A stretch of DNA of 63,024 bases from a virus (IMGVR_UViG_3300045120_000291:1-63024); one strand, 5' to 3'. Counted from the first letter of the stretch, positions 1 through 63,024 are shown. The notes: generated by a model not told the origin, from the letters alone. Numbers and translations are program-made.

Positions 1-707
1 GTGATTCGTTTTGCGGTTACAGCGCCTTCACTGGCATCTAACAATTCGCCAATTTTATCAGCAATGGCGCAATACCTGTTTTCATCGTTCTTTATGCACG
101 AATCGAGTTCGCGAAGCAGTCTTACCGCCTCCACGCCCTCGTCGCGGGGGTTGGCAGCAAGGGCAGCACGTTCCAGTCGTTCAGCCCGCTCCCGTTCGGC
201 GTTGGTTATTTCAATCTGGCTGGCAAGTGCCACGCCCAACGCGTGAATGGCGTCTGCGGCCTCCATGTCGAGCTTGCTACGATAGAACTGAGTTCCATTG
301 GCATACATGCCACGCGGTTCATCAAACATGGCATCACGCTTGTCGCCTTGAACATAACCTTCGCTATCTACGCTAAAGGTGCGCTCGCGTAGGCGCTTCT
401 CGACGGAATCGAATCCGCCAGCAGGCAGTAACGGCAGCGGTGGGTTGGTCATTTTGGCTTTCTCCCGTTCGGCATACGGTGCGCTTCTGCGACCGTCAAC
501 CGCTTTTAATTTCACCCAACGAAGCGTATCGCCTCCGGGGCCGAGGTCGGAAATGTTTAAAACGGTCTGCCAGTAATTGTGATACCAGCAATAGACCTGT
601 TTCCCAATTAGGCTTTCCATGCGGCTCCGGCCATTTTCGTTAGCGGCCTCCCAAGTGCTGCCGTCGAATTGAACGGTGCCATCGTTGCGAACAGTTCGCT
701 TAGCCAT
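1..707 (-). CDS. Hypothetical protein, 3' end beyond left edge (partial)
   Basis: An open frame starts at ATG 707-705 behind a purine-rich ribosome binding site (ggagagggg) and runs without a stop for 235 codons off the left edge. It overlaps the stop of the 38-aa gene upstream by 8 bases, as expected in a coupled operon. The protein is hydrophilic, with a charged, probably coiled-coil stretch near residues 170-215. I recognise no family. If the window ends are joined, the frame continues into the gene at the right edge, giving one protein of about 351 aa with a short poly-proline linker at the join. Confidence 0.75.
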   Translation of the reverse strand, partial: MAKRTVRNDGTVQFDGSTWEAANENGRSRMESLIGKQVYCWYHNYWQTVLNISDLGPGGDTLRWVKLKAVDGRRSAPYAEREKAKMTNPPLPLLPAGGFDSVEKRLRERTFSVDSEGYVQGDKRDAMFDEPRGMYANGTQFYRSKLDMEAADAIHALGVALASQIEITNAERERAERLERAALAANPRDEGVEAVRLLRELDSCIKNDENRYCAIADKIGELLDASEGAVTAKRI

Positions 708-816
708 TCCCCTCTCCCTGCCCGGCTAGGTGGGCGTTACGGCACCATGAGCAACGGCATCGGCTGATAGGCTCGCTGCAATCGTTGCAATGGGGTTCCA
801 AGCTGAAAATTTTCAT
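700..816 (-). CDS. Small cysteine-rich (zinc-ribbon-like) protein, 38 aa
   Basis: A 38-codon frame begins at ATG 816 with a strong GGAGG site 7 bases upstream, and its start overlaps the stop of the preceding gene (TAATG). Five cysteines and two histidines fall in the arrangement H-C-x2-C, then C-x-C-x2-C-x3-H, which looks like a compact zinc-binding knuckle. Tight coupling on both sides argues that it is a real gene. Its function is unknown. Confidence 0.6.
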   Translation of the reverse strand: MKIFSLEPHCNDCSEPISRCRCSWCRNAHLAGQGEGNG

Positions 817-1151
817 TACGTTTCCTCCGGTAGCGCGTTATTGCCATCGCTTGAGGGGTGGTCAGGAATCCAATGGCGATTCACGTCAGCAACAGCATTA
901 AGTACCGCCAGCAGAATGCTGTCTGGTGTAGCGGTCGCTTCGCATGTGCGGTAACGCTCGGCCAAATTCTTTTCAAACTCCGCCCATTTGTCGTTCATCC
1001 CTGCACCTCTGATTGCGAGGGAGAGGGAATGCCAAATTTGATCAAATAGTTCAGCCTGTTTTGGTGTTAGGCACTGGCCGATGGTGAACGATCCGCGTAA
1101 TTCGCGCAGCGCTTCCATCGCTTGGGTCAGGGTGGGGTTAGGGGTGGTCAT
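816..1151 (-). CDS. Hypothetical protein, 111 aa
   Basis: The frame is open further upstream, but ATG 1151 is the likely start because the sequence before it encodes an unrelated hydrophobic frame and the ATG overlaps that frame's stop (ATGA). The product is a soluble, mostly helical acidic protein with a conserved-looking centre (residues about 25-75). No family is recognised. It belongs to the leftward early operon of small genes. Confidence 0.6.
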   Translation of the reverse strand: MTTPNPTLTQAMEALRELRGSFTIGQCLTPKQAELFDQIWHSLSLAIRGAGMNDKWAEFEKNLAERYRTCEATATPDSILLAVLNAVADVNRHWIPDHPSSDGNNALPEET

Positions 1152-1272
1152 GTCGGGTCTCGATATGCAAGTGCGCAGGCGAACGCCAACGCAGGTAGAA
1201 AGATTAGTCCTACCGTGAAAAACAGTCCCAGAAGAACAGGAAGATGACCACATTGCGCAGACGTTGGATCAT
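1148..1272 (-). CDS. Possible small membrane protein, frame-broken
   Basis: ATG 1272 follows the preceding stop by one base and opens a 20-codon frame rich in hydrophobic residues. The adjacent frame continues as a second hydrophobic run (with GLIFLPALAFACALAY) and ends at 1148, overlapping the next ATG. A single -1 shift at the run of five T (plus-strand A run 1218-1222) joins both parts into a coherent 41-aa membrane peptide. This could be a programmed slip, a sequencing error or coincidence. Confidence 0.3.
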
Positions 1273-1273
1273 A

Positions 1274-1573
1274 TCAATGCCTGATCCTTTCGCCGCTGGC
1301 GGTCTTGGATTGCTTGGTCTGTGCGCGCATCGCGTGGAGCCATTGTTGCGTGGACTCGAGTTGAGCTTTCGCAACCTTGTAGGCGTCCGTTGCTTCGTCG
1401 AGCTCCGCGTTGCAGCGCTGACGTTCGTGTAGGTTGACGCGCGTCGGGTTCTTGTTCGATTTGAAGGCTGCATTGTAGAATGCGACGTTCGCGAGGTGCC
1501 TCTGATGATCTGCTACCTCGAGACGCTCGATTTGCGTCTTTTCACGTGCCCGTTGGGACTGCATTGTTTTCAT
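1274..1573 (-). CDS. Hypothetical coiled-coil protein, 99 aa
   Basis: ATG 1573 is chosen because a GAGGAG ribosome binding site sits 7 bases before it; an upstream ATG at 1579 is too close to that site. The product is highly charged and alanine/glutamine-rich with long predicted helices, probably a coiled coil (residues about 5-85). It overlaps the end of the upstream gene by 32 bases. No family is recognised. Confidence 0.6.
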   Translation of the reverse strand: MKTMQSQRAREKTQIERLEVADHQRHLANVAFYNAAFKSNKNPTRVNLHERQRCNAELDEATDAYKVAKAQLESTQQWLHAMRAQTKQSKTASGERIRH

Positions 1574-1907
1574 CTGCATTCTCCTCAGAAGGGTGAAGCG
1601 TTTCGAAGTAAGTGTCGTCGAAGTCAGCTGAATTGCCGCAGTTCGGACACAACCATGGGCGATTCGCATTTTGCATCTGCTGATCGTATTGCTCCTTTGT
1701 CAGCAACACTTGACCGCAGTCACCATGACACATCACTGCTGCGTAAGGCGTAAATTCCGGACGCGCAGGCGTTACTGCTTGGATGATTAATGTCCCATCG
1801 TGCGCCGCTTGAAGGATTTTGCAAAGTTGACCGCGCAAATGCGTAGCGCGGTAACAGGACTTCACACTCTGCATGACTCGATACAGCTCATTTCGCGTCA
1901 TTATCAT
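1542..1907 (-). CDS. Hypothetical zinc-ribbon protein, 121 aa
   Basis: The start is ATG 1907 (or ATG 1901), preceded by a GGAGG site 6 (or 12) bases away. The N-terminal half is helical. The C-terminal half carries two cysteine pairs, CHGDC near residue 60 and CPNC near residue 88, spaced like a zinc ribbon, followed by an acidic tail. Such proteins often bind nucleic acid or RNA polymerase, but nothing here fixes a role. Confidence 0.65.
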   Translation of the reverse strand: MIMTRNELYRVMQSVKSCYRATHLRGQLCKILQAAHDGTLIIQAVTPARPEFTPYAAVMCHGDCGQVLLTKEQYDQQMQNANRPWLCPNCGNSADFDDTYFETLHPSEENADENNAVPTGT

Positions 1908-2106
1908 TGGATACCTCCGGAGTGCGTGAAGCTTCGTACAGTTCAAGGAATATCTTGAGTTCGCCGAGGGTAATAGCTACCATCGAGCCCAAATCCTTAT
2001 CGAGTTTCTTGCCCTGTTTCATGAGTGATTCCAAACCAGCAGGCGTCAGCCCGTTGTTGGCGACCATGAATTTCAAGAGGGTGAGGCGTCCTTGTGCGAT
2101 AACCAT
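1888..2106 (-). CDS. Hypothetical protein, 72 aa
   Basis: ATG 2106 follows a GGAG site formed by the last codons of the upstream gene. The product is a small helical protein with a leucine-rich amphipathic centre, followed by an acidic tail (SNDNDAK). It overlaps the next gene by 20 bases. No family is recognised. Confidence 0.65.
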   Translation of the reverse strand: MVIAQGRLTLLKFMVANNGLTPAGLESLMKQGKKLDKDLGSMVAITLGELKIFLELYEASRTPEVSNDNDAK

Positions 2107-2109
2107 GAA

Positions 2110-2403
2110 TTACTCCAAACCTGCTTTGCAGACGCCGACGCAATCACAATTCCGATTGCACACCTTGGGTTCGTCTGCCCTCACTGTGGTCACTGATTGG
2201 CCTGCTGCCAGCGCGTTATAGGACTGCTCCGCAAACACGCGGCGCTGTTGTGGATTGTGAAGATTGAACGAGTAAGTATACATCTCGCCCACGTTGTTAC
2301 CCATCCTATCAAGCTGCTCAATATAGACGCAGATGATTAGAGGTTTGTCGCTATGAGACAACGCAGGCAAGACGCGAGGTTTCGTCTGTGTCATTGCGTT
2401 CAT
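2110..2403 (-). CDS. Hypothetical protein, 97 aa
   Basis: The start (ATG 2403) overlaps the stop of the upstream gene as ATGA. The middle of the protein resembles a small alpha/beta fold. The C terminus has a compact cysteine cluster (CNRNCDCVGVC) that could bind metal. The function is unknown. Confidence 0.65.
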   Translation of the reverse strand: MNAMTQTKPRVLPALSHSDKPLIICVYIEQLDRMGNNVGEMYTYSFNLHNPQQRRVFAEQSYNALAAGQSVTTVRADEPKVCNRNCDCVGVCKAGLE

Positions 2404-2624
2404 CGAGGTTCCAATGCTTCAGCGAAGTTATTGAGCGCATTGCAGATAAGATTTGCGTCTTCTTCGTCGAAGCATTCGCAGACGGCCTGAAATTGCAGTT
2501 CGCCCAACTCCTGATCGAAATACTGCTCGTTTCCAATCATAGTCGGCATCGTAGTATCGACAACAGTTGCAGCGAAGCAACAGTGCCTTGATTGTGAAAT
2601 CGGAGTAACTTTGAACCTGCTCAT
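2400..2624 (-). CDS. Hypothetical protein, 74 aa
   Basis: The start at ATG 2624 overlaps the stop of the upstream gene (ATGA), which supports it over the internal ATG at 2549. The protein is acidic in its C-terminal half, with a FDEEDANLICNAL helix. No family is recognised. Confidence 0.6.
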   Translation of the reverse strand: MSRFKVTPISQSRHCCFAATVVDTTMPTMIGNEQYFDQELGELQFQAVCECFDEEDANLICNALNNFAEALEPR

Positions 2625-2806
2625 TTGACAGGCTTCTTGTCTTTCTTGTCCGCAGGAATTCCGTGGAAGGCTGCGTCAAAGTCTTCGGATTTGTATGCGG
2701 GACCGAGGATAAGACTAACCGGACCCGGCTGAATGTCATGACGCTTGGTGCCTGTGTGGGCACCGCGTTGGATCGTTTCGCTGATGTTCTTTGTGGACTC
2801 TGACAT
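2621..2806 (-). CDS. Hypothetical protein, 61 aa, first gene after the structured leader
   Basis: ATG 2806 is preceded by AAGGAG at 7 bases. The protein is polar and ends in a lysine-rich tail (KKDKKPVK). It is the first gene after the 265-bp non-coding stretch 2807-3070, which contains a long paired element, so it may head a transcript with a structured leader. No function can be assigned. Confidence 0.65.
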   Translation of the reverse strand: MSESTKNISETIQRGAHTGTKRHDIQPGPVSLILGPAYKSEDFDAAFHGIPADKKDKKPVK

Positions 2807-2840
2807 GATACAACTCCTTGCTGTGTGATTGGAGGAAGGA

Positions 2841-2918
2841 AGCCCGGATCCGATGGATTGCTAAACCTGCTTCGATGATCAGTCTAGGCAGCGTGAGCTT
2901 TCAGATGGGTTCCGGGCT
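2841..2918 (-). other. Structured leader element
   Basis: A 78-base segment is closed by a perfect 8-bp pairing of AGCCCGGA and TCCGGGCT. It lies 35-112 bases upstream of the minus-strand gene starting at 2806, so it would be in that gene's 5' leader. No tRNA arms or known riboswitch core can be found inside it. The rest of 2807-3070 contains a small hairpin at 2937-2954 and nothing coding. Confidence 0.35.
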
Positions 2919-2936
2919 ATCCTTGTTTCTAGTCTG

Positions 2937-2954
2937 AAGGGTGAGAGCACCCTT
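2937..2954. other. Hairpin AAGGGTG/CACCCTT
   Basis: A 7-bp perfect inverted repeat with a 4-base loop lies between the gene ending at 3071 and the leader of the gene starting at 2806. It has no T run on the minus side, so it is a weak candidate for a terminator or attenuator. Confidence 0.3.
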
Positions 2955-3070
2955 ATTCGGTCTAGTTTGACGCAGTCAATCCGTTTGTGGTCTATCGCAG
3001 GCGATGCGTGTCCTTCCTGCTAACCTGTACCAAGTCATAATGGATTCTCTCGATCCTAGTTGGCGTAGAC

Positions 3071-3535
3071 CTAATTCCAATCCTTTGTATCCTTGTTTCC
3101 GGATTGGGCCTTTCCTGCTACTCGTCGGCCTTTTGAGCCGGAACGCTTTCGCCGGGATCCTCGACCGGTTTCTGGTCGGGAGTGGGCCTCTGTCAGAAGC
3201 GCAATGCGCGCAACGACATCGTCTGGATCCATGTGTTCGTTGACACTACCGAGCGCATCGCAGACGCGCTGCCAATCTTCATAGCAGGCAATCAGCTGCT
3301 CACGCAATTCGGATTCAAGCATTTCCGCAACCATGGCAATGTCGTGTTCGAGGCTGAAGTTTTTACCGTGACCACGCTTGGTCTGGTTGTCGAACTGAGC
3401 TTGTAGCTTTTCTTGGATTTCTGCTGTCTTGAAAGAAGGTGAATTAAGACCTTCTTTGGCGTCTGAGAACACGTTGTCCATTAGACGCTGTAGCTGAGTT
3501 CTGAAATCCTGTTGTGCCTTGTTGAGAGTAGGCAT
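3071..3535 (-). CDS. Hypothetical early protein, 154 aa, basic C-terminal tail
   Basis: ATG 3535 is chosen over the longer frame because AAGGA lies 7 bases before it and a promoter (3618-3590) fires just upstream. The N-terminal 105 residues are helical and charged. The last 40 are strongly basic (GSRRKRSGSKGRR), suggesting nucleic-acid contact. It is the first gene of the leftward arm after the origin region. No family is recognised. Confidence 0.7.
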   Translation of the reverse strand: MPTLNKAQQDFRTQLQRLMDNVFSDAKEGLNSPSFKTAEIQEKLQAQFDNQTKRGHGKNFSLEHDIAMVAEMLESELREQLIACYEDWQRVCDALGSVNEHMDPDDVVARIALLTEAHSRPETGRGSRRKRSGSKGRRVAGKAQSGNKDTKDWN

Positions 3536-3589
3536 TTGAAAGTCCTTGTGTCTAGTGATGGGATTGTGCGCGTTGCATTGCGTAGGGTA

Positions 3590-3618
3590 AGCATAACGCA
3601 TGTTATATGGCGTTACAA
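3590..3618 (-). promoter_or_regulatory. Promoter, TTGTAA-17-TATGCT
   Basis: On the minus strand TTGTAA (3618-3613) and TATGCT (3595-3590) are separated by 17 bp. They point into the gene starting at 3535, with a leader of roughly 50 bases. The -10 box is identical to that of several other promoters in the window. Confidence 0.6.
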
Positions 3619-3685
3619 GTGGCAAACATGAGAATTTGTAATTTCCGAATTTCGAGTTTGTCGAATTTCGAATTTTGAGGTTTTA

Positions 3686-3726
3686 GCGAAGCATGCTTCA
3701 AGAGGGTGCAGGCGAAGCATGCTTCA
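3686..3726. repeat. Direct repeat of a 15-bp palindromic element
   Basis: GCGAAGCATGCTTCA occurs at 3686-3700 and again at 3712-3726, 26 bp apart. Each copy contains the perfect palindrome TGAAGCATGCTTCA apart from its first base. Just upstream (3640-3680) CGAATTTCGA-type motifs are also repeated. The position beside the leftward promoter and the origin suggests protein binding sites. Confidence 0.55.
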
Positions 3727-3936
3727 TTTGGAGGTAAGTTATATGAACTGTAGCTGTACGTTGAATGTGTTGGCATGTTGAAGGCTAGGAATTTATAAAA
3801 AGTAAAAACAAAAAAGGAAAATAACCTTTCAACGGCCAACGGGGGGCCCCCTGTGTTTGCGTGTGACATTCGGTTCATACGGCGCCGAAATTCGCTCCAT
3901 TCACTGACTAGACCTGACCGAACTGTTTCGTGGCCT

Positions 3937-3985
3937 GTTATTATGTTATAAATGTTATATATATTTTAATATAAAGTAGTATAGC
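3937..3985. other. AT-rich stretch, candidate unwinding element
   Basis: About 49 bases are almost entirely A and T (for example TTATATATATTTTAATATAA), unlike the surrounding sequence. It lies about 190 bp from the iteron-like repeats and 400 bp from the DnaA boxes, the usual arrangement of a DNA-unwinding element in a replication origin. Confidence 0.5.
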
Positions 3986-4173
3986 TAGGTAAACACTCTA
4001 CATACGCCACCGTATGGCGTCATACGTTTGAGGTTAGCAGATTTTACGTTTAGATACTATCCAAATGTTGAAATTATTTTTCTATTTTCAACGTCGCCAA
4101 CAAATCGAATAATCGCCAGCAACAATCAATTCATGAGCATCAGCTGGTCGCTTGTGGTCATCGTTGAAAATTT

Positions 4174-4239
4174 GGTATGGTTCGAGTCGAAACTCGGTAT
4201 GGTTCGACCGATGCGCTGGTATGGTTCAAGTGACACTGA
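4174..4239 (+). repeat. Three 22-bp iteron-like tandem repeats
   Basis: GGTATGGTTC followed by GA or AA begins at 4174, 4196 and 4218, exactly 22 bp apart, so each copy lies on the same face of the helix. The first 10-12 bases are conserved and the rest of each unit varies. This is the form of iterons bound by an initiator or of tandem operators. Confidence 0.6.
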
Positions 4240-4279
4240 GTCAGCAAAACTGACATCAATCACTATCGCTCCTGATTTA

Positions 4280-4383
4280 TGAACAAATTCAGGAATGTGA
4301 ACGAATTCATATAGCTGAACGGATAATGTGACCGTTCATGATGCTGAACACCTGTTCATAAGTCTGAACAAGTTCAGGAATGT
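4280..4383. repeat. Array of TGAAC palindromes with a 19-bp direct repeat
   Basis: TGAACA-CC-TGTTCA (4345-4358), TGAAC-AA-GTTCA (4365-4376) and TGAACGG/CCGTTCA (4316-4322 and 4332-4338) are inverted repeats of one half-site. A 19-bp direct repeat (TGAACAARTTCAGGAATGT, R = A or G) occurs at 4280-4298 and 4365-4383 with one mismatch. A dimeric DNA-binding protein probably recognises these. Confidence 0.55.
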
Positions 4384-4391
4384 CAAGAGCC

Positions 4392-4450
4392 TGTGGATAA
4401 GTCAGCAGATAGCCACAGGGTTATCCACAGACGCTTCCGCCTGTGGATAA
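4392..4450. promoter_or_regulatory. Three exact DnaA boxes
   Basis: The DnaA consensus TTATCCACA occurs at 4421-4429 on the plus strand and at 4392-4400 and 4442-4450 on the minus strand. Three exact matches in 59 bp are very unlikely by chance, which points to binding of host DnaA next to the iterons. Confidence 0.7.
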
Positions 4451-4468
4451 GTTGAAGTCAGTCGCCAG

Positions 4469-4570
4469 CTACGGGCTGGTGGCGCATATCAACAGCGCCG
4501 CGCCTAAGATGGCCGCGATGGAACAGCAGGCTAGCGCGTACCAGCCTTCTTTGAAGCGATCCGAGAGCAT
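4469..4570 (-). CDS. Small membrane protein, 33 aa
   Basis: ATG 4570 follows a GAGGTGA site and lies 9 bases after the stop of the 26-aa gene, in the same transcript. After a short charged start, residues 10-30 form one hydrophobic segment (ALACCSIAAILGAALLICA). It ends beside the DnaA boxes. The function is unknown; a single-span toxin-like or regulatory peptide is possible. Confidence 0.45.
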   Translation of the reverse strand: MLSDRFKEGWYALACCSIAAILGAALLICATSP

Positions 4571-4579
4571 GTGGTCACC

Positions 4580-4660
4580 TCAGAGCGACTTCAGCGCGTG
4601 GAAGAAACGAGCCTGCGCGATGCGACGACGCAGATTGCGGGATTTGTTCTTGATGCTCAT
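4580..4660 (-). CDS. Small basic peptide, 26 aa
   Basis: ATG 4660 has a good ribosome binding site (AAAGGAG, 6 bases) and lies about 30 bases downstream of a strong promoter-like sequence (4719-4691). The peptide contains eight arginines or lysines (for example NLRRRIAQAR) and could bind nucleic acid. A promoter and leader of this quality make a real small gene likely. Confidence 0.5.
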   Translation of the reverse strand: MSIKNKSRNLRRRIAQARFFHALKSL

Positions 4661-4690
4661 TGCGTTCTCCTTTTGCGTTATTGCAAGTAC

Positions 4691-4719
4691 AGCGTAGCAA
4701 AAACAGGCGCGTCATGCAA
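4691..4719 (-). promoter_or_regulatory. Promoter, TTGCAT-17-TACGCT
   Basis: On the minus strand TTGCAT (4719-4714) and TACGCT (4696-4691) are 17 bp apart, preceded by AACAGTCG. The same AACAGTCGTTGCAT block recurs at the promoter near 57554. It drives the two small genes at 4660 and 4570 toward the DnaA boxes, so transcription may also affect origin activity. Confidence 0.6.
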
Positions 4720-4762
4720 CGACTGTTTAATGAATTTGCCACGTTCGGCAGATTTAACGAAC

Positions 4763-4783
4763 TGTGAATAAGTCTGTGGATAA
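4763..4783 (-). promoter_or_regulatory. DnaA box pair
   Basis: TTATCCACA lies on the minus strand at 4775-4783 (exact) and TTATTCACA at 4763-4771 (one mismatch). They flank the minus promoter on the side opposite the main cluster. The rest of 4661-5052 holds a direct repeat of CGGCAGATTT (4746 and 4949), a palindrome AGTTT-GTT-AAACT (4927-4939) and the rightward promoter. Confidence 0.55.
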
Positions 4784-4970
4784 GTAGGTCGAAAATTCAG
4801 ATCGAGCGCGATCTGTGCTAGGGTGGCGGTGAATCGATCTCGGCCTGTGGCGGCATTGGTGCGGTCGGCCAAATACACATGCACCCGGCGCGCAATTAGC
4901 ACAGAACAGGCATGAGCGCAAGGGCCAGTTTGTTAAACTGCCGGCACTCGGCAGATTTGCGAATTGGTAC

Positions 4971-4998
4971 TTGCACATAACAGGCGTTATGCTATGCT
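4971..4998 (+). promoter_or_regulatory. Promoter, TTGCAC-16-TATGCT
   Basis: TTGCAC (4971-4976) and TATGCT (4993-4998) are 16 bp apart and face the gene starting at 5053, giving a leader of about 48 bases with AGGAG before the ATG. ATAACAGGCGTTAT, a near-palindrome, fills the spacer and could be an operator. Confidence 0.6.
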
Positions 4999-5052
4999 GT
5001 ACTTACTGGGGCGGTAAGCGCCTCAGCCAACCCAAACCTGAGGAGATACACC

Positions 5053-5442
5053 ATGTCGCGCAAGAACCGTCAAACCGAATCGCAGAAATCCGAGAACACC
5101 GCCCCGGCCGCGGACGCTGCCTCGCAGCAGACCGAAACCCAGAACACCGTCGTCGCGGAAGTTGCGCCGGCCCCGAAGCCTGCCCGCCTGGAGGCGAACG
5201 GCGTCAAGCAGCCCAAGGCGGGCGGTTTGTGCCGCGCTGTCTGGGACTACTGCGCGGGCGTCAAGGAAGCCACTGGCGTCCTGCCCACCGTGAAGGAAGT
5301 CAAGGCCCACGCGCAGGCGGTCGGCTGGAACCTGAACAACGCGTCCATCGAATACTACGCGTATCGCAAGTTCGCGGGCATCCGCGGACGCGTCCAGGCC
5401 CCGCCTGCTGCCCCCGCGACGGACGCCGCGACCTCCGTCTAG
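5053..5442 (+). CDS. Small Ala/Pro-rich protein with a C-terminal domain shared with the gene at 46785
   Basis: ATG 5053 is preceded by AGGAG at 7 bases. The N-terminal 55 residues are a polar, alanine/proline-rich linker. The next 69 residues align without gaps to the C terminus of the protein at 46785-47282, sharing an N-G-V-x2-P-K start, L-C-x3-W in the first helix, and R-K-F-x-G-I-x-G-R at the end. The gene has its own promoter and terminator, so it is probably made in quantity, perhaps early. Codon use is more GC-rich than its neighbours. The function is unknown; DNA binding is possible. Confidence 0.75.
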   Translation: MSRKNRQTESQKSENTAPAADAASQQTETQNTVVAEVAPAPKPARLEANGVKQPKAGGLCRAVWDYCAGVKEATGVLPTVKEVKAHAQAVGWNLNNASIEYYAYRKFAGIRGRVQAPPAAPATDAATSV

Positions 5443-5464
5443 TCCGCCCACAAGCTGACACAGG

Positions 5465-5487
5465 AAGCGCCCTTCTGGGCGCTTTTT
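5465..5487 (+). terminator. Rho-independent terminator
   Basis: An 8-bp perfect stem (AAGCGCCC/GGGCGCTT) with a TTCT loop is followed by a T run, 22 bases after the stop of the gene at 5053-5442. It makes that gene a monocistronic unit. Confidence 0.85.
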
Positions 5488-5819
5488 GTTGACTATGATT
5501 TAACATCTGCTCCATACGCTAGGGCATTGTCCGGACCATGCCTAGATGCCCCTGTGTGGACGCATGGGGCAGACATCTACTTGTCTATGGTAATGGTATA
5601 GATTGTAATCGTTGTCATTGCATGCGCTGACACAGTGACGACAGGACACGATCCGGGCCCGGCCCTGATGAAGATAAATCGTCCGGAGGCGAGCGCCTCC
5701 CCGCCCCAGCTCCGATTCTCTATTCTAACTCGACCCCTCTACTTCTCATGTGAACTATCTACATCCACTACTCGAGAGACCCATCCAAACTTCGATATAA
5801 CGCCTGTTACAAATAATCC
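5488..5819. other. Non-coding stretch with GC-rich palindromes
   Basis: No convincing gene is visible in this 330-bp interval. It holds TGCCCC/GGGGCA (around 5546-5571) and the perfect 16-bp palindrome GGAGGCGAGCGCCTCC (5685-5700), followed by a C/T-rich strand. TAACGCCTGTTA just before the next promoter is the inverse of the motif in the 4971 promoter spacer. It may hold an untranslated RNA or regulatory sites. Confidence 0.3.
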
Positions 5820-5848
5820 TTGCAATCCCAAACCTTCTCGCTTACACT
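5820..5848 (+). promoter_or_regulatory. Promoter giving a leaderless transcript, TTGCAA-17-TACACT
   Basis: TTGCAA (5820-5825) and TACACT (5843-5848) are 17 bp apart. The -10 box ends only 6 bases before the ATG at 5855, so transcription should begin at or next to the start codon. No ribosome binding site is present. Confidence 0.6.
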
Positions 5849-5854
5849 AAACGC

Positions 5855-6529
5855 ATGCAAAGAACTGAACGCCAACATACTTGCAGACACGGAACCTTCA
5901 AATATGGTCCGTGTGCGGACTGTTCACAAGAGGTTCTCGATAGGTATGAGATACACCAACTATCCCATCCCTCCCAGAACCCTGACCAATCTGCGCTTTT
6001 TCAGGCGCATTTCGCGGGCGGCGACTTTTCCGCCGAGCAACTCGAACACGCTTGGTTCCACTCGCAAGTTGAACCTGTGGTCACAGGTAAGCCACTCTGG
6101 TTCTTCACCAATTACCAGGCTGAGAACGATCCTGGAATCATAATTGGAGGCTATATCTGCGCGCGGAATGCAATCGAGGCGAATCAGGCGGCTGAATTAC
6201 GTGGGCTTGGTGAGCTAGTTGCTGCGAGTGCGGGAACGCGGGCACCTTATAAGACCGTGAGTCAGTTAATGCGCCAGCGGAACCGAAATGATGTCGAGAT
6301 TCTGCATGGCTGCATGTACCTCGGGTGGCTAGCCGAGAAGGCTAAGGTGACCACACTGAGCAAACTCATGACAGACGACGGACTTTTGCACGAAGTTTCG
6401 CATGCTATCAGCTTCCAACACGACGAAGACTACCTGCCTGACCATTCCTGGAAGGAATTAACGATGAAAGTCGAGGAATTGGAACAGAAAATTCCTGGCT
6501 ATTGCCCGAAATTTGAGGCGCAACCATGA
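5855..6529 (+). CDS. Hypothetical protein, 224 aa, first gene of the accessory block
   Basis: The first gene of the tightly overlapping rightward block, apparently translated from a leaderless message. The N terminus has a C-x3-H and C-x2-C arrangement (residues 10-23) suggesting a small metal site. The rest is a mixed alpha/beta acidic protein ending in a Glu-rich helix (MKVEELEQKI). No family is recognised. Its stop overlaps the next ATG (ATGA). Being first in the operon, it may act early against the host. Confidence 0.75.
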   Translation: MQRTERQHTCRHGTFKYGPCADCSQEVLDRYEIHQLSHPSQNPDQSALFQAHFAGGDFSAEQLEHAWFHSQVEPVVTGKPLWFFTNYQAENDPGIIIGGYICARNAIEANQAAELRGLGELVAASAGTRAPYKTVSQLMRQRNRNDVEILHGCMYLGWLAEKAKVTTLSKLMTDDGLLHEVSHAISFQHDEDYLPDHSWKELTMKVEELEQKIPGYCPKFEAQP

Positions 6530-6939
6530 AAGTCGGCTTTACAGGCTCGCACTCAGGCATGAGCCTTGCGCAGCAGAAGTCTCTAGCTGACCTTTTTCGC
6601 GGAATTGAATTCAGTGAATTCCATCATGGTGACTGTATTGGTGCTGATGTTATAGCGCACCGGATCTGCCTCGAGAATTCCAACAGACCAATAGTGATTC
6701 ACCCGCCTGTGAAAGACACAAAACGCGCATTCTGTACGGGCGCCAACGTAACTATCCTTCCAACCGAGCCTTACCTGATCCGAAATCAGAAGATTGTGCT
6801 GGCTTGCGATCTGTTGATTGCTACGCCGCGCACGGGGATCGAGTCTTTGCGCTCTGGAACATGGTCCACAGTCCGTTTCGCTCGAAAACGCGGCAAGCAA
6901 TACATAATCATCTTGCCTGATGGAGTGAAGCGTGGATAA
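6526..6939 (+). CDS. SLOG/DUF2493-like Rossmann nucleotide-binding protein
   Basis: The protein starts MKVGFTGSHSG, a glycine-rich loop after the first beta strand as in the SLOG superfamily (DprA, LOG, YspA/DUF2493 relatives). It has a G-D-C-I-G-A-D motif near residue 37 and an acidic/hydrophobic beta core; 137 aa fits a single domain. Known members bind nucleotides or ADP-ribose-like signals. In a phage it may sense or degrade a signalling nucleotide, but that is inference. The start overlaps the previous stop. Confidence 0.65.
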   Translation: MKVGFTGSHSGMSLAQQKSLADLFRGIEFSEFHHGDCIGADVIAHRICLENSNRPIVIHPPVKDTKRAFCTGANVTILPTEPYLIRNQKIVLACDLLIATPRTGIESLRSGTWSTVRFARKRGKQYIIILPDGVKRG

Positions 6940-7240
6940 GCACGTCTGCACAGTCTGCTTCAGAGACAGCGATTGTCATGCTGAGAAGTGTGATTGTGGT
7001 ATATCGCACTTTCCGGCTTTGTGTTGCCCTGGATGTGATTGTTGCTCGTTCGAGCAGGCTCACGTTCCGAAAGAACATCGTTTCAATGCGGGCTCCCCGT
7101 ACGAAGACGCATATTGTATGGACTGCGGAGCATCCTTTCCAAAGGAGAAGCTTTGTGTTCCTCGTGATTGGCCAGGCAAAAACCTTCCGTCAGAAGGTTA
7201 CGTCTACGTTCCATGGTTGAAACAAGTTCAATCTACATAA
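6932..7240 (+). CDS. Cysteine-rich zinc-binding-like protein, 102 aa
   Basis: The GTG start at 6932 overlaps the end of the previous gene by 8 bases. Thirteen cysteines lie in the first 75 residues, including CTVC, CDCG, CCPGCDCC and CMDCG, probably two or three zinc sites. The pattern matches no family I can name. It lies between a SLOG-like protein and small unknown genes. Confidence 0.65.
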   Translation: MDKHVCTVCFRDSDCHAEKCDCGISHFPALCCPGCDCCSFEQAHVPKEHRFNAGSPYEDAYCMDCGASFPKEKLCVPRDWPGKNLPSEGYVYVPWLKQVQST

Positions 7241-7251
7241 CGGTGAATGAA

Positions 7252-7398
7252 ATGAGCAAAGCCTCCCGAATCACCTGGAATCTTCGCAATCTGAAGAACA
7301 AGCGAAATTGTCTGTCGCGTTCTTACAGGTTCACTATCAGTAGACATCTTGTTCGCATGTGGTACAGCTTCGGTTTCAACTCGGAACTCGAACCATGA
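7252..7398 (+). CDS. Small basic protein, 48 aa
   Basis: ATG 7252 follows a GGTGA site. The frame is open further upstream, but that part overlaps the preceding gene. The peptide has twelve Arg/Lys among 48 residues. Its stop overlaps the start of the next gene (ATGA), which supports it as part of the operon. No family is recognised. Confidence 0.5.
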   Translation: MSKASRITWNLRNLKNKRNCLSRSYRFTISRHLVRMWYSFGFNSELEP

Positions 7399-7619
7399 GC
7401 GTTGCAGACGCGGTCATCGAAGGAATGCACATCTTCGCGAAGACGTATGGTCGCGATGCGAACGTGATCTATCTCGGTTACGACGAATACAACAAACTCC
7501 GGCACGAAAAGGACCAGCAGAAACCTCACATTGACCACACCAGAAACGGTGAGTATTGTGCAGGTCTGAAGGTCTACCGCGTCGACTTCGACTTCCATTT
7601 CCACGTGACAAGGCTTTGA
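7395..7619 (+). CDS. Hypothetical protein, 74 aa
   Basis: The start at ATG 7395 is set by the ATGA overlap with the previous gene. It encodes a compact alpha/beta protein with a helix (ADAVIEGMHIFAKTYG) and two beta strands ending HFHVTRL. Phage proteins of this size and pattern are common, but I cannot assign a function. Confidence 0.65.
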   Translation: MSVADAVIEGMHIFAKTYGRDANVIYLGYDEYNKLRHEKDQQKPHIDHTRNGEYCAGLKVYRVDFDFHFHVTRL

Positions 7620-7620
7620 A

Positions 7621-7818
7621 ATGATCTTCACCGTCGGACTTCTGTCGCTCGTTGCTGCGGTCATTGTGTTCTTCTTCATCTCCTGGTGTCTGGGCAACAC
7701 GAAACTGACACAGTCAGACATGCTTCCGTTCGGTTATCTCATGATGATCCTGATTATCACCGGACTGATTGAGATATTCATCAGCTTCCTATTACTCGGT
7801 TGGAGATACATGCCATGA
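7621..7818 (+). CDS. Small two-span membrane protein, 65 aa
   Basis: Two hydrophobic segments (residues about 3-25 and 37-60) are joined by a short polar loop (GNTKLTQSD). The start follows the previous stop by one base and the stop overlaps the next ATG. It could be an inner-membrane protein that blocks superinfection or anchors a partner; no family is recognised. Confidence 0.65.
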   Translation: MIFTVGLLSLVAAVIVFFFISWCLGNTKLTQSDMLPFGYLMMILIITGLIEIFISFLLLGWRYMP

Positions 7819-8198
7819 TTTACGTTGCTTCCCGTGTAAAGCATGCGCCGATGTGGAAGGAACTGCGCGATCTCGGTTGCAAAATCGGTTCGATATGGAT
7901 CGACGAAGCGGGTGAAGGTGAGACCGGTGACTTCTCCGAGCTCTGGGATAGAATTCGGAACGAGATCAAGGGCAGTGACGCCTTGGTTCTCTATGTTGAG
8001 AAAGAGGACTTTCCTCTGAAGGGCGCATTGGTCGAATGTGGCATCGCTATGGCGTTTAGAGTTCCAATCTACATCTATACGAACGCAGTTATTGAGGGTA
8101 GGACCATGCGCCCGATAGGCTCGTGGTCATTGCACGAGAACGTCCGTTTCTGTGATTCATTGAAAGAGGCAATCGACCTCGCATCGGAGCTTGTATGA
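7815..8198 (+). CDS. Nucleoside 2-deoxyribosyltransferase-like protein
   Basis: ATG 7815 is chosen over an upstream TTG because it overlaps the previous stop (ATGA). The 127-aa protein follows the pattern of nucleoside 2-deoxyribosyltransferases: MIYVASR at the first strand, GSDALVLYVE at a later strand, and LKGALVECGIAMA, whose Glu matches the catalytic glutamate of the G-A-x2-E-x-G-x-A motif. Family members swap bases on deoxynucleosides or hydrolyse deoxynucleotides, so a role in the dNTP pool is plausible. Confidence 0.65.
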   Translation: MIYVASRVKHAPMWKELRDLGCKIGSIWIDEAGEGETGDFSELWDRIRNEIKGSDALVLYVEKEDFPLKGALVECGIAMAFRVPIYIYTNAVIEGRTMRPIGSWSLHENVRFCDSLKEAIDLASELV

Positions 8199-8836
8199 AT
8201 TACCTCGCTATCTGGATCGCAATCATCGTTGTCTGCCTGGTATTGCTCGCCTGCTCGGGCGGGGGCAATCACAAAACGAACCCTTCCGTTCCGCCACAGC
8301 AGACATCTGCCTGGCGCATCGGTCCCATCGCCAATGGCAAGAACTATTCTGAAGGCATGCCTGCATACCCAACGATAGAAGGTGCCGGCTGGGGCTTCGC
8401 CTTCCCCAGTCCCGGAGGCGGTGTCGACGCAGTAGAGAACCTGTCTCCCGAATCGCTGGTTGGCGTGAAGGCAATCACCGTGAAGTATTCCGTCACTGGT
8501 AGTGGCTTCTATGCCACGGGTGAGACCAATGTACCCGGGCGCGTAGGCTTCTGCATCCAGCGCCGAGGCGACAACTGGTCCGGTGCCGGGAAGTATCAGC
8601 AATATCGGCTCTATGGCACGGTGCGACCTTTACTGGTCCCGGGTGCGGGTCAGCAATTCACGGTCACTAGCTGGACGGATGTAAAGGGTCAGCCCGTTGA
8701 TCAAGTGGTGATCGATTCGGTGCTCAACGACCTCGGCAGCTACATGATCGTCTTCGGCGGGTCGTTCGCTAGCCACGGCGTCTATGCGACCCAACCCTCG
8801 ACCTTCCACTTCCTCGGAGAGGAGTTCGTGCGATGA
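8195..8836 (+). CDS. Predicted lipoprotein, 213 aa
   Basis: The N terminus is a lipoprotein signal: a hydrophobic run of about 15 residues ending in the lipobox LLAC with Cys20, followed by SGGG. The mature part is beta-rich and probably exported to the inner leaflet of the outer membrane or to the periplasm. A phage lipoprotein away from the spanins suggests a superinfection-exclusion or surface-masking role, which is inference. The ends overlap both neighbours by 4 bases. Confidence 0.65.
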   Translation: MNYLAIWIAIIVVCLVLLACSGGGNHKTNPSVPPQQTSAWRIGPIANGKNYSEGMPAYPTIEGAGWGFAFPSPGGGVDAVENLSPESLVGVKAITVKYSVTGSGFYATGETNVPGRVGFCIQRRGDNWSGAGKYQQYRLYGTVRPLLVPGAGQQFTVTSWTDVKGQPVDQVVIDSVLNDLGSYMIVFGGSFASHGVYATQPSTFHFLGEEFVR

Positions 8837-9213
8837 CCACAGTCACTCGAATGAAAATGTTGTCTGACGGTGCATTTCGGCTCAATGGGTGCCACCTTGC
8901 AGTCGGCGGGAAGGAGCTCATCATGTCGGTCAAGAATCGATTCACGAAAGAGCACATCTCGATGTCAGAAATCGCTTCTCTCGAAGTAGCTAGCGTCGAG
9001 AGCATCCACAGGTTCGGCGGAGCACTTACGCTCGGGATGGTCGGCGGGCTTGCGCTGGGTCCGGTAGGTCTGCTCGCTGGCCTTTTTACGGGTGGACGCG
9101 GACACGACACTACCTTCATCTGCAAGTTGAAAGATGGGCGCAGCTTCATGGCGACAACGTCGACTTCAGCTTACAATCAGATCCGTGGCGCGACCCTTGG
9201 AGTAGCTGCTTGA
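8833..9213 (+). CDS. Hypothetical protein with glycine-zipper-like segment, 126 aa
   Basis: Residues about 61-85 form a glycine-rich hydrophobic stretch (GGALTLGMVGGLALGPVGLL) that could insert in a membrane. On either side are short beta-strand regions like those of small PH-like domains. The start overlaps the lipoprotein stop, so the two may act together at the envelope. No family is assigned. Confidence 0.6.
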   Translation: MTTVTRMKMLSDGAFRLNGCHLAVGGKELIMSVKNRFTKEHISMSEIASLEVASVESIHRFGGALTLGMVGGLALGPVGLLAGLFTGGRGHDTTFICKLKDGRSFMATTSTSAYNQIRGATLGVAA

Positions 9214-10262
9214 ACGAGAAGAAAGATTTGACCAAATTCGTCGTCACCAAGACGCATTCTGAAAATTTGGGTCGGTTCTTGGCCGATAATGGCGTGTCCC
9301 TTGCAATCACCTCTTATCAGTCCGGACGAGTGTATCTCGTTGGCTCTGACGAAGACCAGAATGTGACATTCTTCGAACGCATCTTCGAACGCGCGATGGG
9401 ATTGTACGCCGACAAGTGGCGCCTGATCTTGGGCGGATTGCACAACCTGATTCGTTTCGAGAACGTGTTAGGCTACGATCAAGTCATCCATGGAAAGTTC
9501 GACGCCTGCTACCTGCCTCGCAATACACAAACCACCGGCAATCTTGATATCCACGAACTCAATATGGATTATCAAGGTCGCATCATTTTTGTAAACACGA
9601 AGTATTCGTGTTTGGCGGAACTCAATATCAAGCACAGCTTCAAACCCATCTGGGTTCCGGATTTTATTAGTGAGCTGAAAGGGCAAGACCGTTGCCATTT
9701 GAATGGCATGGCAATGTTCGACGGTCGGCCAACATTCGTCACCGCCTGCGGCACAGGCAATGAAGCAGGGCAGTGGCGCGAACATCGCAGGAACGGCGGT
9801 GTGGTCATCGATATTCGTAACAACAAAATCGTATGTCGTGACTTGTCGATGCCTCATTCCCCTCGCGTTTACAATGAACGACTCTGGGTCTTGAACTCAG
9901 GCGAGGGTCAACTTGGCTACGTCAATCTCAAGGAGCGTGAATTTGTTCCTGTCCAGTTTTTCCCTGGATTCCTCCGTGGCTTCGATACGTTTAGCGATTA
10001 TGGAATCTTTGGGCTATCGAAGCCACGCGACGGTGTGTTCTCAGGGTTACACCTTCAGGATGAATTGGAGCATCGTGATGTTGAGGCTTGGTGCGGTGTT
10101 CAGATCTTCGACATGAAGAATGGTGAACTGTTGCACTGGATCAAGTTCGAAGGAGACGTCAGTGAAATCTTCGACGTTAAGTTTATTCCAGGCGTCAAGA
10201 ACCCAATGATGGTCGGGCAACGTACTCCTGAGATTCGCGACCTGATTACTATCGAAAAATGA
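9210..10262 (+). CDS. TIGR03032/DUF4915-like beta-propeller protein
   Basis: The 350-aa protein carries the hallmark of the TIGR03032 (DUF4915) family around residues 211-237, MPHSPRVYNERLWVLNSGEG, and the N-terminal SLAITSYQSGRVYLVG segment. The fold is probably a beta propeller. In bacteria these proteins occur near glycan and surface-polysaccharide genes and their biochemical role is not settled. Finding one between a phage lipoprotein and small genes is unusual. It overlaps both neighbours by 4 bases. Confidence 0.7.
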   Translation: MNEKKDLTKFVVTKTHSENLGRFLADNGVSLAITSYQSGRVYLVGSDEDQNVTFFERIFERAMGLYADKWRLILGGLHNLIRFENVLGYDQVIHGKFDACYLPRNTQTTGNLDIHELNMDYQGRIIFVNTKYSCLAELNIKHSFKPIWVPDFISELKGQDRCHLNGMAMFDGRPTFVTACGTGNEAGQWREHRRNGGVVIDIRNNKIVCRDLSMPHSPRVYNERLWVLNSGEGQLGYVNLKEREFVPVQFFPGFLRGFDTFSDYGIFGLSKPRDGVFSGLHLQDELEHRDVEAWCGVQIFDMKNGELLHWIKFEGDVSEIFDVKFIPGVKNPMMVGQRTPEIRDLITIEK

Positions 10263-10567
10263 GAGACCCAGACGCCAGAGAAATCTCACCTGAACTTTGG
10301 GCCTCCTTACATGCTCGAACGGGGAAGTCTATTGTTCCAGCAATCGTTATCATTGGACCATCTCTCAACAAGAGCGATTGGTTCTATAAGCGGTTCCTAG
10401 AGGCTGCTCAGGGGCAAGGTCACGAGGTGATCCAGCATGTTCCAGATTGGACTGGGTTGAAAGCGCCGAAAATGGAATTTGCGATAATCGATGAGCTCTC
10501 TACATGGTTTCCTCGAGTTGTGAAACGCTGGCGCGGAAAGAAGTTTGTCATCCGGAGAACACTGTGA
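10259..10567 (+). CDS. Hypothetical protein, 102 aa
   Basis: The start overlaps the propeller gene's stop (ATGA). The centre has a short beta strand and glycine turn (AIVIIGPSLNKSDW) followed by helices, reminiscent of a small Rossmann-like half domain, and the C terminus is basic. No family is recognised. Confidence 0.6.
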   Translation: MRDPDAREISPELWASLHARTGKSIVPAIVIIGPSLNKSDWFYKRFLEAAQGQGHEVIQHVPDWTGLKAPKMEFAIIDELSTWFPRVVKRWRGKKFVIRRTL

Positions 10568-10743
10568 AGCAGTTAGTCGAATTTGAATTCGAGTTTCAGC
10601 AAGAAGTGACTATTAAGCAAATCGAGACCAAGGGTCATGTGATCGCTCGAATGCAGGACAGCACAGGCATTCAGTATCACATTGCTTATTGGAACAATGG
10701 CGAACGTAAGACCGAATGGATGTATCGGTGGGAGTTGAAATGA
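10564..10743 (+). CDS. Hypothetical protein, 59 aa
   Basis: The GTG start at 10564 is set by the GTGA overlap with the previous stop. A small beta-barrel-like protein (FEFEFQQEV, GHVIARMQDS, IQYHIAYW) of the kind often encoded by phages. Its function is unknown. Confidence 0.55.
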   Translation: MKQLVEFEFEFQQEVTIKQIETKGHVIARMQDSTGIQYHIAYWNNGERKTEWMYRWELK

Positions 10744-11006
10744 TCAAGCACCCTCATTACTACAAGCGCGTCGAAGGTCTGACGCACATCGATGTCTATC
10801 GCGTCCTCCTGCTGTTCGGTGTCGTTGACCCCTGCATCCAGCATGCTGTCAAGAAGTTACTGGTGGCCGGTGGTCGCGGGGCAGGGAAGAACATCGAGCG
10901 CGATGTCAACGAAGCCATCGACTCCTTGAACCGCTACCTTCAAATCCAGGCAGAGAACTGCAATATCCCACCAGAAGTCGTTGCAATCGAGTCTGGACAG
11001 CAGTAA
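10740..11006 (+). CDS. DUF3310-like protein, 88 aa
   Basis: ATG 10740 overlaps the preceding stop. The protein has the DUF3310 pattern: HPHYY near the start, then a helix with IDVYRVLLLFGV, a run DPCIQHAVKKLL, and a DVNEAIDSLNRYL helix. DUF3310 proteins are common in phages and occur in T7-like genomes as part of nucleotide-kinase-like genes; their function is uncertain. Confidence 0.65.
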   Translation: MIKHPHYYKRVEGLTHIDVYRVLLLFGVVDPCIQHAVKKLLVAGGRGAGKNIERDVNEAIDSLNRYLQIQAENCNIPPEVVAIESGQQ

Positions 11007-11036
11007 CATAGCATTGAACCTTAACAGGAGACCCAA

Positions 11037-11237
11037 ATGAGCCAGAAGCCGCCGAAGCCCCATGTGGTCAAGGTCTACGGTTATAAAGACGTAACTGATA
11101 CCGACGGACTCACTCGGCAACTGGTAAAGATGGGTCACTTTGAATTTCCGAGCAAGTGTGCGGCGGAGAAGTTTGCCTCCGAGCAGCGCAAGAAGCCTGA
11201 AGTTTCGAGTGCTGTGCTAGTTCCACAAGAAGCTTGA
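11037..11237 (+). CDS. Hypothetical protein, 66 aa
   Basis: ATG 11037 follows AACAGGAGACCCAA, a good ribosome binding site. It is a small basic protein with a beta hairpin (HVVKVYGYKDV) and a helix (CAAEKFASEQRKK). No family is recognised. Confidence 0.6.
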   Translation: MSQKPPKPHVVKVYGYKDVTDTDGLTRQLVKMGHFEFPSKCAAEKFASEQRKKPEVSSAVLVPQEA

Positions 11238-11369
11238 TACGGCTACAACGCGCTACAGGCGAGCGTCCGCTGTAGCGCCGCTACCCTACCGGGTACAGGT
11301 GCGCGCGTATAGGTGCGCAGCGCTGCAACCCTACAGCAGCATTCAAATGGACTCAGTAACGGGGTTACA
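11238..11369. other. GC-rich palindromic intergenic element
   Basis: This gap contains several self-complementary words: CGCTACAGG with CGCTGTAGCG, GCTACCCTACCGGGTA, and GCGCGCGTATAGGTGCGCAGCGC. Similar words (TACCGGGTAG, TAGCGGGTAG, TATACGCGC) fill the gaps at 38940-39040 and 41060-41095. The element may form hairpins in RNA, or be a short dispersed repeat. Confidence 0.35.
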
Positions 11370-11816
11370 ATGGGCATAAATATCCGGCAAAAGGGGCAAG
11401 GCGGGGAAAGAGAAGTTGCCGATGCCATGAACAGCATTGTCAACGATGTCTATCAAAAGTACGGCCGTCCTCTTCCGGAAAAGCCCGTTGTTCAACGAAA
11501 TCAGAATCAATCTGCTGTAGGCGGCTCTGACCTGAAGAACCCTTTCAGGGTTGCAATCGAAATCAAGAGACAGGAGACACTCTCCATTAATACATGGTGG
11601 ACGCAATGCTGCAAATCAGCAAAGGAATGCAATGAAACCCCTGTCCTTATTTTCAGACAGAATGGGAAGAAATGGCGTGTCATAATGAATGCTGAGATCC
11701 CGATTGTCAAGCATATGGCAGGTCTGCAGGCGCGAGTGGAGATCGATTGGAACACGTTCCTCCAGTGGTTCTATTGGATAGTTGACAGGGCGGTTCATGC
11801 GGAGGAGTTCCCATGA
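11370..11816 (+). CDS. PD-(D/E)XK nuclease, Holliday-junction-resolvase-like
   Basis: ATG 11370 gives a 148-aa protein starting with a GxGGERE segment (residues 9-15), then GGSD (Asp54) and EIK (Glu64-x-Lys66), matching the E...D...ExK active site of archaeal-type resolvases and VRR-NUC-like nucleases. A TWW-x-Q motif follows. It probably resolves branched DNA before packaging. It is the last enzyme of the accessory block and its stop overlaps the next gene. Confidence 0.7.
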   Translation: MGINIRQKGQGGEREVADAMNSIVNDVYQKYGRPLPEKPVVQRNQNQSAVGGSDLKNPFRVAIEIKRQETLSINTWWTQCCKSAKECNETPVLIFRQNGKKWRVIMNAEIPIVKHMAGLQARVEIDWNTFLQWFYWIVDRAVHAEEFP

Positions 11817-12043
11817 CAAAGACTGAAGTGCTACAATTGATTTCTCGTGAGCAGTTTAATCAGGCTGCTAACACGAAAAAATTGAACGGCCTACAAGAGG
11901 TTTATACTGCGGCAGCGATGATGAACGACCGTACCCGGTGCAATGAAATCGCAGAACACCTTCATAATGTCTTGGACTTGCAGCTCGATAGCATTCGACA
12001 TATGAGTTACCTCCAGAGCGCTTACATCGACGCTGCACCATAA
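11813..12043 (+). CDS. Hypothetical protein, 76 aa
   Basis: The start overlaps the nuclease stop (ATGA). The protein is entirely helical by composition, with no motif. It ends the overlapping gene chain that began at 5855. Confidence 0.6.
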   Translation: MTKTEVLQLISREQFNQAANTKKLNGLQEVYTAAAMMNDRTRCNEIAEHLHNVLDLQLDSIRHMSYLQSAYIDAAP

Positions 12044-12121
12044 ACGCGCCACTAGCTTTTCTCCCCTGTTAGTGTTAGTATCGCGAGAACGCGCATACCG
12101 ACACTTAAAGGGTCTCTTCCG

Positions 12122-12874
12122 ATGGACTGGCCGACTGCCGAATACGCAGCGAAAGTGTTCACAGTAATCGGTGGAGCTGTCGCTATCGCATATTCTGGAA
12201 TTAAACACGTCTGGCCTTGCGGAAAGCGCTGCGCTCACGTCACCAAATGCGCCTGGAATCGAGTTAAGATAGTTTGGGCGGCTTTTGAAGACCTGCCGAC
12301 GACTCAAGGTCTGGTTGCTGAACAAGCTCTCGCCATTACCAATCTCAGAGCAATGGCTGTCCGTTGCAATGAAGCTGTGATAACAGATACTCCTGGATCA
12401 TTAAAGCATCAGATTAGTATGCTGTATGATCAAGGTGAAAGTCGTGGACTAATCCTAGTTGAGCAAGGCGAACAGCTCGGAAAGCTAGACAAGAAAGTTG
12501 CGGTCATTGGTAACATCCAGAGGGCGATGTTAAGCACGAACCCTCACATGGCAACTTTCGAGGCAGACTCGCAGGGCTTGTGGGCGCATGCCAACCGCAC
12601 ATATTTCAAGTGGAGTGGGCAGCAAGTATTAGATGCCCGCCGCTGGGGGTGGCTGAATGCTGTTCACCCAGAAGATCGAATTCGGGTACGTCGTGAGTGG
12701 GAGTCTTGCATTAGTGACACTCGCCGCTTTGAAATGCGGTATAGAATGATAAACATCACGACAAATATCACTTTTTTGGTTGACTGCGAAGCAGATCCGA
12801 TCCCGGAAGGAATGACCCCTCCGGATCGTTGGTTCGGTACGATAAATCAAGTTCAGACCGGAGACGTACATTGA
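12122..12874 (+). CDS. Membrane-anchored PAS-domain protein
   Basis: The N terminus has one hydrophobic segment (residues 12-27), then a helical linker (50-140), and a C-terminal PAS fold (about 144-245). The PAS signature is visible as FEADSQGLWAHANRTYFKW, GWLNAVHPEDR and FEMRYRM, matching the PAS_3 type. PAS domains sense ligands, redox or light in bacteria and are very rare in phages. There is no kinase or cyclase output domain. The stop overlaps the endolysin start, so it is co-translated with the lysis genes. Confidence 0.7.
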   Translation: MDWPTAEYAAKVFTVIGGAVAIAYSGIKHVWPCGKRCAHVTKCAWNRVKIVWAAFEDLPTTQGLVAEQALAITNLRAMAVRCNEAVITDTPGSLKHQISMLYDQGESRGLILVEQGEQLGKLDKKVAVIGNIQRAMLSTNPHMATFEADSQGLWAHANRTYFKWSGQQVLDARRWGWLNAVHPEDRIRVRREWESCISDTRRFEMRYRMINITTNITFLVDCEADPIPEGMTPPDRWFGTINQVQTGDVH

Positions 12875-13437
12875 ACACTCCAATCCTTTCGTCAGACCAG
12901 CCAGCCACAACGCAGAAACCGAAATCAAAGAAAGGTCCAGCTATTGGTATCGGTTTGATCGTCGCTGCAATTTTGACCACATTGCTGCCTGACGAGGGTC
13001 GCAAGCTCACACCCTACCGCGACAGCGCAGGCATCTGGACCGTCTGCATGGGCATCACCGGGCCGGACGTATGGCGCCATAAAGGCTTCCCATTCACCGA
13101 AGACGAATGCAAGCAGATGGAGTCCGGATACGTTGCAAAAATGGTTCGGCAGATGGAACCGTGCCTGACCCAGGACGCAGTCGACTCTATGACTGTTCAG
13201 GAATGGGTTGCCTACGGTCACTTCGGTTACAATGTTGGCACTCCTGCATTCTGCCGGTCCACAATCGTCGCACACCTCAATGCTGGAAATCATGAGGGTG
13301 CCTGTAAAGCCATGTCGCGATGGGTATTCATCACCGTACACGGTAAGGCGGTGAACTGCCGGCAAGCCGGCCACCTATGCCCAGGGATTGTCAAACGCCG
13401 CGACAAAGAAGTTCAGATGTGTCTAGACGCCTTGTAG
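12871..13437 (+). CDS. Endolysin, GH24 lysozyme with N-terminal membrane anchor (SAR type)
   Basis: A TTG start at 12871 overlaps the previous stop and has GGAG 8 bases upstream. Residues 22-39 form a glycine/alanine-rich transmembrane segment typical of signal-anchor-release lysozymes. The T4-lysozyme triad follows: Glu42 in DEG, Asp51 in YRDSAG and Thr63 in GIT. The enzyme cuts peptidoglycan glycan strands and should be held inactive on the membrane until the holin-like protein acts. Confidence 0.85.
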   Translation: MNTPILSSDQPATTQKPKSKKGPAIGIGLIVAAILTTLLPDEGRKLTPYRDSAGIWTVCMGITGPDVWRHKGFPFTEDECKQMESGYVAKMVRQMEPCLTQDAVDSMTVQEWVAYGHFGYNVGTPAFCRSTIVAHLNAGNHEGACKAMSRWVFITVHGKAVNCRQAGHLCPGIVKRRDKEVQMCLDAL

Positions 13438-13446
13438 GGGAATGCC

Positions 13447-13827
13447 ATGAGTTATGCTGATTGGGCTTTGAATTTTCTGCTTCGGATTTTTGCTGTTCCG
13501 GAGTTGTCCGCTATCCTGACTGCAATCGCAGCAGGTCTCGCAATGACTTTCCTTTCGCAGTTGGCCATGCCTGGCAGACTGGAAGTCCTCAGTGCGAAGC
13601 GATACGGTCGGGTGATCATCTTCTTCGTTGTGATCGCGGTCGCTGTGTTCATGCGCCCGACGCCACGAGTCGCTCTCTGGGCATTCACGGTGGCCGTGTT
13701 CCTTCCGAATTTCTATGAATGGCTGCAAGGTCTCTTGTTCGAGCGCTACCCTTGGCTCAAACCGAAGGCCCTACAGACGGACGCGGAACAGGTGCAGCGT
13801 CAGCTCGACAAGGCCAATAGCCAGTAG
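13447..13827 (+). CDS. Holin-like membrane protein
   Basis: 126 aa with three hydrophobic segments (about 8-38, 56-70 and 74-92) and a charged C-terminal tail, placed between a SAR-type lysozyme and the spanins. The position and topology suggest a holin or pinholin that depolarises the inner membrane. The sequence carries no family signature I can name. Confidence 0.65.
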   Translation: MSYADWALNFLLRIFAVPELSAILTAIAAGLAMTFLSQLAMPGRLEVLSAKRYGRVIIFFVVIAVAVFMRPTPRVALWAFTVAVFLPNFYEWLQGLLFERYPWLKPKALQTDAEQVQRQLDKANSQ

Positions 13828-13835
13828 AGGGCTTT

Positions 13836-14231
13836 ATGTTCAAGGAATATAAACAGATTATTGAATTGATCCTCACAGTTATCCTTGCGATCCTGATTGG
13901 TTGGGCAATCTACACTGTCTGGAGCTGGCACAATGCAGCCCTCGTCAATGCGGCCACTGTCCAACAGCAGGCCGCGACAGGAGAAGCTGCGGGCGAAGTC
14001 GTTGTCGGTTTGAAATCGGCAACGGCTGACACTGCTAAGACGGAAGAAACCGTCAGACAAGCCAGGAGTAGTTATGCGACACAATATGCGAAGGTACTGT
14101 CTACTGATGCGTCTGCTGCTTCTTGGAATGACGCTCATGTTCCTGTCAGCTTGCGCGACACGGCCCGTGCGCGTCGAACAGCACGCGACGGACCTGCAGA
14201 TCCTTCAGCTGGGAGTTCACGCTCTCACTGA
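13836..14231 (+). CDS. Rz: Inner-membrane spanin (Rz-like)
   Basis: 131 aa with a single N-terminal transmembrane segment (residues 10-30) and a helical periplasmic part (40-100). The outer-membrane spanin gene begins inside it in another frame. The pair bridges the envelope and fuses inner and outer membranes in the last step of lysis. The C-terminal 45 residues are shaped by the overlap. Confidence 0.8.
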   Translation: MFKEYKQIIELILTVILAILIGWAIYTVWSWHNAALVNAATVQQQAATGEAAGEVVVGLKSATADTAKTEETVRQARSSYATQYAKVLSTDASAASWNDAHVPVSLRDTARARRTARDGPADPSAGSSRSH

Positions 14232-14475
14232 GCCCCGTTCGGTCTCTGGGGAAATCCAGCACCCGGATGAAGCAGTGACAAATGGGCAGTTGATGGGAGT
14301 CGCCCTGGACCTGGACGACGCACTGTGGTTATCGAATCAGGACAAGGTTCGCTTGCGGACTTTTGTCGACTCGAGTCTTCTTGTCATCGCAAAGGCGCAG
14401 ATGCCACCTTGCCATTGGTATCAATTTATCTGCAAGCACGATCAGAAGAAGGCGTTATCCCCTTTGCAACCCTGA
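14074..14475 (+). CDS. Rz1: Outer-membrane spanin lipoprotein (Rz1-like)
   Basis: The start lies in the +1 frame within the Rz-like gene, with 158 bases shared. The signal peptide ends in the lipobox FLSAC with Cys27. The mature protein is longer (about 107 aa) than lambda Rz1 and is not proline-rich. Position, overlap and lipobox together support the assignment. Confidence 0.75.
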   Translation: MRHNMRRYCLLMRLLLLGMTLMFLSACATRPVRVEQHATDLQILQLGVHALTEPRSVSGEIQHPDEAVTNGQLMGVALDLDDALWLSNQDKVRLRTFVDSSLLVIAKAQMPPCHWYQFICKHDQKKALSPLQP

Positions 14476-14495
14476 TGATTTTATGCTGACATCTA

Positions 14496-14524
14496 TTGCA
14501 TACTGTCCCGATCCCGCTTATACT
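14496..14524 (+). promoter_or_regulatory. Promoter, TTGCAT-17-TATACT
   Basis: TTGCAT (14496-14501) and TATACT (14519-14524) are exactly 17 bp apart, about 36 bases before the terminase small subunit start. This should begin transcription of the packaging and head genes separately from the lysis genes. Confidence 0.65.
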
Positions 14525-14559
14525 CGGGTCGCTGGCGGGGTTATCTGAAGGAGTAAACC

Positions 14560-15066
14560 GTGGCTCAGTTCTGGACGGAAGATGCATTGGCGCCTCAGTT
14601 GTCTGAAGGCGAGAAGCAGCTTCGTGACCGTTTTGTGAACGAGTATATGGTTGATTTTGACCAGAAAGCTGCTGCTATCCGCGTCGGCTTTCTACCTTCG
14701 TTCGCAGAGCAGTACGCCTCGGTTTTCATGCAGGAGTCCTATGTCCAGCAGAAGATTGCTGAGAAGCAGAAGGAATCTGCGACCGACGAAAAAGTCGAAT
14801 CTGAGGAAACGAAGCGCCGTATTCGTGCCGCCCTTCTGCGCGAGTCCAACTATCGTGGCCCGGGTTCTTCCCACGCTGCGCGTGTTGGCGCTTTAGGTAA
14901 GTTGACCCAGATTTACGGCATGGAAGCTCCGATCAAGACGCTGCAAGAATTGACGCACAAGGGTGGCGTCATGATGGTCCCGGCGATTGCCAGCATCGAG
15001 GATTGGGAAAAGGCTGCGCAGCTCATCCAAGAGAAGCTTCGTCGAGATAGTGAAGTCAGTGGCTAA
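14560..15066 (+). CDS. terS: Terminase small subunit
   Basis: A GTG start follows AAGGAG at 7 bases. The N-terminal half contains the usual terminase-small pattern (RFVNEYMVDFDQKAAAIRVG, then a second helix) forming a DNA-binding helix-turn-helix, followed by a charged oligomerisation helix (about 65-95). It recognises the packaging start and recruits the large subunit encoded next; the genes overlap as TAATG. Confidence 0.8.
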   Translation: MAQFWTEDALAPQLSEGEKQLRDRFVNEYMVDFDQKAAAIRVGFLPSFAEQYASVFMQESYVQQKIAEKQKESATDEKVESEETKRRIRAALLRESNYRGPGSSHAARVGALGKLTQIYGMEAPIKTLQELTHKGGVMMVPAIASIEDWEKAAQLIQEKLRRDSEVSG

Positions 15067-16634
15067 TGAATGCCGTCCTTGCGCCGAATGAGCGGGTTGT
15101 CTGGCAACCTCTACCAGGCTCGCAGACATTAGCTTTATCATGCCCCGCGCATATCATAGTCTATCATGGTACGCGGGGTCCAGGTAAAACAGATTCACAG
15201 TTGATGCGCTTTAGGCGCCGCGTCGGTCAAGGTTACGGCAGGCACTGGCGCGGCGTCATTTTTGACCGTGAATACAAGAACCTAGATGATTTGGTCTCCA
15301 AGTCGATGCGTTGGTTTCCTGAGTTTAAGGACGGCGCGCGCTTCCTGAGTTCCAAATCTGATTATCGTTGGGTCTGGCCTACAGGCGAAGAGCTGCTGTT
15401 CCGCGCTGTCCGTCGTGATACCGATTACTGGGGATATCACGGGCAGGAGTTTCCATTCATTGGGTGGAATGAGCTCACCAAATACCCGAACGATAATCTG
15501 TTCGACATGATGATGTCTTGCAATCGATCTTCGTTCCGCCCAGAAGACTTCCCATTGTGGAATGCTGAAGGCAGCGAGATCATTGGCTTCTTACCTGAAA
15601 TTCCTCTTGAAGTCTTTTGCACCTGTAACCCGTTCGGCGTTGGACACAACTGGGTCAAGAAGCGCTTCATTGACAAGTCGCCAATGGGTAAGCTCTTCCA
15701 GAATGTGATCAACGTCTTTAACCCGCGCACACAGCGCAGAGAAGACATCACTAAGACACAAGTCCATCTCTTTGGCAGCTACCGCGAGAACAAATACCTG
15801 AGCCCGGAGTATGTCGCCGAGCTCGAAATGATCACGGACCCGAACAAGCGGAAAGCCTGGCTGGGCGGGAGCTGGGATGTGGTCAGCGGCGGTATGTTCG
15901 ACGATGTGTGGGATTCGCAGACGCACGTCATCTCCCCTTTCATCATCCCACACAGCTGGCGCATCGATCGCTCCTTCGACTATGGTTCTTCCAAACCTTT
16001 TTCCGTTGGCTGGTGGGCAGAATCTGATGGTTGCGATGTTCAACTCGCGAATGGCAAGTGGATGAGCACTGTAAAAGGTGACCTTTTCCGCATCGCAGAA
16101 TGGTACGGATGGAACGGCAAGGCTAATCAAGGCCTTCGGATGCTTGCAAATGAAATTGCAACGGGTATAATTGAGCGCGAGATCAACATGGGGATTCACT
16201 CCCGTGTAAAACCTGGACCAGCGGATAATTCCATTTACAATGTCGACAACGGAAACAGCGTTGGCGCTGATATGGCAAAACCTGTCAAGGTTCATGGGAA
16301 GGTTTATCGAGGGGTAGAGTGGAACAGATCCGATAAGAATCCAGGTAGTCGCATCGCAGGATGGGAAAAAATGCGATGGTACTTCGACGGTGCAAAGACG
16401 AAGTATTTCCTGGATAAGAATGGGGATAAGATTCCTATACCTCGCGAACGCCCTGGATTGTTCATCTTCAATACTTGTCGCTGCTGCATAGATCAGATTC
16501 CTGGATTAGCGCGTGACGAAGTTGAAGTTGATGATGTGGATACGGAATCCGAGGATCATATCGGAGACGAAATGCGTTATCGCGTCCTAGCTTCGAACAT
16601 GGGCGCCCGTGGCGGTCGAACTTCAGGTATTTAA
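15066..16634 (+). CDS. terL: Terminase large subunit
   Basis: A 522-aa packaging motor. The ATPase has a Walker A loop GTRGPGKT (35-42) and a Walker B-like hydrophobic strand FPFIGWNEL (about 129-137, Asp replaced by Asn before Glu). The C-terminal RNase H-like nuclease starts at FDYGSSKPFSVGWW (about 304). The start overlaps the small subunit stop. It translocates DNA into the prohead through the portal encoded next. Confidence 0.9.
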   Translation: MNAVLAPNERVVWQPLPGSQTLALSCPAHIIVYHGTRGPGKTDSQLMRFRRRVGQGYGRHWRGVIFDREYKNLDDLVSKSMRWFPEFKDGARFLSSKSDYRWVWPTGEELLFRAVRRDTDYWGYHGQEFPFIGWNELTKYPNDNLFDMMMSCNRSSFRPEDFPLWNAEGSEIIGFLPEIPLEVFCTCNPFGVGHNWVKKRFIDKSPMGKLFQNVINVFNPRTQRREDITKTQVHLFGSYRENKYLSPEYVAELEMITDPNKRKAWLGGSWDVVSGGMFDDVWDSQTHVISPFIIPHSWRIDRSFDYGSSKPFSVGWWAESDGCDVQLANGKWMSTVKGDLFRIAEWYGWNGKANQGLRMLANEIATGIIEREINMGIHSRVKPGPADNSIYNVDNGNSVGADMAKPVKVHGKVYRGVEWNRSDKNPGSRIAGWEKMRWYFDGAKTKYFLDKNGDKIPIPRERPGLFIFNTCRCCIDQIPGLARDEVEVDDVDTESEDHIGDEMRYRVLASNMGARGGRTSGI

Positions 16635-16643
16635 GGAACGGAC

Positions 16644-18188
16644 ATGGCAATTCCCTCAGTGCATCCGAAGTACGCCGACATCGCTATCGATTGGACGACT
16701 CTTCGCGATCTCTACAAAGGCGACAGACAAGTCAAAGCTAAAGGTGATGTTTACCTGCCTGCTACCGCAGGTATGAAGCTCGATGGTATGGGGCCGAACG
16801 GAGTTGGTCTCGACGCCTACAACGCCTACAAGGCTCGGGCAGTTGTTCCGGACTACATCCGTGAGGGCGTTGAAATCCTTGTCGGTCTGCTGCACCAGAA
16901 AAATGCTATCATCGAGTTACCTGCGGAGATGGAATCGCTCCGTGACAAGGCTACCATCAACGGAGAAACGCTGGTCGCACTGCATCGGCGAATCAATGTT
17001 GAACAGTTGATCACAGGGCGTGTCGGCCTGCTGGTAGATCTTCCGGAGGAGCCTGACCCGACAACGCCATTGCCATACATTGCTCTCTACGCAGGCGAAG
17101 CTGTAATCAATTGGGACGACAATACAGAGACGTCCGGTTTCAACGCCATCAACATGGTGGTGCTGAATGAAAGCAAGTACGAACGAGCAAACGAGTTCGA
17201 CTGGAAGTGGATGAATGCGTATCGCGTTCTCCAACTTGGCCCAATGCTCACCGACGAGCCTGAAGGAACGACGGTCTACAAACAAGGCTTCTTCACCTCA
17301 GAAACGGAAGCAGGGCTGACGTACTCCGAAGCGGATATGATCATTCCCATGCTGCGAGGTAAGTCGCTCGAAAGCATCCCGTTCACCTTCATCAATACCA
17401 AGGACCTCTTGGCTGCACCGGACCAGCCCCCGTTGATGGGTCTAGCCAACCTTTGCTTGACGGTGTATCGTACCGAAGCGGACTATCGCCAGTCCCTCTA
17501 CATGCAAGGACAGGATACCCTTGTGGTCATAGGTGGTGTTCGTAATTCCTCAGGCGTTGCGGGTGAGCCTGAGGCTATCCGAACAGGGGCAGGCGCGCGT
17601 ATCGATGTGGATGTGAGCGGCGATGCTAAATACATCGGTGTCGGCTCTGAAGGCCTTTCTGAGTTGCGCACGGCAGTTGAGAACGATCGCAAGCGCGCTC
17701 AAATCAAAGCAGGTGAATTGGTTCAGAGCGCAGGGTCGCAGCAAGAGAGCGGCGTAGCACTTAGCACCCGGTTCACCGCGCAGACTGCAACGCTGAATCA
17801 TATCGCGTTGTCTGGTGCTGGTGGTCTCGAGAATGCTTTGCGGCAGATTGCGAAGTGGATGGGGGCTGACCCCAAGAAAGTGAAGGTCACCCCGAACCTC
17901 GAGTTTATTAACTTCGCGCTGGACGGCCAGAACTTCCTGCAGATCATGACTGCTCGTTCTATGGGCTTGCCGATCTCCCTGGAAAGCCTGCATGCTGTCA
18001 TGGCTGATCGTGGTCTTACAGTTCTCGACTTCCCAACAGAGATGGCGAAGATCGCAGAAGAGAACAAGCTCATTGCCAAGATCCTTCCGAATGCTTCGGC
18101 ACCCGGCGCAGCTCCAAATAATGCGCCTCCCACGGGCCCATCGAAGCCTGTCAAGAAACCTGCAAAGAAACAACCTTCAGGGCAATGA
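16644..18188 (+). CDS. Portal protein, DUF4055 family
   Basis: A 514-aa protein directly after the large terminase, with the DUF4055 portal pattern (YIREGVEILVGLLHQ near residue 72, GRVGLLVDLP near 125, FINTKDL near 250). The C terminus is a Pro/Ala/Lys-rich tail (KPVKKPAKKQPSGQ). Portals form the dodecameric channel at one capsid vertex. Confidence 0.85.
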   Translation: MAIPSVHPKYADIAIDWTTLRDLYKGDRQVKAKGDVYLPATAGMKLDGMGPNGVGLDAYNAYKARAVVPDYIREGVEILVGLLHQKNAIIELPAEMESLRDKATINGETLVALHRRINVEQLITGRVGLLVDLPEEPDPTTPLPYIALYAGEAVINWDDNTETSGFNAINMVVLNESKYERANEFDWKWMNAYRVLQLGPMLTDEPEGTTVYKQGFFTSETEAGLTYSEADMIIPMLRGKSLESIPFTFINTKDLLAAPDQPPLMGLANLCLTVYRTEADYRQSLYMQGQDTLVVIGGVRNSSGVAGEPEAIRTGAGARIDVDVSGDAKYIGVGSEGLSELRTAVENDRKRAQIKAGELVQSAGSQQESGVALSTRFTAQTATLNHIALSGAGGLENALRQIAKWMGADPKKVKVTPNLEFINFALDGQNFLQIMTARSMGLPISLESLHAVMADRGLTVLDFPTEMAKIAEENKLIAKILPNASAPGAAPNNAPPTGPSKPVKKPAKKQPSGQ

Positions 18189-18233
18189 CGCCTTGGATAA
18201 CAAAGCCGCATGACGGCTAATTAGGAGTAGAGC

Positions 18234-19052
18234 ATGGCTCTCAAAGCTGTAGTTGAAAAACTGGACGACGTTCCAGAAGCCTTCCGTGAACTCTATGCCC
18301 AACGAGGCGACAAGTTCGAAATCGTTGGTATCGAAGGAATGAAGACCCAGGCGGACGTTGATCGCTTGACGACTGCCCTTACCAAGGAAAGAACTGACCA
18401 CAAGCAGACCCGTGAGAAGTTCGCTCCGTTCGCCGACATGAACATCGAAGAAGTTCATGCCAAGCTGGATCGGATTCCTGAACTCGAAGCGGCGGCGGCT
18501 GGTAAACTGGACGAGAAGAAGTTGAACGAGTTGGTCGAAGCTCGCCTCGTCACCAAGGTCGCTCCGCTGAATCGCGAGTTGGAAACCCTTCGCAAGACGG
18601 TCGGCGAGAAAGACATCACGATCCAGAATTACACTGCCAAGGAAAAGCGGAACGCTATCAGCGCCGCAGTGACGGCAGCAGCTCGCAAGGCTGGTCTGCA
18701 GGATACGGCCATCGATGACGCTGTGCTGCTGGCAGAGCGAGTGTTCGAACTCGGCGATGACGGCCAGACCGTTACTGCTAAAGACGGCGTCGGCTGTACG
18801 CCTGGCATCGACCCGGTCGTGTGGTTCAGCGAGATGCAGACCAAGCGTCCGCACTGGTGGGGCCCGTCGAAAGGCGGTGGCGCTGGCGGTGGCAGTGGTA
18901 ATTCCGGCCCGGGTCTCAATCCGTGGTCTCATGCCAATTGGAACATGACGGAACAGGCCCGCATCTATAAGGAAAGTCCTGCTCGTGCTGACCAGTTGGC
19001 CAAGAGCGCTGGAACGACCATTGGCGGTCAGAAACCGGCGGCCAGTAAATAA
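18234..19052 (+). CDS. Scaffolding protein
   Basis: A 272-aa, helical and highly charged protein between portal and capsid, with a coiled-coil core (residues 45-160) rich in Glu/Lys and a Gly-rich linker (about 218-235) before a short C-terminal helix likely to contact the capsid. This is the usual make-up of a GP20-type scaffold that directs prohead assembly and then leaves. Confidence 0.75.
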   Translation: MALKAVVEKLDDVPEAFRELYAQRGDKFEIVGIEGMKTQADVDRLTTALTKERTDHKQTREKFAPFADMNIEEVHAKLDRIPELEAAAAGKLDEKKLNELVEARLVTKVAPLNRELETLRKTVGEKDITIQNYTAKEKRNAISAAVTAAARKAGLQDTAIDDAVLLAERVFELGDDGQTVTAKDGVGCTPGIDPVVWFSEMQTKRPHWWGPSKGGGAGGGSGNSGPGLNPWSHANWNMTEQARIYKESPARADQLAKSAGTTIGGQKPAASK

Positions 19053-19067
19053 TCATGCGATAGGGGC

Positions 19068-19096
19068 TTGCAAATCGATAAGGCTCATGTTACATT
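19068..19096 (+). promoter_or_regulatory. Promoter before the capsid gene, TTGCAA-17-TACATT
   Basis: TTGCAA (19068-19073) and TACATT (19091-19096) are 17 bp apart in the 140-bp gap before the major capsid gene. With the hairpin after the capsid gene, it would allow extra capsid mRNA. Confidence 0.6.
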
Positions 19097-19192
19097 GCGA
19101 CCGTGTGGCATGAGCCATATCCAGTTTAGAGGCAGGCCATGGGGCTGCGCTTCGAGTTTATCACTTGAACCCAGCCAATCAGGAGAACTCCC

Positions 19193-20218
19193 ATGGCCAG
19201 TGGCACCGTTCGGATCGCCGACGTCGTCGTACCCGAAATCTTCACTCCGTACACCCAACAGCTGACCGAAGAAAAGTCGCGCTTGATCCGATCCGGCGCG
19301 GTTGCCCGCGATGCCGTGTTGGACACGCTGCTCGCCGGCGGCGGTCTCACGTTCAATAACCCGTCCTTCAAGGACCTGGACAACGACGCGGAAAACGTCA
19401 GCTCGGATGACCCGGCTGTCAATTCCACGCCGAACAAGCTGGGCAGCGCGACCGAAATCCAGGTGCGCCTGTCCCGCAACAACTCGTGGAGCTCCATGGA
19501 CCTCGCTGCCGACCTGATCGGCCGTGACCCGCTCGCAGCCATCAGCGGCCGCGTTGCGGACTACTGGGTCCGCCGTCTGCAGCTCGCTTTCATCGCAACG
19601 ATGAAGGGCATCTTCCTCAACAACGACGCTGCAACCGACGCGTATCACACGCAGTACGATATGACCCATGACGTTTCGGGTAGCTCGTACAGCGCAGGCG
19701 TGACCAATTTCACCGCTGAAGCGTTCATCGACGGTGCCCTGACCATGGGCGACTCGATGGAAGCACTCGGCATGATCTTCGTCCACTCCATTGTGTACGG
19801 TCGCATGCAGAAGAACAACCTGATCGACTTCATCCCGGACTCCGAAGGTCGCATCAACATCCCGACCTTCCTCGGCCGTATCGTGATCGTCGATGACGGC
19901 ATGCCCAACACCGGCGGCGTGTTCGATAGCTGGATGTTCGGCGCCGGCTCCGTCCGCATGGGCATGGGCTCTCCGTTGGTTCCGACCGAGACGCTGCGCG
20001 TCCCATCGGCCGGTAACGGCGGTGGCCAGGATACCCTGTTCAATCGCGTCGAGTGGTGCATCCACCCGGTCGGCAACGCCTATGTCGGCACTGCTGCATC
20101 CGGTGGTCCGTCCAACGCCTCGAGCTCCAACAACCTGGGCGCGGCGGCTTCTTGGCAGCGTGTCTTCCCGGAACGCAAGCAGATCCACATCGCGCGACTG
20201 AAGACCCGGGAATACTAG
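19193..20218 (+). CDS. Major capsid protein
   Basis: A 341-aa protein following the scaffold gene, with the pattern of HK97-fold capsids in DUF4055-portal phages: an N-terminal VVPEIFTPYTQQLTEEKS helix, an extended loop (about 50-80), and a central LAADLIGRDPLAAISGRVADYW helix. It has its own promoter and a strong ribosome binding site (AGGAG), and GC-rich codon use consistent with high expression. Confidence 0.85.
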   Translation: MASGTVRIADVVVPEIFTPYTQQLTEEKSRLIRSGAVARDAVLDTLLAGGGLTFNNPSFKDLDNDAENVSSDDPAVNSTPNKLGSATEIQVRLSRNNSWSSMDLAADLIGRDPLAAISGRVADYWVRRLQLAFIATMKGIFLNNDAATDAYHTQYDMTHDVSGSSYSAGVTNFTAEAFIDGALTMGDSMEALGMIFVHSIVYGRMQKNNLIDFIPDSEGRINIPTFLGRIVIVDDGMPNTGGVFDSWMFGAGSVRMGMGSPLVPTETLRVPSAGNGGGQDTLFNRVEWCIHPVGNAYVGTAASGGPSNASSSNNLGAAASWQRVFPERKQIHIARLKTREY

Positions 20219-20237
20219 GTCTAAGTCAAGTCAGGCA

Positions 20238-20263
20238 ACTAAGGGCGCTTCGGCGCCCTTAGT
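20238..20263 (+). terminator. Stable UUCG hairpin after the capsid gene
   Basis: An 11-bp perfect stem (ACTAAGGGCGC/GCGCCCTTAGT) with a TTCG tetraloop lies 19 bases after the capsid stop. There is no following T run, so it may be a partial terminator or an mRNA 3'-end stabiliser. Confidence 0.65.
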
Positions 20264-20303
20264 CGTCGAAAGTTCGTGTTTAGCCTAAATAAAGGAAAAT
20301 ATC

Positions 20304-21497
20304 ATGGCTCGCACACCTCGGCTCCGCCATATGCGCCACGCTCACTATGAACGTCGCGACCGTTCCGACAACCTCAATGCATTCCTGAACGATCGGGCAA
20401 CTGCCCTCGCAGGAACCGGAACCGCCAAAACCTTCACCGCAACCGTCACCAAGGCAGCCGCAACGCTGACCTTCGGCGCGAACGCAGGCAACACGAAGAC
20501 CGTTACCATCAACGGGCGCGTGTATACCTTCAAGACTGCGCTGACGGAAGCTGCTGCGGTCAAGGCAACCGGCACCCTCACGGGTTCCGCCAACTTCAAC
20601 GACACCGAGACGATCACCATCGGCTCGAAAGTCTACACGATGCAGGCCACGCTGACGAATGTCGACGGCCACATCAAGATCGGTGCTTCCCTCACTGCCT
20701 CTTTGCTGAATCTGCTCCACGCAATCAACGGCTCTGGTGGCACCAGTGGCACGGACTATGCAGCAGCGAACACAGCACACACGACTGTCGATGCTACCGC
20801 CTCAGACGCCACGACCCTGTCGTTGCGCGCCAAGCCGGCAGGCACCGCAGGCAACGCATACGCGACAACGGAGACTTCTTCGGTCGCAGCTTTCGGCGCA
20901 GTCACTCTGACGGGTGGCGCGGCTGCGGTCGCTGCGGTAGTCGACGAGGTGCTGGTCGGCGCAACCGCATCGGACTCCCTGGACAACCTGATCGCAGCTA
21001 TCAACGCAGCCGGTGGCGCTGGTACGACCTACTCCACCGGCACGACCGCCAACACTGTGGTCACGGCGGCTGCTGGCGCAGGTGATACGATGGTTGCTAC
21101 GGCAATCGTTGGCGGCTTGGTGCCGAACGACTATGCAGTCTCGACCAATATCACCTCCGCCTCTTGGGGCACGGCGACTCTGGCAGGCGGCGCGCTGACT
21201 GCCAGCCTGGCTTCGAACAGTCATGGTTTTGCGCTCGAGGAAGGCCCGTTCGTGTTGACCACAAGCGGAACCCTGCCTACAGGCCTGTCCCTCAACACGA
21301 AGTATTGGATTGTAGCGAAGAGCGCCAATGCGTTCACGCTCTCCACTTCGAAGGGTGGTCCGAACGCCAATTACACGTCAGCCGGCAGCGGTACTCACAC
21401 CATGACCAAGAGCGCCGCCGCAGAGGCTGTGTTCGAGGCTATGAAGGTGCAAGGCCCTGAAGTTATCCGTGATGCCACGGATATCGATGCTGTCTAA
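20304..21497 (+). CDS. Repeat-containing structural protein, probable capsid decoration
   Basis: 397 aa, very rich in Ala, Thr and Gly. After a basic N terminus, a domain with SLDNLIAAINAAGGAGTTY-like helices occurs twice (about 125-205 and 212-290): a V-x-LVGATASDSL or similar strand, a helix with INA, then TLSLRAK or MVATAIV strands. A C-terminal beta domain (about 300-390) follows. Such repeats occur in phage surface proteins, and its place after the capsid gene suggests it decorates the head. Confidence 0.6.
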   Translation: MARTPRLRHMRHAHYERRDRSDNLNAFLNDRATALAGTGTAKTFTATVTKAAATLTFGANAGNTKTVTINGRVYTFKTALTEAAAVKATGTLTGSANFNDTETITIGSKVYTMQATLTNVDGHIKIGASLTASLLNLLHAINGSGGTSGTDYAAANTAHTTVDATASDATTLSLRAKPAGTAGNAYATTETSSVAAFGAVTLTGGAAAVAAVVDEVLVGATASDSLDNLIAAINAAGGAGTTYSTGTTANTVVTAAAGAGDTMVATAIVGGLVPNDYAVSTNITSASWGTATLAGGALTASLASNSHGFALEEGPFVLTTSGTLPTGLSLNTKYWIVAKSANAFTLSTSKGGPNANYTSAGSGTHTMTKSAAAEAVFEAMKVQGPEVIRDATDIDAV

Positions 21498-21507
21498 GGA
21501 GAAGTAA

Positions 21508-22170
21508 ATGCTACCTGTCAAAGAAGCTGTTGAAAAACTCGACCCATCCAATGATGCGCATTGGACGCAGGATGGTTTGCCGTTGGTTGATGCCGTTCGC
21601 ATTCTCGCTGGCAATCCCGGCGTGACTCGCGATGATATCAACAAGGCGCTCCCCGGTTTCGTGCGTCCGCAGGCCGCTACGCCGTCCGCAGGTGCCCCGC
21701 CACCTCCGCCCGTGCAGGGTGCTACCAGCGACACCCCGATCTCGGCCCCTGCCGCCGCACAGGCCGAGCAGCCGCCGGAAGATCCGGGTGCATTGGTACA
21801 GGCGCCCATGGTTGCCGATGTCGGCGATCTGGAAGCCATGCAAAACAGCTTGGCGGATATGCGCGTCGATTTCGACGATGCAACCAAGGCCTTGGCGGAA
21901 GCCAAGCAGCGCGTCCATGATCTCCAGAACAACATGAGCGTTCTGGAAGACAAGATCCTCAAGGCGACCAAGGCTTCGGGCGAGAACCCGGTCATGAGCT
22001 ACCTCGAGCGTCAGAAGCAGGAATTGGCCGAACGCGCTCGGAAGCAGAACATGATCCGCGAAAGCGGTATCGACCTGAAAGCGCTCGGTGAAGGCATGAA
22101 AGCTCCCATCGATGCTGCTTTCCAGCGTCGGACTGCCCGCGGCGGGAATCGCCCGACTGGCGCCCGGTGA
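21508..22170 (+). CDS. Hypothetical head-region protein with coiled coil, 220 aa
   Basis: Residues 1-50 form a small helical domain. Then comes a Pro/Ala/Gln linker (55-100) and a long coiled coil (105-170) ending in a basic tail. It lies between two head-surface proteins and its stop overlaps the next gene. It could be a structural connector or minor head protein; no family is recognised. Confidence 0.6.
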   Translation: MLPVKEAVEKLDPSNDAHWTQDGLPLVDAVRILAGNPGVTRDDINKALPGFVRPQAATPSAGAPPPPPVQGATSDTPISAPAAAQAEQPPEDPGALVQAPMVADVGDLEAMQNSLADMRVDFDDATKALAEAKQRVHDLQNNMSVLEDKILKATKASGENPVMSYLERQKQELAERARKQNMIRESGIDLKALGEGMKAPIDAAFQRRTARGGNRPTGAR

Positions 22171-24578
22171 ACTCGCTTGCCTTCCAACGGTACAGAATTG
22201 TCACGGGCCGCAAACGCCGGCGTGATCTATCTGCTTTTGCAGACCTGATTGCATCGCCCGCTTCCGGTCCCGTGACACTCCCAGCTAACGGAAGGCTGGC
22301 ATTCATCTCTTCATCCGCAGCTAACGCAGGCGACCCAGTTGCCACGGTAGTCGGACCGACCTCTTACACGATTACCTCGCCTACTCGTGCAGCGGGCGAA
22401 CCCCTCTTCATGGAATTCGAGGAAGGCACTGTGGTCACGATCACAGGGGCCTTCGATTTGTACGTCTCTGACGCAGTCGGAGAACTCTTTCAAATCACTG
22501 GTGGTTCCGCGCCCTCTTTCGATTGGCCGGACTTGCTTACGGGTCCGACTGTTGGCATGTGGCTCAATCCGGCAATCACGACTTCGGTCTTTACGACTTC
22601 TGCTGGTTCGACGCAAGCTGCGCAATCTGATCCAGTTGGTCGCGTCGAAGATCTGTTCGGCAATGGTCGACATGCAACGCAGGCCAACACCGCGCTTCGT
22701 CATACTCTGAGCACGCGCGTCGGTGAACCGATGATGCGAATCAACATGGTTGGCCACGGTGGTGTAGACGTTGACAGTTCGTTGGACTTGCCTGCGGCAC
22801 TTCAGAATAAGACTGGCTGCTATATGTGGGCTTTGTCGATGAATGGTGTTGAGCACGGTGTCATCGACACAAATACACGCTTGCCTTTTTTCCAGTTCAT
22901 GGAAATGGTGATCATCGACCGCATTCCGAATCCCACCGAGATCGCAGCTGGCGTGGCAAAGCTCGAATCGCGCCTTGTCGATTATCACGATATCGATATT
23001 GAGACCGACAGCTTGCAGCTGACGAAATGGGCGCCGAGCTACTACACGCACGGTTATGACTATGATTTCAGCACGGGCGCAGGAGCCTCGGTCGGTTTGG
23101 TGTTCCAGACTACAGCGCCGTCGGCGCTGTGCCCTCCGGACTGGGATGGTAACTATGGGTATGGAAGCTCGCAGCATCCGACGGTTGGTGAGTACGCGGA
23201 CTTTGTGATTGCTTCCCCCAGTACGCTCAACAACCTTGGCGTGACGTTGGATTCGGGCGGCGTTGGTAAGTTCGCCACCACGCAAGTCAAGGCCTTGTTT
23301 GACGGCCTGCCTGCGCTGGAGTCGGTGACCTTCGGTGGGCACCCGCGTATTGAAGGCTTCTTGCCTGACGCGTCCTTGTGGCCGTCGGGACTGCAAATCT
23401 ACTATACGTGGAAATATCTCAACGCCGGGACGCAGCAGATGTGCGGGCGCTGGCCAGACTTTAGCGCTATGGCGTGTAAGGACACGCTCGAAGTGTTCGT
23501 CAGCCCCGTAACCGAGATTTCTGGTCCGTTGGACTTGTCCGTGTGTCCGAATCTTCGGGTAATCCAGTTACATCTTAATCCGTACTTGACCTCGGTAGAT
23601 TTGCATGGGTTGGCGAATCTAGCCTCGTTTGGCTATTACGGGATAGGCGGCAATGTTCGGATGACGTACTTCGATAGTTCGAATTGTCCGAGTGTAAATA
23701 CAACGCAATTCGTCGCTCCGGCGTTGCAAATTTTGAAGTTGTCAAATACGCAGTGCTCCGGGTATTGGCAGGGCTTCCATGTCAATGGCGGTAGTGGTGG
23801 AGATGCTATGCCGGCCGTGCAGCATATCTACATGGATGGTTGCGACGGTATGAGCACATGGCAAGTCGGAACGAACTTCGCCCACGCCAACACCACGACC
23901 CTGACCGCGACGGTCGCCGGCTCGGCGTTCTCGGGAACGTCGGCCAGCAACTTCATCGGCCCCAGCAACTGTGATGTCATCACCGATTGCGACATCCATA
24001 ACTGTACGGGTGTTGGCAACCTAATCTGCTACGCCAACCCGCTGCTGGTGAACATGGACGTGTCGGGACTGACCGATCTGATTTATGCGATGGTGAACAC
24101 CTGTCCGTCGTTGACAGCACTGAACTTTGCAGGGGCAGTGAATCTTGCAGACATGCAGTGTCAGGATTTGGATGCGCTGACTACGTTCTACGTGCTCGAT
24201 AGCCCGCTGATCCACCGCTGTATCTTGAATGGTCACGCCTTAGCGGCAATCGACCTTCACGGGTTGACCCTGCTTAATGAGGTGACGTTGTATCCCGCGC
24301 CTAACACTGTTACCGTCGACATGCACGACACGGCAACCACGAGTTCCGGGTTTGATCACGGTTCGTCCGAAGCGCCTCTGCTAAAAAACTTCAATGCTAA
24401 CGGTTGTGACTGGGCGTCGGTTACTCTTGACGGCTTCCTTGCATGGATGGATGCCAAGGCATTGAGCGGCGGAAACATTGATATCCGTGTGCGCGGTGGT
24501 ATCGCGCCTGGCACTAGTGGTCTGACCCATATCACCAATCTCGTCGGTCGAAGCTACACGGTTCTCTATAACCCGTAA
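22167..24578 (+). CDS. Large head-region protein with LamG-like remnant and leucine-rich repeats
   Basis: 803 aa. Residues about 130-280 resemble a concanavalin/LamG-type phage surface domain (DPVGRVEDLFGNGRHATQ, then EMVIIDRIPNPTEIAAG), with the middle apparently missing. From about 375 to 780 the protein consists of irregular leucine-rich repeats (for example LDLSVCPNLRVIQLHLNP, VDLHGLANLASFGYY, LPALESVTFGGHP). Repeat proteins of this kind usually bind proteins or sugars. Its location among head genes suggests a virion surface adhesin. Cysteines are frequent in the repeats. Confidence 0.65.
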   Translation: MNSLAFQRYRIVTGRKRRRDLSAFADLIASPASGPVTLPANGRLAFISSSAANAGDPVATVVGPTSYTITSPTRAAGEPLFMEFEEGTVVTITGAFDLYVSDAVGELFQITGGSAPSFDWPDLLTGPTVGMWLNPAITTSVFTTSAGSTQAAQSDPVGRVEDLFGNGRHATQANTALRHTLSTRVGEPMMRINMVGHGGVDVDSSLDLPAALQNKTGCYMWALSMNGVEHGVIDTNTRLPFFQFMEMVIIDRIPNPTEIAAGVAKLESRLVDYHDIDIETDSLQLTKWAPSYYTHGYDYDFSTGAGASVGLVFQTTAPSALCPPDWDGNYGYGSSQHPTVGEYADFVIASPSTLNNLGVTLDSGGVGKFATTQVKALFDGLPALESVTFGGHPRIEGFLPDASLWPSGLQIYYTWKYLNAGTQQMCGRWPDFSAMACKDTLEVFVSPVTEISGPLDLSVCPNLRVIQLHLNPYLTSVDLHGLANLASFGYYGIGGNVRMTYFDSSNCPSVNTTQFVAPALQILKLSNTQCSGYWQGFHVNGGSGGDAMPAVQHIYMDGCDGMSTWQVGTNFAHANTTTLTATVAGSAFSGTSASNFIGPSNCDVITDCDIHNCTGVGNLICYANPLLVNMDVSGLTDLIYAMVNTCPSLTALNFAGAVNLADMQCQDLDALTTFYVLDSPLIHRCILNGHALAAIDLHGLTLLNEVTLYPAPNTVTVDMHDTATTSSGFDHGSSEAPLLKNFNANGCDWASVTLDGFLAWMDAKALSGGNIDIRVRGGIAPGTSGLTHITNLVGRSYTVLYNP

Positions 24579-24587
24579 GGAACACCC

Positions 24588-24824
24588 ATGAACGTCCCGA
24601 ATCCCAGCTTCCCACCGCATTCCCCGCGCGCCCGCATGGCTGCTCTGCAAGATCAGATCAACGAACTTCACGGCGTTGTGGTCAAACTGGTGGAGAAAGT
24701 CGATCCGAAAGCAGCGGCTGAAATCGAACCTGCAAAGGCTGAAGCAAGTAATACCCCGTTAATCGATATGTCAGCTCAAGTGACTGCGTTGACGGATCAA
24801 GTCAACGCTGTTCTCGGTAGCTGA
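24588..24824 (+). CDS. Small coiled-coil protein, 78 aa
   Basis: ATG 24588 follows AAGGAACACCC. A proline-rich start is followed by a helix (MAALQDQINELHGVVVKLVEKV) and a short C-terminal helix (QVTALTDQVNAVLG). It probably associates with the adjacent large head protein, but no function is known. Confidence 0.6.
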   Translation: MNVPNPSFPPHSPRARMAALQDQINELHGVVVKLVEKVDPKAAAEIEPAKAEASNTPLIDMSAQVTALTDQVNAVLGS

Positions 24825-24839
24825 TACTGAAGGTGCAAA

Positions 24840-25370
24840 ATGACGCTTATCGTTGAAGATGGAACTGGGCTGCCGAATTCGAATTCGTATGCAGACGCCA
24901 CCTTTGCGGATGCGTATTTTCTTGATCGGAACAATTCAACTTGGGCAGCTCTCAGCGGAACGCAGAAAGACGCGGCGCTAATTGCTGCAACAGATTATAT
25001 CGATGTTCGTTTCGGACCGCTATTCAAGGGGCTGATCCTTCTCGACTCGGCTGTCGATCCTGACGTCGTGACGCAGGCTCTTCAGTTCCCTCGTGATGCC
25101 TTCTCAGGGGTGCCAATCAATGTCAAGAAAGCCACTGCGGAATATGCGGTCCGGGCCTCGTCTTCTCCGTTGGCACCAGACCTCGATGTGGATTCATCTG
25201 GCTTTGAGATTTCGCGCAAATATGAGAAGGTGGGCCCGATTGAGGAAAGAACTGACTTTGCGACAAGCGGAGCAGGGTCGAGCAGGCTTTACTTCAAGCC
25301 CTATCCGGCGGTAGATGCTTTACTGCGGCCGTTCTTCCGTGGCAATGGAAGCTCAGTGATCAGGAATTAA
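24840..25370 (+). CDS. Head-tail adaptor, DnaT-like/gp6-type family
   Basis: 176 aa with the pattern annotated in phages as putative DnaT-like single-strand binding protein: a GLPNSNSYADATFADAYF start, an AATDYIDVRFG helix and QALQFPRD. By position, first in the neck cassette, it is better explained as the head-tail adaptor that seats under the portal. No DNA-binding role is needed. Confidence 0.7.
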   Translation: MTLIVEDGTGLPNSNSYADATFADAYFLDRNNSTWAALSGTQKDAALIAATDYIDVRFGPLFKGLILLDSAVDPDVVTQALQFPRDAFSGVPINVKKATAEYAVRASSSPLAPDLDVDSSGFEISRKYEKVGPIEERTDFATSGAGSSRLYFKPYPAVDALLRPFFRGNGSSVIRN

Positions 25371-25371
25371 A

Positions 25372-25749
25372 ATGGCTGACCACGCGCGCTTCGTTGCATT
25401 GGCGACCCGACTGATCGAAAAGAACGGTCGCGATGTCATACTGAAGGAGAAATCCGGAACTGCGACGGATACGAACAAACCTTGGAAGGGTTCAACCTCT
25501 TCCCCTACTGTTCTGGGAACTGTCAAAGCTGTATTTGTTCCATTTAGAGGATTCGAGTTCGGTAGCACGTTTACAGATGACGAGTTGATGAAATCGGTTG
25601 ATGAAGTTTGTCTGATTGCTGGAGGAAATGACGCATTTGACAATACTACTTTGATTTATGATGAAACGAAAGACTTAAAGGTCGAATGGATTCGCAGGCT
25701 TCGTCCTGCCGATTTAACCGTCCTTTATGCCTTTGGAGTAATGCGGTGA
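25372..25749 (+). CDS. Head closure/stopper-like protein, 125 aa
   Basis: A beta-rich small protein after the adaptor gene, with a VFVPFRGFEFGSTF strand pair and an LIYDETKDLKVEWI segment. Length and position fit the head-closure protein of siphovirus necks. The stop overlaps the next start (GTGA). Confidence 0.6.
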   Translation: MADHARFVALATRLIEKNGRDVILKEKSGTATDTNKPWKGSTSSPTVLGTVKAVFVPFRGFEFGSTFTDDELMKSVDEVCLIAGGNDAFDNTTLIYDETKDLKVEWIRRLRPADLTVLYAFGVMR

Positions 25750-26174
25750 GTTGCTCGTTTGCTGAAGCCCGCGATGAGATAATGACGGTGTTCAAATCCG
25801 TCTGGGATGGTACTGGGCATCAGGCGACTTATACCGATGTACCAGCGACACCGCCCGATAGCAATTCGGTGTGGGCTCGTGCTATACTTCGCCACGCAAC
25901 AGGTGCTCAAGCTTCTTTATCAGGTCCGATAAATGGAGCTACCCGTTGGAACAATGGCGGAACAGTGTTCATTCAGGTCTTTGGTCCAGTGGGCGACGGT
26001 TCCAGTGCGGCGTATGACGCAGCTAAAATCGTTGCGGATGCCTACAAAGGTGCTAGAAATCTTAGTGTCTGGTTTCGTAATGTCAGGATCAATGAGGTCG
26101 GGACTCGCGGGGCCTTCGAACAAATCAATGTCCTTGCTGATTTCTCATACGACGAAATAAGGAGCTTCCCATGA
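25746..26174 (+). CDS. Tail terminator-like protein, DUF4128 type
   Basis: The GTG start at 25746 is set by the GTGA overlap. The 142-aa product has the DUF4128 layout: a helix MTVFKSVWDG, a short loop with VWARAILRH, then GTVFIQVFGP and a C-terminal LADFSYDEI. These proteins cap the tail tube next to the neck. It lies directly before the tail-tube gene. Confidence 0.65.
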   Translation: MSCSFAEARDEIMTVFKSVWDGTGHQATYTDVPATPPDSNSVWARAILRHATGAQASLSGPINGATRWNNGGTVFIQVFGPVGDGSSAAYDAAKIVADAYKGARNLSVWFRNVRINEVGTRGAFEQINVLADFSYDEIRSFP

Positions 26175-27700
26175 CGTGCCCGGCCTACAAGATCGACTCC
26201 AATGACACTGGTCTCCGCTATGCGGTGGAAGAGTGCCTCAAGCAGCTCCCCACAACCCCGACGTGGTTTGCTCTTGAACCCAATAGTTACGGCGACTTCG
26301 GTGCCAAGATTGCGACCGTCGCTCGCAACCCCATCAACCCGTCGCGCCAGCGCCAGAAAGGTGTCGTCACGGACCTCGACGCAAGTGCGAACTTCGTCAT
26401 GGATCTGACTCAGACGAATCACTTGCGCCTGATGCAGGGCTTTCTGTTCGCTGCTGCCCGCGAGAAGCCCACGTCAGCGCCGATCAACGGCGATGTCATC
26501 GTAACGACCGCAGTAGCAACGTCCGACGACTCCTACGCAATGGCAGCCGGCACGGCGGACGACTTCCTGGTCGGCCATCTGATCATGGCGAGCGGATACA
26601 CCAATTCTGCCAACAATGGCATGAAGCGCGTCACGACCCCTGCCTCCGGCAAAGTCAAGGTCATCCAAAATCTGGTCGACGAAGGTAGCCCGCCTGCTAC
26701 TGCTTCTATCCAAGCAATCGGCTTCCAGTTCCCGGCCAGCGACGTGCAGATTGTCATGAGCGGTTCGTTGCCGCGTCTGACCTCTGCCTCGATCACCCTG
26801 ACGACCCTCGGCTTGCTGCCGGGTGAATGGGTCTACCTGGGCGGTGACGGTAGTCTCCTGACGTTCGCTACCAACAAAGGCTTCGGCCGTGTCAAGGCAG
26901 TCACGGCGACCTACATCGAATTCGACAAGACGACCTGGACTCCGGGAACCGAAGCAGCTGGCAGCTTGACCGTCCAGATGTTCTTCGGCACTGTGGTCCG
27001 CAACGAAGAAGACCCGTCGCTGATCGTTCGCCAGACCTATCAGCTGGAACGCACCCTCGGTGAAGATGCGGACGGCACCATGTCCCAGTATGTCATCGGT
27101 GCGGTTGCGAACGAACTGTCGTTCGATACCAAGCAGGCCGAAAAGATGACGGTCGATCTGGCCTTCGTCGGTTGCGATGCGGTCTCGTACACGGGCCTGG
27201 AAGGGCTGAAGTCCGGCAACCGCCCCGACCTCGTTACGTCCGACGCATTCAACACGTCAAGTGACGTCAAGCGTATCGCAATCGCGGTCGTGGATCCCAC
27301 GACTTCGGTCCCGACTCCTCTGTTCGCCTACTGCACCGATATCTCGCTGAAGATCAAGAACAGCGTGAGCGGTGCCAAGGCGGTCGGTACCCTCGGCAAC
27401 TTCGACACCATTGCTGGCATGCTCGATGTCAGCGGGTCGTTGAGCGCCTACTTCCAAGACACTCGTTCCATCGCTGCTGTCCGTGACAATGAAGACATCA
27501 CGATGGATATGATTGTCGCCAAGAACAACGCGGGTATCATCTTCGATATCCCGTTGCTGTCCCTCGGTAACGGTTTGCCCAAAGTCGAACAAGACAAGCC
27601 TATCACCATTCCGTTGGACACCATGGCTGCGCAAAGTTCTTACGGCCATACTTTGCTCTACGTGAACTTCCCTTACCTGCCTGACGCTGCTACGGCGTAA
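26171..27700 (+). CDS. Major tail tube protein
   Basis: A 509-aa, beta-rich protein with the tail-tube pattern: an N-terminal PTWFALEPNSYGDFG segment, a LTQTNHLRLMQGFLF helix, and a YQLERTLG strand near residue 290. It is longer than the usual 200-300 aa, with an inserted Ig-like region (about 100-260). High GC codon use and its place before the chaperones support a major structural protein. Confidence 0.75.
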   Translation: MTCPAYKIDSNDTGLRYAVEECLKQLPTTPTWFALEPNSYGDFGAKIATVARNPINPSRQRQKGVVTDLDASANFVMDLTQTNHLRLMQGFLFAAAREKPTSAPINGDVIVTTAVATSDDSYAMAAGTADDFLVGHLIMASGYTNSANNGMKRVTTPASGKVKVIQNLVDEGSPPATASIQAIGFQFPASDVQIVMSGSLPRLTSASITLTTLGLLPGEWVYLGGDGSLLTFATNKGFGRVKAVTATYIEFDKTTWTPGTEAAGSLTVQMFFGTVVRNEEDPSLIVRQTYQLERTLGEDADGTMSQYVIGAVANELSFDTKQAEKMTVDLAFVGCDAVSYTGLEGLKSGNRPDLVTSDAFNTSSDVKRIAIAVVDPTTSVPTPLFAYCTDISLKIKNSVSGAKAVGTLGNFDTIAGMLDVSGSLSAYFQDTRSIAAVRDNEDITMDMIVAKNNAGIIFDIPLLSLGNGLPKVEQDKPITIPLDTMAAQSSYGHTLLYVNFPYLPDAATA

Positions 27701-27716
27701 CCTTCCAAGGAGATTT

Positions 27717-28151
27717 ATGTCTTCCCTTTACAAACAATTCGAGACCGACCAGGAACTCGAGAGTAAAGGTATCGTCATCAACTACGGCAAGAACAGCCGT
27801 GGTGAGAATATCGATATCCGTATCGCTCGAGCTGGCGGTCAGAACACAAGGTTCCAAAAAGTCGCTGAACAGGTGCTGAAGCCCTATCGTCGGCAGATCG
27901 CCAACGAAAGCGTCGACAACGCTGTGTTGGAAGACCTGATGCGCACGGTCTATGCCCGTTCAGTCATCCTTGGCTGGTCCGGCGTGGACGACAAGGAAGG
28001 CGAACCGCTTCCCTTCACCGAAGAGAATGTGGTCAAGCTGCTGCGCGATCTTCCCAACCTGTTCGCCGACATCCGTGAGGCTGCTGAAAAGCAGACACTC
28101 TTCCGCCGATTGGCACTGGAGGATGAAGCAAAAAACTCACAGACGTCCTAA
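27717..28151 (+). CDS. Tail assembly chaperone, short form (gpG-like)
   Basis: 144 aa, mostly helical, in the invariant position between tail tube and tape measure. It ends 5 codons after a slippery site. The short form should bind tail-tube subunits during assembly and is not part of the virion. Confidence 0.75.
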   Translation: MSSLYKQFETDQELESKGIVINYGKNSRGENIDIRIARAGGQNTRFQKVAEQVLKPYRRQIANESVDNAVLEDLMRTVYARSVILGWSGVDDKEGEPLPFTEENVVKLLRDLPNLFADIREAAEKQTLFRRLALEDEAKNSQTS

Positions 28152-28498
28152 TCTATTGGCTCGACATTGGTAAGGACGAGAGGAAGTTAGTCGAGATATC
28201 CCGCAGGCAGAAAATGCCTTTGCCTGAGCGGATTAAGAATGCCCCTGAGCTTCTGCATGGTTTGGAACTGTACTACAACGCTTTTAATTCGTTGACCACA
28301 AGCAGGGTGATGGGGCATGGTTGTATCGGAGGGATTCCTTATGCGGCGATTTCGAATTTCTGTCGCGAAGAAGGAATAGAAGGCGAGTTACGGGACGATT
28401 TGTTTTATCTTGTTGAGCACATGGATGCTGAATACATCAAGTGGCAAACGAATCGAGCGAAATATGAAGCAGAGGTTGCAGCAGCCGCGAGGAAGTAA
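27717..28498 (+). CDS. Tail assembly chaperone, long form by -1 frameshift (gpGT-like)
   Basis: At A-AAA-AAC (28130-28136), read in frame as GCA AAA AAC, a -1 slip continues into the overlapping frame and adds 121 residues ending at 28498, for 260 aa in total. After the slip the sequence reads KKLTDVLIYWLDIGKDERK and runs on without a stop into the frame that could also start at 28214. The long form normally bridges the tape measure to the tube subunits. Confidence 0.75.
28130..28136 (+). other. -1 ribosomal frameshift site A AAA AAC
   Basis: A canonical heptamer in the right phase (GCA AAA AAC), 13 bases before the zero-frame TAA stop at 28149. It links the two chaperone frames. Confidence 0.8.
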
Positions 28499-28500
28499 AG

Positions 28501-28932
28501 ATGGATCTCAATGCTTTCTCCCGCAAGATGCAAGTCCGGTCGACCGGCGTTGAAAAGAACGTCGGTCTTCTGAAGGGCAAAGTTGCTCGTGAAATCTTGA
28601 AGGTTGTTGCTGAAGATACGCCTGTTGATGTTGGTATTGCATTGTCCAACTGGCAGGTCGGAATTGGCGGGTCTCGAGGCACTCCCATTCCCGCGCACGT
28701 CCCAGGCATGAAAGGGACGACTCACGATGAAAACGTCCAAGAAACTATTAGAACAGGTGATGCAGTTCTGACGGGTGCTCGTGCGGGCAAAGATATCCAC
28801 ATTGCCAACCCGATTCCCTACATCGCAGACCTGAATGACGGCTATTCTGCTCAAGCCCCTGCGGGCTTCGTTGAGAAGGCTGTTCTGCAGGGCCTCCAGG
28901 TTGTTCGCAACGCTAAGTTGATAACCGAATGA
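28501..28932 (+). CDS. HK97 gp10-like neck/minor tail protein
   Basis: 143 aa with the gp10 pattern: an N-terminal helix leading to DTPVDVGIALSNWQVGIGG, later NPIPYIADLNDGYSAQAPAGFVE. In most siphoviruses this gene is in the neck cassette; here it is after the chaperones. The stop overlaps the tape-measure start. Confidence 0.7.
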   Translation: MDLNAFSRKMQVRSTGVEKNVGLLKGKVAREILKVVAEDTPVDVGIALSNWQVGIGGSRGTPIPAHVPGMKGTTHDENVQETIRTGDAVLTGARAGKDIHIANPIPYIADLNDGYSAQAPAGFVEKAVLQGLQVVRNAKLITE

Positions 28933-31823
28933 CTGACATCATTGACATCGTAGTCCGAGACAGTGGAACTCCGGTTGTTGTTCGCAACCTTGAGAATGTC
29001 GGTACTGCGGCTTCCAAATCTTCTAAAGAAGTTGACTTGCTTCGTTCTGCGATGGGAGCGCTTGCTGGCGCACTCGCAGTTGGCAAGTTGATGGAATGGG
29101 CCGACACCTGGAACAGTGCGATGGGTTCCGTTCGTGTGAATACGCGCAGCCTCGATGAAGCGCGTATCGTCATGGACAAGATTTTCGATGCTGCGCAGAA
29201 GACGCGCACTCCGTTGACGTTGATGGCCAACCTTTACAATCGAACTGCAATCGCCGCGACTGCACTTGGCGCATCTCAGGCTGACATCATTAAGTTCTCG
29301 ACTGGTGTTGGTGAAGCGCTAGCGATTCAGCATACCAGCGCCCAGCAGGCCACGGGTACACTGCTAGAGCTTGGCGAAGCAGTGGGGCAGCAGACCGTCC
29401 GGGCTCAGCAGTATAACGCCTTGCTGAAGAACGGCGTTGTTATCTTGCAGACCGTGGCTGCAAATATGGAAGGTGGCGCTATCTCTGTCGCTAAATTGAC
29501 AGATGAAGTGCATCATGGCCACGTGACCAGTAAAGAGTTCTTTGAAGCTTTCTTGCGAGGTGCGGACAGCCTTGAAGGTAAGTTCCAAAAGACCTCTTTC
29601 CTGTTCAGTCAGGCTTTCACGGTTCTGAATAATGCCGTTGCTGAATTCATCGGTAAGTTGAACGAGAGCCTGGGTGCCAGTGACGGATTTGTCAGTTTCG
29701 TGAAATGGGTGGCAGCGAACCTGCCAATCATTGGCCCGATCATCTTAGGCATTGGCGTTGCGATTGCTACCGCCTTCTCAGTCCAGAAGATTTTCCAATT
29801 TGCCGCAGCCCTTCAGGCGCTGTGGGGATTGATGCTGGCCAATCCGTTCACCGCAGTGTTGGCAATTCTGGCTGGCGTCATCAGCGCCTTGTATCTGATG
29901 AAAGACGTTGTGATCTCTGGTCTGGATGATACCACGACCTACGGCGATCTGATGCTTTCCATCTGGCAGGGTCTCAAAGAAGCAATCATTTCCACTTGGG
30001 AAGTTATTCCTCAAGTCTTTCACGCCTTAGTTGACGGCGCTAAGTCCGCCTTCAGCTCAGTTGCTGAAGTGACTGCTAGCGCTGCCGATACCATGGAAAG
30101 CGACTGGAGTGATTTCTTTACCACAACTCATTCAGGCTTCCTGGGAATGCTTGAGGGTGCTGCAAAAGTGATCGATGCTATTATCGGACTTTTGGGCGGT
30201 ATGGTTCTCTTCGGCATCCGCGGAGTTCAACAGTTCGTGGATATGACTGTCTTGCTTCTGAAGGTAGCAGCTAACGCCTATATCGGATTTGTGCAAGACA
30301 GCATCAATGCAGTGATTGGAGCTAGCAACGCCCTTCGTGAGAAGGTAGGACTTGACAAATTCAATCTTGTCACTCTTCCGAAAGCTCAGATTGACAAAGG
30401 TGCTGCTCAATTCAAGGATGTTGGTACGCTGTGGGCGGAGTCTATGGACGATGCCTTCTCTGCGACCGACGCCATGGGGTTGCAGGCCTGGCTGGCTGGT
30501 CGGGTACAGGTCGCTCAGGACATTGCAAAGAATCGCCCGAAGCTTGGCGGTGAAGACCTCAGCATTCCAGTTGGCATTGCCGACAATCCGAGTGACTCGA
30601 AAGGCGCTGCCAAAGCGGCACGTGAACTCGCAAAGCTGAAAGAAGCACTATCTCGGGTGATCGCTGAGATCAACCCGATGGAAGCTGCAATGAAGCGTCT
30701 TACCGACGCACAAGATGTCCTGGATAAGGCTGTCGCACACCATCTGATCACGCAGGGTGAAGCAAATACCATCATGGACCGCCTGCGTCAGAAGTACGCA
30801 GAGATCCTTGATCCTCTGAAGACCATGACTGACGAGATTGAGCGCCAGCAAGGTTGGATGAAACTCTCGAACGACCAAGCGCGTATCGAACAAGACCTCT
30901 ACACTCGGTCTGAGGAATTGAAGCGTAAAGGCATCTTCCTCACCCAGGCGGAAACGGACGCTCTGCGCGCTAAACTTGTGGTCAGCCAAGAGCTCGATCG
31001 CATTGCGCAGGCGCGCGACACCATGGAGAAGAGTAGCAGCGCAGGCAAGGACAAAGACTTTAAGGCACAGCTCGAAGCGTTGAAGGAATTATTGTCTGGT
31101 CCGAACTTTAAGGCAGGCGATGTTTCTGGCGCTCTCTCTGCCATGCTACCTTGGGCGGATCTGAGTAAGACCAAGGAACAGATGAATTCCTATGTTCAGG
31201 CATACGCAGATATGCTTGCGCAAATCAAGGCGCTTGAGGACGCTGGCGTTGTTTCGCATCAGACTTCTGAAATGCTCAAGCGGCAGATCGACGTTCAATA
31301 CATGGAACAGCGCCTGAGTGCTCAACGTAGCTTCTTCAGCACGTTGGCAGGCTTGTCTTCGAGCTCGAATAAGAAGTTGGCGGCCATTGGTAAAGCCGCA
31401 GCTATCACGACCGCGATCATTGACGGCGTTGTTGCTGTCCAGAAGGCCTACGCGGGTTCCCCGTATCCGTATAACATCGCAGCAGCGGTCGCTCAGGGTA
31501 TCATTTCGGCGGCCAACGTCGCTGCAATTATGAGCCAGAATACGGGCGGATTTCGTACAGGTGGTGACTTCATTGTTGGCGGTCGTGGTGGCGATGACTC
31601 GCAGATGGTAGCCTTCCGCGCTACGCCCGGGGAGCGGGTAACGGTAAACACGCCAACGCAAGCGCGGGCTCTGGAGCAAGGTTCGAGTCAGGGGCCACAG
31701 GTAGTTAATATCAAGAACGTCAACGTGCTCGATAAAGCTATCGTTGGCGACTTCATGGAAAGCCCTGAAGGTGAAATTCTTGTCCTCAACGTCCTCGCTA
31801 AGAATGGAATTACAGGCCGCTAA
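28929..31823 (+). CDS. Tape measure protein
   Basis: At 964 aa it sets tail length; at about 1.5 Angstrom per residue the tail would be near 140-150 nm. It has the TIGR02675-type N-terminal domain (about 60-240), hydrophobic segments (270-335 and 415-450) for channel formation, and long coiled-coil helices (560-840). The C terminus is a Gly-rich tail-tip domain (NTGGFRTGGDFIVGGRGGDD). Confidence 0.85.
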   Translation: MTDIIDIVVRDSGTPVVVRNLENVGTAASKSSKEVDLLRSAMGALAGALAVGKLMEWADTWNSAMGSVRVNTRSLDEARIVMDKIFDAAQKTRTPLTLMANLYNRTAIAATALGASQADIIKFSTGVGEALAIQHTSAQQATGTLLELGEAVGQQTVRAQQYNALLKNGVVILQTVAANMEGGAISVAKLTDEVHHGHVTSKEFFEAFLRGADSLEGKFQKTSFLFSQAFTVLNNAVAEFIGKLNESLGASDGFVSFVKWVAANLPIIGPIILGIGVAIATAFSVQKIFQFAAALQALWGLMLANPFTAVLAILAGVISALYLMKDVVISGLDDTTTYGDLMLSIWQGLKEAIISTWEVIPQVFHALVDGAKSAFSSVAEVTASAADTMESDWSDFFTTTHSGFLGMLEGAAKVIDAIIGLLGGMVLFGIRGVQQFVDMTVLLLKVAANAYIGFVQDSINAVIGASNALREKVGLDKFNLVTLPKAQIDKGAAQFKDVGTLWAESMDDAFSATDAMGLQAWLAGRVQVAQDIAKNRPKLGGEDLSIPVGIADNPSDSKGAAKAARELAKLKEALSRVIAEINPMEAAMKRLTDAQDVLDKAVAHHLITQGEANTIMDRLRQKYAEILDPLKTMTDEIERQQGWMKLSNDQARIEQDLYTRSEELKRKGIFLTQAETDALRAKLVVSQELDRIAQARDTMEKSSSAGKDKDFKAQLEALKELLSGPNFKAGDVSGALSAMLPWADLSKTKEQMNSYVQAYADMLAQIKALEDAGVVSHQTSEMLKRQIDVQYMEQRLSAQRSFFSTLAGLSSSSNKKLAAIGKAAAITTAIIDGVVAVQKAYAGSPYPYNIAAAVAQGIISAANVAAIMSQNTGGFRTGGDFIVGGRGGDDSQMVAFRATPGERVTVNTPTQARALEQGSSQGPQVVNIKNVNVLDKAIVGDFMESPEGEILVLNVLAKNGITGR

Positions 31824-32983
31824 TGCCCGCCGTCAATACAGATGCCTATGGCCAGCTTGCAATCCTGCCATATCAGGCAATCAGTTCTTTTGACGAAACG
31901 CTTCAATGGTTCACGGACGTTATTCCCTCCTACAGTGGCAAAGAAGAACGTCTTTGTCTTCGTGCGCAACCTCGACAGGGTTTCAACTCTGAAATAATTG
32001 TTCAGAACAATCTTGTGCAAGATGCTTTTAATACGATCTATGCAGCAGTCGGATTGAAATGGGCAATCCCTGTCTGGAGCGAAGCACAATATGTCGGCAA
32101 TCTATCTGCAGGCGCACAGTTCTGCGCGATTGTCGACGCTTATTATGACCTAAGAACTAACGGACTGGCTCTACTGACCGGAGACTGTGGTGCGTTCCAG
32201 GTTATTAGTGTCATCAACATTTCAGGGGGATATATTTACTTCGACTCTCTGCCTTCAGACATTCGAAATGCTTATTTGCAACCTTTAAGAGTTGGACGTG
32301 TTATTCCGCCTATCGGCAGGAAATCGTCAGGTTTCAATTCCCTGATCACTATCCAGTACGCAGTTGATGACAATTTCGACTTCGATCCTGATGCGCCTAC
32401 TCAATTCCTAGGTGATGATATTTACTTCGACGCCCCTGTGTCCGATGGGGATAGAGATTCTCAGAATATCACAACGAACCTTGAGACTTTCGATTTCGAT
32501 GTAGGCGACGTTCGCGCTACCAGCGCCTGGCTGTTCAATCGCCTGGTTCAGAACTACAATGTCGTCACCAGAACGCCAGCCGAAGCCTGGGCCCTCCGCA
32601 TGTGGTTACATCGCCGCAAAGGTAAATATCAGGCATTCTGGCAACCGTCTTTCGAACACGATGTCCGGCTGGTGACTACTGGCACGTTGACAGACTCCAT
32701 TGTCGTTCGAAAAGACTCTCGGACTAACTGGGAGATGGTTAGACCACATATTGCAGTCGAGGCAACTGATGGGGCTTGGTATCCTCGAGTGATTACTAAT
32801 GTCGCGCCATCTGGAGATAACCTTCAATTTACACTCGACAGTGCCTTAGGTATTGACGCAACTGAAATTCGTCGTATTAGTTATTTGGGATTGAAACGTC
32901 TTAATGCTGACTCCGTCACTCTACGTTGGGGTGGAAATGGTTCCTGCAGAATGAGTGTTCAGACTATTGAGTTGACCGCATGA
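31823..32983 (+). CDS. Minor tail protein (distal tail-like)
   Basis: A 386-aa beta-rich protein after the tape measure and before the DUF2163/BR0599-type protein, with W-x-R repeats (AWALRMWLHRRKGKYQAFW near residue 255). Position and the FWQPSFEHD motif fit the minor tail component that forms the distal ring. The start overlaps the tape-measure stop by one base. Confidence 0.65.
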   Translation: MPAVNTDAYGQLAILPYQAISSFDETLQWFTDVIPSYSGKEERLCLRAQPRQGFNSEIIVQNNLVQDAFNTIYAAVGLKWAIPVWSEAQYVGNLSAGAQFCAIVDAYYDLRTNGLALLTGDCGAFQVISVINISGGYIYFDSLPSDIRNAYLQPLRVGRVIPPIGRKSSGFNSLITIQYAVDDNFDFDPDAPTQFLGDDIYFDAPVSDGDRDSQNITTNLETFDFDVGDVRATSAWLFNRLVQNYNVVTRTPAEAWALRMWLHRRKGKYQAFWQPSFEHDVRLVTTGTLTDSIVVRKDSRTNWEMVRPHIAVEATDGAWYPRVITNVAPSGDNLQFTLDSALGIDATEIRRISYLGLKRLNADSVTLRWGGNGSCRMSVQTIELTA

Positions 32984-33789
32984 AGTTAGTTGAGCTCTAT
33001 CGTTTTGTTGAAGGATCTGAGGTCTTTACACAAACCTCGGCAGCTTATAACATTGATTATAATTCAGAGACGTATGAGAAACAACCTCTGTCACGTTCGG
33101 AAGCTGAATCAAAAAGCCAGTTAACCCGGGCAAGCATTAGCTTGACCACAGACCTCACGAACCCGGTAGCTGCTCGCTATCTGAAGAGCCCGGTTGATTT
33201 TGTTGTCACCCTCAGTATCTTCCAGCAGGACGATGATGGTACTCGTATCTTCTGGAAAGGTCGACTGACACAGGTCAGCGCCTCCAACAAGAAAGTCGTA
33301 TTGACGTTTGAATCCTTCTTTACCTCGATGCGCAGACCCGGTCTTCGTGCTCGGTATCAAAAGGCTTGCCGTCACCCATTGTATGGTCGAGGCTGCAGAC
33401 TGGACCCTGAAAACTTTAAGATTTCTGCCACTGTCCTTTCTATAACAAGAATGATTGTTGTAGTCAACAGCGTGAGTGGTCTTCCTGATCAAAGACTCAG
33501 AGGAGGTATGATTCGAGGACCAGATACTGTTCTTCGATTCATAAATTCACAAGTCGGGACTGTAGTAACTCTATCCCGTCCGTATGACTCCCTAATTGCG
33601 CATCTCGCAGGAAGCGGGTATGGTAGCAGCTACGGGGGCGGGTTCGGTGCAACCGTAGTTCAGCTCTATTATGGCTGCGCTCATAACCCTGACGACTGCA
33701 ACAACGTATTCAACAATCTGGACAATTACGGCGGGTTCCCTTGGATCCCTCAGATCAATCCTTTCGGTGGCCAGGCAGTAGGCGTATGA
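32980..33789 (+). CDS. DUF2163/BR0599-type tail tip protein
   Basis: 269 aa with the family signature CRHPLYGRGC at about 127-136 and a C-terminal C-x2-N-x2-DC ... NNLDNYGGFPWIP segment. Members form part of the tail tip hub and probably carry a metal centre through these cysteines. The start overlaps the previous stop and the end overlaps the next gene. Confidence 0.75.
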   Translation: MKLVELYRFVEGSEVFTQTSAAYNIDYNSETYEKQPLSRSEAESKSQLTRASISLTTDLTNPVAARYLKSPVDFVVTLSIFQQDDDGTRIFWKGRLTQVSASNKKVVLTFESFFTSMRRPGLRARYQKACRHPLYGRGCRLDPENFKISATVLSITRMIVVVNSVSGLPDQRLRGGMIRGPDTVLRFINSQVGTVVTLSRPYDSLIAHLAGSGYGSSYGGGFGATVVQLYYGCAHNPDDCNNVFNNLDNYGGFPWIPQINPFGGQAVGV

Positions 33790-34019
33790 TTTGGTGGTAT
33801 CTCATTATCTTTATCATTGCCCTGCTTGCAGCAGTGTCGATGATACCGAAGCCCCAGACCGCTCCCCCTCCAGGGTTTGGCGATATTAAGGCCCCAACGG
33901 CTGAAGAAGGTCGTGAGATTCCTGTACTCTTTGGCACTCGCGATATGGAGGGTCCAAACGTAGTCTGGGATGGTGATTTTAGAAGTGTTGCTGTTAAGTC
34001 GAAGGGCGGAAAGAAATGA
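33786..34019 (+). CDS. Small tail assembly protein with N-terminal hydrophobic segment, 77 aa
   Basis: ATG 33786 overlaps the previous stop. Residues 2-20 are hydrophobic. The rest contains the pattern KAPTAEEGREIPVLFGT seen in tail cassettes of this type upstream of the large tail-tip protein. It probably assists assembly of the tip. Confidence 0.6.
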   Translation: MIWWYLIIFIIALLAAVSMIPKPQTAPPPGFGDIKAPTAEEGREIPVLFGTRDMEGPNVVWDGDFRSVAVKSKGGKK

Positions 34020-34210
34020 CTGATGTTCTAGTCACCATGAAAGACGTTCGTCTTGCCAAAATGTGCAGCAGAGGCGCTCGCGACTTTTGCGCCAAGTACA
34101 ATCTCGATTACAGCGAATTCTTGAAGCAAGGCTTGCCAGCTTCTCAGTTGGAAGCCACTGGAAATGCAATGGTCCTGAAGGTCGTGGAGATAGCCCGTGG
34201 GCGGCAGTAA
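34016..34210 (+). CDS. Small tail-cassette protein, 64 aa
   Basis: It overlaps both neighbours (ATGA start; 14 bases with the next gene). It is helical, with a DARFC-like start of known phage tail cassettes (RLAKMCSRGARDFCAKYNLD). It probably works with the tip protein; its function is unknown. Confidence 0.6.
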   Translation: MTDVLVTMKDVRLAKMCSRGARDFCAKYNLDYSEFLKQGLPASQLEATGNAMVLKVVEIARGRQ

Positions 34211-37200
34211 AAAGCAGACTATTGGATATCGAATCTTTCTCGGCGTCCACGCTGTTCTTACGCACGGACCTATTGACAAGATCACGCGCCTTCAATTTGA
34301 CAAAAAGACTGCCTGGGAGGGCGACTGTGCCAAGGGCTCCATTGTGGTCAGCGCAGAAAATTTGTTTGGAGGCGATAAGAAAGAGGGCGGGGTTTCTGGC
34401 GTCGTAGATTTCCTTCCTGGAGAGCCGACACAGAAACGCAATGCCTATCTTCAAGGCCAATTAGGCGAAGCAATTCCTGCTTATCGAGGGGTAGCTTCCT
34501 TAGTCTATCGGGGGGGGCAAGGTTCCGTTTCCACAAATACTGAAGGGGATGCCTTTACAGACTTCTTCAGTAGAATTCATCAATTGAAGGTAAGTATTAC
34601 GAGTTCTAGTTTTTACTGGGGCATGAATCCTTATCTCAAAAATGTGTCTGCTCGGTTGGTTCGTATTCATACAACTACTGATGGTGCTACTCAGTGGTAT
34701 GATGAAAAAGCTGAAGTCCCTCCCTGCAGTGATACCGAAATCCGCCCCTTCTGGTTGACAGCTGGCGATGGAGCTAGTTCCTATTCTACGGTGATCTATC
34801 GAGCAAAGTCAACTTTTGATGGTTGGGAGCCTGTCACCGGCACAACGAAGACAGGATCGTTCACTGCAATGAAATCAGTGTACGACATGCTATTCTGTGG
34901 CAAAGCAGTCGTGATGCAACATTTCCATGCGATCGGCCGTGACGATGCTCATGATGTAATTACTAATCTCGAACCCAACGCAACTGTACCTTCTCCTCAG
35001 ACCATTCTCTACACCTTAAACGCTGGTCTCAAAAAAGATTTCAACGATTCTCTGGTCGCCTATGGCCCGGGAATGATTACCACAGATGGCGGGTTGACTC
35101 TTCAAGCAATGGCGCAACCTGTTGGGATTTTCAGCCGTAACGAACTTCAGGCGGTTGTCCGTACAGGTTCTCGCCGCTGGTTAGGAAATGGATTCTCTTC
35201 CGCGGTTGTGGGCGGAACTCATTGGTGCTATACAGACGAAGAAGTCCCGACGACCTGGATTTATGCTGGCAACCTTCCTGGGATTGGAGGTTCGTCTTAC
35301 GCAGGTAGTTATCCTTCAACACTCGATGCAAGTCCAACTGCCGTTGTCGCTGTAGGCGACGGTTCGAATGCCGTCTACCGGACCGGCAATACAGGTCTTG
35401 CTTTCTCCATTGTCCAGAATTTGACTGGCGGTCAGCAACCGAGTATTGTCAAATGGCTTGTGGATGGCCATTGGGTGATAAGCACTTTCGATCAGTTTGA
35501 TGTGACTGGTGTAGGCGATCGAATCTGGTATTCAGACGACGATGGTTATTCTTGGAATGAGTCTACAGGTAGTACTGTCATCGCTGCTGGTTCTCATCTT
35601 AGTATCTCCTTTGCAAAAGGCATCCTCTTTATCGGAGCGGAGAATTATTCAACTCATGTTACCAAGCTGTGGAAAAGTCTTGATTATGGGCGCACCTTTA
35701 CTGAAATCACTCTTCCGGCAAATTTCTTAAGCGCTGTCGGTGAAGCTGGTTTTGAAGCGATGCCCTTGATCACCTATGCGCCTCCGCCTGGCCATTCAGG
35801 TGATATGAATCCGGCGCACATCATCCGTGAATGCTTGGTGAATCCAGATTGGGGCATGGGTTATCAAGAACTTGACATTGATGATGTTAGTTTTGCTGCG
35901 GCAGCAGATACTTTGTATGACGAACAGATGGGCATTTCTATCCTTTGGGATAAGCAAATGACTATCGAGGAATTTGTTGGAGAAATCATTCGTCATATTA
36001 CGGCTGCTTTGTATGTCAGTCGAGATACTGGCCTCTTTACTTTGAAACTAATTCGTGACGATTATGATGTCGACACTATCCCGGTTCTCGATGAAGATGA
36101 TATTGATAAAATTGACGACTACCAGTACAAAGCATTTGGTGAGGGCGTTAATTCTGTCACTGTCAATTTCTGGGATAAATCTGTTAATTCAACTGGTAGC
36201 ATTACAGAACAAGACACTGCTCTTGTTCAGATGCAATTGGCAGTCATTGGTACGACTATTCAATATCCAGGTTTTACGAATGTCTGTATTGCATCTCGTG
36301 TTGCATTAAGGGATGTCAATGTTCTATCAACTCCTCTACGCTCCTGCACAATCTATGCAGATCGTGATGGTAAAGACCTCAACATTGGTGGCGTCGTTGC
36401 TGTCAACTGGTCTGACTATTCACCTGACCCAATTATCTTCCGCATCATGGGTCTCGCCCTTGGCGACGGTAAATCGAACAAGGTTCGCCTGACTGTTATT
36501 CAAGATGTATTCTCTCTGAGCGATGCAGGTACAACTTCTGCTCCGCCTACAATCCCCCCAGCATCTACAGTCCCGGTCCCTGTAATTAATCAGTACATTG
36601 ATGAAGCGCCTTACTACGAACTCGTTCAACGCCAACCTCAGGCGGTAGTCGACGCTACCCTGGAAAGTGCTCCTCAGACCGGATTCTTGTTAGCAACAGC
36701 CGAGCGCCCCAGCGCACCAAGTATTAACGCTGAACTTTGGGCGGATGCTGGTTCAGGTTACAGTGAAAGTGATGGAACTGTTGATTTCTGTCCTTCCGCA
36801 ACGCTGGACCATAGTGTCAGGCATTTGGACACCGTGTTCGTTGTCACGCCTGGAGCAGATTTCGATCAAATTGAAATAGGCATGTACGGTGAGATTGATT
36901 ATGAGTTGATTGGCATAGTCGATAAATCACCTACTACCTTGACTGTCAGACGCGGTATGTTTGATACTAATCCGAATCCTCACAGCGCAGGCACAAAAAT
37001 TCTGATTTTTAGTGACCACAACGCTGTCTCCTCAACTGAATATGTCGAGGGTGAAACGGTATCTGGTAAGATCCTTCCGGTGACGACTAGCGCCACGCTG
37101 GACATTGGAGACGCAACTGCGGTTGACGTCTATATGTATAGTCGAGCATGGAGACCTTATCTGCCTGGTAATTTCCGGGTGAATGGTGTATTCTACGCCT

Positions 37201-37688
37201 ATCAGGGTCCAATTCCTGGAACAGATAATGCCTTGTGGGAATGGAGTCACCGTGATCGTAAACTACAAGTCGGTGGAGATTTTGTCGACTACGAGGATGG
37301 TAATATCGGCCCAGAAGCGGGGCAGACTTACGACTTGTATTTTTATGGGGAAGGCTTAACAATCCTAAGAACGATTACAGGGTTGACTTCCGACTCTTAC
37401 GAGTACACTGAACAGGATGAAAAAGTCGATTCGGCAATTCCATATGAATACGCCGGTTATGGCTGGGATTACGGGAACGACTACGGTATTGCTTCTCGAC
37501 GTAACGGGTTCCTGAATTGGTATTTCAACACGGTGAGAGATGGTGTCGATACTTGGTGGGGACAGTTAGGCGGAAGCATTACCCGTCAAGGTTACGGTTT
37601 CAGATACGGATATTTCTACGGCGGTTATAATCTGGGTGATTATGGCTGGGGCAATAACTACGGCAATTTCTACGGAGGTGTACCATGA
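34197..37688 (+). CDS. Large tail tip/receptor-interacting protein with inserted Asp-box propeller
   Basis: A 1163-aa protein with a GTG start. Residues 1-330 and about 525-800 resemble the hub proteins of gpJ-type tail tips (GGSKKQTIGYRIFLGVH at the start; PAHIIRECLVNPDWGMG near 540). Between them, about 345-515, are Asp-box motifs S-x-D-x-G-x-[TS]-[FW] at roughly 395, 445 and 494 (TGNTGLAF, SDDDGYSW, SLDYGRTF), the mark of a BNR/sialidase-type propeller. The C-terminal 80 residues are extremely Gly/Tyr-rich. Confidence 0.75.
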   Translation: MGGSKKQTIGYRIFLGVHAVLTHGPIDKITRLQFDKKTAWEGDCAKGSIVVSAENLFGGDKKEGGVSGVVDFLPGEPTQKRNAYLQGQLGEAIPAYRGVASLVYRGGQGSVSTNTEGDAFTDFFSRIHQLKVSITSSSFYWGMNPYLKNVSARLVRIHTTTDGATQWYDEKAEVPPCSDTEIRPFWLTAGDGASSYSTVIYRAKSTFDGWEPVTGTTKTGSFTAMKSVYDMLFCGKAVVMQHFHAIGRDDAHDVITNLEPNATVPSPQTILYTLNAGLKKDFNDSLVAYGPGMITTDGGLTLQAMAQPVGIFSRNELQAVVRTGSRRWLGNGFSSAVVGGTHWCYTDEEVPTTWIYAGNLPGIGGSSYAGSYPSTLDASPTAVVAVGDGSNAVYRTGNTGLAFSIVQNLTGGQQPSIVKWLVDGHWVISTFDQFDVTGVGDRIWYSDDDGYSWNESTGSTVIAAGSHLSISFAKGILFIGAENYSTHVTKLWKSLDYGRTFTEITLPANFLSAVGEAGFEAMPLITYAPPPGHSGDMNPAHIIRECLVNPDWGMGYQELDIDDVSFAAAADTLYDEQMGISILWDKQMTIEEFVGEIIRHITAALYVSRDTGLFTLKLIRDDYDVDTIPVLDEDDIDKIDDYQYKAFGEGVNSVTVNFWDKSVNSTGSITEQDTALVQMQLAVIGTTIQYPGFTNVCIASRVALRDVNVLSTPLRSCTIYADRDGKDLNIGGVVAVNWSDYSPDPIIFRIMGLALGDGKSNKVRLTVIQDVFSLSDAGTTSAPPTIPPASTVPVPVINQYIDEAPYYELVQRQPQAVVDATLESAPQTGFLLATAERPSAPSINAELWADAGSGYSESDGTVDFCPSATLDHSVRHLDTVFVVTPGADFDQIEIGMYGEIDYELIGIVDKSPTTLTVRRGMFDTNPNPHSAGTKILIFSDHNAVSSTEYVEGETVSGKILPVTTSATLDIGDATAVDVYMYSRAWRPYLPGNFRVNGVFYAYQGPIPGTDNALWEWSHRDRKLQVGGDFVDYEDGNIGPEAGQTYDLYFYGEGLTILRTITGLTSDSYEYTEQDEKVDSAIPYEYAGYGWDYGNDYGIASRRNGFLNWYFNTVRDGVDTWWGQLGGSITRQGYGFRYGYFYGGYNLGDYGWGNNYGNFYGGVP

Positions 37689-38047
37689 GTTCTGTGACTG
37701 GTCCGCGTTGCGGCATACAATCCAACTGGGCGCTGGGCGAGTCTGGTTGGAACACTGGCATGGATGCCAATATGAAGTTCCTCGACAACTTCGGCGTCCA
37801 TTTGTCCATCAAAGACAGAGACCTCGCAAGCCCTCCAGGGTCTCCGACGAACGGCGATACTTACATCATCGCTGCGAGCCCGGCGGGCGGTTGGGCAGCA
37901 AGAACGGCAGGTGACCTCGCAATGTGGTCATCTTTCGACGGTGCCTGGCGTTACCAGACCCCTCGCAAGGGTTATCTGGCCTACGTTGAGGACGAGCAGG
38001 TTCTGACCGTTTTCAAGACGGCTTGGTCAGCTGGCGTTGCGATCTAA
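37685..38047 (+). CDS. DUF2793-containing tail fibre protein, 120 aa
   Basis: 120 aa with the DUF2793 pattern: LSIKDRDLASPPGSPTNGDT, YIIAASPAGGWA, and FDGAWRYQTPRKGYLAYVEDE. DUF2793 domains occur at the ends of tail fibres. It starts inside the stop of the tip protein and ends 4 bases into the convergent minus-strand gene. Confidence 0.7.
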   Translation: MSSVTGPRCGIQSNWALGESGWNTGMDANMKFLDNFGVHLSIKDRDLASPPGSPTNGDTYIIAASPAGGWAARTAGDLAMWSSFDGAWRYQTPRKGYLAYVEDEQVLTVFKTAWSAGVAI

Positions 38048-38724
38048 GTCAACTGGCGGCGATCTTCGTGCATGGGGCGATGCAGACTAAAGTCCTTAGC
38101 TGCATCCTTCCCCTTGCCGTGGATGCTTTCGTAGACCCCGCCTGAAGTATTAGTCTTCGTCTTTTTAAGGCCAGTGCCTGTGTATTTGGCCTTGACAAGC
38201 GCATCGGTGGATGCTTGTTCGATCTCGGTGAAACTGATCGCGTCAACCTTTTCAGCTACCTCGTCGAGCCAGCCTACTTGAAAGCTGGTTCGAGCTTGCT
38301 TTTGACCACGCAGACGAGGATGCGTAGCTAAGAATTCACGCCAGGCGCCTTCCATCGCTCGATAGACAACAACGTGAGCGTAAGCTGCCATCTGTACCCG
38401 GTGCGACGGTCCGAAATAGCGAACGCGCCAGGATATGTCGCTAATTCCAATTCGATCTTCGAATACAACATCGACGCCGAAGGCCGACGTTATTAGGCCA
38501 ACAAGTACAGATAAGACGATAGGAACCTTCTTACCTTTCTGAATAGGTACGTCGACTGCGATATCGCTGTACCCGAGCAGGTCGAGGTCTGCTTGCGTTA
38601 TTCCGTGCGCTTCCATCAGCTTCTGCGCCTGCCTCAAGGCAGTTGCAGCCTCGTTTGCATTCGCACTCTTGCTGAGACGCAGACACTTCTGGATCTTTTC
38701 GAAGATCTTGGTCTTATCGTCCAT
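38044..38724 (-). CDS. DUF2786-containing protein
   Basis: 226 aa. Residues 8-45 match DUF2786 (KIQKCLRLSKSANANEAATA, then QAQKLMEAHGI), a short helical module common in phages and bacteria. The rest is mixed alpha/beta with a basic C terminus. The function of the family is unknown. It is the last gene of the leftward arm, ending head to head with the tail-fibre gene. Confidence 0.7.
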   Translation of the reverse strand: MDDKTKIFEKIQKCLRLSKSANANEAATALRQAQKLMEAHGITQADLDLLGYSDIAVDVPIQKGKKVPIVLSVLVGLITSAFGVDVVFEDRIGISDISWRVRYFGPSHRVQMAAYAHVVVYRAMEGAWREFLATHPRLRGQKQARTSFQVGWLDEVAEKVDAISFTEIEQASTDALVKAKYTGTGLKKTKTNTSGGVYESIHGKGKDAAKDFSLHRPMHEDRRQLT

Positions 38725-38920
38725 TTCGTTCTTCCTCGATGATATTGCGCACTTGCTCGAAGAGGGTGCTAAAGAACTCGGCGCCCTCTTTTAATGAGTC
38801 TCGCATTTGCTGATCGCAAGACTTACAATTCGCGAGTGAATTGTAACGGTCCATCATTACACTTCGGGCTTTCATAAAGTGAATGAGCGCCTTTCCCGGG
38901 TTTTCTACAGAGAGCTGCAT
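38714..38920 (-). CDS. Hypothetical protein, 68 aa
   Basis: ATG 38920 is chosen because AAGG lies 7 bases before it and the upstream part of the frame is GC-rich intergenic sequence. The protein is helical with one C-x2-C pair (CKSC). Its end overlaps the start of the DUF2786 gene by 11 bases. Confidence 0.55.
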   Translation of the reverse strand: MQLSVENPGKALIHFMKARSVMMDRYNSLANCKSCDQQMRDSLKEGAEFFSTLFEQVRNIIEEERNGR

Positions 38921-39053
38921 GGTGTTACCTTGTTTGACTGCTGTTTGTGGCCCCTCTTTACCGGGTAGCTGTACGCAACCCCCCGGCCCCGCTACCCCTA
39001 CAGCGGGTAGACTATCAAAACGCTTATACGCGCATACAGCCCTATCACCTCTG
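38921..39053. other. GC-rich palindromic intergenic element
   Basis: The gap after the DNA polymerase gene contains TACCGGGTAGC, a GC-rich CCCCCCGGCCCCG run, GCTACCCCTACAGCGGGTAG and TATACGCGC, words shared with the gap at 11238-11369. It may fold into hairpins at the end of the polymerase transcript. Confidence 0.35.
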
Positions 39054-41051
39054 CTAGTTGTACGCGATATCCTGTAACATCTTCTCTGCTTCTTTGATAT
39101 ACCATTGATAGTCAATATCCAGCGGCAGCGTATCAGGCAAATCCATTAGCGGTTTCGCTCCATCTGAACGAGGAACTTTGTTGCCTGACGACGCATATAC
39201 CATCTCACCTTCGGCTTTTTCGGCATAGTACCAGCGGATTGACTTACCGAGGTAAATTCCATCTTTTACTGCACCGCCCTTTACAGTTCGTACACTAACA
39301 AACTTACGAATATCATTGCAAGTGCTGATGGTCGTTGCCAATGGGACTTTTTGGACGAGGAACTTCTCAATCGCTTCGACGCAGATGGTGTTGGTGGGAT
39401 TCTTGTGCAGCCACATTGACCGATCGCTATCGTCGTTCCAGGGATTCGCGTAGGCCCCCTTCGTCTTAGTTTTACCGTCAGTTTTGACAGCAATGTAGTT
39501 ATTGACGTCTTTGCTGTAGAGAGCAGAGTATTGGACGCATTCCATATCGAAGCGTGTGTCGATTTCCCATTGCTTGATGATTGCTTCCATACGCAACTTC
39601 AATCGCTTGTGGCATTTGATTACAATGCCGTCCGTGTTTGCGCTGACCACATGGATGTCGGCAATCTCTAGTCGCTCAATCAACAGAAGCAACGAAAGCT
39701 GGCCGGTAATGGTGACCTGGATCAGCAAGTCTGGCGCATACAGGTTCGACCATTTAGAACCGAGCTTGCCGAACGAACCGTTCAGCACAATCTTGAATCC
39801 GTTGGCAAAGACCTTGCGACCTGCTTTCTTGGCTGCAACACGCGCATCGAATGCGATGCGGTACACGCGCAGGAAATTCGGTCCCATGTGATAGGGATAC
39901 AGGCCTTGGTTCAGAATGATCTTAGGATAGAACGAGGTTACGTCATAGTCCCATAGCTCGTATTCGTCATCCGCCACATGCGAGACACACTTCTCACAAC
40001 TATGCAGTCCGCCAATTCCCATCTGGTATTCGCGACCAGCGATGCCTAATTTTAGGTCTGCAATCTCTGGGGGCATCTCAATTGAGCCATGATCTGCAAC
40101 GATAAACGCTGCATTCTTAATGACATTGAATGCGTACTGAAGTGTATCCGAACTGTACTGCAGAAACGCGGGGGCCCGGTAGCGGTACAGGGTGCCAGGC
40201 ATTATAAGCGGGCGGGCGACTCGCTTCCCATTCAGTGCAGCGACTTCATTCGTGAAGACAGTTTCTGCAATCTGAGCATCTGATTTAGAACGTAGGTCGA
40301 CGCCATACTGCTGGCTGAGGGTCTCTCGAAGCTTAATTTGCTCATCGAGCCCGTTATACAAGTCCCGGGTGGCTTTTAAGTCACTGTTGACGTTATACCA
40401 GCGAGTGATCGCAATCTGTTGAGCAGAGAGCTTTTTACCGGGTAGGAATGGGAGATCCTGCATTCGTCGTGAATGTAGGCGACCAGCATAGATTTTCAAC
40501 GAAGCTCGAAGCGGAGCGATCTCGATCAAGTCAATGTGGTCAACCTTTAACGGCTTCACTTTGTAACCCTTCAACACGTCGCGAGGGTTTTCACCGCGAA
40601 CGATTATTGCATGCGCAGCATCTTCAAGAAGGTGAAGAGGATACCCTGCCAGCGCTAGTGCAGTAATCACAATATCGAAGTTGATGCTATTGAAACCGAC
40701 AATCGTGAATGTCGTTAAGATCCATTCGAGTTTTTTAACATCGAGGGGTAGATCTGGTGTCGCTTCGATATAGACAATCTTGCCTGTATTCAGAGACAAG
40801 AAGGCTGCGAGGAAGTAGTTCGGGTAGACTTCGATATCGAATAGGAATCGGTCTTTCTTTGGATTGATTGCATGTTCGATCAGTTCCTGGTCGGTAAACA
40901 CAGGAATATCGAAGTTAAGTGCTTCTTGCAAGCCTGGCAGATAATCATCTGCAAGCCAGACAGGTGCGGGAGGGGTTCGTTTGACTTTCTGTTTCAGAAC
41001 CTTGACAACTGGTTCGTCTCTCCAGAACATTCCTAGAGCATCACGACGCAT
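39054..41051 (-). CDS. DNA polymerase, family B
   Basis: 665 aa with a 3'-5' exonuclease domain (ExoI DIE at 72-74, ExoII FNSINFD at 120-126, ExoIII-like YNGLD at 232-236) and the polymerase motifs A (DVTSFYPK, 370-377), B (KIVLNGSFG, 420-428) and C (ANTDG, 471-475, with the usual DTD reduced to NTD). It lacks the protein-priming insertions seen in phi29-type enzymes that I can recognise. AAGGA precedes ATG 41051. It replicates the phage genome with the clamp-like protein encoded upstream. Confidence 0.85.
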   Translation of the reverse strand: MRRDALGMFWRDEPVVKVLKQKVKRTPPAPVWLADDYLPGLQEALNFDIPVFTDQELIEHAINPKKDRFLFDIEVYPNYFLAAFLSLNTGKIVYIEATPDLPLDVKKLEWILTTFTIVGFNSINFDIVITALALAGYPLHLLEDAAHAIIVRGENPRDVLKGYKVKPLKVDHIDLIEIAPLRASLKIYAGRLHSRRMQDLPFLPGKKLSAQQIAITRWYNVNSDLKATRDLYNGLDEQIKLRETLSQQYGVDLRSKSDAQIAETVFTNEVAALNGKRVARPLIMPGTLYRYRAPAFLQYSSDTLQYAFNVIKNAAFIVADHGSIEMPPEIADLKLGIAGREYQMGIGGLHSCEKCVSHVADDEYELWDYDVTSFYPKIILNQGLYPYHMGPNFLRVYRIAFDARVAAKKAGRKVFANGFKIVLNGSFGKLGSKWSNLYAPDLLIQVTITGQLSLLLLIERLEIADIHVVSANTDGIVIKCHKRLKLRMEAIIKQWEIDTRFDMECVQYSALYSKDVNNYIAVKTDGKTKTKGAYANPWNDDSDRSMWLHKNPTNTICVEAIEKFLVQKVPLATTISTCNDIRKFVSVRTVKGGAVKDGIYLGKSIRWYYAEKAEGEMVYASSGNKVPRSDGAKPLMDLPDTLPLDIDYQWYIKEAEKMLQDIAYN

Positions 41052-41096
41052 TGTATTTCCTTAGAGGCCTATCCCGGGCCGTAGCGGGTAGAACGA

Positions 41097-42059
41097 TTAC
41101 GGTTCAGTTGAGGGTGGATGCATTCCTATAATTGCGCCGCGCAAGTTTTCACCAAAGAAGAGGCAGGGTTGTCTGTTGAAGTCTGCCGAGGTTGCTGTAC
41201 CTTCAAGGAGTTGCAGCATTTCGATATTGTAGATTGAATTCTGGTGAACCCAGGCTAGTTCGTAGACTGCTCCTTCAGATGAGTCTTGGTGCGTCCGCAA
41301 ACCTTCTTCAGAAATGAAGACGCGGCCGAATTTGTCGCAGAAGGGTCGTAAGTTCTCGAGACCTGCATACAAACCCTCTGGAACTGGTTCCGGGTTAGAT
41401 TCGATGTTCAGAACTCTGCCCAAGTCAGCCCACTTCGTTTCAAATAGCTGACTGCGGATCCATCGACCATCGCTGTAGTGAAAGGTGATCGAATTTTCAC
41501 AGACCTGTGCATGCGTAGGTGGCTCGTTGATGCGCACCATTTCTGCGATCGCTGCTCGAGGTATGTTGACCACACAAGGGAACTCGACGCCAATCCAGTA
41601 TTGCACGAGGCAGACGTTGTTTGTCGCATAGGCGCTCTGATCGCGCAGCAGAACTCCATTCGTCCAGGGGCGCGAGGCATCGTTGCCGATGAATGGTTGC
41701 ACTGCGATGATTGCATCGAGCAGTTTCTGACCATCGAAATTGATTATTTCACCTTCAGGCTGCACATGCGAGTCAGTATCGGATACACACTCAATGAAGG
41801 CTTTGAATGCGCCGCTCTTGATACTCAAACGGCCAGCTGGGGTCATCGATAGCGAAATGGTGTCTGAACAGCGGCTGATCGCTTGCACCATCGGAATCGC
41901 TTTCGGTTTGCAATTGATATCGCAAGTGAGCGGACTAGACATCGCCACCGTGCCGTTGAACGAACGCACAGTTCCATTTTCAATTGCGAAATGAGTGATC
42001 GCTGGTATGAAGTCTTTCTTAGCGACTGCACCTTGGACGAACTTCAGCTCTTTAAGCAT
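41097..42059 (-). CDS. DNA polymerase sliding clamp-like protein
   Basis: ATG 42059 is chosen over an upstream TTG because AAGGAG lies 8 bases before it. The 320-aa protein resembles bacterial beta clamps: IPAITHFAIENGTVRSFNG at the start, SRPWTNGVLLRDQSAYATNN in the middle, and a C-terminal third domain. It would hold the family B polymerase on DNA. Confidence 0.7.
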   Translation of the reverse strand: MLKELKFVQGAVAKKDFIPAITHFAIENGTVRSFNGTVAMSSPLTCDINCKPKAIPMVQAISRCSDTISLSMTPAGRLSIKSGAFKAFIECVSDTDSHVQPEGEIINFDGQKLLDAIIAVQPFIGNDASRPWTNGVLLRDQSAYATNNVCLVQYWIGVEFPCVVNIPRAAIAEMVRINEPPTHAQVCENSITFHYSDGRWIRSQLFETKWADLGRVLNIESNPEPVPEGLYAGLENLRPFCDKFGRVFISEEGLRTHQDSSEGAVYELAWVHQNSIYNIEMLQLLEGTATSADFNRQPCLFFGENLRGAIIGMHPPSTEP

Positions 42060-42252
42060 TTCCTCGACTCCTTGCGCATTCAGCGTTTGCAGCTTCAATG
42101 ATGGGTTGCAGCTTATGGACCCATTCGTATTTGACTTGTAGAACAGTCATTTCTTCCCCAGGAAACTCTTTGTATTGATAGCCTGCCTCATCGAGATGTT
42201 TCTTGAAGATTTCAAGTTTCCATGGGTCGATGCAAACGCCAGCGGTTTTCAT
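42052..42252 (-). CDS. Hypothetical protein, 66 aa
   Basis: The start overlaps the DpdA stop (TGATG) and the end overlaps the clamp start. An alpha/beta protein (VCIDPWKLEIFKKHLDEAG, then VLQVKYEWVHKLQPII). Similar small genes sit by clamps in other phages, but I cannot name a family. Confidence 0.6.
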   Translation of the reverse strand: MKTAGVCIDPWKLEIFKKHLDEAGYQYKEFPGEEMTVLQVKYEWVHKLQPIIEAANAECARSRGNA

Positions 42253-43172
42253 CAGAATAGCTCCTGCAGGCCAACGCGAAAGATCTCGTTCTTGTTGAGA
42301 TTCATCATTGCGTTGATAACTCCGTAAGCCCAGAGGTTATACGCTGCGCGGGATTCGTAAATGGTAGCGAGTCGCTCAAGCGTGAACCCTTGCTTCTCCA
42401 GCATCTGCAGAACGTAGTCCTGCTCGATTGCTGACAGTGTAGTTATATGTTGCCCCGCGTCATGTCGAGAGGGGGACTTCTCAGATATATTGAGCGGCCC
42501 ATGCTCAGGGGACACAATAGAGCCGAAAGCTGCGGTCTGAATCCAAGAAGACGAGTCACATGAATACCACGGATAACGCTCCATGATAGGTATTGCAGTG
42601 ATGCCGAATCCATGGACCTTAACCTTTGCTCGACCTGATCCATCGACAAGGTATCTATCCCACATTCTATCGAGCCAGATGCAGAGCTGCTTTGTAGAAC
42701 TTCCCACCATACCGCCCAAAGTGATGTAAGGGTAATTGGCGACATAATGTTCAAGGTATCGTTCATCCTCGCCTGCATGGAAACACGGTAGAGGCCTAAC
42801 GCCGCGGAGCTCCATCTCGTATTGGTTTCTCCAAGTTTGTAGAGGATCTCCAATTCCGTCCAGAACCGAAGCCATAGCAATGCCATCTTCTTTGCGGATA
42901 ATGTCACTATTGCGCTGGATGTACTCACAATAATCACTCACCTTGAGATCGACGCCAAGTGTGAACGCCGAGAATGCGCCACTGTCCAAAAAGATTGAAG
43001 CATTGTCTGCGCGCATTTCGTCGACGTATTTCTGCTTGCCGACATAATGCCAACTTTCAAGGATGTGTGGAAGGTTCTGGACCAGAGACTTTTCATGGTC
43101 ATTGAGTTTGACGTACCTGTTCTGCCCAGGTTTGTAGTTATTAGAGTAAACGGCAGCAAGAAAGATGTTCAG
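42252..43172 (-). CDS. dpdA: DpdA-like DNA 7-deazaguanine transglycosylase
   Basis: A 306-aa TGT-superfamily enzyme that swaps guanine in DNA for a 7-deazaguanine. From the first ATG (43016) it would lack its first strand; the frame extends upstream in coherent sequence (NIFLAAVYSNNYKPGQ) to a CTG at 43172 that overlaps the previous stop (CTGA) and has GGAAG 7 bases before it. The core motifs are DSGAFSA (63-69), GGMVG (153-157), HGFG (187-190) and SCDSSSW with the likely nucleophile Asp206. No C-terminal zinc site is seen. It ends the deazaguanine cluster. Confidence 0.8.
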   Translation of the reverse strand: MNIFLAAVYSNNYKPGQNRYVKLNDHEKSLVQNLPHILESWHYVGKQKYVDEMRADNASIFLDSGAFSAFTLGVDLKVSDYCEYIQRNSDIIRKEDGIAMASVLDGIGDPLQTWRNQYEMELRGVRPLPCFHAGEDERYLEHYVANYPYITLGGMVGSSTKQLCIWLDRMWDRYLVDGSGRAKVKVHGFGITAIPIMERYPWYSCDSSSWIQTAAFGSIVSPEHGPLNISEKSPSRHDAGQHITTLSAIEQDYVLQMLEKQGFTLERLATIYESRAAYNLWAYGVINAMMNLNKNEIFRVGLQELF

Positions 43173-43417
43173 AGGTGTTCTTCCGTAATCTTGCGGTCAG
43201 GAGTTTTCCGAGAGTTATATTCCCAAACGAGTTCTTTGGCATTAACACGCTTCTCCCAGCCAGGCAAGAAGATTACATGAAACTCGGTCAGACCTTTGAA
43301 GATTTGTGGATTATCGATTACTCGAGTGCGTTGCGGGTCAAGTCCGCGTTTCGCCCAGTTCTCTTTGAGCCACGTGCGCCCGTGCATCCAATCTCGACCT
43401 ACGATTAAAGTCAGCAT
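43169..43417 (-). CDS. Hypothetical protein upstream of dpdA, 82 aa
   Basis: ATG 43417 has GGAGG 8 bases upstream, so the longer TTG frame is rejected. The promoter at 43466-43438 lies directly before it. The protein is alpha/beta with a Trp-rich N terminus (IVGRDWMHGRTWLKENW). It is translationally coupled to dpdA and may assist it, but no family is recognised. Confidence 0.6.
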   Translation of the reverse strand: MLTLIVGRDWMHGRTWLKENWAKRGLDPQRTRVIDNPQIFKGLTEFHVIFLPGWEKRVNAKELVWEYNSRKTPDRKITEEHL

Positions 43418-43437
43418 AAGGCGCACCTCCAAAAGCT

Positions 43438-43466
43438 ATTGTACCATAACCCCCGTTATCGTGCAA
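43438..43466 (-). promoter_or_regulatory. Promoter, TTGCAC-17-TACAAT
   Basis: TTGCAC (43466-43461) and TACAAT (43443-43438) are 17 bp apart, partly inside the end of the GTP cyclohydrolase gene. It allows the small gene and dpdA to be transcribed independently of the preQ0 synthesis genes. Confidence 0.65.
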
Positions 43467-44124
43467 GCTCCATGAACTCAGCGCGAGCAGAAACTTCACT
43501 CAGAAGAACGCCTCGCAACGCACTGGTGATCGTCATATGCCCCTGCTGGCAGATGCCACGTGACTCCATGCACATATGACGCGCCTTAATCATAACGCCG
43601 ACGCCTTTCGGCTTCAAAGTTGTTTCGATACAGTCAGCGATCTGTGCAGTCAGTCGTTCTTGGACTTGAAGGCGCCGAGCAAACGCATCAGCAACCCTAG
43701 AAAGCTTCGAGAGGCCGACAATCTTGCCGTTCGGAATGTACGCGATTGTCGCAGTGCCGAAGATCGGGGCAAGATGATGTTCGCAATGCGAATAGATTGG
43801 GATATCCCGGACCATGACCATCTGGTCATATTTCTCTCCTCCGTCTTCGAATTCTTTCATCAGCGTTGCAGGCTCAATAGCGTAACCTCCGAACCAGTGC
43901 GTGAACGCTTTCGCAACTCTGTTTGGCGTATCTTGCAGCCCTTCGCGTAAATCATGTTCGTTGCCGGGTTCAATTAACCTCAACAACTTGTCGATATGCA
44001 CAGCTTTTGGGCCGTGGAGAGGTGTGAATTTTCTTGGTTCGGCCTGATTTTTGACATATTCGAATCCGTTCCAGACAAGGTCAGGATTGAAAGGGTCTGG
44101 TGCACCGATTTGGGGACTGCCCAT
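43456..44124 (-). CDS. folE: GTP cyclohydrolase I
   Basis: ATG 44124 overlaps the QueD stop (TAATG). The 222-aa protein has the zinc ligands in SHCEHH (Cys114, His117) and the C-terminal HMCMESRG, the core of GTP cyclohydrolase I. It turns GTP into dihydroneopterin triphosphate, the first step toward preQ0. Host FolE would compete for folate, so a phage copy raises flux into modified bases. Confidence 0.9.
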   Translation of the reverse strand: MGSPQIGAPDPFNPDLVWNGFEYVKNQAEPRKFTPLHGPKAVHIDKLLRLIEPGNEHDLREGLQDTPNRVAKAFTHWFGGYAIEPATLMKEFEDGGEKYDQMVMVRDIPIYSHCEHHLAPIFGTATIAYIPNGKIVGLSKLSRVADAFARRLQVQERLTAQIADCIETTLKPKGVGVMIKARHMCMESRGICQQGHMTITSALRGVLLSEVSARAEFMELAR

Positions 44125-44558
44125 TACTCCACCTCGTACGTGGCAGCGCATTTGCGAGTTTCTTCAACTTCGCAATGTTTCAGATAGACACCCGTATTGC
44201 CAAGCAATTCAGGCCCGACTACTTCGACCAGATACATGGCAATGTTTTCTGCCGTCGGGTTGAAGGAAACTATGACCACAGTGGGGTCGAGTAGCTTCAC
44301 GCATTCAGCTAGAGGGTCTTTCTCCCACATGAGCATCTTGTGGTCCCAGTTGTCCTCGAGCCACATGCAGAGCTTTTGTTTGATAACTGAAAAGTCAATT
44401 ACCCGGCCGACGTTGTCGAGTTCTTCATCTGTCTTAAAAGCTGCGCAAGTGAAGAAGATGCGGTAATTGTGCCCGTGAAGGTTGGCGCATTTACCCTCGT
44501 GGCCGTGGACTCGATGTCCACAGCTTATGTCATGGTATCGCTTTGCTGTCCAGCTCAT
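44124..44558 (-). CDS. queD: 6-carboxy-tetrahydropterin synthase (QueD)
   Basis: 144 aa with the zinc histidines His15 (CGHRVHG), His28 and His30 (LHGHNY), catalytic Cys24, and a C-terminal VEET. It converts dihydroneopterin triphosphate to 6-carboxy-tetrahydropterin, the second step. It overlaps the Gat-QueC gene by 29 bases. Confidence 0.9.
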   Translation of the reverse strand: MSWTAKRYHDISCGHRVHGHEGKCANLHGHNYRIFFTCAAFKTDEELDNVGRVIDFSVIKQKLCMWLEDNWDHKMLMWEKDPLAECVKLLDPTVVIVSFNPTAENIAMYLVEVVGPELLGNTGVYLKHCEVEETRKCAATYEVE

Positions 44559-45972
44559 GCTGTTCCTCGTCGAGGTAGGTTATTACTTCAGGAATGTTGT
44601 TGATTCGAAACGCTGTACGCCGCATAAAACAAGGTCCGCAGGTGCCACAGTGCTGGGAGCCTGCGCGGTAGCAGCTCCAAGTCAGATCAAGGGGAGCGCC
44701 AAGCGCCATTCCGTAGGCGACAATCTCGTGTTTCATCATGTTGCCGACCGGCATCATCACATTGATTGACTTTCCATCCGCTACCGCGAAAGGAAGCATG
44801 TCATTAAAGCGGGAGATGAACTCTGGTTCGTTATCGGGATAAGCCCCTGCTTCTTCGAGGTTGTTCCCTAGCACAATCGTTCCGAACCCATTCGCTTCCG
44901 CGTAAGCAGTAGCAACGCTGAGAAGCAACAGATTTCGAGCAGGAACCCATTCGTAAGCGAACTCGGCGCCTGCTTCCCCGCCTGCAACCTTGCTGTCTGA
45001 GTCAAGTAGTGGGGAATCCCCCTTCTTGTAGATGGGCAACGGGAACAGGGTCACTTTGACACCCATGCGTTCTCCGACATCCATTACCGCCTTTATTTCA
45101 GGGTCTTCTGCGCGGCTGCCGTACATGAAATGGATTAACTCGATTGACTCGAATCGTTCCTTTGCTGCCGCAGCAGACACAACACTATCCAATCCGCCGC
45201 TGCAGACGACCAGTGCTTTCGCTGGCGCTAAACGCCGAAGGCGTCGAAGCCTCTTGTGGATTTCTCCGTCTTCGGTGATCGTGAACGACCCGTATGAATA
45301 CGGTGTAATCATCTGCGGATTATCGACGGGAATGTAGTGCCTGGCACTAGCAAAGACAACCATACGATTATCTTGATGATACCAGATTGGTCTGTAGTTG
45401 CAAGCGAAGTAGATTTTATTCGGTTGCGAATCGTGGACCGCGAGGATAGCGAAACTGCCTTTCAATAACTTGACCGCAGTCGAAAAAACTTTCTCAAAGT
45501 CGACTTCGTTATAGGCGCGAAAATTGACTGCCTTTAACGATTCGGATTCAAGTAGTTCCAGGATTGCGGCACTGTCGATATTCGTATCGAGTGCGTGAGT
45601 GCGCAATTCTTTGTCGTTGGCGATGGTGCCGTTATGAACGATGCCCCAGCCGTCTGGACGAAGCCTATACGGTTGCTGATCCTGCTCGCGCTTGTCTTTG
45701 ACGTATTCGGTCGTCGGTTCGGCGCGCAGGTTCGCGATGAAAGACAGGTTGCCACGTCGGCGAGTAAAGAATTCATTGTAGAACTGTAGGGATTTGATAT
45801 TCCCTGGATGCTTTTCAATCTGTCTGTGCGCTTCGGAGGCTGCTTCGTACCCGAACCCGTCCCGCCCTCGCTCCGTGCTGCGTTCGCAAATCGAATACAA
45901 CATCTGATTGAAGTCTTTCACATGCGAATCGTGACGAGCATTCACATAAATAGCGCCAATGATTGCGCACAT
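44530..45972 (-). CDS. Glutamine amidotransferase-QueC fusion (Gat-QueC)
   Basis: 480 aa in two domains. Residues 1-245 are a class II glutamine amidotransferase with Cys2 as nucleophile (MCAIIGAIY), RAEPTTEY (83-90) and NGT (114-116). Residues 250-480 are QueC, with the PP-loop SGGLDS (258-263) and zinc cysteines at about 434, 442, 445 and 448. QueC makes preQ0. In archaea and phage 9g the Gat-QueC fusion is linked to formation of archaeosine (G+), the added domain supplying ammonia to the nitrile. It follows QueE with a GGAG site. Confidence 0.9.
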   Translation of the reverse strand: MCAIIGAIYVNARHDSHVKDFNQMLYSICERSTERGRDGFGYEAASEAHRQIEKHPGNIKSLQFYNEFFTRRRGNLSFIANLRAEPTTEYVKDKREQDQQPYRLRPDGWGIVHNGTIANDKELRTHALDTNIDSAAILELLESESLKAVNFRAYNEVDFEKVFSTAVKLLKGSFAILAVHDSQPNKIYFACNYRPIWYHQDNRMVVFASARHYIPVDNPQMITPYSYGSFTITEDGEIHKRLRRLRRLAPAKALVVCSGGLDSVVSAAAAKERFESIELIHFMYGSRAEDPEIKAVMDVGERMGVKVTLFPLPIYKKGDSPLLDSDSKVAGGEAGAEFAYEWVPARNLLLLSVATAYAEANGFGTIVLGNNLEEAGAYPDNEPEFISRFNDMLPFAVADGKSINVMMPVGNMMKHEIVAYGMALGAPLDLTWSCYRAGSQHCGTCGPCFMRRTAFRINNIPEVITYLDEEQHELDSKAIP

Positions 45973-45975
45973 GGG

Positions 45976-46695
45976 TCACTCCATGTCAATGATTTTGTGG
46001 ACCTGTAATTGCAGGATATACCCATGCTTCAAGCACGAGAGGATGACCGCTTCCCGGTTTGCGAGGTTCTTTACCGGATCCTTGTGGTCAGTAGGTTGCA
46101 AGTAGACCGGAATCATTTCATTCTCTGGTCTTGCGACTCGCCCGTTGGAAGGATGTTCAAGCGGCCAGATGGGTAGACCGTCATCCTTGTCTAGGTTGCC
46201 AGCGCTGCCAACATATTTGTAGCAACAGGCGCACTCATGAATCATTGTGCGAACCTTGCCCGCTTTTGGACTACAGACGATATAGACGCCTTTCCGCTCG
46301 TCGGTCGCGCAACTGTATTCGATATCTTCAGGCGGGTTGAAAGTGCCGTTCGTCTCGATCTGCACGAAATAGCCTATCTCGACTAACATGCGCAAAAGAG
46401 GGCCTAGCGCTTGCCTGAAAGGTTCTCCCCCAGTGATAACCACAAGGGTTGTCTTCGTGTTCTGGATTAGGCGGTTTGCTTCCTGGCAGATCTGCGCAGG
46501 GGATAGCGCGACTCGCTTCGATGTGTAGTCGGTGTCGCAGAGGGGACATTGCAAGTTGCATCCTGCAAGTCGAATGAAGATTGCGGGCGTCCCGCAGAAA
46601 GGGCCTTCGCCCTGGATTGTGTGAAAGATTGAATGGACGTCAAGTAACCGACCATTTGATACAACGCGCTTCTCTGGCGGTTGCAGATTGAGCAT
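45976..46695 (-). CDS. queE: 7-carboxy-7-deazaguanine synthase (QueE)
   Basis: 239 aa radical-SAM enzyme with CNLQCPLC (Cys46, Cys50, Cys53) for the Fe-S cluster and TGGEP for SAM. FHTIQGEGPFCG at the N terminus is typical of QueE. A second group of cysteines (CACC near residue 155) is not part of the core. It makes carboxy-deazaguanine for QueC and heads the cluster after two hairpins. Confidence 0.9.
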   Translation of the reverse strand: MLNLQPPEKRVVSNGRLLDVHSIFHTIQGEGPFCGTPAIFIRLAGCNLQCPLCDTDYTSKRVALSPAQICQEANRLIQNTKTTLVVITGGEPFRQALGPLLRMLVEIGYFVQIETNGTFNPPEDIEYSCATDERKGVYIVCSPKAGKVRTMIHECACCYKYVGSAGNLDKDDGLPIWPLEHPSNGRVARPENEMIPVYLQPTDHKDPVKNLANREAVILSCLKHGYILQLQVHKIIDME

Positions 46696-46717
46696 GAATC
46701 ACCTCTGGGATAAGTAG

Positions 46718-46740
46718 CTGGGGCGCGTGATGCGCCCCAG
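46718..46740 (-). terminator. Hairpin before queE
   Basis: A 9-bp GC-rich stem (CTGGGGCGC/GCGCCCCAG) with a 5-base loop lies between the gene ending at 46785 and queE. No T run follows on the minus strand, so it may terminate transcription only partly, or regulate translation of queE. Confidence 0.5.
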
Positions 46741-46751
46741 CGGGTTGACCC

Positions 46752-46768
46752 GGTGCTAGTGTAGCACC
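46752..46768 (-). other. Second hairpin before queE
   Basis: A perfect 7-bp stem GGTGCTA/TAGCACC with a 3-base loop, 12 bases from the hairpin at 46718-46740. The pair forms a structured leader for the preQ0 genes. Confidence 0.4.
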
Positions 46769-46784
46769 ATACAGCGGTGATGTG

Positions 46785-47282
46785 TTACTGGGACGGGGTC
46801 GCAGCCACCGGAGCCGGCGCGCGGCCGGAGATGCCGAAGAACTTGCGCCAGCGGGCGAATTCCGCCTTGACGTTGCCTTCGTTCAGACCCTGTTCCTTGG
46901 AGCGGACCAACGACTCGGCGATGGTTGCCGGGCGCTTCTGCTCGGTCGAGATCTGGTCGAAAATCGCCCAGGCCTTGCCGCAGAGGGTTTCGGGCTTCGG
47001 CCGGCGGACGCCGTTGGACTCGGGCATCTTCTGGGCTTCCTTCGCAGCGAGGGCGTCGGCCTTGGCCTTTTCCTTCGCAGCCGCGTCGTCCTTCTTCTTC
47101 TGTTCCGCAGCAGCCTTGTCGGCGGCTTTCTTTTCATCGGCCGCTTTCTTGTCGGCCGCTTTCTTGGCGTCGGCTTCGGCTTTCTTGCGAGCCTTTTCCT
47201 CGGCCTGCAGCTTGGATTTTTCAGCCTTGTCAGCCGCGGCTTGCGCTTCGGCGGCTACTTGTTCGGGAGTCTTGTCGTTCAT
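46785..47282 (-). CDS. Lys/Ala-rich coiled-coil protein with C-terminal domain shared with the gene at 5053
   Basis: 165 aa. Residues about 10-90 are a long Ala/Lys/Glu helix (AEEKARKKAEADAKKA). The C-terminal 69 residues align gap-free to the product of 5053-5442. The gene has a promoter (47355-47327) and is followed by hairpins, so it is a separate unit, and its GC-rich codon use resembles its paralog. Its role is unknown; a nucleoid-like DNA-binding protein is possible. Confidence 0.7.
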   Translation of the reverse strand: MNDKTPEQVAAEAQAAADKAEKSKLQAEEKARKKAEADAKKAADKKAADEKKAADKAAAEQKKKDDAAAKEKAKADALAAKEAQKMPESNGVRRPKPETLCGKAWAIFDQISTEQKRPATIAESLVRSKEQGLNEGNVKAEFARWRKFFGISGRAPAPVAATPSQ

Positions 47283-47326
47283 GTTTACCTCGGTCGGTGG
47301 GAGTTATTTGCCTGGCAGGCAGTTGC

Positions 47327-47355
47327 ACACTACTACGATCATTAGTTGATTGCAA
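47327..47355 (-). promoter_or_regulatory. Promoter, TTGCAA-17-TAGTGT
   Basis: TTGCAA (47355-47350) and TAGTGT (47332-47327) are 17 bp apart. The -10 box is weaker than elsewhere. It drives the coiled-coil gene at 47282. Confidence 0.4.
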
Positions 47356-47365
47356 GTATTATTTT

Positions 47366-48085
47366 TCAGATACGAGCTTTCATCCAATTACCGAGTTCAT
47401 TGCTGCTTGTGGTCTTCTTTACAGCGTGTTCAGATTCAAGTGTTACCATGATTTCTTTGCGAAGATTCAAGACAACTTTAACGTCTGTCGGCTTGTTGGC
47501 TTTTTCCCAAATGCGGTCCGCTACCGCCCATATAAGCTCGCGGACATTCCCTTGCCTGGGGCCACGCGCTGCCGGCGTAGGCCGGGCAGCCGGTGTGTGT
47601 GGTGCTACCCTACCGGGGGCCGGGGTTGCGGGCCCAGCGGGGCCTGTACGCGGCCGCCGACTTATCAGTTGTTCGTCTTCTGCCTTTGGAAGCACAACAG
47701 GGTCGAGGGCGAACAAATCAGGTTTTTCGAAAGGTACGAATGCGCCTGGCTGATAGAGATATCGTTTGCTGGTCTGCTTCGGAACGCTGGCCGCTTGCTG
47801 CTCAAGCTCGAAGGCGTTGACTTCCCGCGCCGGTATTCGTTCGGCAATTTCGAAGAGGATGTTTCTCATCGAATCGCCAACATTCATCGCCTTCTCGTTG
47901 GTCGTATTCTTGTAGAGAATCATTAACTCGAGGTCAGTGAGCTTCGATAAAAAGTTCTGATCGAGCGGACAGATGTAAGCATGCGCGTTCGGTGCCTCGA
48001 GAAATACGAGGTTACAGACGACGAATGTGTCTTCATGCTTGATAGGCAGGAAGATGAGTTTCTTTCGGTCAAGGACGACGTGCAT
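47366..48085 (-). CDS. Hypothetical protein with Pro/Ala-rich linker, 239 aa
   Basis: The N-terminal 135 residues form an alpha/beta domain. A Pro/Ala/Arg linker (140-175) follows, and the C-terminal 65 residues begin PRQGNVRELIWAVADRI and resemble in outline the domain of the genes at 5053 and 46785. The GC-rich linker DNA includes CTACCCTACCGGG, as in the intergenic element at 11238. It starts in the stop of the gene upstream (TAATG). Confidence 0.6.
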   Translation of the reverse strand: MHVVLDRKKLIFLPIKHEDTFVVCNLVFLEAPNAHAYICPLDQNFLSKLTDLELMILYKNTTNEKAMNVGDSMRNILFEIAERIPAREVNAFELEQQAASVPKQTSKRYLYQPGAFVPFEKPDLFALDPVVLPKAEDEQLISRRPRTGPAGPATPAPGRVAPHTPAARPTPAARGPRQGNVRELIWAVADRIWEKANKPTDVKVVLNLRKEIMVTLESEHAVKKTTSSNELGNWMKARI

Positions 48086-48315
48086 TATTTCGCCGGCGTC
48101 TTGTAGGGACCGCCACGGACGCCTGCAGGCAGTTCGATACAGACCTTGCCGTACAGGGTTTCAGTCCCACAAAGCAGTCCATTTTTCATGACTCTACGGA
48201 CGATCATTTGGGCTTCATCGTCAACGAATTGTGCGCCGCTCTGTTTCTCACCGTTGAAGGTGATAATAGCAGCTTTGACGACTTTCTTATCTGAGTGCAG
48301 GTAGTGAAGTTTCAT
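48085..48315 (-). CDS. Hypothetical protein, 76 aa
   Basis: It is coupled on both sides (ATGA and TAATG). A small beta-rich protein (AAIITFNGEKQSGAQF, GKVCIELPAGV). No family is recognised. Confidence 0.6.
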   Translation of the reverse strand: MKLHYLHSDKKVVKAAIITFNGEKQSGAQFVDDEAQMIVRRVMKNGLLCGTETLYGKVCIELPAGVRGGPYKTPAK

Positions 48316-48689
48316 CCGTACACCGTTTCGCCGAAGCAGGCGACCTGGATGACCACATCTGCAGAGTTCGCATCGAAGTGCCCACCATCGTGCTCAGTGA
48401 TGGCACGAATCGCATCTTGCTTGGTCTGGTTGAAGTCAGGCGAAGTGATAATCACCTTCAGCGCTTCACGAATCTTGTCGTAATCGACTTCGTGGACGGA
48501 CTGTTCCTCGTCGCTGTCGCCGAACTCGTGGATCTTGGCGGACTTGTAATACAGCGGATGGGATGCGTCGTAGCGCGTCTCCGGTTCGACCTGTGACCAG
48601 TATCCGATTCCACCTTCGATGGCGGTGCTCAGGATACTGGCACACAGTTCGTCGGAGACTTCGAATTCAATCGATACCTTTGTGTTCAT
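48312..48689 (-). CDS. Hypothetical protein, 125 aa
   Basis: A 125-aa acidic alpha/beta protein with the motif TAIEGGIGYWSQ near residue 23 and the EHDGGHFDANSADVVIQVACFGE end, a pattern found in many phage proteins of unknown role. Both ends overlap neighbours by 4 bases, linking it to the helicase upstream. Confidence 0.65.
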   Translation of the reverse strand: MNTKVSIEFEVSDELCASILSTAIEGGIGYWSQVEPETRYDASHPLYYKSAKIHEFGDSDEEQSVHEVDYDKIREALKVIITSPDFNQTKQDAIRAITEHDGGHFDANSADVVIQVACFGETVYG

Positions 48690-50113
48690 ACCATTTCCTC
48701 GATCAGGTGAAGTTCATGGATTGCGCGGGTCGTTGCGACGTAGCAGAGGTTGGCTTCTTGCTGCTTCTGCCACTCCTGACGAGCCCATTTGCTCGGGCAT
48801 GCGCTACGGTTCAGCCAGAAGACGCGGGACGATTCCAAGCCTTTTGACTTGTGAATTGTGGCCAACCGGACTGCGCCTGCTTTATCAGCAAACAGATTGT
48901 AGATAGCGTTGTTGACTTCAGAAATCGTTTCGCTGTCTTCCAGCAGGCACATGATGCAGTCAGCCTTGTCATTGATCTGCTCGATCTTTGCTTCGTCCTG
49001 CTTGACGACCGCTTTTTCGATTTCACGTTCACGCCAGGCAGCCAGCTTGGTGATCAAGTTGTTGACATCTTTAGCATTCAATTTCTTGATCAAAGCGGTG
49101 AGCCCTTGGCCGATCTCGCGTCCCATCACGAACGCAGGAATGCGTTCTTTAATCAGGCGGAAAGCAAGACTGAGGATTGGTCGCGTTGTGCGGCAGACCA
49201 CAAGGTCTTCAGCTTTGAAGATGTCGGTTTTCCAACCTCCGTGGATGACCACAAGGCCTTCGTGTGCGCCCGGTGCCGGTTCGATATGGCTGACCCATTT
49301 GTGCGCGTAGTCGACGATCTGTTGTCCGCAGCGGTAGCTGACAGATAGCGGTAGGGTGATCGCGTCGAAGTCCCGCGCAATGCGGTCCAGGGAGTTGCTA
49401 TCGGCACCGCGGAAGCCGTAGATGGCCTGCGCTGGGTCACCGACCGCTACCATGCGCGTCGTCTTCTTGAACAACTTCTTCAAGAGTGCGCGTTGGATGG
49501 CGTTTGTGTCTTGCGCTTCGTCGACAAAGATGAAGTCGAATTTCGGCAGCGACAGCCCTTCCTTCACCGGGATATAGAGCATATCGTCGAAGTCGAAGTC
49601 TTGCGAGGCGTTACTGTATTCGAGCAGCTTTCGCGACAGAACGATAGCATGGCTCATTTCCGCTTTTTCGTTATCCAATTCCATGTCGTGGTAGTTGACG
49701 ATTTCCAGCCACTTCTCCTCGCTATCGCGAATCAGAACGCCCATGCCTGCTTGCTTGGCCAGTCCGACCAGCTTGCAGCAGAACGATCCGTAGATGTAAG
49801 AATCATCACCGATGAAATGCTTCTGCACTAGATGGCGCAGTTTGTCGGCATTCATTTGACCGCCGAGGTGTCCTTTGACAACTCCGAAGGTCAACGAGTG
49901 GAACGTGCGCGCATTGACCCCGCGAGACTTCAACTCTTCTGCGATGCTTTTATTGAAAGCAAGGAAGATGCTGAGTCCCTTGACACGCTTTAGTGCTTCG
50001 ACAATCGTTGTGGTCTTGCCAGACCCTGCAACAGCTTCAACGATAGCGTTACCCTTGCCAGACTCGACGAAGGTGAAGATGTCTTGCTGATAGTTTGACC
50101 AGTTCTTGTTCAT
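48686..50113 (-). CDS. SF1 DNA helicase, UvrD/Rep-like
   Basis: 475 aa with a Walker A AVAGSGKTT (27-35), motif II FVDEAQDT (196-203), motif III GDPAQAIYGFRGA (about 226-238) and a C-terminal motif with HKSKGLESS. These are the motifs of UvrD-like 3'-5' helicases, in a short Dda-like size. It should act in replication or recombination, and has its own promoter. Confidence 0.85.
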   Translation of the reverse strand: MNKNWSNYQQDIFTFVESGKGNAIVEAVAGSGKTTTIVEALKRVKGLSIFLAFNKSIAEELKSRGVNARTFHSLTFGVVKGHLGGQMNADKLRHLVQKHFIGDDSYIYGSFCCKLVGLAKQAGMGVLIRDSEEKWLEIVNYHDMELDNEKAEMSHAIVLSRKLLEYSNASQDFDFDDMLYIPVKEGLSLPKFDFIFVDEAQDTNAIQRALLKKLFKKTTRMVAVGDPAQAIYGFRGADSNSLDRIARDFDAITLPLSVSYRCGQQIVDYAHKWVSHIEPAPGAHEGLVVIHGGWKTDIFKAEDLVVCRTTRPILSLAFRLIKERIPAFVMGREIGQGLTALIKKLNAKDVNNLITKLAAWREREIEKAVVKQDEAKIEQINDKADCIMCLLEDSETISEVNNAIYNLFADKAGAVRLATIHKSKGLESSRVFWLNRSACPSKWARQEWQKQQEANLCYVATTRAIHELHLIEEMV

Positions 50114-50139
50114 TTGGTTTACCCTGTTAGCTTATACAT

Positions 50140-50168
50140 ATAGTAACAGGCGTTAATTAGTCATGCAA
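50140..50168 (-). promoter_or_regulatory. Promoter, TTGCAT-17-TACTAT
   Basis: TTGCAT (50168-50163) and TACTAT (50145-50140) are 17 bp apart, with a short leader to the helicase ATG at 50113. AACGCCTGTTA, the motif seen in the spacers at 4971 and near 5805, overlaps the spacer. Confidence 0.6.
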
Positions 50169-50178
50169 GGACTTTTTG

Positions 50179-51906
50179 TTAGAATGGAATGTCGTCATCT
50201 GCATACTCCGTAGAGGGCGTCGTTGCACTTTGTCTCGGTTGGGTGTAAGTCTCGATGCTAGGCACATTGACTGAAGCTTCCTCCGTGCCGAACGCTGTCC
50301 CATCGTAACAGAACTTGAGAATCTCTGGGTACTTCTTATTTATCCAGACTCGCATGTGCGTAGGCGTCTTGAAGTGTTCTGCCATTGCTAGCGCTGCATT
50401 CGTAGTCTCAGGGATTGGTCCGGGCCAACGATCTCTAAGCCACTTGCGCGCTTTGTGAGATGCAAATCCTGGATGTTCGATGCACACATACTCTTCGAAC
50501 ATTCGATATTTGCAGTAGTACGACACCTTCATAGAAGGAGGACGGTCGAGTTTCTGGTACAGCGTGTAATTGATATGATTGATTTTGAACGTCTCGACAA
50601 CAGGCAGGTCGCCGCGAATCAACTCCTCAGTTGAAGCGCCTTGCTTCAACTTAGTCTCAAAGACGAACTCATAGTTGCAGGGTCCGCCGTGCTGCATGAC
50701 ACCCGTGCAGAATCGAACGCTCGCGTGAACGTAGCAATTACACTGAGGACAGACTTTGACAGGCGCTTCCCCTGCCCCCTTGCCTTTCTTCTTGGGAATA
50801 ACCGGGTCGTTGATCGGACCGAGGCGCTTCGTGTTGCCAGCGAAGTCAAGGACAAGGCAATTCTCTTTCCCTGGATACGGGCGAGTCCCTCGGCCAAACA
50901 TCTGGACCATTAAGCTCGAAGACGTAGTAGGGCGTAGACACAGAATCAGGTCGATCCAGGGCGAATCGAACCCTGTGGTCAATACGTTGTTGCAGGAGAT
51001 AGCTTGAATCTTACCCGTCTTGAAATCGTTGATCGCTGTATCGCGCTCATTGGTTGACATCTTGGAGTGGACAACCTTGCAGCTGACTCCAAGCGTGTTG
51101 AGAATTTCTGAAATGTGAATTGCGTGGTCGACGCCTGCGCCGAAGATCAGCCAGTGCTTGCGCTGCTCCTTCAATTCGACTGCTTCGCGCAGCGCTGCAT
51201 AAGTGATCTCACTCTTGTCGACAGCGTTCTGCAGTTCAGAGGCAACGAATTCGCCCCCTTGAATATGAACACCATCAATGTTCAGAAGTAGTTCAGTTCG
51301 CTTCGGAATAAGCGGGGACAGAAAACCTTCTGCAATAAGACGATTGAATGCGTTTGCATGAGTGATGTCGAAGCAGACATCCGTGAAGATACCTCCTTCG
51401 TTTGTCAGCTCACCATGCCCAAGGCGCCAATGGGTTGCAGTGAAACCGATGATCTTCAGCAACGGATTAGTCTTTTTGACAGAGGCAAAGAAACGCTGAT
51501 ACATCGTTTCTTGTTCGGGACTAATCAAATGGCATTCGTCTACGATAATTAAATCAATAGGACCGAATTCATGTGCTCGCTTCGCAACCGAAGCAATGCC
51601 GCAGAAGATAATCTTCTGACGGGTGTCGCGCTTGTTGAGACCTGCACTGTAGATGCCTGCTGGCGCAGTCGGCCAAATCTCGATGAACCGCGCATAGTTC
51701 TGTCCAATCAGTTCCTTGACATGCGTCATTACAAGAACTTTCTGGGACGGGTACAGTTTGTAGATGCTTTCTAGGAAACCTGCAATCACGACAGACTTGC
51801 CGGTGCCGGTAGGTAACGCGCAGACCGGATTACCGAAATGCTTCTGGAAGTATTCCCATATGCAGGCGATACATTCAGACTGGTATGAGCGAAGAACTGG
51901 CTTCAT
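50179..51906 (-). CDS. SF2 DNA helicase
   Basis: ATG 51906 overlaps the upstream stop (TAATG). The 575-aa protein has motif I PTGTGKS (32-38), motif II DECH (123-126), motif III TAT, and a helicase C domain with a QMFGRGTRP motif VI. A C-terminal zinc-ribbon-like segment (CPQCNCYVHASVRFC) and an acidic tail ending DDDIPF follow; such tails resemble those of SSB-type partner-binding proteins. Confidence 0.85.
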   Translation of the reverse strand: MKPVLRSYQSECIACIWEYFQKHFGNPVCALPTGTGKSVVIAGFLESIYKLYPSQKVLVMTHVKELIGQNYARFIEIWPTAPAGIYSAGLNKRDTRQKIIFCGIASVAKRAHEFGPIDLIIVDECHLISPEQETMYQRFFASVKKTNPLLKIIGFTATHWRLGHGELTNEGGIFTDVCFDITHANAFNRLIAEGFLSPLIPKRTELLLNIDGVHIQGGEFVASELQNAVDKSEITYAALREAVELKEQRKHWLIFGAGVDHAIHISEILNTLGVSCKVVHSKMSTNERDTAINDFKTGKIQAISCNNVLTTGFDSPWIDLILCLRPTTSSSLMVQMFGRGTRPYPGKENCLVLDFAGNTKRLGPINDPVIPKKKGKGAGEAPVKVCPQCNCYVHASVRFCTGVMQHGGPCNYEFVFETKLKQGASTEELIRGDLPVVETFKINHINYTLYQKLDRPPSMKVSYYCKYRMFEEYVCIEHPGFASHKARKWLRDRWPGPIPETTNAALAMAEHFKTPTHMRVWINKKYPEILKFCYDGTAFGTEEASVNVPSIETYTQPRQSATTPSTEYADDDIPF

Positions 51907-52871
51907 TAGATTACAGGATTGCGTTGGTATTCCTGGCACCCGGTCAACTGAACTTCCTTCGGTATTACCTGATTAAATTTGCCACAAACCCAAGTGGCAT
52001 CCTTCGAGACACTAGCGAACACACAAGTCCGACAGTTTCGATCGGGTGCCGCCTTGAGATGGCAGACAGGCTTGTGGTCACAGTAGGCACACTTATAGAA
52101 TCCAGGAGTCTCGCTTATCTTGGCAGGCGGTACATCCATTTCGATTAGCTTTTCAGCTCGAGCAAGGAACTGATCTGCAATCTCCACGTTCAGCGGAACT
52201 AGCTCAAGGTAGATCTCATCTGTGTTCTTATTAACTGCACCATATAGGCCTATCGGTAGACCCATCTTGCGCATGTAGACTTGCATCTGAACGTAGTGTT
52301 CAAACTTGGCATCTCGAACGCCTTTACCTGTGAAGGGGACTTTAGGCTTTTTTGGGTCAAGCAGATGCTCAACGTATTTCTTCCAGTCCTTACCGGCGAG
52401 CTCGATAAAAGACTTTTCACCATGCGTCTTCCATTCAGTCAACGTGTAGGTATCAGGAAGATCTGGTAGGCCTATGACCACACCATCACCAGAGCCTCCG
52501 AAGTGCCCCTCTGCGTGGGAGATGCGATATTGCTTGCCGGTCTCGTCTTGCTGATAGACTGTGCAACCCATCATAAGAAGCAAGGCAATGAATCTTGCTT
52601 CTTCCAGGTGTCCTCTATTGAACAAACGGATTATGCGTCCGGAAAACCTGGGCTTGGTAGCCCATCTGAAGTTGTACCAGATCGCACGACCACAGTCGCC
52701 CCCAATTAAAGAGGCCCCCATATGAGAGCGATGTCCATCTTCGCCCTGCCTGTAAGCGTCTGCCATTCCTGGCAAGACTATTTCCAGGAAGCCTCGAAAT
52801 CGTTTTCCTTGGTCTGCTTCAACTTGCCTTTCGATTTCGATTAAAGTCTTTTCTGCGAGGTGAACGCCCAT
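51906..52871 (-). CDS. Cas4/RecB-like PD-(D/E)XK nuclease
   Basis: 321 aa. The active site is GSGDG (Asp129) and EWK (Glu146-x-Lys148). One cysteine before it (Cys60) and a C-terminal CAYCDHKPVC cluster fit the four-cysteine iron-sulfur fold of Cas4 and AddB nucleases. It lies next to the SF2 helicase, suggesting DNA-end processing for recombination. Confidence 0.8.
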   Translation of the reverse strand: MGVHLAEKTLIEIERQVEADQGKRFRGFLEIVLPGMADAYRQGEDGHRSHMGASLIGGDCGRAIWYNFRWATKPRFSGRIIRLFNRGHLEEARFIALLLMMGCTVYQQDETGKQYRISHAEGHFGGSGDGVVIGLPDLPDTYTLTEWKTHGEKSFIELAGKDWKKYVEHLLDPKKPKVPFTGKGVRDAKFEHYVQMQVYMRKMGLPIGLYGAVNKNTDEIYLELVPLNVEIADQFLARAEKLIEMDVPPAKISETPGFYKCAYCDHKPVCHLKAAPDRNCRTCVFASVSKDATWVCGKFNQVIPKEVQLTGCQEYQRNPVI

Positions 52872-53089
52872 TAACTCAATCCATGTCTATCGCGGCAACG
52901 GCCGCAGGCTTTGATTACCTTGTCATCTTTCTCGACATCAACGACACGGGAAAAAGTCTCACCGCACAAGTCGCACTCGCCAGGCTGCCCCGGCTCAATT
53001 TTGATTGCTTTCGCATGGATGTTTTTGCAGCTTATTTCGATGTCGAACTCCATGCGTTCTTCAGTCTGGTCTAAATCGTCTATGCACAT
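52871..53089 (-). CDS. Small zinc-ribbon protein, 72 aa
   Basis: A 72-aa acidic protein with CDLC and CGRC pairs spaced 22 residues apart and ending RDRHGL, a treble-clef/zinc-ribbon pattern that loosely resembles DksA/TraR. GGGGAG precedes the ATG. A role in transcription is possible. Confidence 0.6.
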   Translation of the reverse strand: MCIDDLDQTEERMEFDIEISCKNIHAKAIKIEPGQPGECDLCGETFSRVVDVEKDDKVIKACGRCRDRHGLS

Positions 53090-53107
53090 TGTTCCACTCC
53101 CCTAAAA

Positions 53108-53131
53108 GATACCCGCCCGAAGGCGGGTATC
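53108..53131 (-). terminator. Rho-independent terminator
   Basis: A 10-bp perfect stem GATACCCGCC/GGCGGGTATC with a 4-base loop, followed on the minus strand by TTTTA. It ends the transcript of the DUF669 gene at 53149, and the zinc-ribbon gene begins 19 bases later. Confidence 0.75.
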
Positions 53132-53148
53132 TGACTAGACAACAGATG

Positions 53149-53934
53149 TCAAGCAGCGGGCTTCTGCCAGGGCGGTACGGCTGCGCCGGCGGTAGCTGCC
53201 GGGTTTGCAGCAGTCAGGGCAGGCGGGCCAGCAGGGGCCGCAGGGGCCGGAGCTGCACCGTTGGCCGGCCAGCTGGTCGGTGCGGGAGCCGCAGGCGCTG
53301 AGGCCGGTACAGGCGGCACACGGGCGACCATCAAGCCACCGGCAATCAGCTGTTCATCGGACCAACCCACATCACGATATTGCTGGTAGGTGAACGTCGC
53401 TGCCGTCGTCATCATCGGCGCAGCAGGCGTCAGATTGGTCGGTGCGGGAGCTGCCGGGGTTGCAGGTTTCGCAAAGCCAGCAGGCGTTGCCGGGATTGCG
53501 GGTGCGCCGGCGGCGCCTGGGGTCGTGCTGTCGGTGGACTCGTTGGCGTTCTTATACATCGTGATCTCGTTCTGGGGCTCGTAGCCGTCTTTCGCAGGCT
53601 TGATCTTGACACGAACCTTCAACGGGATACCGTGGAGTTGCTGCGTGTCCTTGACGTTCAGAACGCCGACCGCATGCGCCAGAGCTGACAACTGCTTGAA
53701 CGAGATTTCCTGCGCAACCGGGTTTGCGTTGCGGATGTTGAAGCCAGTGAAGATCTTTCGACCGGCATACTGCCCGTCCAGGATCGTGAAGCGAACAGCG
53801 AGTCTCGTTCCCAACGTATCGGACGTCGGCTTGATCTCCGTTTCGTCGACCGCTACATCGTACCATCCGGCAGGCACCGGGTCACCAATCCCCATGTCCG
53901 GCGGGACATTGGTTGCATCAAAGTTCAATTCCAT
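53149..53934 (-). CDS. DUF669-like ssDNA-binding protein with Ala/Pro-rich tail
   Basis: 261 aa. The first 130 residues match DUF669 (PAGWYDVAVDETEIKPTSD, TGFNIRNANPVAQEISFKQL), a beta-barrel-like domain found next to Sak4/RecA-like ATPases and thought to be a phage single-strand binding protein. Residues 135-261 are an unusual Ala/Pro/Gly tail with high GC. It follows the ATPase gene by 2 bases and has a terminator. Confidence 0.75.
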   Translation of the reverse strand: MELNFDATNVPPDMGIGDPVPAGWYDVAVDETEIKPTSDTLGTRLAVRFTILDGQYAGRKIFTGFNIRNANPVAQEISFKQLSALAHAVGVLNVKDTQQLHGIPLKVRVKIKPAKDGYEPQNEITMYKNANESTDSTTPGAAGAPAIPATPAGFAKPATPAAPAPTNLTPAAPMMTTAATFTYQQYRDVGWSDEQLIAGGLMVARVPPVPASAPAAPAPTSWPANGAAPAPAAPAGPPALTAANPAATAGAAVPPWQKPAA

Positions 53935-53936
53935 GG

Positions 53937-54662
53937 TTACGCTCCAAGTATCTTCGAAAAAACATGCGTCAGGGACGGGTACTCCATTGCATCCAAAGCC
54001 CCTGACCGGTCTTTGGCTTCATACTGCAGATCCGGCTGGGTCTGCAGAAAACGATAGGGATTGCCTTGCTGATCTTTGTTGATACCAAGGCGGAATACTT
54101 CATCAAAGAAGTATGGGAGCTTATGTCCTAGCTTCGCACCAGGCATTGACGGACCGTAGGTGACGATACCCGTCAGCTCGTTTTTGATCGGCTCCATCTT
54201 GGCCGCCATATAGACGTTGAAGTTAGGGAGATCACGGAAAAGACGGATTAGAGTCTCCATCTTCTCGATCAACTCGCCATATGCTTGCCGAGGGTCTTTC
54301 ACTTGGCGCTTGGCGTTGTTGAGCACAACCTCACCAATCTCGGACAGACTGTCAAGTCCAACACTTTGGAATTGACGAGCTTCTGCCGACTGCGCGCACC
54401 AGTTGTAGGCCTGTGTCAGGTCATCTACATTGGCCACTTCGATGATCGGCATGTTGTACGTGATCAAAGGATTTCCGACGCCAAACAGGCGTTCGAGATT
54501 CTTTTGACGGAGGCTCAGTGCGCCTGATTCCGCACTGATTAAAACTGGGGTCGGCAGTGTTGCGGATAGCACAGTTTTACCCATACCTGACCCTCCATAT
54601 ACCAACGCCTTGATGCCGGAAGCAGCTGAACACTGCGAGGCAGTTGTAAAGTTGAGGGCCAT
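53937..54662 (-). CDS. RecA-like ATPase (Sak4/AAA_24 type)
   Basis: 241 aa with Walker A GGSGMGKT (23-30), a PVLISAESG strand and a QSVGLDSLSEIGEVV Walker B. This is the AAA_24/Sak4 family, single-strand annealing or RecA-core recombinases paired with DUF669 proteins. It has a strong promoter (54718-54690) and is the first gene of its unit. Confidence 0.8.
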   Translation of the reverse strand: MALNFTTASQCSAASGIKALVYGGSGMGKTVLSATLPTPVLISAESGALSLRQKNLERLFGVGNPLITYNMPIIEVANVDDLTQAYNWCAQSAEARQFQSVGLDSLSEIGEVVLNNAKRQVKDPRQAYGELIEKMETLIRLFRDLPNFNVYMAAKMEPIKNELTGIVTYGPSMPGAKLGHKLPYFFDEVFRLGINKDQQGNPYRFLQTQPDLQYEAKDRSGALDAMEYPSLTHVFSKILGA

Positions 54663-54689
54663 AGCTACTCCGAATGTCAGAAGTGTACA

Positions 54690-54718
54690 ATTATACGGCT
54701 GTTTTGCATTTGTCGCAA
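54690..54718 (-). promoter_or_regulatory. Promoter, TTGCGA-17-TATAAT
   Basis: TTGCGA (54718-54713) and TATAAT (54695-54690), a consensus -10, are 17 bp apart. The leader to ATG 54662 is about 20 bases and carries GGAG. Confidence 0.7.
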
Positions 54719-54725
54719 GGATTTT

Positions 54726-55631
54726 CTACATATCCTCTGGCGCACGAATGCACTGAAACGTCGGGAAACGTGGTTTGTCTTTGACGCCTTTTGGGAAGTG
54801 CTTATACTTGATCACCTTCGCCACAATGGCTTCAGGATGTTCGAAATAATACTTCCGTTCATCATGTGGCATCTTGCCTGGCGACACTGTGATCATCTTG
54901 CCATCTTTCAAGTTCTTGCATTCGAAGCTGCCAACCATACCATTCGGCACCATATTTGCCTGATGCGTTGAACGGAACGTGTTTCCGAGTTCATTGGTCT
55001 GCGCCACATTACCGTTTTCTTCCCCTTCGGTAATACTGATGACCACAGCTTCCTCTTCGACGAATCGCTTGATTCGAAGTAGGCCGCCTTCCTTAACTGT
55101 GCTGCGACCTTCCTTGTATCGACCTTTCGGGTCGCGGATAATCGTGCCCTCGTACCCGGCGTTCAGGAACTCGCTATCGAGCTCGTTCAACCCCTCGAGG
55201 GAAGGGACCATGTAAGAAGGGATGAGGCGCAGATGGCCGCAACCTTCAATCTGCTGACCTTGTAGCATCGCAACTTGATCTTCGAGTACCTTGTATCGAT
55301 CTTCATACGCCCAGTTTCGCGTATGCGCAGATACGAAGTCGAACACATGCCACAAGGTAAACGGTTCCCCGGTAATGGTACTGAGCGCACTGCTGGTCTT
55401 GCGGCACAGCGCAGGATCCGATTCAGCGGCCGCAGCTAGCTCCCCATCGAACCCGACGAACTGCGGTTTCGAATAGAAGTTAGTCGTGTAGATGTTCTTG
55501 TGTTTCTTGAGGCTGCGACCTGTGAGTGGCCCGTCCAGATTGAGCCCTCTTACACCATCTATTTTCGGTTGTGCGATTAACGGGAAACGAAGTTGCGACT
55601 CTACGAAGTCGTCAGCGAGCATTGGTTTCAA
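54726..55631 (-). CDS. ATP-dependent DNA ligase
   Basis: 301 aa with the nucleotidyltransferase motif KIDGVR (Lys23), GFDGEL near residue 80, EGTIIRD near 165, and a C-terminal OB-fold that ends in the HPEAIVAKVIKYKHFPKG motif. Like T7 ligase it lacks an extra N-terminal domain. It joins Okazaki fragments. Confidence 0.85.
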   Translation of the reverse strand: MKPMLADDFVESQLRFPLIAQPKIDGVRGLNLDGPLTGRSLKKHKNIYTTNFYSKPQFVGFDGELAAAAESDPALCRKTSSALSTITGEPFTLWHVFDFVSAHTRNWAYEDRYKVLEDQVAMLQGQQIEGCGHLRLIPSYMVPSLEGLNELDSEFLNAGYEGTIIRDPKGRYKEGRSTVKEGGLLRIKRFVEEEAVVISITEGEENGNVAQTNELGNTFRSTHQANMVPNGMVGSFECKNLKDGKMITVSPGKMPHDERKYYFEHPEAIVAKVIKYKHFPKGVKDKPRFPTFQCIRAPEDM

Positions 55632-55849
55632 TCAAGCATCACCGGAGAATAGGTGAGCACTCGCCCGTTGAGAGCAACGATCTGCACAACGGGTTGATAA
55701 GAAATGCCGAGCGCATGACCGATTCGGTAGGTGAGGAAGTTCGGCCAGATAGTGGTCTGGCTTCGCACTATCGGCTTCTGCGCATCAGCAATCTTGGTCT
55801 TGTTGTCCTGCGCAAACTTGGCGACAGGGTTGACTGCGTCACCGCTCAC
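55628..55849 (-). CDS. Hypothetical protein, 73 aa
   Basis: A GTG start at 55849 overlaps the ThyX stop (GTGA), and its stop overlaps the ligase start. A small protein (ISYQPVVQIVALNGRVLTY near the end). No family is recognised. Confidence 0.6.
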   Translation of the reverse strand: MSGDAVNPVAKFAQDNKTKIADAQKPIVRSQTTIWPNFLTYRIGHALGISYQPVVQIVALNGRVLTYSPVMLD

Positions 55850-56580
55850 GGCTGCCTCCGGAACTCGTCATACAACGCCATGGAGTGAGGCAGAACCTGC
55901 CGAATGAGCTCGGAGATGGCCTTCGCGTACATCTGAGCCTCGATCTGCGCGTGACTGTGGTCACGTAGAGACAAGAAGTGCATCAGGTTGTGCAAGTTCT
56001 GTTTCCAAAGCCAATGCGTGTAATGGTTCAAGGAGAGGAACATGCGGGCATGTTCAGGCGCTACACCATTGCTTATGGCGTGGAGATAGTATTCGTATCC
56101 TTGACGGCAATGCGCTTCAAGGTCACGTTTGAAAAGGTCTTGGGTAGAGCGTGAAAGATTGTCAGCCTGCCCCTGCTTCGCGTTCGGCGCTTTACCGCCA
56201 ACGACTTCAGGGATGTACCATTCGTCAGGCAGAGTGACGTAGCGGCCGGAGACTTCGTTGAGCGACACGGTGCGATGACGCACGAACTGTCGAGCAACGA
56301 AGATTGGAAGCTTCATTTCCAGCCACACCTCGATCATTTCGAACGGGCTGGTATGCCTGTTCTTCATCAGATACTTGGCGAGCTTGTAGTCTTCCGTTTC
56401 GGTGCGCGTGGCGTCCATTTGGTTGAAGGACATGCGCGCGGCTTGCGCAGGGTCGACGTCGTCAGCATCGAAGAACTTCGTCTGCGTGTTGTTCACAAAG
56501 AACGGTTGACGCCTGGTTGGACCAGAAATGTTGCGAAGCGTCACAAACCCATGATCAAGCACTTTGACTTCAAACTGCAT
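55846..56580 (-). CDS. thyX: Flavin-dependent thymidylate synthase
   Basis: ATG 56580 has AAGGAG 6 bases upstream, so the longer frame is rejected. The 244-aa protein has the ThyX signature RHRTVSLNEVSGRY at 101-114. It makes dTMP from dUMP with FAD and methylene-tetrahydrofolate. It overlaps RNase H by 11 bases. Confidence 0.9.
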   Translation of the reverse strand: MQFEVKVLDHGFVTLRNISGPTRRQPFFVNNTQTKFFDADDVDPAQAARMSFNQMDATRTETEDYKLAKYLMKNRHTSPFEMIEVWLEMKLPIFVARQFVRHRTVSLNEVSGRYVTLPDEWYIPEVVGGKAPNAKQGQADNLSRSTQDLFKRDLEAHCRQGYEYYLHAISNGVAPEHARMFLSLNHYTHWLWKQNLHNLMHFLSLRDHSHAQIEAQMYAKAISELIRQVLPHSMALYDEFRRQP

Positions 56581-57070
56581 TTGGAACTCCTTGAAGTTCG
56601 TTGGTGATTTTGGCAGCGATTTTCTTGCTGCGAGCAAGACGCATCTGCGCCTTCGCAGTTCGATCGCAAAGTCGATTAGCCGCGTAACGAGGCTCGTCAA
56701 TACTGGTATGCCCGCGCACGTGGCGGAATGTGACGTGCAGGCCATTCTCCTGCACAGTTCTGAGGTAATATGCAAGAACTGATCGTTCTTGAGCAGTAAC
56801 CGCCTTCTGCAGACCTTTCATCTTGTCCATGGCGCTGAGACAGTCACTTTGGATAAGCAATTGATCTGACCTTTGAATTAGCGCTGCTTCAATGCCTTTC
56901 CAGATTGCATTACAGATTGCCATCATCTCGGCGGTGTTGTTGTTTTCCACCTCATCAACGATGTTCCCGGCGCCTCCCAGCTTACCGCGCTGGGAGGCAA
57001 TCCAGAAGCCATAACCTGCGACGCGATGACGATCGCAGTACGATGCATCGCAGATCATGGTGATACGCAT
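56570..57070 (-). CDS. rnhA: Ribonuclease HI
   Basis: 166 aa with the RNase H acidic residues Asp8 (CDAS), Glu48 (NNNTAEMMA), Asp76 (IQSDC) and Asp136, plus His121 in RHVRGHT. It removes RNA primers and works with the nearby ligase and polymerase. The start overlaps the previous stop (TGATG). Confidence 0.85.
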   Translation of the reverse strand: MRITMICDASYCDRHRVAGYGFWIASQRGKLGGAGNIVDEVENNNTAEMMAICNAIWKGIEAALIQRSDQLLIQSDCLSAMDKMKGLQKAVTAQERSVLAYYLRTVQENGLHVTFRHVRGHTSIDEPRYAANRLCDRTAKAQMRLARSKKIAAKITNELQGVPNAV

Positions 57071-57489
57071 CAGGCGCTTCTACGCTTCGGCATCATGATT
57101 TCCAACGCCGGCGCGCCGTCCTTGATGACCAACGCCTGATCGAAGATCAGCATCTGCTCGGCCGTCAGGGTGCGGTATTCGCCGACCTTCAGTTCCGGCT
57201 TGTAGCGGATCAGCTCGTCCACGTTAATGCCAGCGTCACGGAACTGCTCGCGCAACGTAGCAAGAGCGGCGGCGTCCACGTCACGATTGATCGTGCGCTT
57301 GCCTTTGAGAACGAAGCCGTCAGGCAAATCGACGCTATTCGTTCCTTCCTTGGGATCAACAAATTTGCCTTTGAAGATCTTCAGACGCAAGAGCATCTCC
57401 TGCCCTTTCAACGCCTTGATCTGCTTGTCCATCTCGTACCACAGCTCCAGATCTTTCTGGGTGACCGTGTTGTCAGGAATCTCTGTCAT
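57070..57489 (-). CDS. Hypothetical phage protein, 139 aa
   Basis: 139 aa: an N-terminal helix (DLELWYEMDKQIKALKGQEMLL) followed by a beta domain and a helical C terminus. Such proteins are common in phage replication regions and their role is not known. It is the first gene after the promoter at 57554-57526. Confidence 0.65.
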   Translation of the reverse strand: MTEIPDNTVTQKDLELWYEMDKQIKALKGQEMLLRLKIFKGKFVDPKEGTNSVDLPDGFVLKGKRTINRDVDAAALATLREQFRDAGINVDELIRYKPELKVGEYRTLTAEQMLIFDQALVIKDGAPALEIMMPKRRSA

Positions 57490-57525
57490 TTCAACTCTCC
57501 TCGGGTTGTGGGGTGCTGCAAGTAA

Positions 57526-57554
57526 AGCATAACAGGAGACTTTGTAGAATGCAA
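57526..57554 (-). promoter_or_regulatory. Promoter, TTGCAT-17-TATGCT
   Basis: TTGCAT (57554-57549) and TATGCT (57531-57526) are 17 bp apart and preceded by AACAGTCG, matching the promoter at 4719. It serves the 57489 gene and the RNase H and ThyX genes after it. Confidence 0.7.
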
Positions 57555-57565
57555 CGACTGTTTAT

Positions 57566-57823
57566 TTAATCATCTAAGTCGCCGTGATATCGATTTTCTG
57601 CATCTGCGCGGAAGTCAAGTTCGTCCAGACCATCGTCTTCATCCATGTCGTCCCTCTGCGCGCACAAGTATTGATCGCGCGTGATTCCCCCGTGCCCCTG
57701 GACATTGTTGAATGCCCAGACTATGTAACCAGGCTCCTCGTCACAGATTTCCTCGATCACCCGTCCTTTGAACTTACCAAACGTGAAAACTGGCTTTTGA
57801 TTGTTTTCCGGAATTTGCGCCAT
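57566..57823 (-). CDS. Small DUF3820-like protein, 85 aa
   Basis: 85 aa with the DUF3820-type pattern FTFGKFKGRVIEEICDEEPGYIVWA, a small domain also found at the C terminus of exodeoxyribonuclease X-like enzymes, and a very acidic tail (MDEDDGLDELDF). Its start lies 67 bases inside the upstream gene. Confidence 0.6.
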   Translation of the reverse strand: MAQIPENNQKPVFTFGKFKGRVIEEICDEEPGYIVWAFNNVQGHGGITRDQYLCAQRDDMDEDDGLDELDFRADAENRYHGDLDD

Positions 57824-57999
57824 TTTCGATTACTCCTATGCCAGTCGTAAGCTAGAACACAGAGGGAGTAGAGAAGGAACGCCCCGCCAAGTAAGCATGA
57901 CCACAAGGGCCACCCTCGGAGATACAGAATGATTCCCAGTCCTAGAAAGGCGGTGTCAACTGCAAGACCGATTGCCACTTGGCGGGGCGTTAGAAACAT
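57757..57999 (-). CDS. Small membrane protein, 80 aa
   Basis: Two hydrophobic segments (about 8-26 and 30-50) and a basic C-terminal tail (WRKFRKTIKS). The start overlaps the MazG-like stop (TGATG) and the end overlaps the DUF3820-like gene by 67 bases. The function is unknown. Confidence 0.6.
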   Translation of the reverse strand: MFLTPRQVAIGLAVDTAFLGLGIILYLRGWPLWSCLLGGAFLLYSLCVLAYDWHRSNRKWRKFRKTIKSQFSRLVSSKDG

Positions 58000-58436
58000 C
58001 AGAAACCCTTACCGCCTTCCTTGGCGCGATTCTCAGGCTTGTGGTCAGCTCGATGCTGGTTATAGACTAGCTTCTGCATCACTGCGCCGGCGAGATCCAG
58101 GTCACGCGCACCAGCAAGATCGAAGATGCGAATCAGCGCGTCAGCCAACTCAACTTCTTCTGCGCGGCGTTCCGGCAGGTGATCGTCCATCTTGCTCTTG
58201 CGACCGCCTTCCATCGCTTCGCTGATTTCGCTGTGGATCAGAGCGATCTTGGTGCCGAAGACGTGTTTATCCATCGGGTCCAGCCCTTCCCACCATCCTG
58301 ACTTACGGGACAGCAGATGGCAGAGCAGTTGTGCGTCCTCCAGGCCTTTAGCGGCGCTGAGGAGAACATTGATATTCATCCCCATCCCATGCAGGGAGTT
58401 GATGTCATTGTGGACTTGGTCGCTATTCAGTTCCAT
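57999..58436 (-). CDS. MazG-like nucleotide pyrophosphatase
   Basis: ATG 58436 lies 8 bases after the upstream stop; an upstream TTG at 58475 is less likely. The 145-aa protein has the MazG-type helical core IALIHSEISEAMEGGRK, then EEVELADALIRIFD, which hold the acidic metal ligands ExxE and ExxxD. Phage MazG proteins cleave nucleoside triphosphates or ppGpp-like alarmones and may keep host transcription active. Confidence 0.8.
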   Translation of the reverse strand: MELNSDQVHNDINSLHGMGMNINVLLSAAKGLEDAQLLCHLLSRKSGWWEGLDPMDKHVFGTKIALIHSEISEAMEGGRKSKMDDHLPERRAEEVELADALIRIFDLAGARDLDLAGAVMQKLVYNQHRADHKPENRAKEGGKGF

Positions 58437-58443
58437 GGACGCC

Positions 58444-58653
58444 TCAGCTATTGTAACGGGAAGGGATAACCTCAACCTCGAGGTCGAAGTTTTTGATAGT
58501 CGGGTGGATCTTGCACATCTGACGTTTCACGAACTTCTTGGCTTTTGTTCTCGAATACTTCTTGGTGTTGAACTGTGCAAGATATAGAACCTCGGAATAC
58601 ACGTTGCCCAGAGGGCTAAGGGACTCAATTGTTGCGGAGACGTTGAAGTTCAT
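58444..58653 (-). CDS. Hypothetical protein, 69 aa
   Basis: 69 aa, basic in the middle (TKKYSRTKAKKFVKRQ), beta-rich elsewhere. It is the first gene after a weak promoter (58707-58679). No family is recognised. Confidence 0.6.
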   Translation of the reverse strand: MNFNVSATIESLSPLGNVYSEVLYLAQFNTKKYSRTKAKKFVKRQMCKIHPTIKNFDLEVEVIPSRYNS

Positions 58654-58678
58654 AGGCTCACCTGCTGCGGGTGCTTAT

Positions 58679-58707
58679 AGGTTAAGGGTAACGGGTTCGG
58701 ATTGCAA
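58679..58707 (-). promoter_or_regulatory. Promoter, TTGCAA-17-TAACCT
   Basis: TTGCAA (58707-58702) and TAACCT (58684-58679) are 17 bp apart. The leader to ATG 58653 carries GGTGAG. The -10 is off consensus. Confidence 0.4.
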
Positions 58708-58711
58708 AGAG

Positions 58712-61129
58712 TTAATTGGGTTTCTTTTTGTTTTTGGAATAATCTGGGATATGGAGAATACGGAAGCATCGACTATGAAATTGGAACTTTTCCGCAATCT
58801 TGACTTTGTCTACTTCAATAATGTATCCGCTATCACATAGGGACTTTATTGCCAAGTCCATTGCGACTGTGGCACCGCTACGATGTCCAGAGAAGATAGG
58901 CATTCTTGCCACCCGCTGCTGGATGTATTTGCGCGGAATGATTATATTGGTGCGCAAAGAGTCCGGACAGTTGTAGCCTGCAGGAACCGGAGTGTCCAGG
59001 TATTCCCTGATCATCAGAGCGAGCTTGCGTTCACGCGTGTCATCGTCGCTACCGACGTCTCCGCTTTCAATACGTCGGCTCATGATAGCGATGTCGCGCC
59101 TGACTACATCTAGCGCCCATGTGGTGTGGTGGATATGAATCAATGGGTTCAGATGGTTGTCTGCGGTAGCAATCAGCGCCGCGATGCGCATCATTTTGAG
59201 CGAAGCGCGGTTCCACATCTGACGCCACATCTCATCGGTGCTACTATTAATCTCTGCATCGCATTCCAATTCGAATTGGTGAATGACTTCAGCAGCGTCC
59301 GCAGTGCGGTCGACATGCACCGTTTCCTGGCGGTCGATCAATGTCATTGCGTAGGTGCAGATGTCTGCGACCAGATCCCCTAGTGCCTTGTTCGGTTCGC
59401 GCAGAGGGGCAGTGTTCAAAGGCGGACGTTCTCCATTATATTCAATCATACTGAAGCGCGAAAGGAACCCGTCTTCCATCATGCCTTGTGTAAGCGCCTG
59501 ATAGAATGTATCAGGCGTAGACTCTCCGATCATGCTGTATGCAACACCAGAGACGCTTCCAATGTTGGAATTGACATTTGAGTAAGAGATGCCGCCGACG
59601 ATGCTCTGTGGTCCAGACTTCTGGTACAGGTTTGTCATCACCGTGCGCAGCGCCTGCATCGGCGTATCGCGCCCATCTTCGTTTGCCATGCGCTTCAGCT
59701 TCTTACCCCATTCGCCTGCCACATTGACGAATGACGGGTTAGCTGCGACTGCTTTTGATAGTGCAGGGCCAGAAGCAAAGTCATTGAAGTCCACAAAGCG
59801 CATCACTGGAGGTTGTCGACTTGCGGCTGCGGTAATCAAGGCAGCGATGCCACTGTGCATGGCTTCCTTACCGATCGCAGACCGTGCGATTAGGACCATA
59901 TACAGATTCAGGCCTGACTGTGGAATGCAGAATGCTTTACCACAGACTCCCGCTAGGAACCCGATAGCTGCGACAATGGCAACTTCTTTGACTGGTCGCG
60001 GTGCAGACTGATAAATAAACTGCGCAATCTGACCCGCCACGCCAGGAGGCCACGGTAGTCCTCCGCTTTGTGCGGCCGTAGGGGGCGGCGCAGGCCCGAG
60101 CGTAGCGAACCCGGCCGCTGGTGGCGGCGCTGTGACTTCTACGCCTGGGGGCCCAGGTACATGCAACAAAGTAGCATCTTGGCCGGTGCGCGGTATGTGC
60201 TGCGCCGAAACTGCGATAGCACTAGCGTCGACCTTTTCTACGCCTGCTTGACGTGTACGAATAGTCCGCAGAGTAAAGTCCAGGTAACGATCGTCTTGTG
60301 TCGCTTTATCTCGCTTACCGAGACCGCTCATTCTAAACAATCGGCGACACTGTGTATTTGATTTGCTGTAGAACGTGAACATGGACAGCAGCGCTAGGTC
60401 TGCTTCGGATTGTGACTTATATCCAAGTTCGGTATAGGTGCCATGTACGTCGCCTTCCTTAGACGTACATCTGCAGAGGGCATTAAACTTGTCCGCATTG
60501 CTAGCAGACATGGCGCGTTCGATTAATTCAGAATCAGTAAGGTCGTCGTCAACCTCTACCAATTCAACCTTCTCGCTAGGTGCAGCCGAACCTCGAATTT
60601 CAGTAGCGAGAATGTCAAGCAGTTCTTGCTTGTCCGACAGCGGGCCCATCATAAGCACGTTACCCGTGCAGATAATGAATCGCTCTTGCGAATAGATTTC
60701 TACGCCGTCTCGACGCAGACCAGGACCAATCTTACCCCTGACCCAGATGTGCAAGCCCTTACCAGATTTAGAATACTCAACGTAAGAGTTGAATGCCTGG
60801 CAGATGCGCCACTGGCGGTTGAACTGCTCTTGTGTCGTCCACTTCTTGGGATCAGGTTCGTTGCTGGCGTCCTTGACATCAATGTCAATGCAGGTAAAGT
60901 CATCTTCTTCGGTCAATACATAGCCAACGTCCCCGTTACACTTTCGCGCTTCGGTGCATGCTTGATCGAAGGTAAGCCACTCTGACGGCGACGTCACGCT
61001 AGCGAAATGGTTCCCTGTCCATCGAGGCGCTTTGTTGTGCCTCGCATCACTACTTGGACAGGTGTAACACCATTGCGGGCGTTGTCGAAGCTCAAGTGGA
61101 ATATGAGCCCAACTGTGCCCAGGTGTCAT
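58712..61129 (-). CDS. Primase-polymerase/DUF3987 helicase-like protein
   Basis: 805 aa. The N terminus (1-200) is a primase-polymerase domain with the acidic motif CIDIDV (80-85) and SKSGKGLHIW (120-129). A linker rich in Pro and Ala (about 310-365) leads to a C-terminal DUF3987 domain from residue 370. Its P-loop position reads RSAIGKEA (about 413-420), with Glu in place of the usual Ser/Thr. It should lay down primers and unwind DNA. Confidence 0.8.
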   Translation of the reverse strand: MTPGHSWAHIPLELRQRPQWCYTCPSSDARHNKAPRWTGNHFASVTSPSEWLTFDQACTEARKCNGDVGYVLTEEDDFTCIDIDVKDASNEPDPKKWTTQEQFNRQWRICQAFNSYVEYSKSGKGLHIWVRGKIGPGLRRDGVEIYSQERFIICTGNVLMMGPLSDKQELLDILATEIRGSAAPSEKVELVEVDDDLTDSELIERAMSASNADKFNALCRCTSKEGDVHGTYTELGYKSQSEADLALLSMFTFYSKSNTQCRRLFRMSGLGKRDKATQDDRYLDFTLRTIRTRQAGVEKVDASAIAVSAQHIPRTGQDATLLHVPGPPGVEVTAPPPAAGFATLGPAPPPTAAQSGGLPWPPGVAGQIAQFIYQSAPRPVKEVAIVAAIGFLAGVCGKAFCIPQSGLNLYMVLIARSAIGKEAMHSGIAALITAAASRQPPVMRFVDFNDFASGPALSKAVAANPSFVNVAGEWGKKLKRMANEDGRDTPMQALRTVMTNLYQKSGPQSIVGGISYSNVNSNIGSVSGVAYSMIGESTPDTFYQALTQGMMEDGFLSRFSMIEYNGERPPLNTAPLREPNKALGDLVADICTYAMTLIDRQETVHVDRTADAAEVIHQFELECDAEINSSTDEMWRQMWNRASLKMMRIAALIATADNHLNPLIHIHHTTWALDVVRRDIAIMSRRIESGDVGSDDDTRERKLALMIREYLDTPVPAGYNCPDSLRTNIIIPRKYIQQRVARMPIFSGHRSGATVAMDLAIKSLCDSGYIIEVDKVKIAEKFQFHSRCFRILHIPDYSKNKKKPN

Positions 61130-61368
61130 TCGCTAGGTCCTCTCTTGGCGAGAAGCTGTGTACGCCATTGATCTATAAAGGGTTTTACCTTGTCACGTTC
61201 CCACAACACGAGCTGTTGACCGGTGACAATGATCGCGTCAGGAAGCAGGCCCGCCTTTCGACGGAAGTGGATAGCAGGCCTTGTAACTTCAAGCTCTTGG
61301 CATATTTCAGACGAGGTGATGTACGCCTCGTTGAAACGCTCCTGAGCACTTACATTCGGGGTATCCAT
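61126..61368 (-). CDS. Small helix-turn-helix protein, 80 aa
   Basis: ATG 61368 is chosen because the promoter lies just upstream and an earlier ATG (61410) would be inside it. The segment YITSSEICQELEVTRPAI looks like a MerR/excisionase-type helix-turn-helix, followed by a QWRTQLL helix. It overlaps the primase start (ATGA). It may regulate its operon. Confidence 0.65.
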   Translation of the reverse strand: MDTPNVSAQERFNEAYITSSEICQELEVTRPAIHFRRKAGLLPDAIIVTGQQLVLWERDKVKPFIDQWRTQLLAKRGPSE

Positions 61369-61405
61369 ATACTTCCTGACAGGCGATCGGTTTGGTGCGC
61401 TGCAT

Positions 61406-61434
61406 AGCATAGCGCAACGGGGTAAGTGTCACAA
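61406..61434 (-). promoter_or_regulatory. Promoter, TTGTGA-17-TATGCT
   Basis: TTGTGA (61434-61429) and TATGCT (61411-61406) are 17 bp apart, overlapping the stop of the upstream gene. A second TATGC copy follows. It serves the HTH gene and the primase. Confidence 0.6.
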
Positions 61435-62178
61435 CGGATGTTGCACTCGGTTCTTCTTTTCAAATTGATAACGCAACCTGAACTCCATCACATAGGCGTC
61501 CCACTCCTTGATCGCCTTGTTCCTCTGTGCAACTGCGGTCTTCCAAGCCACGCGCGCATTCTCGACGCGTTCTGCTTGTTCGTTCAACACAGGAGGTGGC
61601 GGAGTCCAGCCTGGTTTCGCTTCCTCAACCTTCTGTTCTTCTTCCGCTTTGCGCATTGCTGCGGTCTGTTCGTCCTCTTCGGACCAGAACCGACACAACT
61701 GGATACTGTGGTCAAGCGCGTCCCGGAAGTTAAGCACAGGACGGTTGAGAAAGGTCGAATAATGCGAACCTTCCAACATGCTACGCATGCGATCGTCTTC
61801 GAACGGATCGAAGCGACCTGTAATCATTTCGAAAGTAGCCGACCTCGTGATCGCTGCATCACGTTCTTCCGCATCGTATGTCTTATCAAACAACGACAAC
61901 GGAGTTTCGCGTTGCGGGATAACGACTCCAGGCGGTGGAACGGGGCTTGCCGCAACAGTAGGGCCAGCCGAAGGGTACAGGTTACCGGCTGCGCGCCAGT
62001 CCGAGTCAGCGGGTTCTTTGTAGTCCCATCCAACCCCCTGGAATTCCCGAGCAAGAAGCTCTGCAGCGTTGAAATTCTCATCGTCATACGACGAAAACTC
62101 CAATTCCGCATCGCTGACTGGACCAGCTTCAAAGCCGGCTTTGCCAAAGAACTCCAGGAGGTTAGGTTTCTTAGTCAT
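61429..62178 (-). CDS. Hypothetical protein, 249 aa
   Basis: ATG 62178 overlaps the upstream stop (TGATG). The protein has a proline-rich linker (about 75-90), a helical central part, and a long charged C-terminal coiled coil with KAEEEQKVEEAK. No family is recognised. It lies just upstream of the primase operon. Confidence 0.65.
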   Translation of the reverse strand: MTKKPNLLEFFGKAGFEAGPVSDAELEFSSYDDENFNAAELLAREFQGVGWDYKEPADSDWRAAGNLYPSAGPTVAASPVPPPGVVIPQRETPLSLFDKTYDAEERDAAITRSATFEMITGRFDPFEDDRMRSMLEGSHYSTFLNRPVLNFRDALDHSIQLCRFWSEEDEQTAAMRKAEEEQKVEEAKPGWTPPPPVLNEQAERVENARVAWKTAVAQRNKAIKEWDAYVMEFRLRYQFEKKNRVQHPL

Positions 62179-62366
62179 CACCAGCTCATTGCAGGTTCAG
62201 CCCAGCGCACGATGTCGAGCGCTTGCTGGTAGGGTAAGACAGGACCGACTTCGCCATTGGCGGTCAATAAGGATTGGGCACGGGCGATCACTACTGCTTC
62301 CATCGGGTCTGGATTGGCAGTGATTGTATCTTTGATAAGCGGATCTATCTGTAGACAAGCGTTCAT
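62178..62366 (-). CDS. Hypothetical protein, 62 aa
   Basis: 62 aa, helical and acidic. It is the first gene after the promoter at 62420-62392 and is coupled to the next gene by TGATG. No family is recognised. Confidence 0.6.
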   Translation of the reverse strand: MNACLQIDPLIKDTITANPDPMEAVVIARAQSLLTANGEVGPVLPYQQALDIVRWAEPAMSW

Positions 62367-62391
62367 AGCAGACTCCTTGTGTTACGGGTAC

Positions 62392-62420
62392 AGCATAGCG
62401 CATGCTTAATTGATTTGCAA
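62392..62420 (-). promoter_or_regulatory. Promoter, TTGCAA-17-TATGCT
   Basis: TTGCAA (62420-62415) and TATGCT (62397-62392) are 17 bp apart, preceded by AAACAGGTG. It lies between the 62428 and 62366 genes. Confidence 0.7.
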
Positions 62421-62427
62421 CACCTGT

Positions 62428-62679
62428 TTAATAGATGAAACCCCACGCCTCGAGAAATTTTTCATCAGAAAGCGTGAGACTTGTAGTGAGTTCGATATTC
62501 AATCCTCTTGTGAGCATGTCGCGCAAAGCAGCAACACGCTCTTCAATTGGATTTTCTTGGTCAGACACGAACTTGTCAACTCTAGCAATCTTGACTTGAT
62601 TGCCAGAAAAGCCTGGAAGTGGAGGCACATCCTTTTTGTACTCGAATTTGAGTATTTCTTCGAGTGTCAGTCTATTCAC
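62428..62679 (-). CDS. Hypothetical protein, 83 aa
   Basis: 83 aa with an N-terminal helix (LTLEEILKFEYKK) and an acidic central part. The start overlaps the upstream stop (ATGA). It ends just before the promoter at 62420. No family is recognised. Confidence 0.6.
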   Translation of the reverse strand: MNRLTLEEILKFEYKKDVPPLPGFSGNQVKIARVDKFVSDQENPIEERVAALRDMLTRGLNIELTTSLTLSDEKFLEAWGFIY

Positions 62680-63024
62680 TTCCTCTCCCCTTGTGGGTGC
62701 AATGCTGCAGACAGGGCGGCGTGCAATGCTGCTTCGTGGTTCTGTCCGTCGAATACGTCCTGATAGGCGTCTCGGGCATCGTCCATCAGGTCGTCTAATT
62801 TTATTGCTGCTAGCATGTAAGCTGGATCAATCGTCGGCGAGTTTTCAATCAGCACATGCCTGACGACGCCGACCATGTTTCCGAACCCAAACCAGTTCGC
62901 CGCCTTGGTTACTCTTGCCGCAAACTCTCCCGGTGACTCAACAAACGGCCATTGCTTCACCGCCTCACTAACCGTCACCGCAGAGGTCGGGGGGGGGGGG
63001 GGGGGGTGGTATTGGTATTGAGGT
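62676..63024 (-). CDS. Hypothetical protein, right-edge part; probably continuous with 1..707
   Basis: In the window the only start codon is GTG at 62978 (100 aa), without a convincing ribosome binding site. However the frame is open to the edge, through a poly-proline stretch encoded by the 18-base C run, and matches the frame that leaves the left edge. Joined, they form one protein of about 351 aa. The C-terminal 100 residues are helical, with an acidic KLDDLMDDARDAYQDVFDG segment. Confidence 0.6.
   Translation of the reverse strand, partial: PQYQYHPPPPPPTSAVTVSEAVKQWPFVESPGEFAARVTKAANWFGFGNMVGVVRHVLIENSPTIDPAYMLAAIKLDDLMDDARDAYQDVFDGQNHEAALHAALSAALHPQGERK
62989..63006. repeat. Run of 18 G
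   Basis: An uninterrupted 18-base G homopolymer lies 18 bases from the window end, unlike anything else in the window. It would encode prolines on the minus strand. Poly-G is a known artefact of two-colour sequencing, so length and reality are uncertain. Confidence 0.7.

Follow-up and report, generated by a model that had tools for sequence, protein, structure and literature searches.

Archaeosine in DNA is a known armour against restriction enzymes. Among the closest described systems, 2'-deoxyarchaeosine (dG+) has been established as the modified base of phage 9g (Nonagvirus, Queuovirinae) and of Pantoea phage Vid5, and protection has been established for 9g (PMC6884629, PMC5567051; PMC8306585). 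Co-expression of 9g gat-queC and dpdA in E. coli yielded dG+ at 9–18% of plasmid Gs, while 9g dpdA alone gave small amounts of modified base, mainly dPreQ0 (PMC6884629). In Vid5, which also encodes Gat-QueC, 7.55% of Gs were identified as dG+ by LC-MS (PMC8306585). Escherichia phage CAjan (Seuratvirus) shares its operon frame and DpdA family with the locus described here; unlike that locus, it has a QueC without a Gat domain and shows no GA-sparing footprint (see below), and its DNA holds dPreQ0.

The locus lies in a viral record from IMG/VR, 63,024 bases long and taken in full (hereafter the window); no terminal repeats were found on the contig. The window is a tailed phage, with terminase, portal, scaffold and capsid genes on the plus strand and, on the minus strand together with the modification genes, replication-side genes assigned by PHROGs (helicases, a Cas4-type exonuclease, a ssDNA-binding protein, Sak4, ligase, thymidylate synthase and primase). 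Its neighbours by tblastn are Queuovirinae-like phages (NP1, PaMx25, MiCath, DoCa3, 9g and Vid5), and DNA-level similarity to these was confined to dpdA (72%). In the replication and modification region, with replication genes again assigned by PHROGs, synteny was seen with 9g, NP1 and CAjan. The phage appears related to the Queuovirinae (9g, NP1, MiCath, Vid5), and its closest IMG/VR relative has a DpdA that is 80% identical.

A preliminary description of this DNA had proposed a five-gene 7-deazaguanine cluster at 42252–46695, and all five genes were indeed found, on one strand and in order. Read along the minus strand from 46695 to 42252, queE, gat-queC, queD, folE and dpdA are closely spaced and form an operon. 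They are followed by a small ORF of 66 aa taken from the ORF list (42052..42252, minus strand), which overlaps the end of dpdA and whose slot is filled in CAjan by a 75-aa ORF. Next come a replicative clamp (41097..42098, minus; phrog_947, 4.5e-70), placed near dpdA as in relatives, and DNA polymerase B (39054..41051, minus), which was located by tblastn to the PolB loci of relatives and is next in the conserved order. Phage 9g encodes the same five enzymes in an identical order beside its clamp and PolB genes, with 52% identity to the window in Gat-QueC and 74% in DpdA; unlike the window, it has one additional ORF separating queE from gat-queC, and its dpdA starts with ATG. The chemistry is proven for 9g and predicted for the window phage. 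The closest characterised relatives, the Pseudomonas phages NP1 and PaMx25 (Nipunavirus), MiCath and Xanthomonas phage DoCa3, have the same order, with identities of 50–58% in Gat-QueC and 74–78% in DpdA. Vid5 has the same enzymes as the window but also carries a preQ0/preQ1 transporter, of which none was found here.

The early-pathway enzymes keep their catalytic residues. QueE, a radical-SAM 7-carboxy-7-deazaguanine synthase (45976..46695, minus), matches phrog_2076 (1.5e-55) and the NCBIfam QueE models and retains its CX3CX2C motif as 'CNLQCPLC'. QueD, a 6-carboxytetrahydropterin synthase (44124..44558, minus; Pfam PTPS 1.2e-24, phrog_2389 2.2e-47), has the motifs C..LHGH, DH and E, and FolE, GTP cyclohydrolase I (43456..44151, minus; Pfam 2.5e-66, TIGR00063 above cut-off), has a conserved part that begins at residue 53. 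Direct reading of the sequence indicates that metal and catalytic motifs are kept in both. FolE, QueD, QueE and QueC are therefore all encoded, as the 9g-type phage dG+ pathway requires. The reported absence of QueF held over the whole 63-kb record, in which the sole match was FolE itself, below cut-off; neither DUF5591 (the ArcS core) nor the preQ0 transporter Vut_1 was found in the record. The cluster does not qualify as a bacterial Dpd genomic island: its PADLOC DpdA match was just E=0.0054, and the PADLOC scan, which covered ten proteins, revealed no other Dpd protein.

The second gene encodes a fusion of a class II glutamine amidotransferase with 7-cyano-7-deazaguanine synthase (Gat-QueC; 44530..45972, minus), which matches phrog_10428 over its full length (1.8e-194) and the Pfam families GATase_6/7 and QueC. 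Its Gat domain (residues ~1–235; 45268..45972, minus) gave profile matches to GlmS (1xff/4amv), with H113 N114 G115 aligned to the GlmS Asn-Gly and D133 to the GlmS Asp. The QueC domain (residues 252–457; 44602..45219, minus; Pfam QueC 3.9e-54) aligned to B. subtilis QueC (3bl5), including the C-terminal cysteines, and an AlphaFold model of the protein gave fold matches to GlmS/AsnB and QueC. As claimed beforehand, Cys2 is intact: the N-terminus reads 'MCAII', with Cys directly after the initiator Met, and MC likewise opens each of the 17 other Gat-QueC genes inspected. In a 13-member Gat-QueC alignment, C2, R83, N114-G115, D133, SGGLDS and C434/C442/C445/C448 are invariant. Matches covering at least 80% of the window's Gat-QueC were present in 64 phage records.

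The DpdA-like transglycosylase of the preliminary description is present, but its ATG-started form in the ORF list (42252–43016) lacks the N-terminus. By homology, the frame begins at a CTG at 43172 and encodes a TGT-fold DNA transglycosylase of 306 aa (42252..43172, minus; phrog_887, 5.5e-82); this match and the 74% identity to 9g DpdA put it in the 9g subfamily of DpdA. The match to a second phage TGT-like family, phrog_7068, was much weaker (9.2e-16). Identity to relatives is 65–80% (74–80% for the nearest), and D63, D105 and D206 are invariant among those aligned; D63 and D206 are likely the TGT-type catalytic aspartates. Sequence searches against solved structures gave no match and a fold search alone succeeded: for a model with pLDDT 71, archaeosine TGT 1j2b (prob 1.00, E 1.1e-4) was the sole PDB match below E 0.001, followed by bacterial TGT 3gc4 (prob 0.97).

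The unusual start codon could be taken as a loss mutation in a decayed or poorly expressed cluster, in which case little or no DNA would be modified. CTG stands at a codon that serves as a standard start in 27 of 30 relatives (ATG in 25, TTG and GTG in one each; of the exceptions, 9g begins upstream of it by nine codons and two divergent loci depart from the pattern), it could imply weak DpdA expression, and the first in-frame ATG (43016) would drop 52 residues, many of them invariant. Against this, the 306-codon frame is unbroken and 74–80% identical to its nearest relatives, a Shine-Dalgarno-like GGAAG (43180..43184, minus) lies 7 nt upstream of the CTG, the upstream ORF terminates in CTGA, the CTG could itself be a sequencing or assembly error, and the window bears the GA/GGC footprint described below. 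We therefore give hardly any credence to decay and read the CTG either as a natural start aided by translational coupling or as a sequencing or assembly error; either way, DpdA is intact.

The upstream ORF is an orphan of 87 aa (43169..43432, minus) whose TGA overlaps the dpdA CTG. It probably has 82 aa, starting from an ATG at 43417 with its own GGAGG upstream, and it had no relative in phages or IMG/VR and no Pfam family. NP1, a Pseudomonas phage with a homing endonuclease upstream of dpdA, and CAjan have other ORFs in this slot that likewise overlap the dpdA start. The possibility that the 87-aa ORF is fused to dpdA, or shifts frame into it, was rejected, since the dpdA frame is open just to a TGA at ~43199, no slippery sequence lies at CTGA and, besides, most relatives start at codon 43172.

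By analogy with 9g and Vid5, we infer the base, target motif and protective role of the modification in the window phage as follows. FolE, QueD and QueE would convert GTP to 7-carboxy-7-deazaguanine, and the QueC domain of Gat-QueC would use ATP to form preQ0, a nitrile. Ammonia released when the Gat domain splits glutamine at Cys2 would convert this nitrile to the G+ formamidine, either as the free base or in DNA. DpdA would replace DNA guanine with the 7-deazaguanine base in a TGT-like reaction, mainly at G before A and at GGC, reaching up to 27–34% of Gs, and the modified sites would resist host restriction. The expected ceiling is about 70,500 (GA only) to 87,800 (GA and GGC) dG+ per million nucleotides.

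If DpdA protects some sites only, those left open to host restriction should be selected against and lost. The motifs used to examine this premise, GA and GGC, are those of CAjan DpdA as cited second-hand in PMC8306585. In the window, 6-bp palindromes containing GA were close to expectation (311 observed versus 339 expected, 0.92), as were those containing GGC (110 versus 100, 1.09), whereas all other 6-bp palindromes were depleted (349 versus 547, 0.64), and palindromes with GT and without GA or GGC fell to an observed/expected ratio of 0.26. Permutation gave p=0.003 for GA alone and 1e-4 when palindromes with GA or GGC were taken together, GA came first of ten dinucleotides ranked, and the footprint was stable over Markov orders 2–4 and in each half of the window. 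The list of depleted sites had been seen before the motif was chosen, so that replication in other genomes matters. We found no earlier description of a motif-specific site-avoidance footprint in the literature searched; one may still exist.

Across genomes, the GA contrast was positive in 16 of 17 Gat-QueC genomes (mean 0.37), compared with a mean of 0.05 in 13 QueC-only genomes and of -0.15 in 12 unmodified phages (lambda, T1, D3, F116, HK97, LUZ24, N15, D3112, phiKMV, PB1, N4 and T7), none of which exceeded 0.12. Gat-QueC genomes scored above controls (p=9.6e-6) and above QueC-only genomes (p=5.5e-4), and after near relatives were thinned to 12 genomes these values were 6e-5 and 0.011, in each case uncorrected for shared ancestry. 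When the Gat genomes are pooled, GA and GGC are missing from all of the 27 palindromes that are avoided most strongly. The exceptions run both ways. The Gat-QueC genome AL-2 has no footprint (GA contrast -0.07), while three QueC-only genomes have one: G010, a partial contig, at 0.39 without a known G+ enzyme; MMDA13 at 0.32, for which its authors predicted archaeosine via QueF-L (PMC7472734); and G011 at 0.23, which carries an ArcS-like DUF5591 protein. An ArcS core does not account for them all, being present in G011 and absent in G010, nor does loss of the QueC zinc cysteines sort the outliers. Where QueC-only genomes bear a footprint, their QueF matches are apparently FolE, scoring at the cut-off or close to it.

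The same pattern might stem from the hosts' restriction systems or from base composition rather than from DpdA. Restriction pressure varies among hosts, the AT-only palindromes TTATAA, TAATTA and TATATA are likewise kept in the pooled Gat genomes, and G010 and MMDA13 show the footprint without Gat-QueC. On the other hand, non-palindromic words with GA/TC showed no effect (1.002 versus 1.005), none of the 12 unmodified phages has the footprint, the signal reappears in Escherichia, Pantoea, Pseudomonas and Klebsiella phages, and no other dinucleotide of the ten ranks above GA. Such an origin seems unlikely, although it keeps some weight, and protection by DpdA at GA and GGC remains our preferred reading.

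Published digests can be compared with this reading. DNA of 9g resists EcoRI, BamHI, EcoRV and BglII, all GA sites, while RsaI (GTAC) cuts it completely and BsrGI, NdeI and MfeI cut in part (PMC5567051), as do MluI and PciI (PMC6884629). The 2017 digestion survey of 9g reported resistant sites without a sequence pattern, and HindIII (AAGCTT, with neither GA nor GGC) is reported as inactive on 9g DNA (PMC5567051). In the window, there is mild avoidance of GATC (0.80) and GANTC (0.77), two short sites that include GA, contrary to the footprint; this and the inactivity of HindIII count against a strict GA/GGC motif. GA holds 26.3% of Gs in 9g, where dG+ was measured at 25–27% of G (PMC5567051), ~27% in the window, and 22% in Vid5, well above its measured dG+ (PMC8306585).

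The final base could instead be dPreQ0, if the Gat domain served just as an ammonia source for QueC and preQ0 was what DpdA inserted. QueC itself requires ammonia, 9g DpdA alone does insert preQ0 (PMC6884629), and some relatives combine the same DpdA with QueC only, among them CAjan with its dPreQ0. However, the same fusion occurs in 9g and Vid5, both of which have dG+. EcoRI is not stopped by dPreQ0 in CAjan, whose DNA is cut fully, which fits its missing footprint; and the GA contrast is 0.26 in the window versus -0.02 in CAjan and -0.11 in Seurat, neither of which spares GA. We judge dPreQ0 as the final base very improbable; a mixture of bases may be present rather than dG+ alone. The expected base is dG+, because the Gat-QueC phages 9g and Vid5 hold dG+ and the window lacks QueF, the ArcS core and Vut_1. 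The preliminary reading of dG+ from Gat-QueC and DpdA without QueF is thus supported by gene content, active sites, the biochemistry of 9g and Vid5, and the k-mer footprint. The genes, residues, fold, synteny and site-avoidance footprint were obtained in this analysis, and we consider it highly probable that the window encodes a complete phage dG+ pathway of the 9g type, with a DpdA that acts mainly at GA/GGC and protects the DNA.

With respect to evolution, a DpdA tree rejected a single QueC-only clade (AU p=0.003, with long branches), and parsimony placed seven Gat/QueC changes on it, few of its branches being well supported. On the AU rejection, QueC and Gat-QueC have replaced each other in the queC slot repeatedly relative to dpdA, with long branches as a caveat.

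The cluster belongs to a known type of dG+ system, to which it adds one environmental phage lineage; its new elements are the CTG with which dpdA starts and the footprint of motif-specific site avoidance. We propose that, modified sites being resistant, palindromes with GA or GGC are not selected against while others are lost. The restriction-site spectrum of a phage would then be a fossil of its base modification, with GA/GGC palindromes spared and others purged in Gat-QueC phages, and mostly no such pattern in dPreQ0 phages; we lean towards this idea, with some reserve. Within it, dPreQ0 phages with the same DpdA would largely lack the footprint because dPreQ0 protects poorly. The footprint proposes GA (and GGC) as the targets of 9g-type DpdA in dG+ phages. 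If the idea is true, sequence alone would suffice to predict which motif is targeted and, to some extent, which base results. The footprint itself offers evidence from sequence for an active, protective modification in a phage that has never been grown.

Across the whole window, six-base palindromes lacking both GA and GGC are strongly avoided, whereas those containing either motif are not. AACGTT and ACATGT are absent (15 and 10 expected, respectively), and GGTACC occurs once against 8 expected. Mild avoidance extends over the whole window to GANTC (0.77) and GATC (0.80), despite their containing GA.

In the folE–dpdA slot of the window lies an orphan ORF of 82–87 aa with a strong Shine-Dalgarno sequence (43169–43432). 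Pseudomonas phage NP1 carries a homing endonuclease in this slot and CAjan a different small ORF. The first codon of dpdA is CTG (window 43170–43172), where most relatives have ATG, and it shares bases with the TGA stop of the orphan ORF within the sequence CTGA.

Among relatives whose QueC lacks the Gat domain, the C-terminal zinc-binding cysteines are absent from QueC of loci L022, L024, L026 and L029, and likewise from that of Sphingomonas phage MMDA13 (L156–L158), being replaced in all five by HTSYDGKYPPTD... or similar. QueC of CAjan, Seurat and VpKK5, unlike these proteins, has the C-terminal zinc-binding cysteines. The queC–queD interval of another QueC-only cluster (L023:2089–4067) encodes an aminotransferase of class III, along with a protein in two parts that carries an ArcS-like DUF5591 domain; this is a possible route to another 7-deazaguanine. 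A DUF5591 (ArcS core) protein also occupies the queC–queD interval of L026 (3760–4476), and the genome bearing it shows a moderate GA footprint. QueC-only genome G010 (locus L024) has a clear GA/GGC footprint (0.39), and no Gat, DUF5591 or clear QueF was found in it. G010 is either an exception to the footprint idea or a candidate for a novel G+ synthase.
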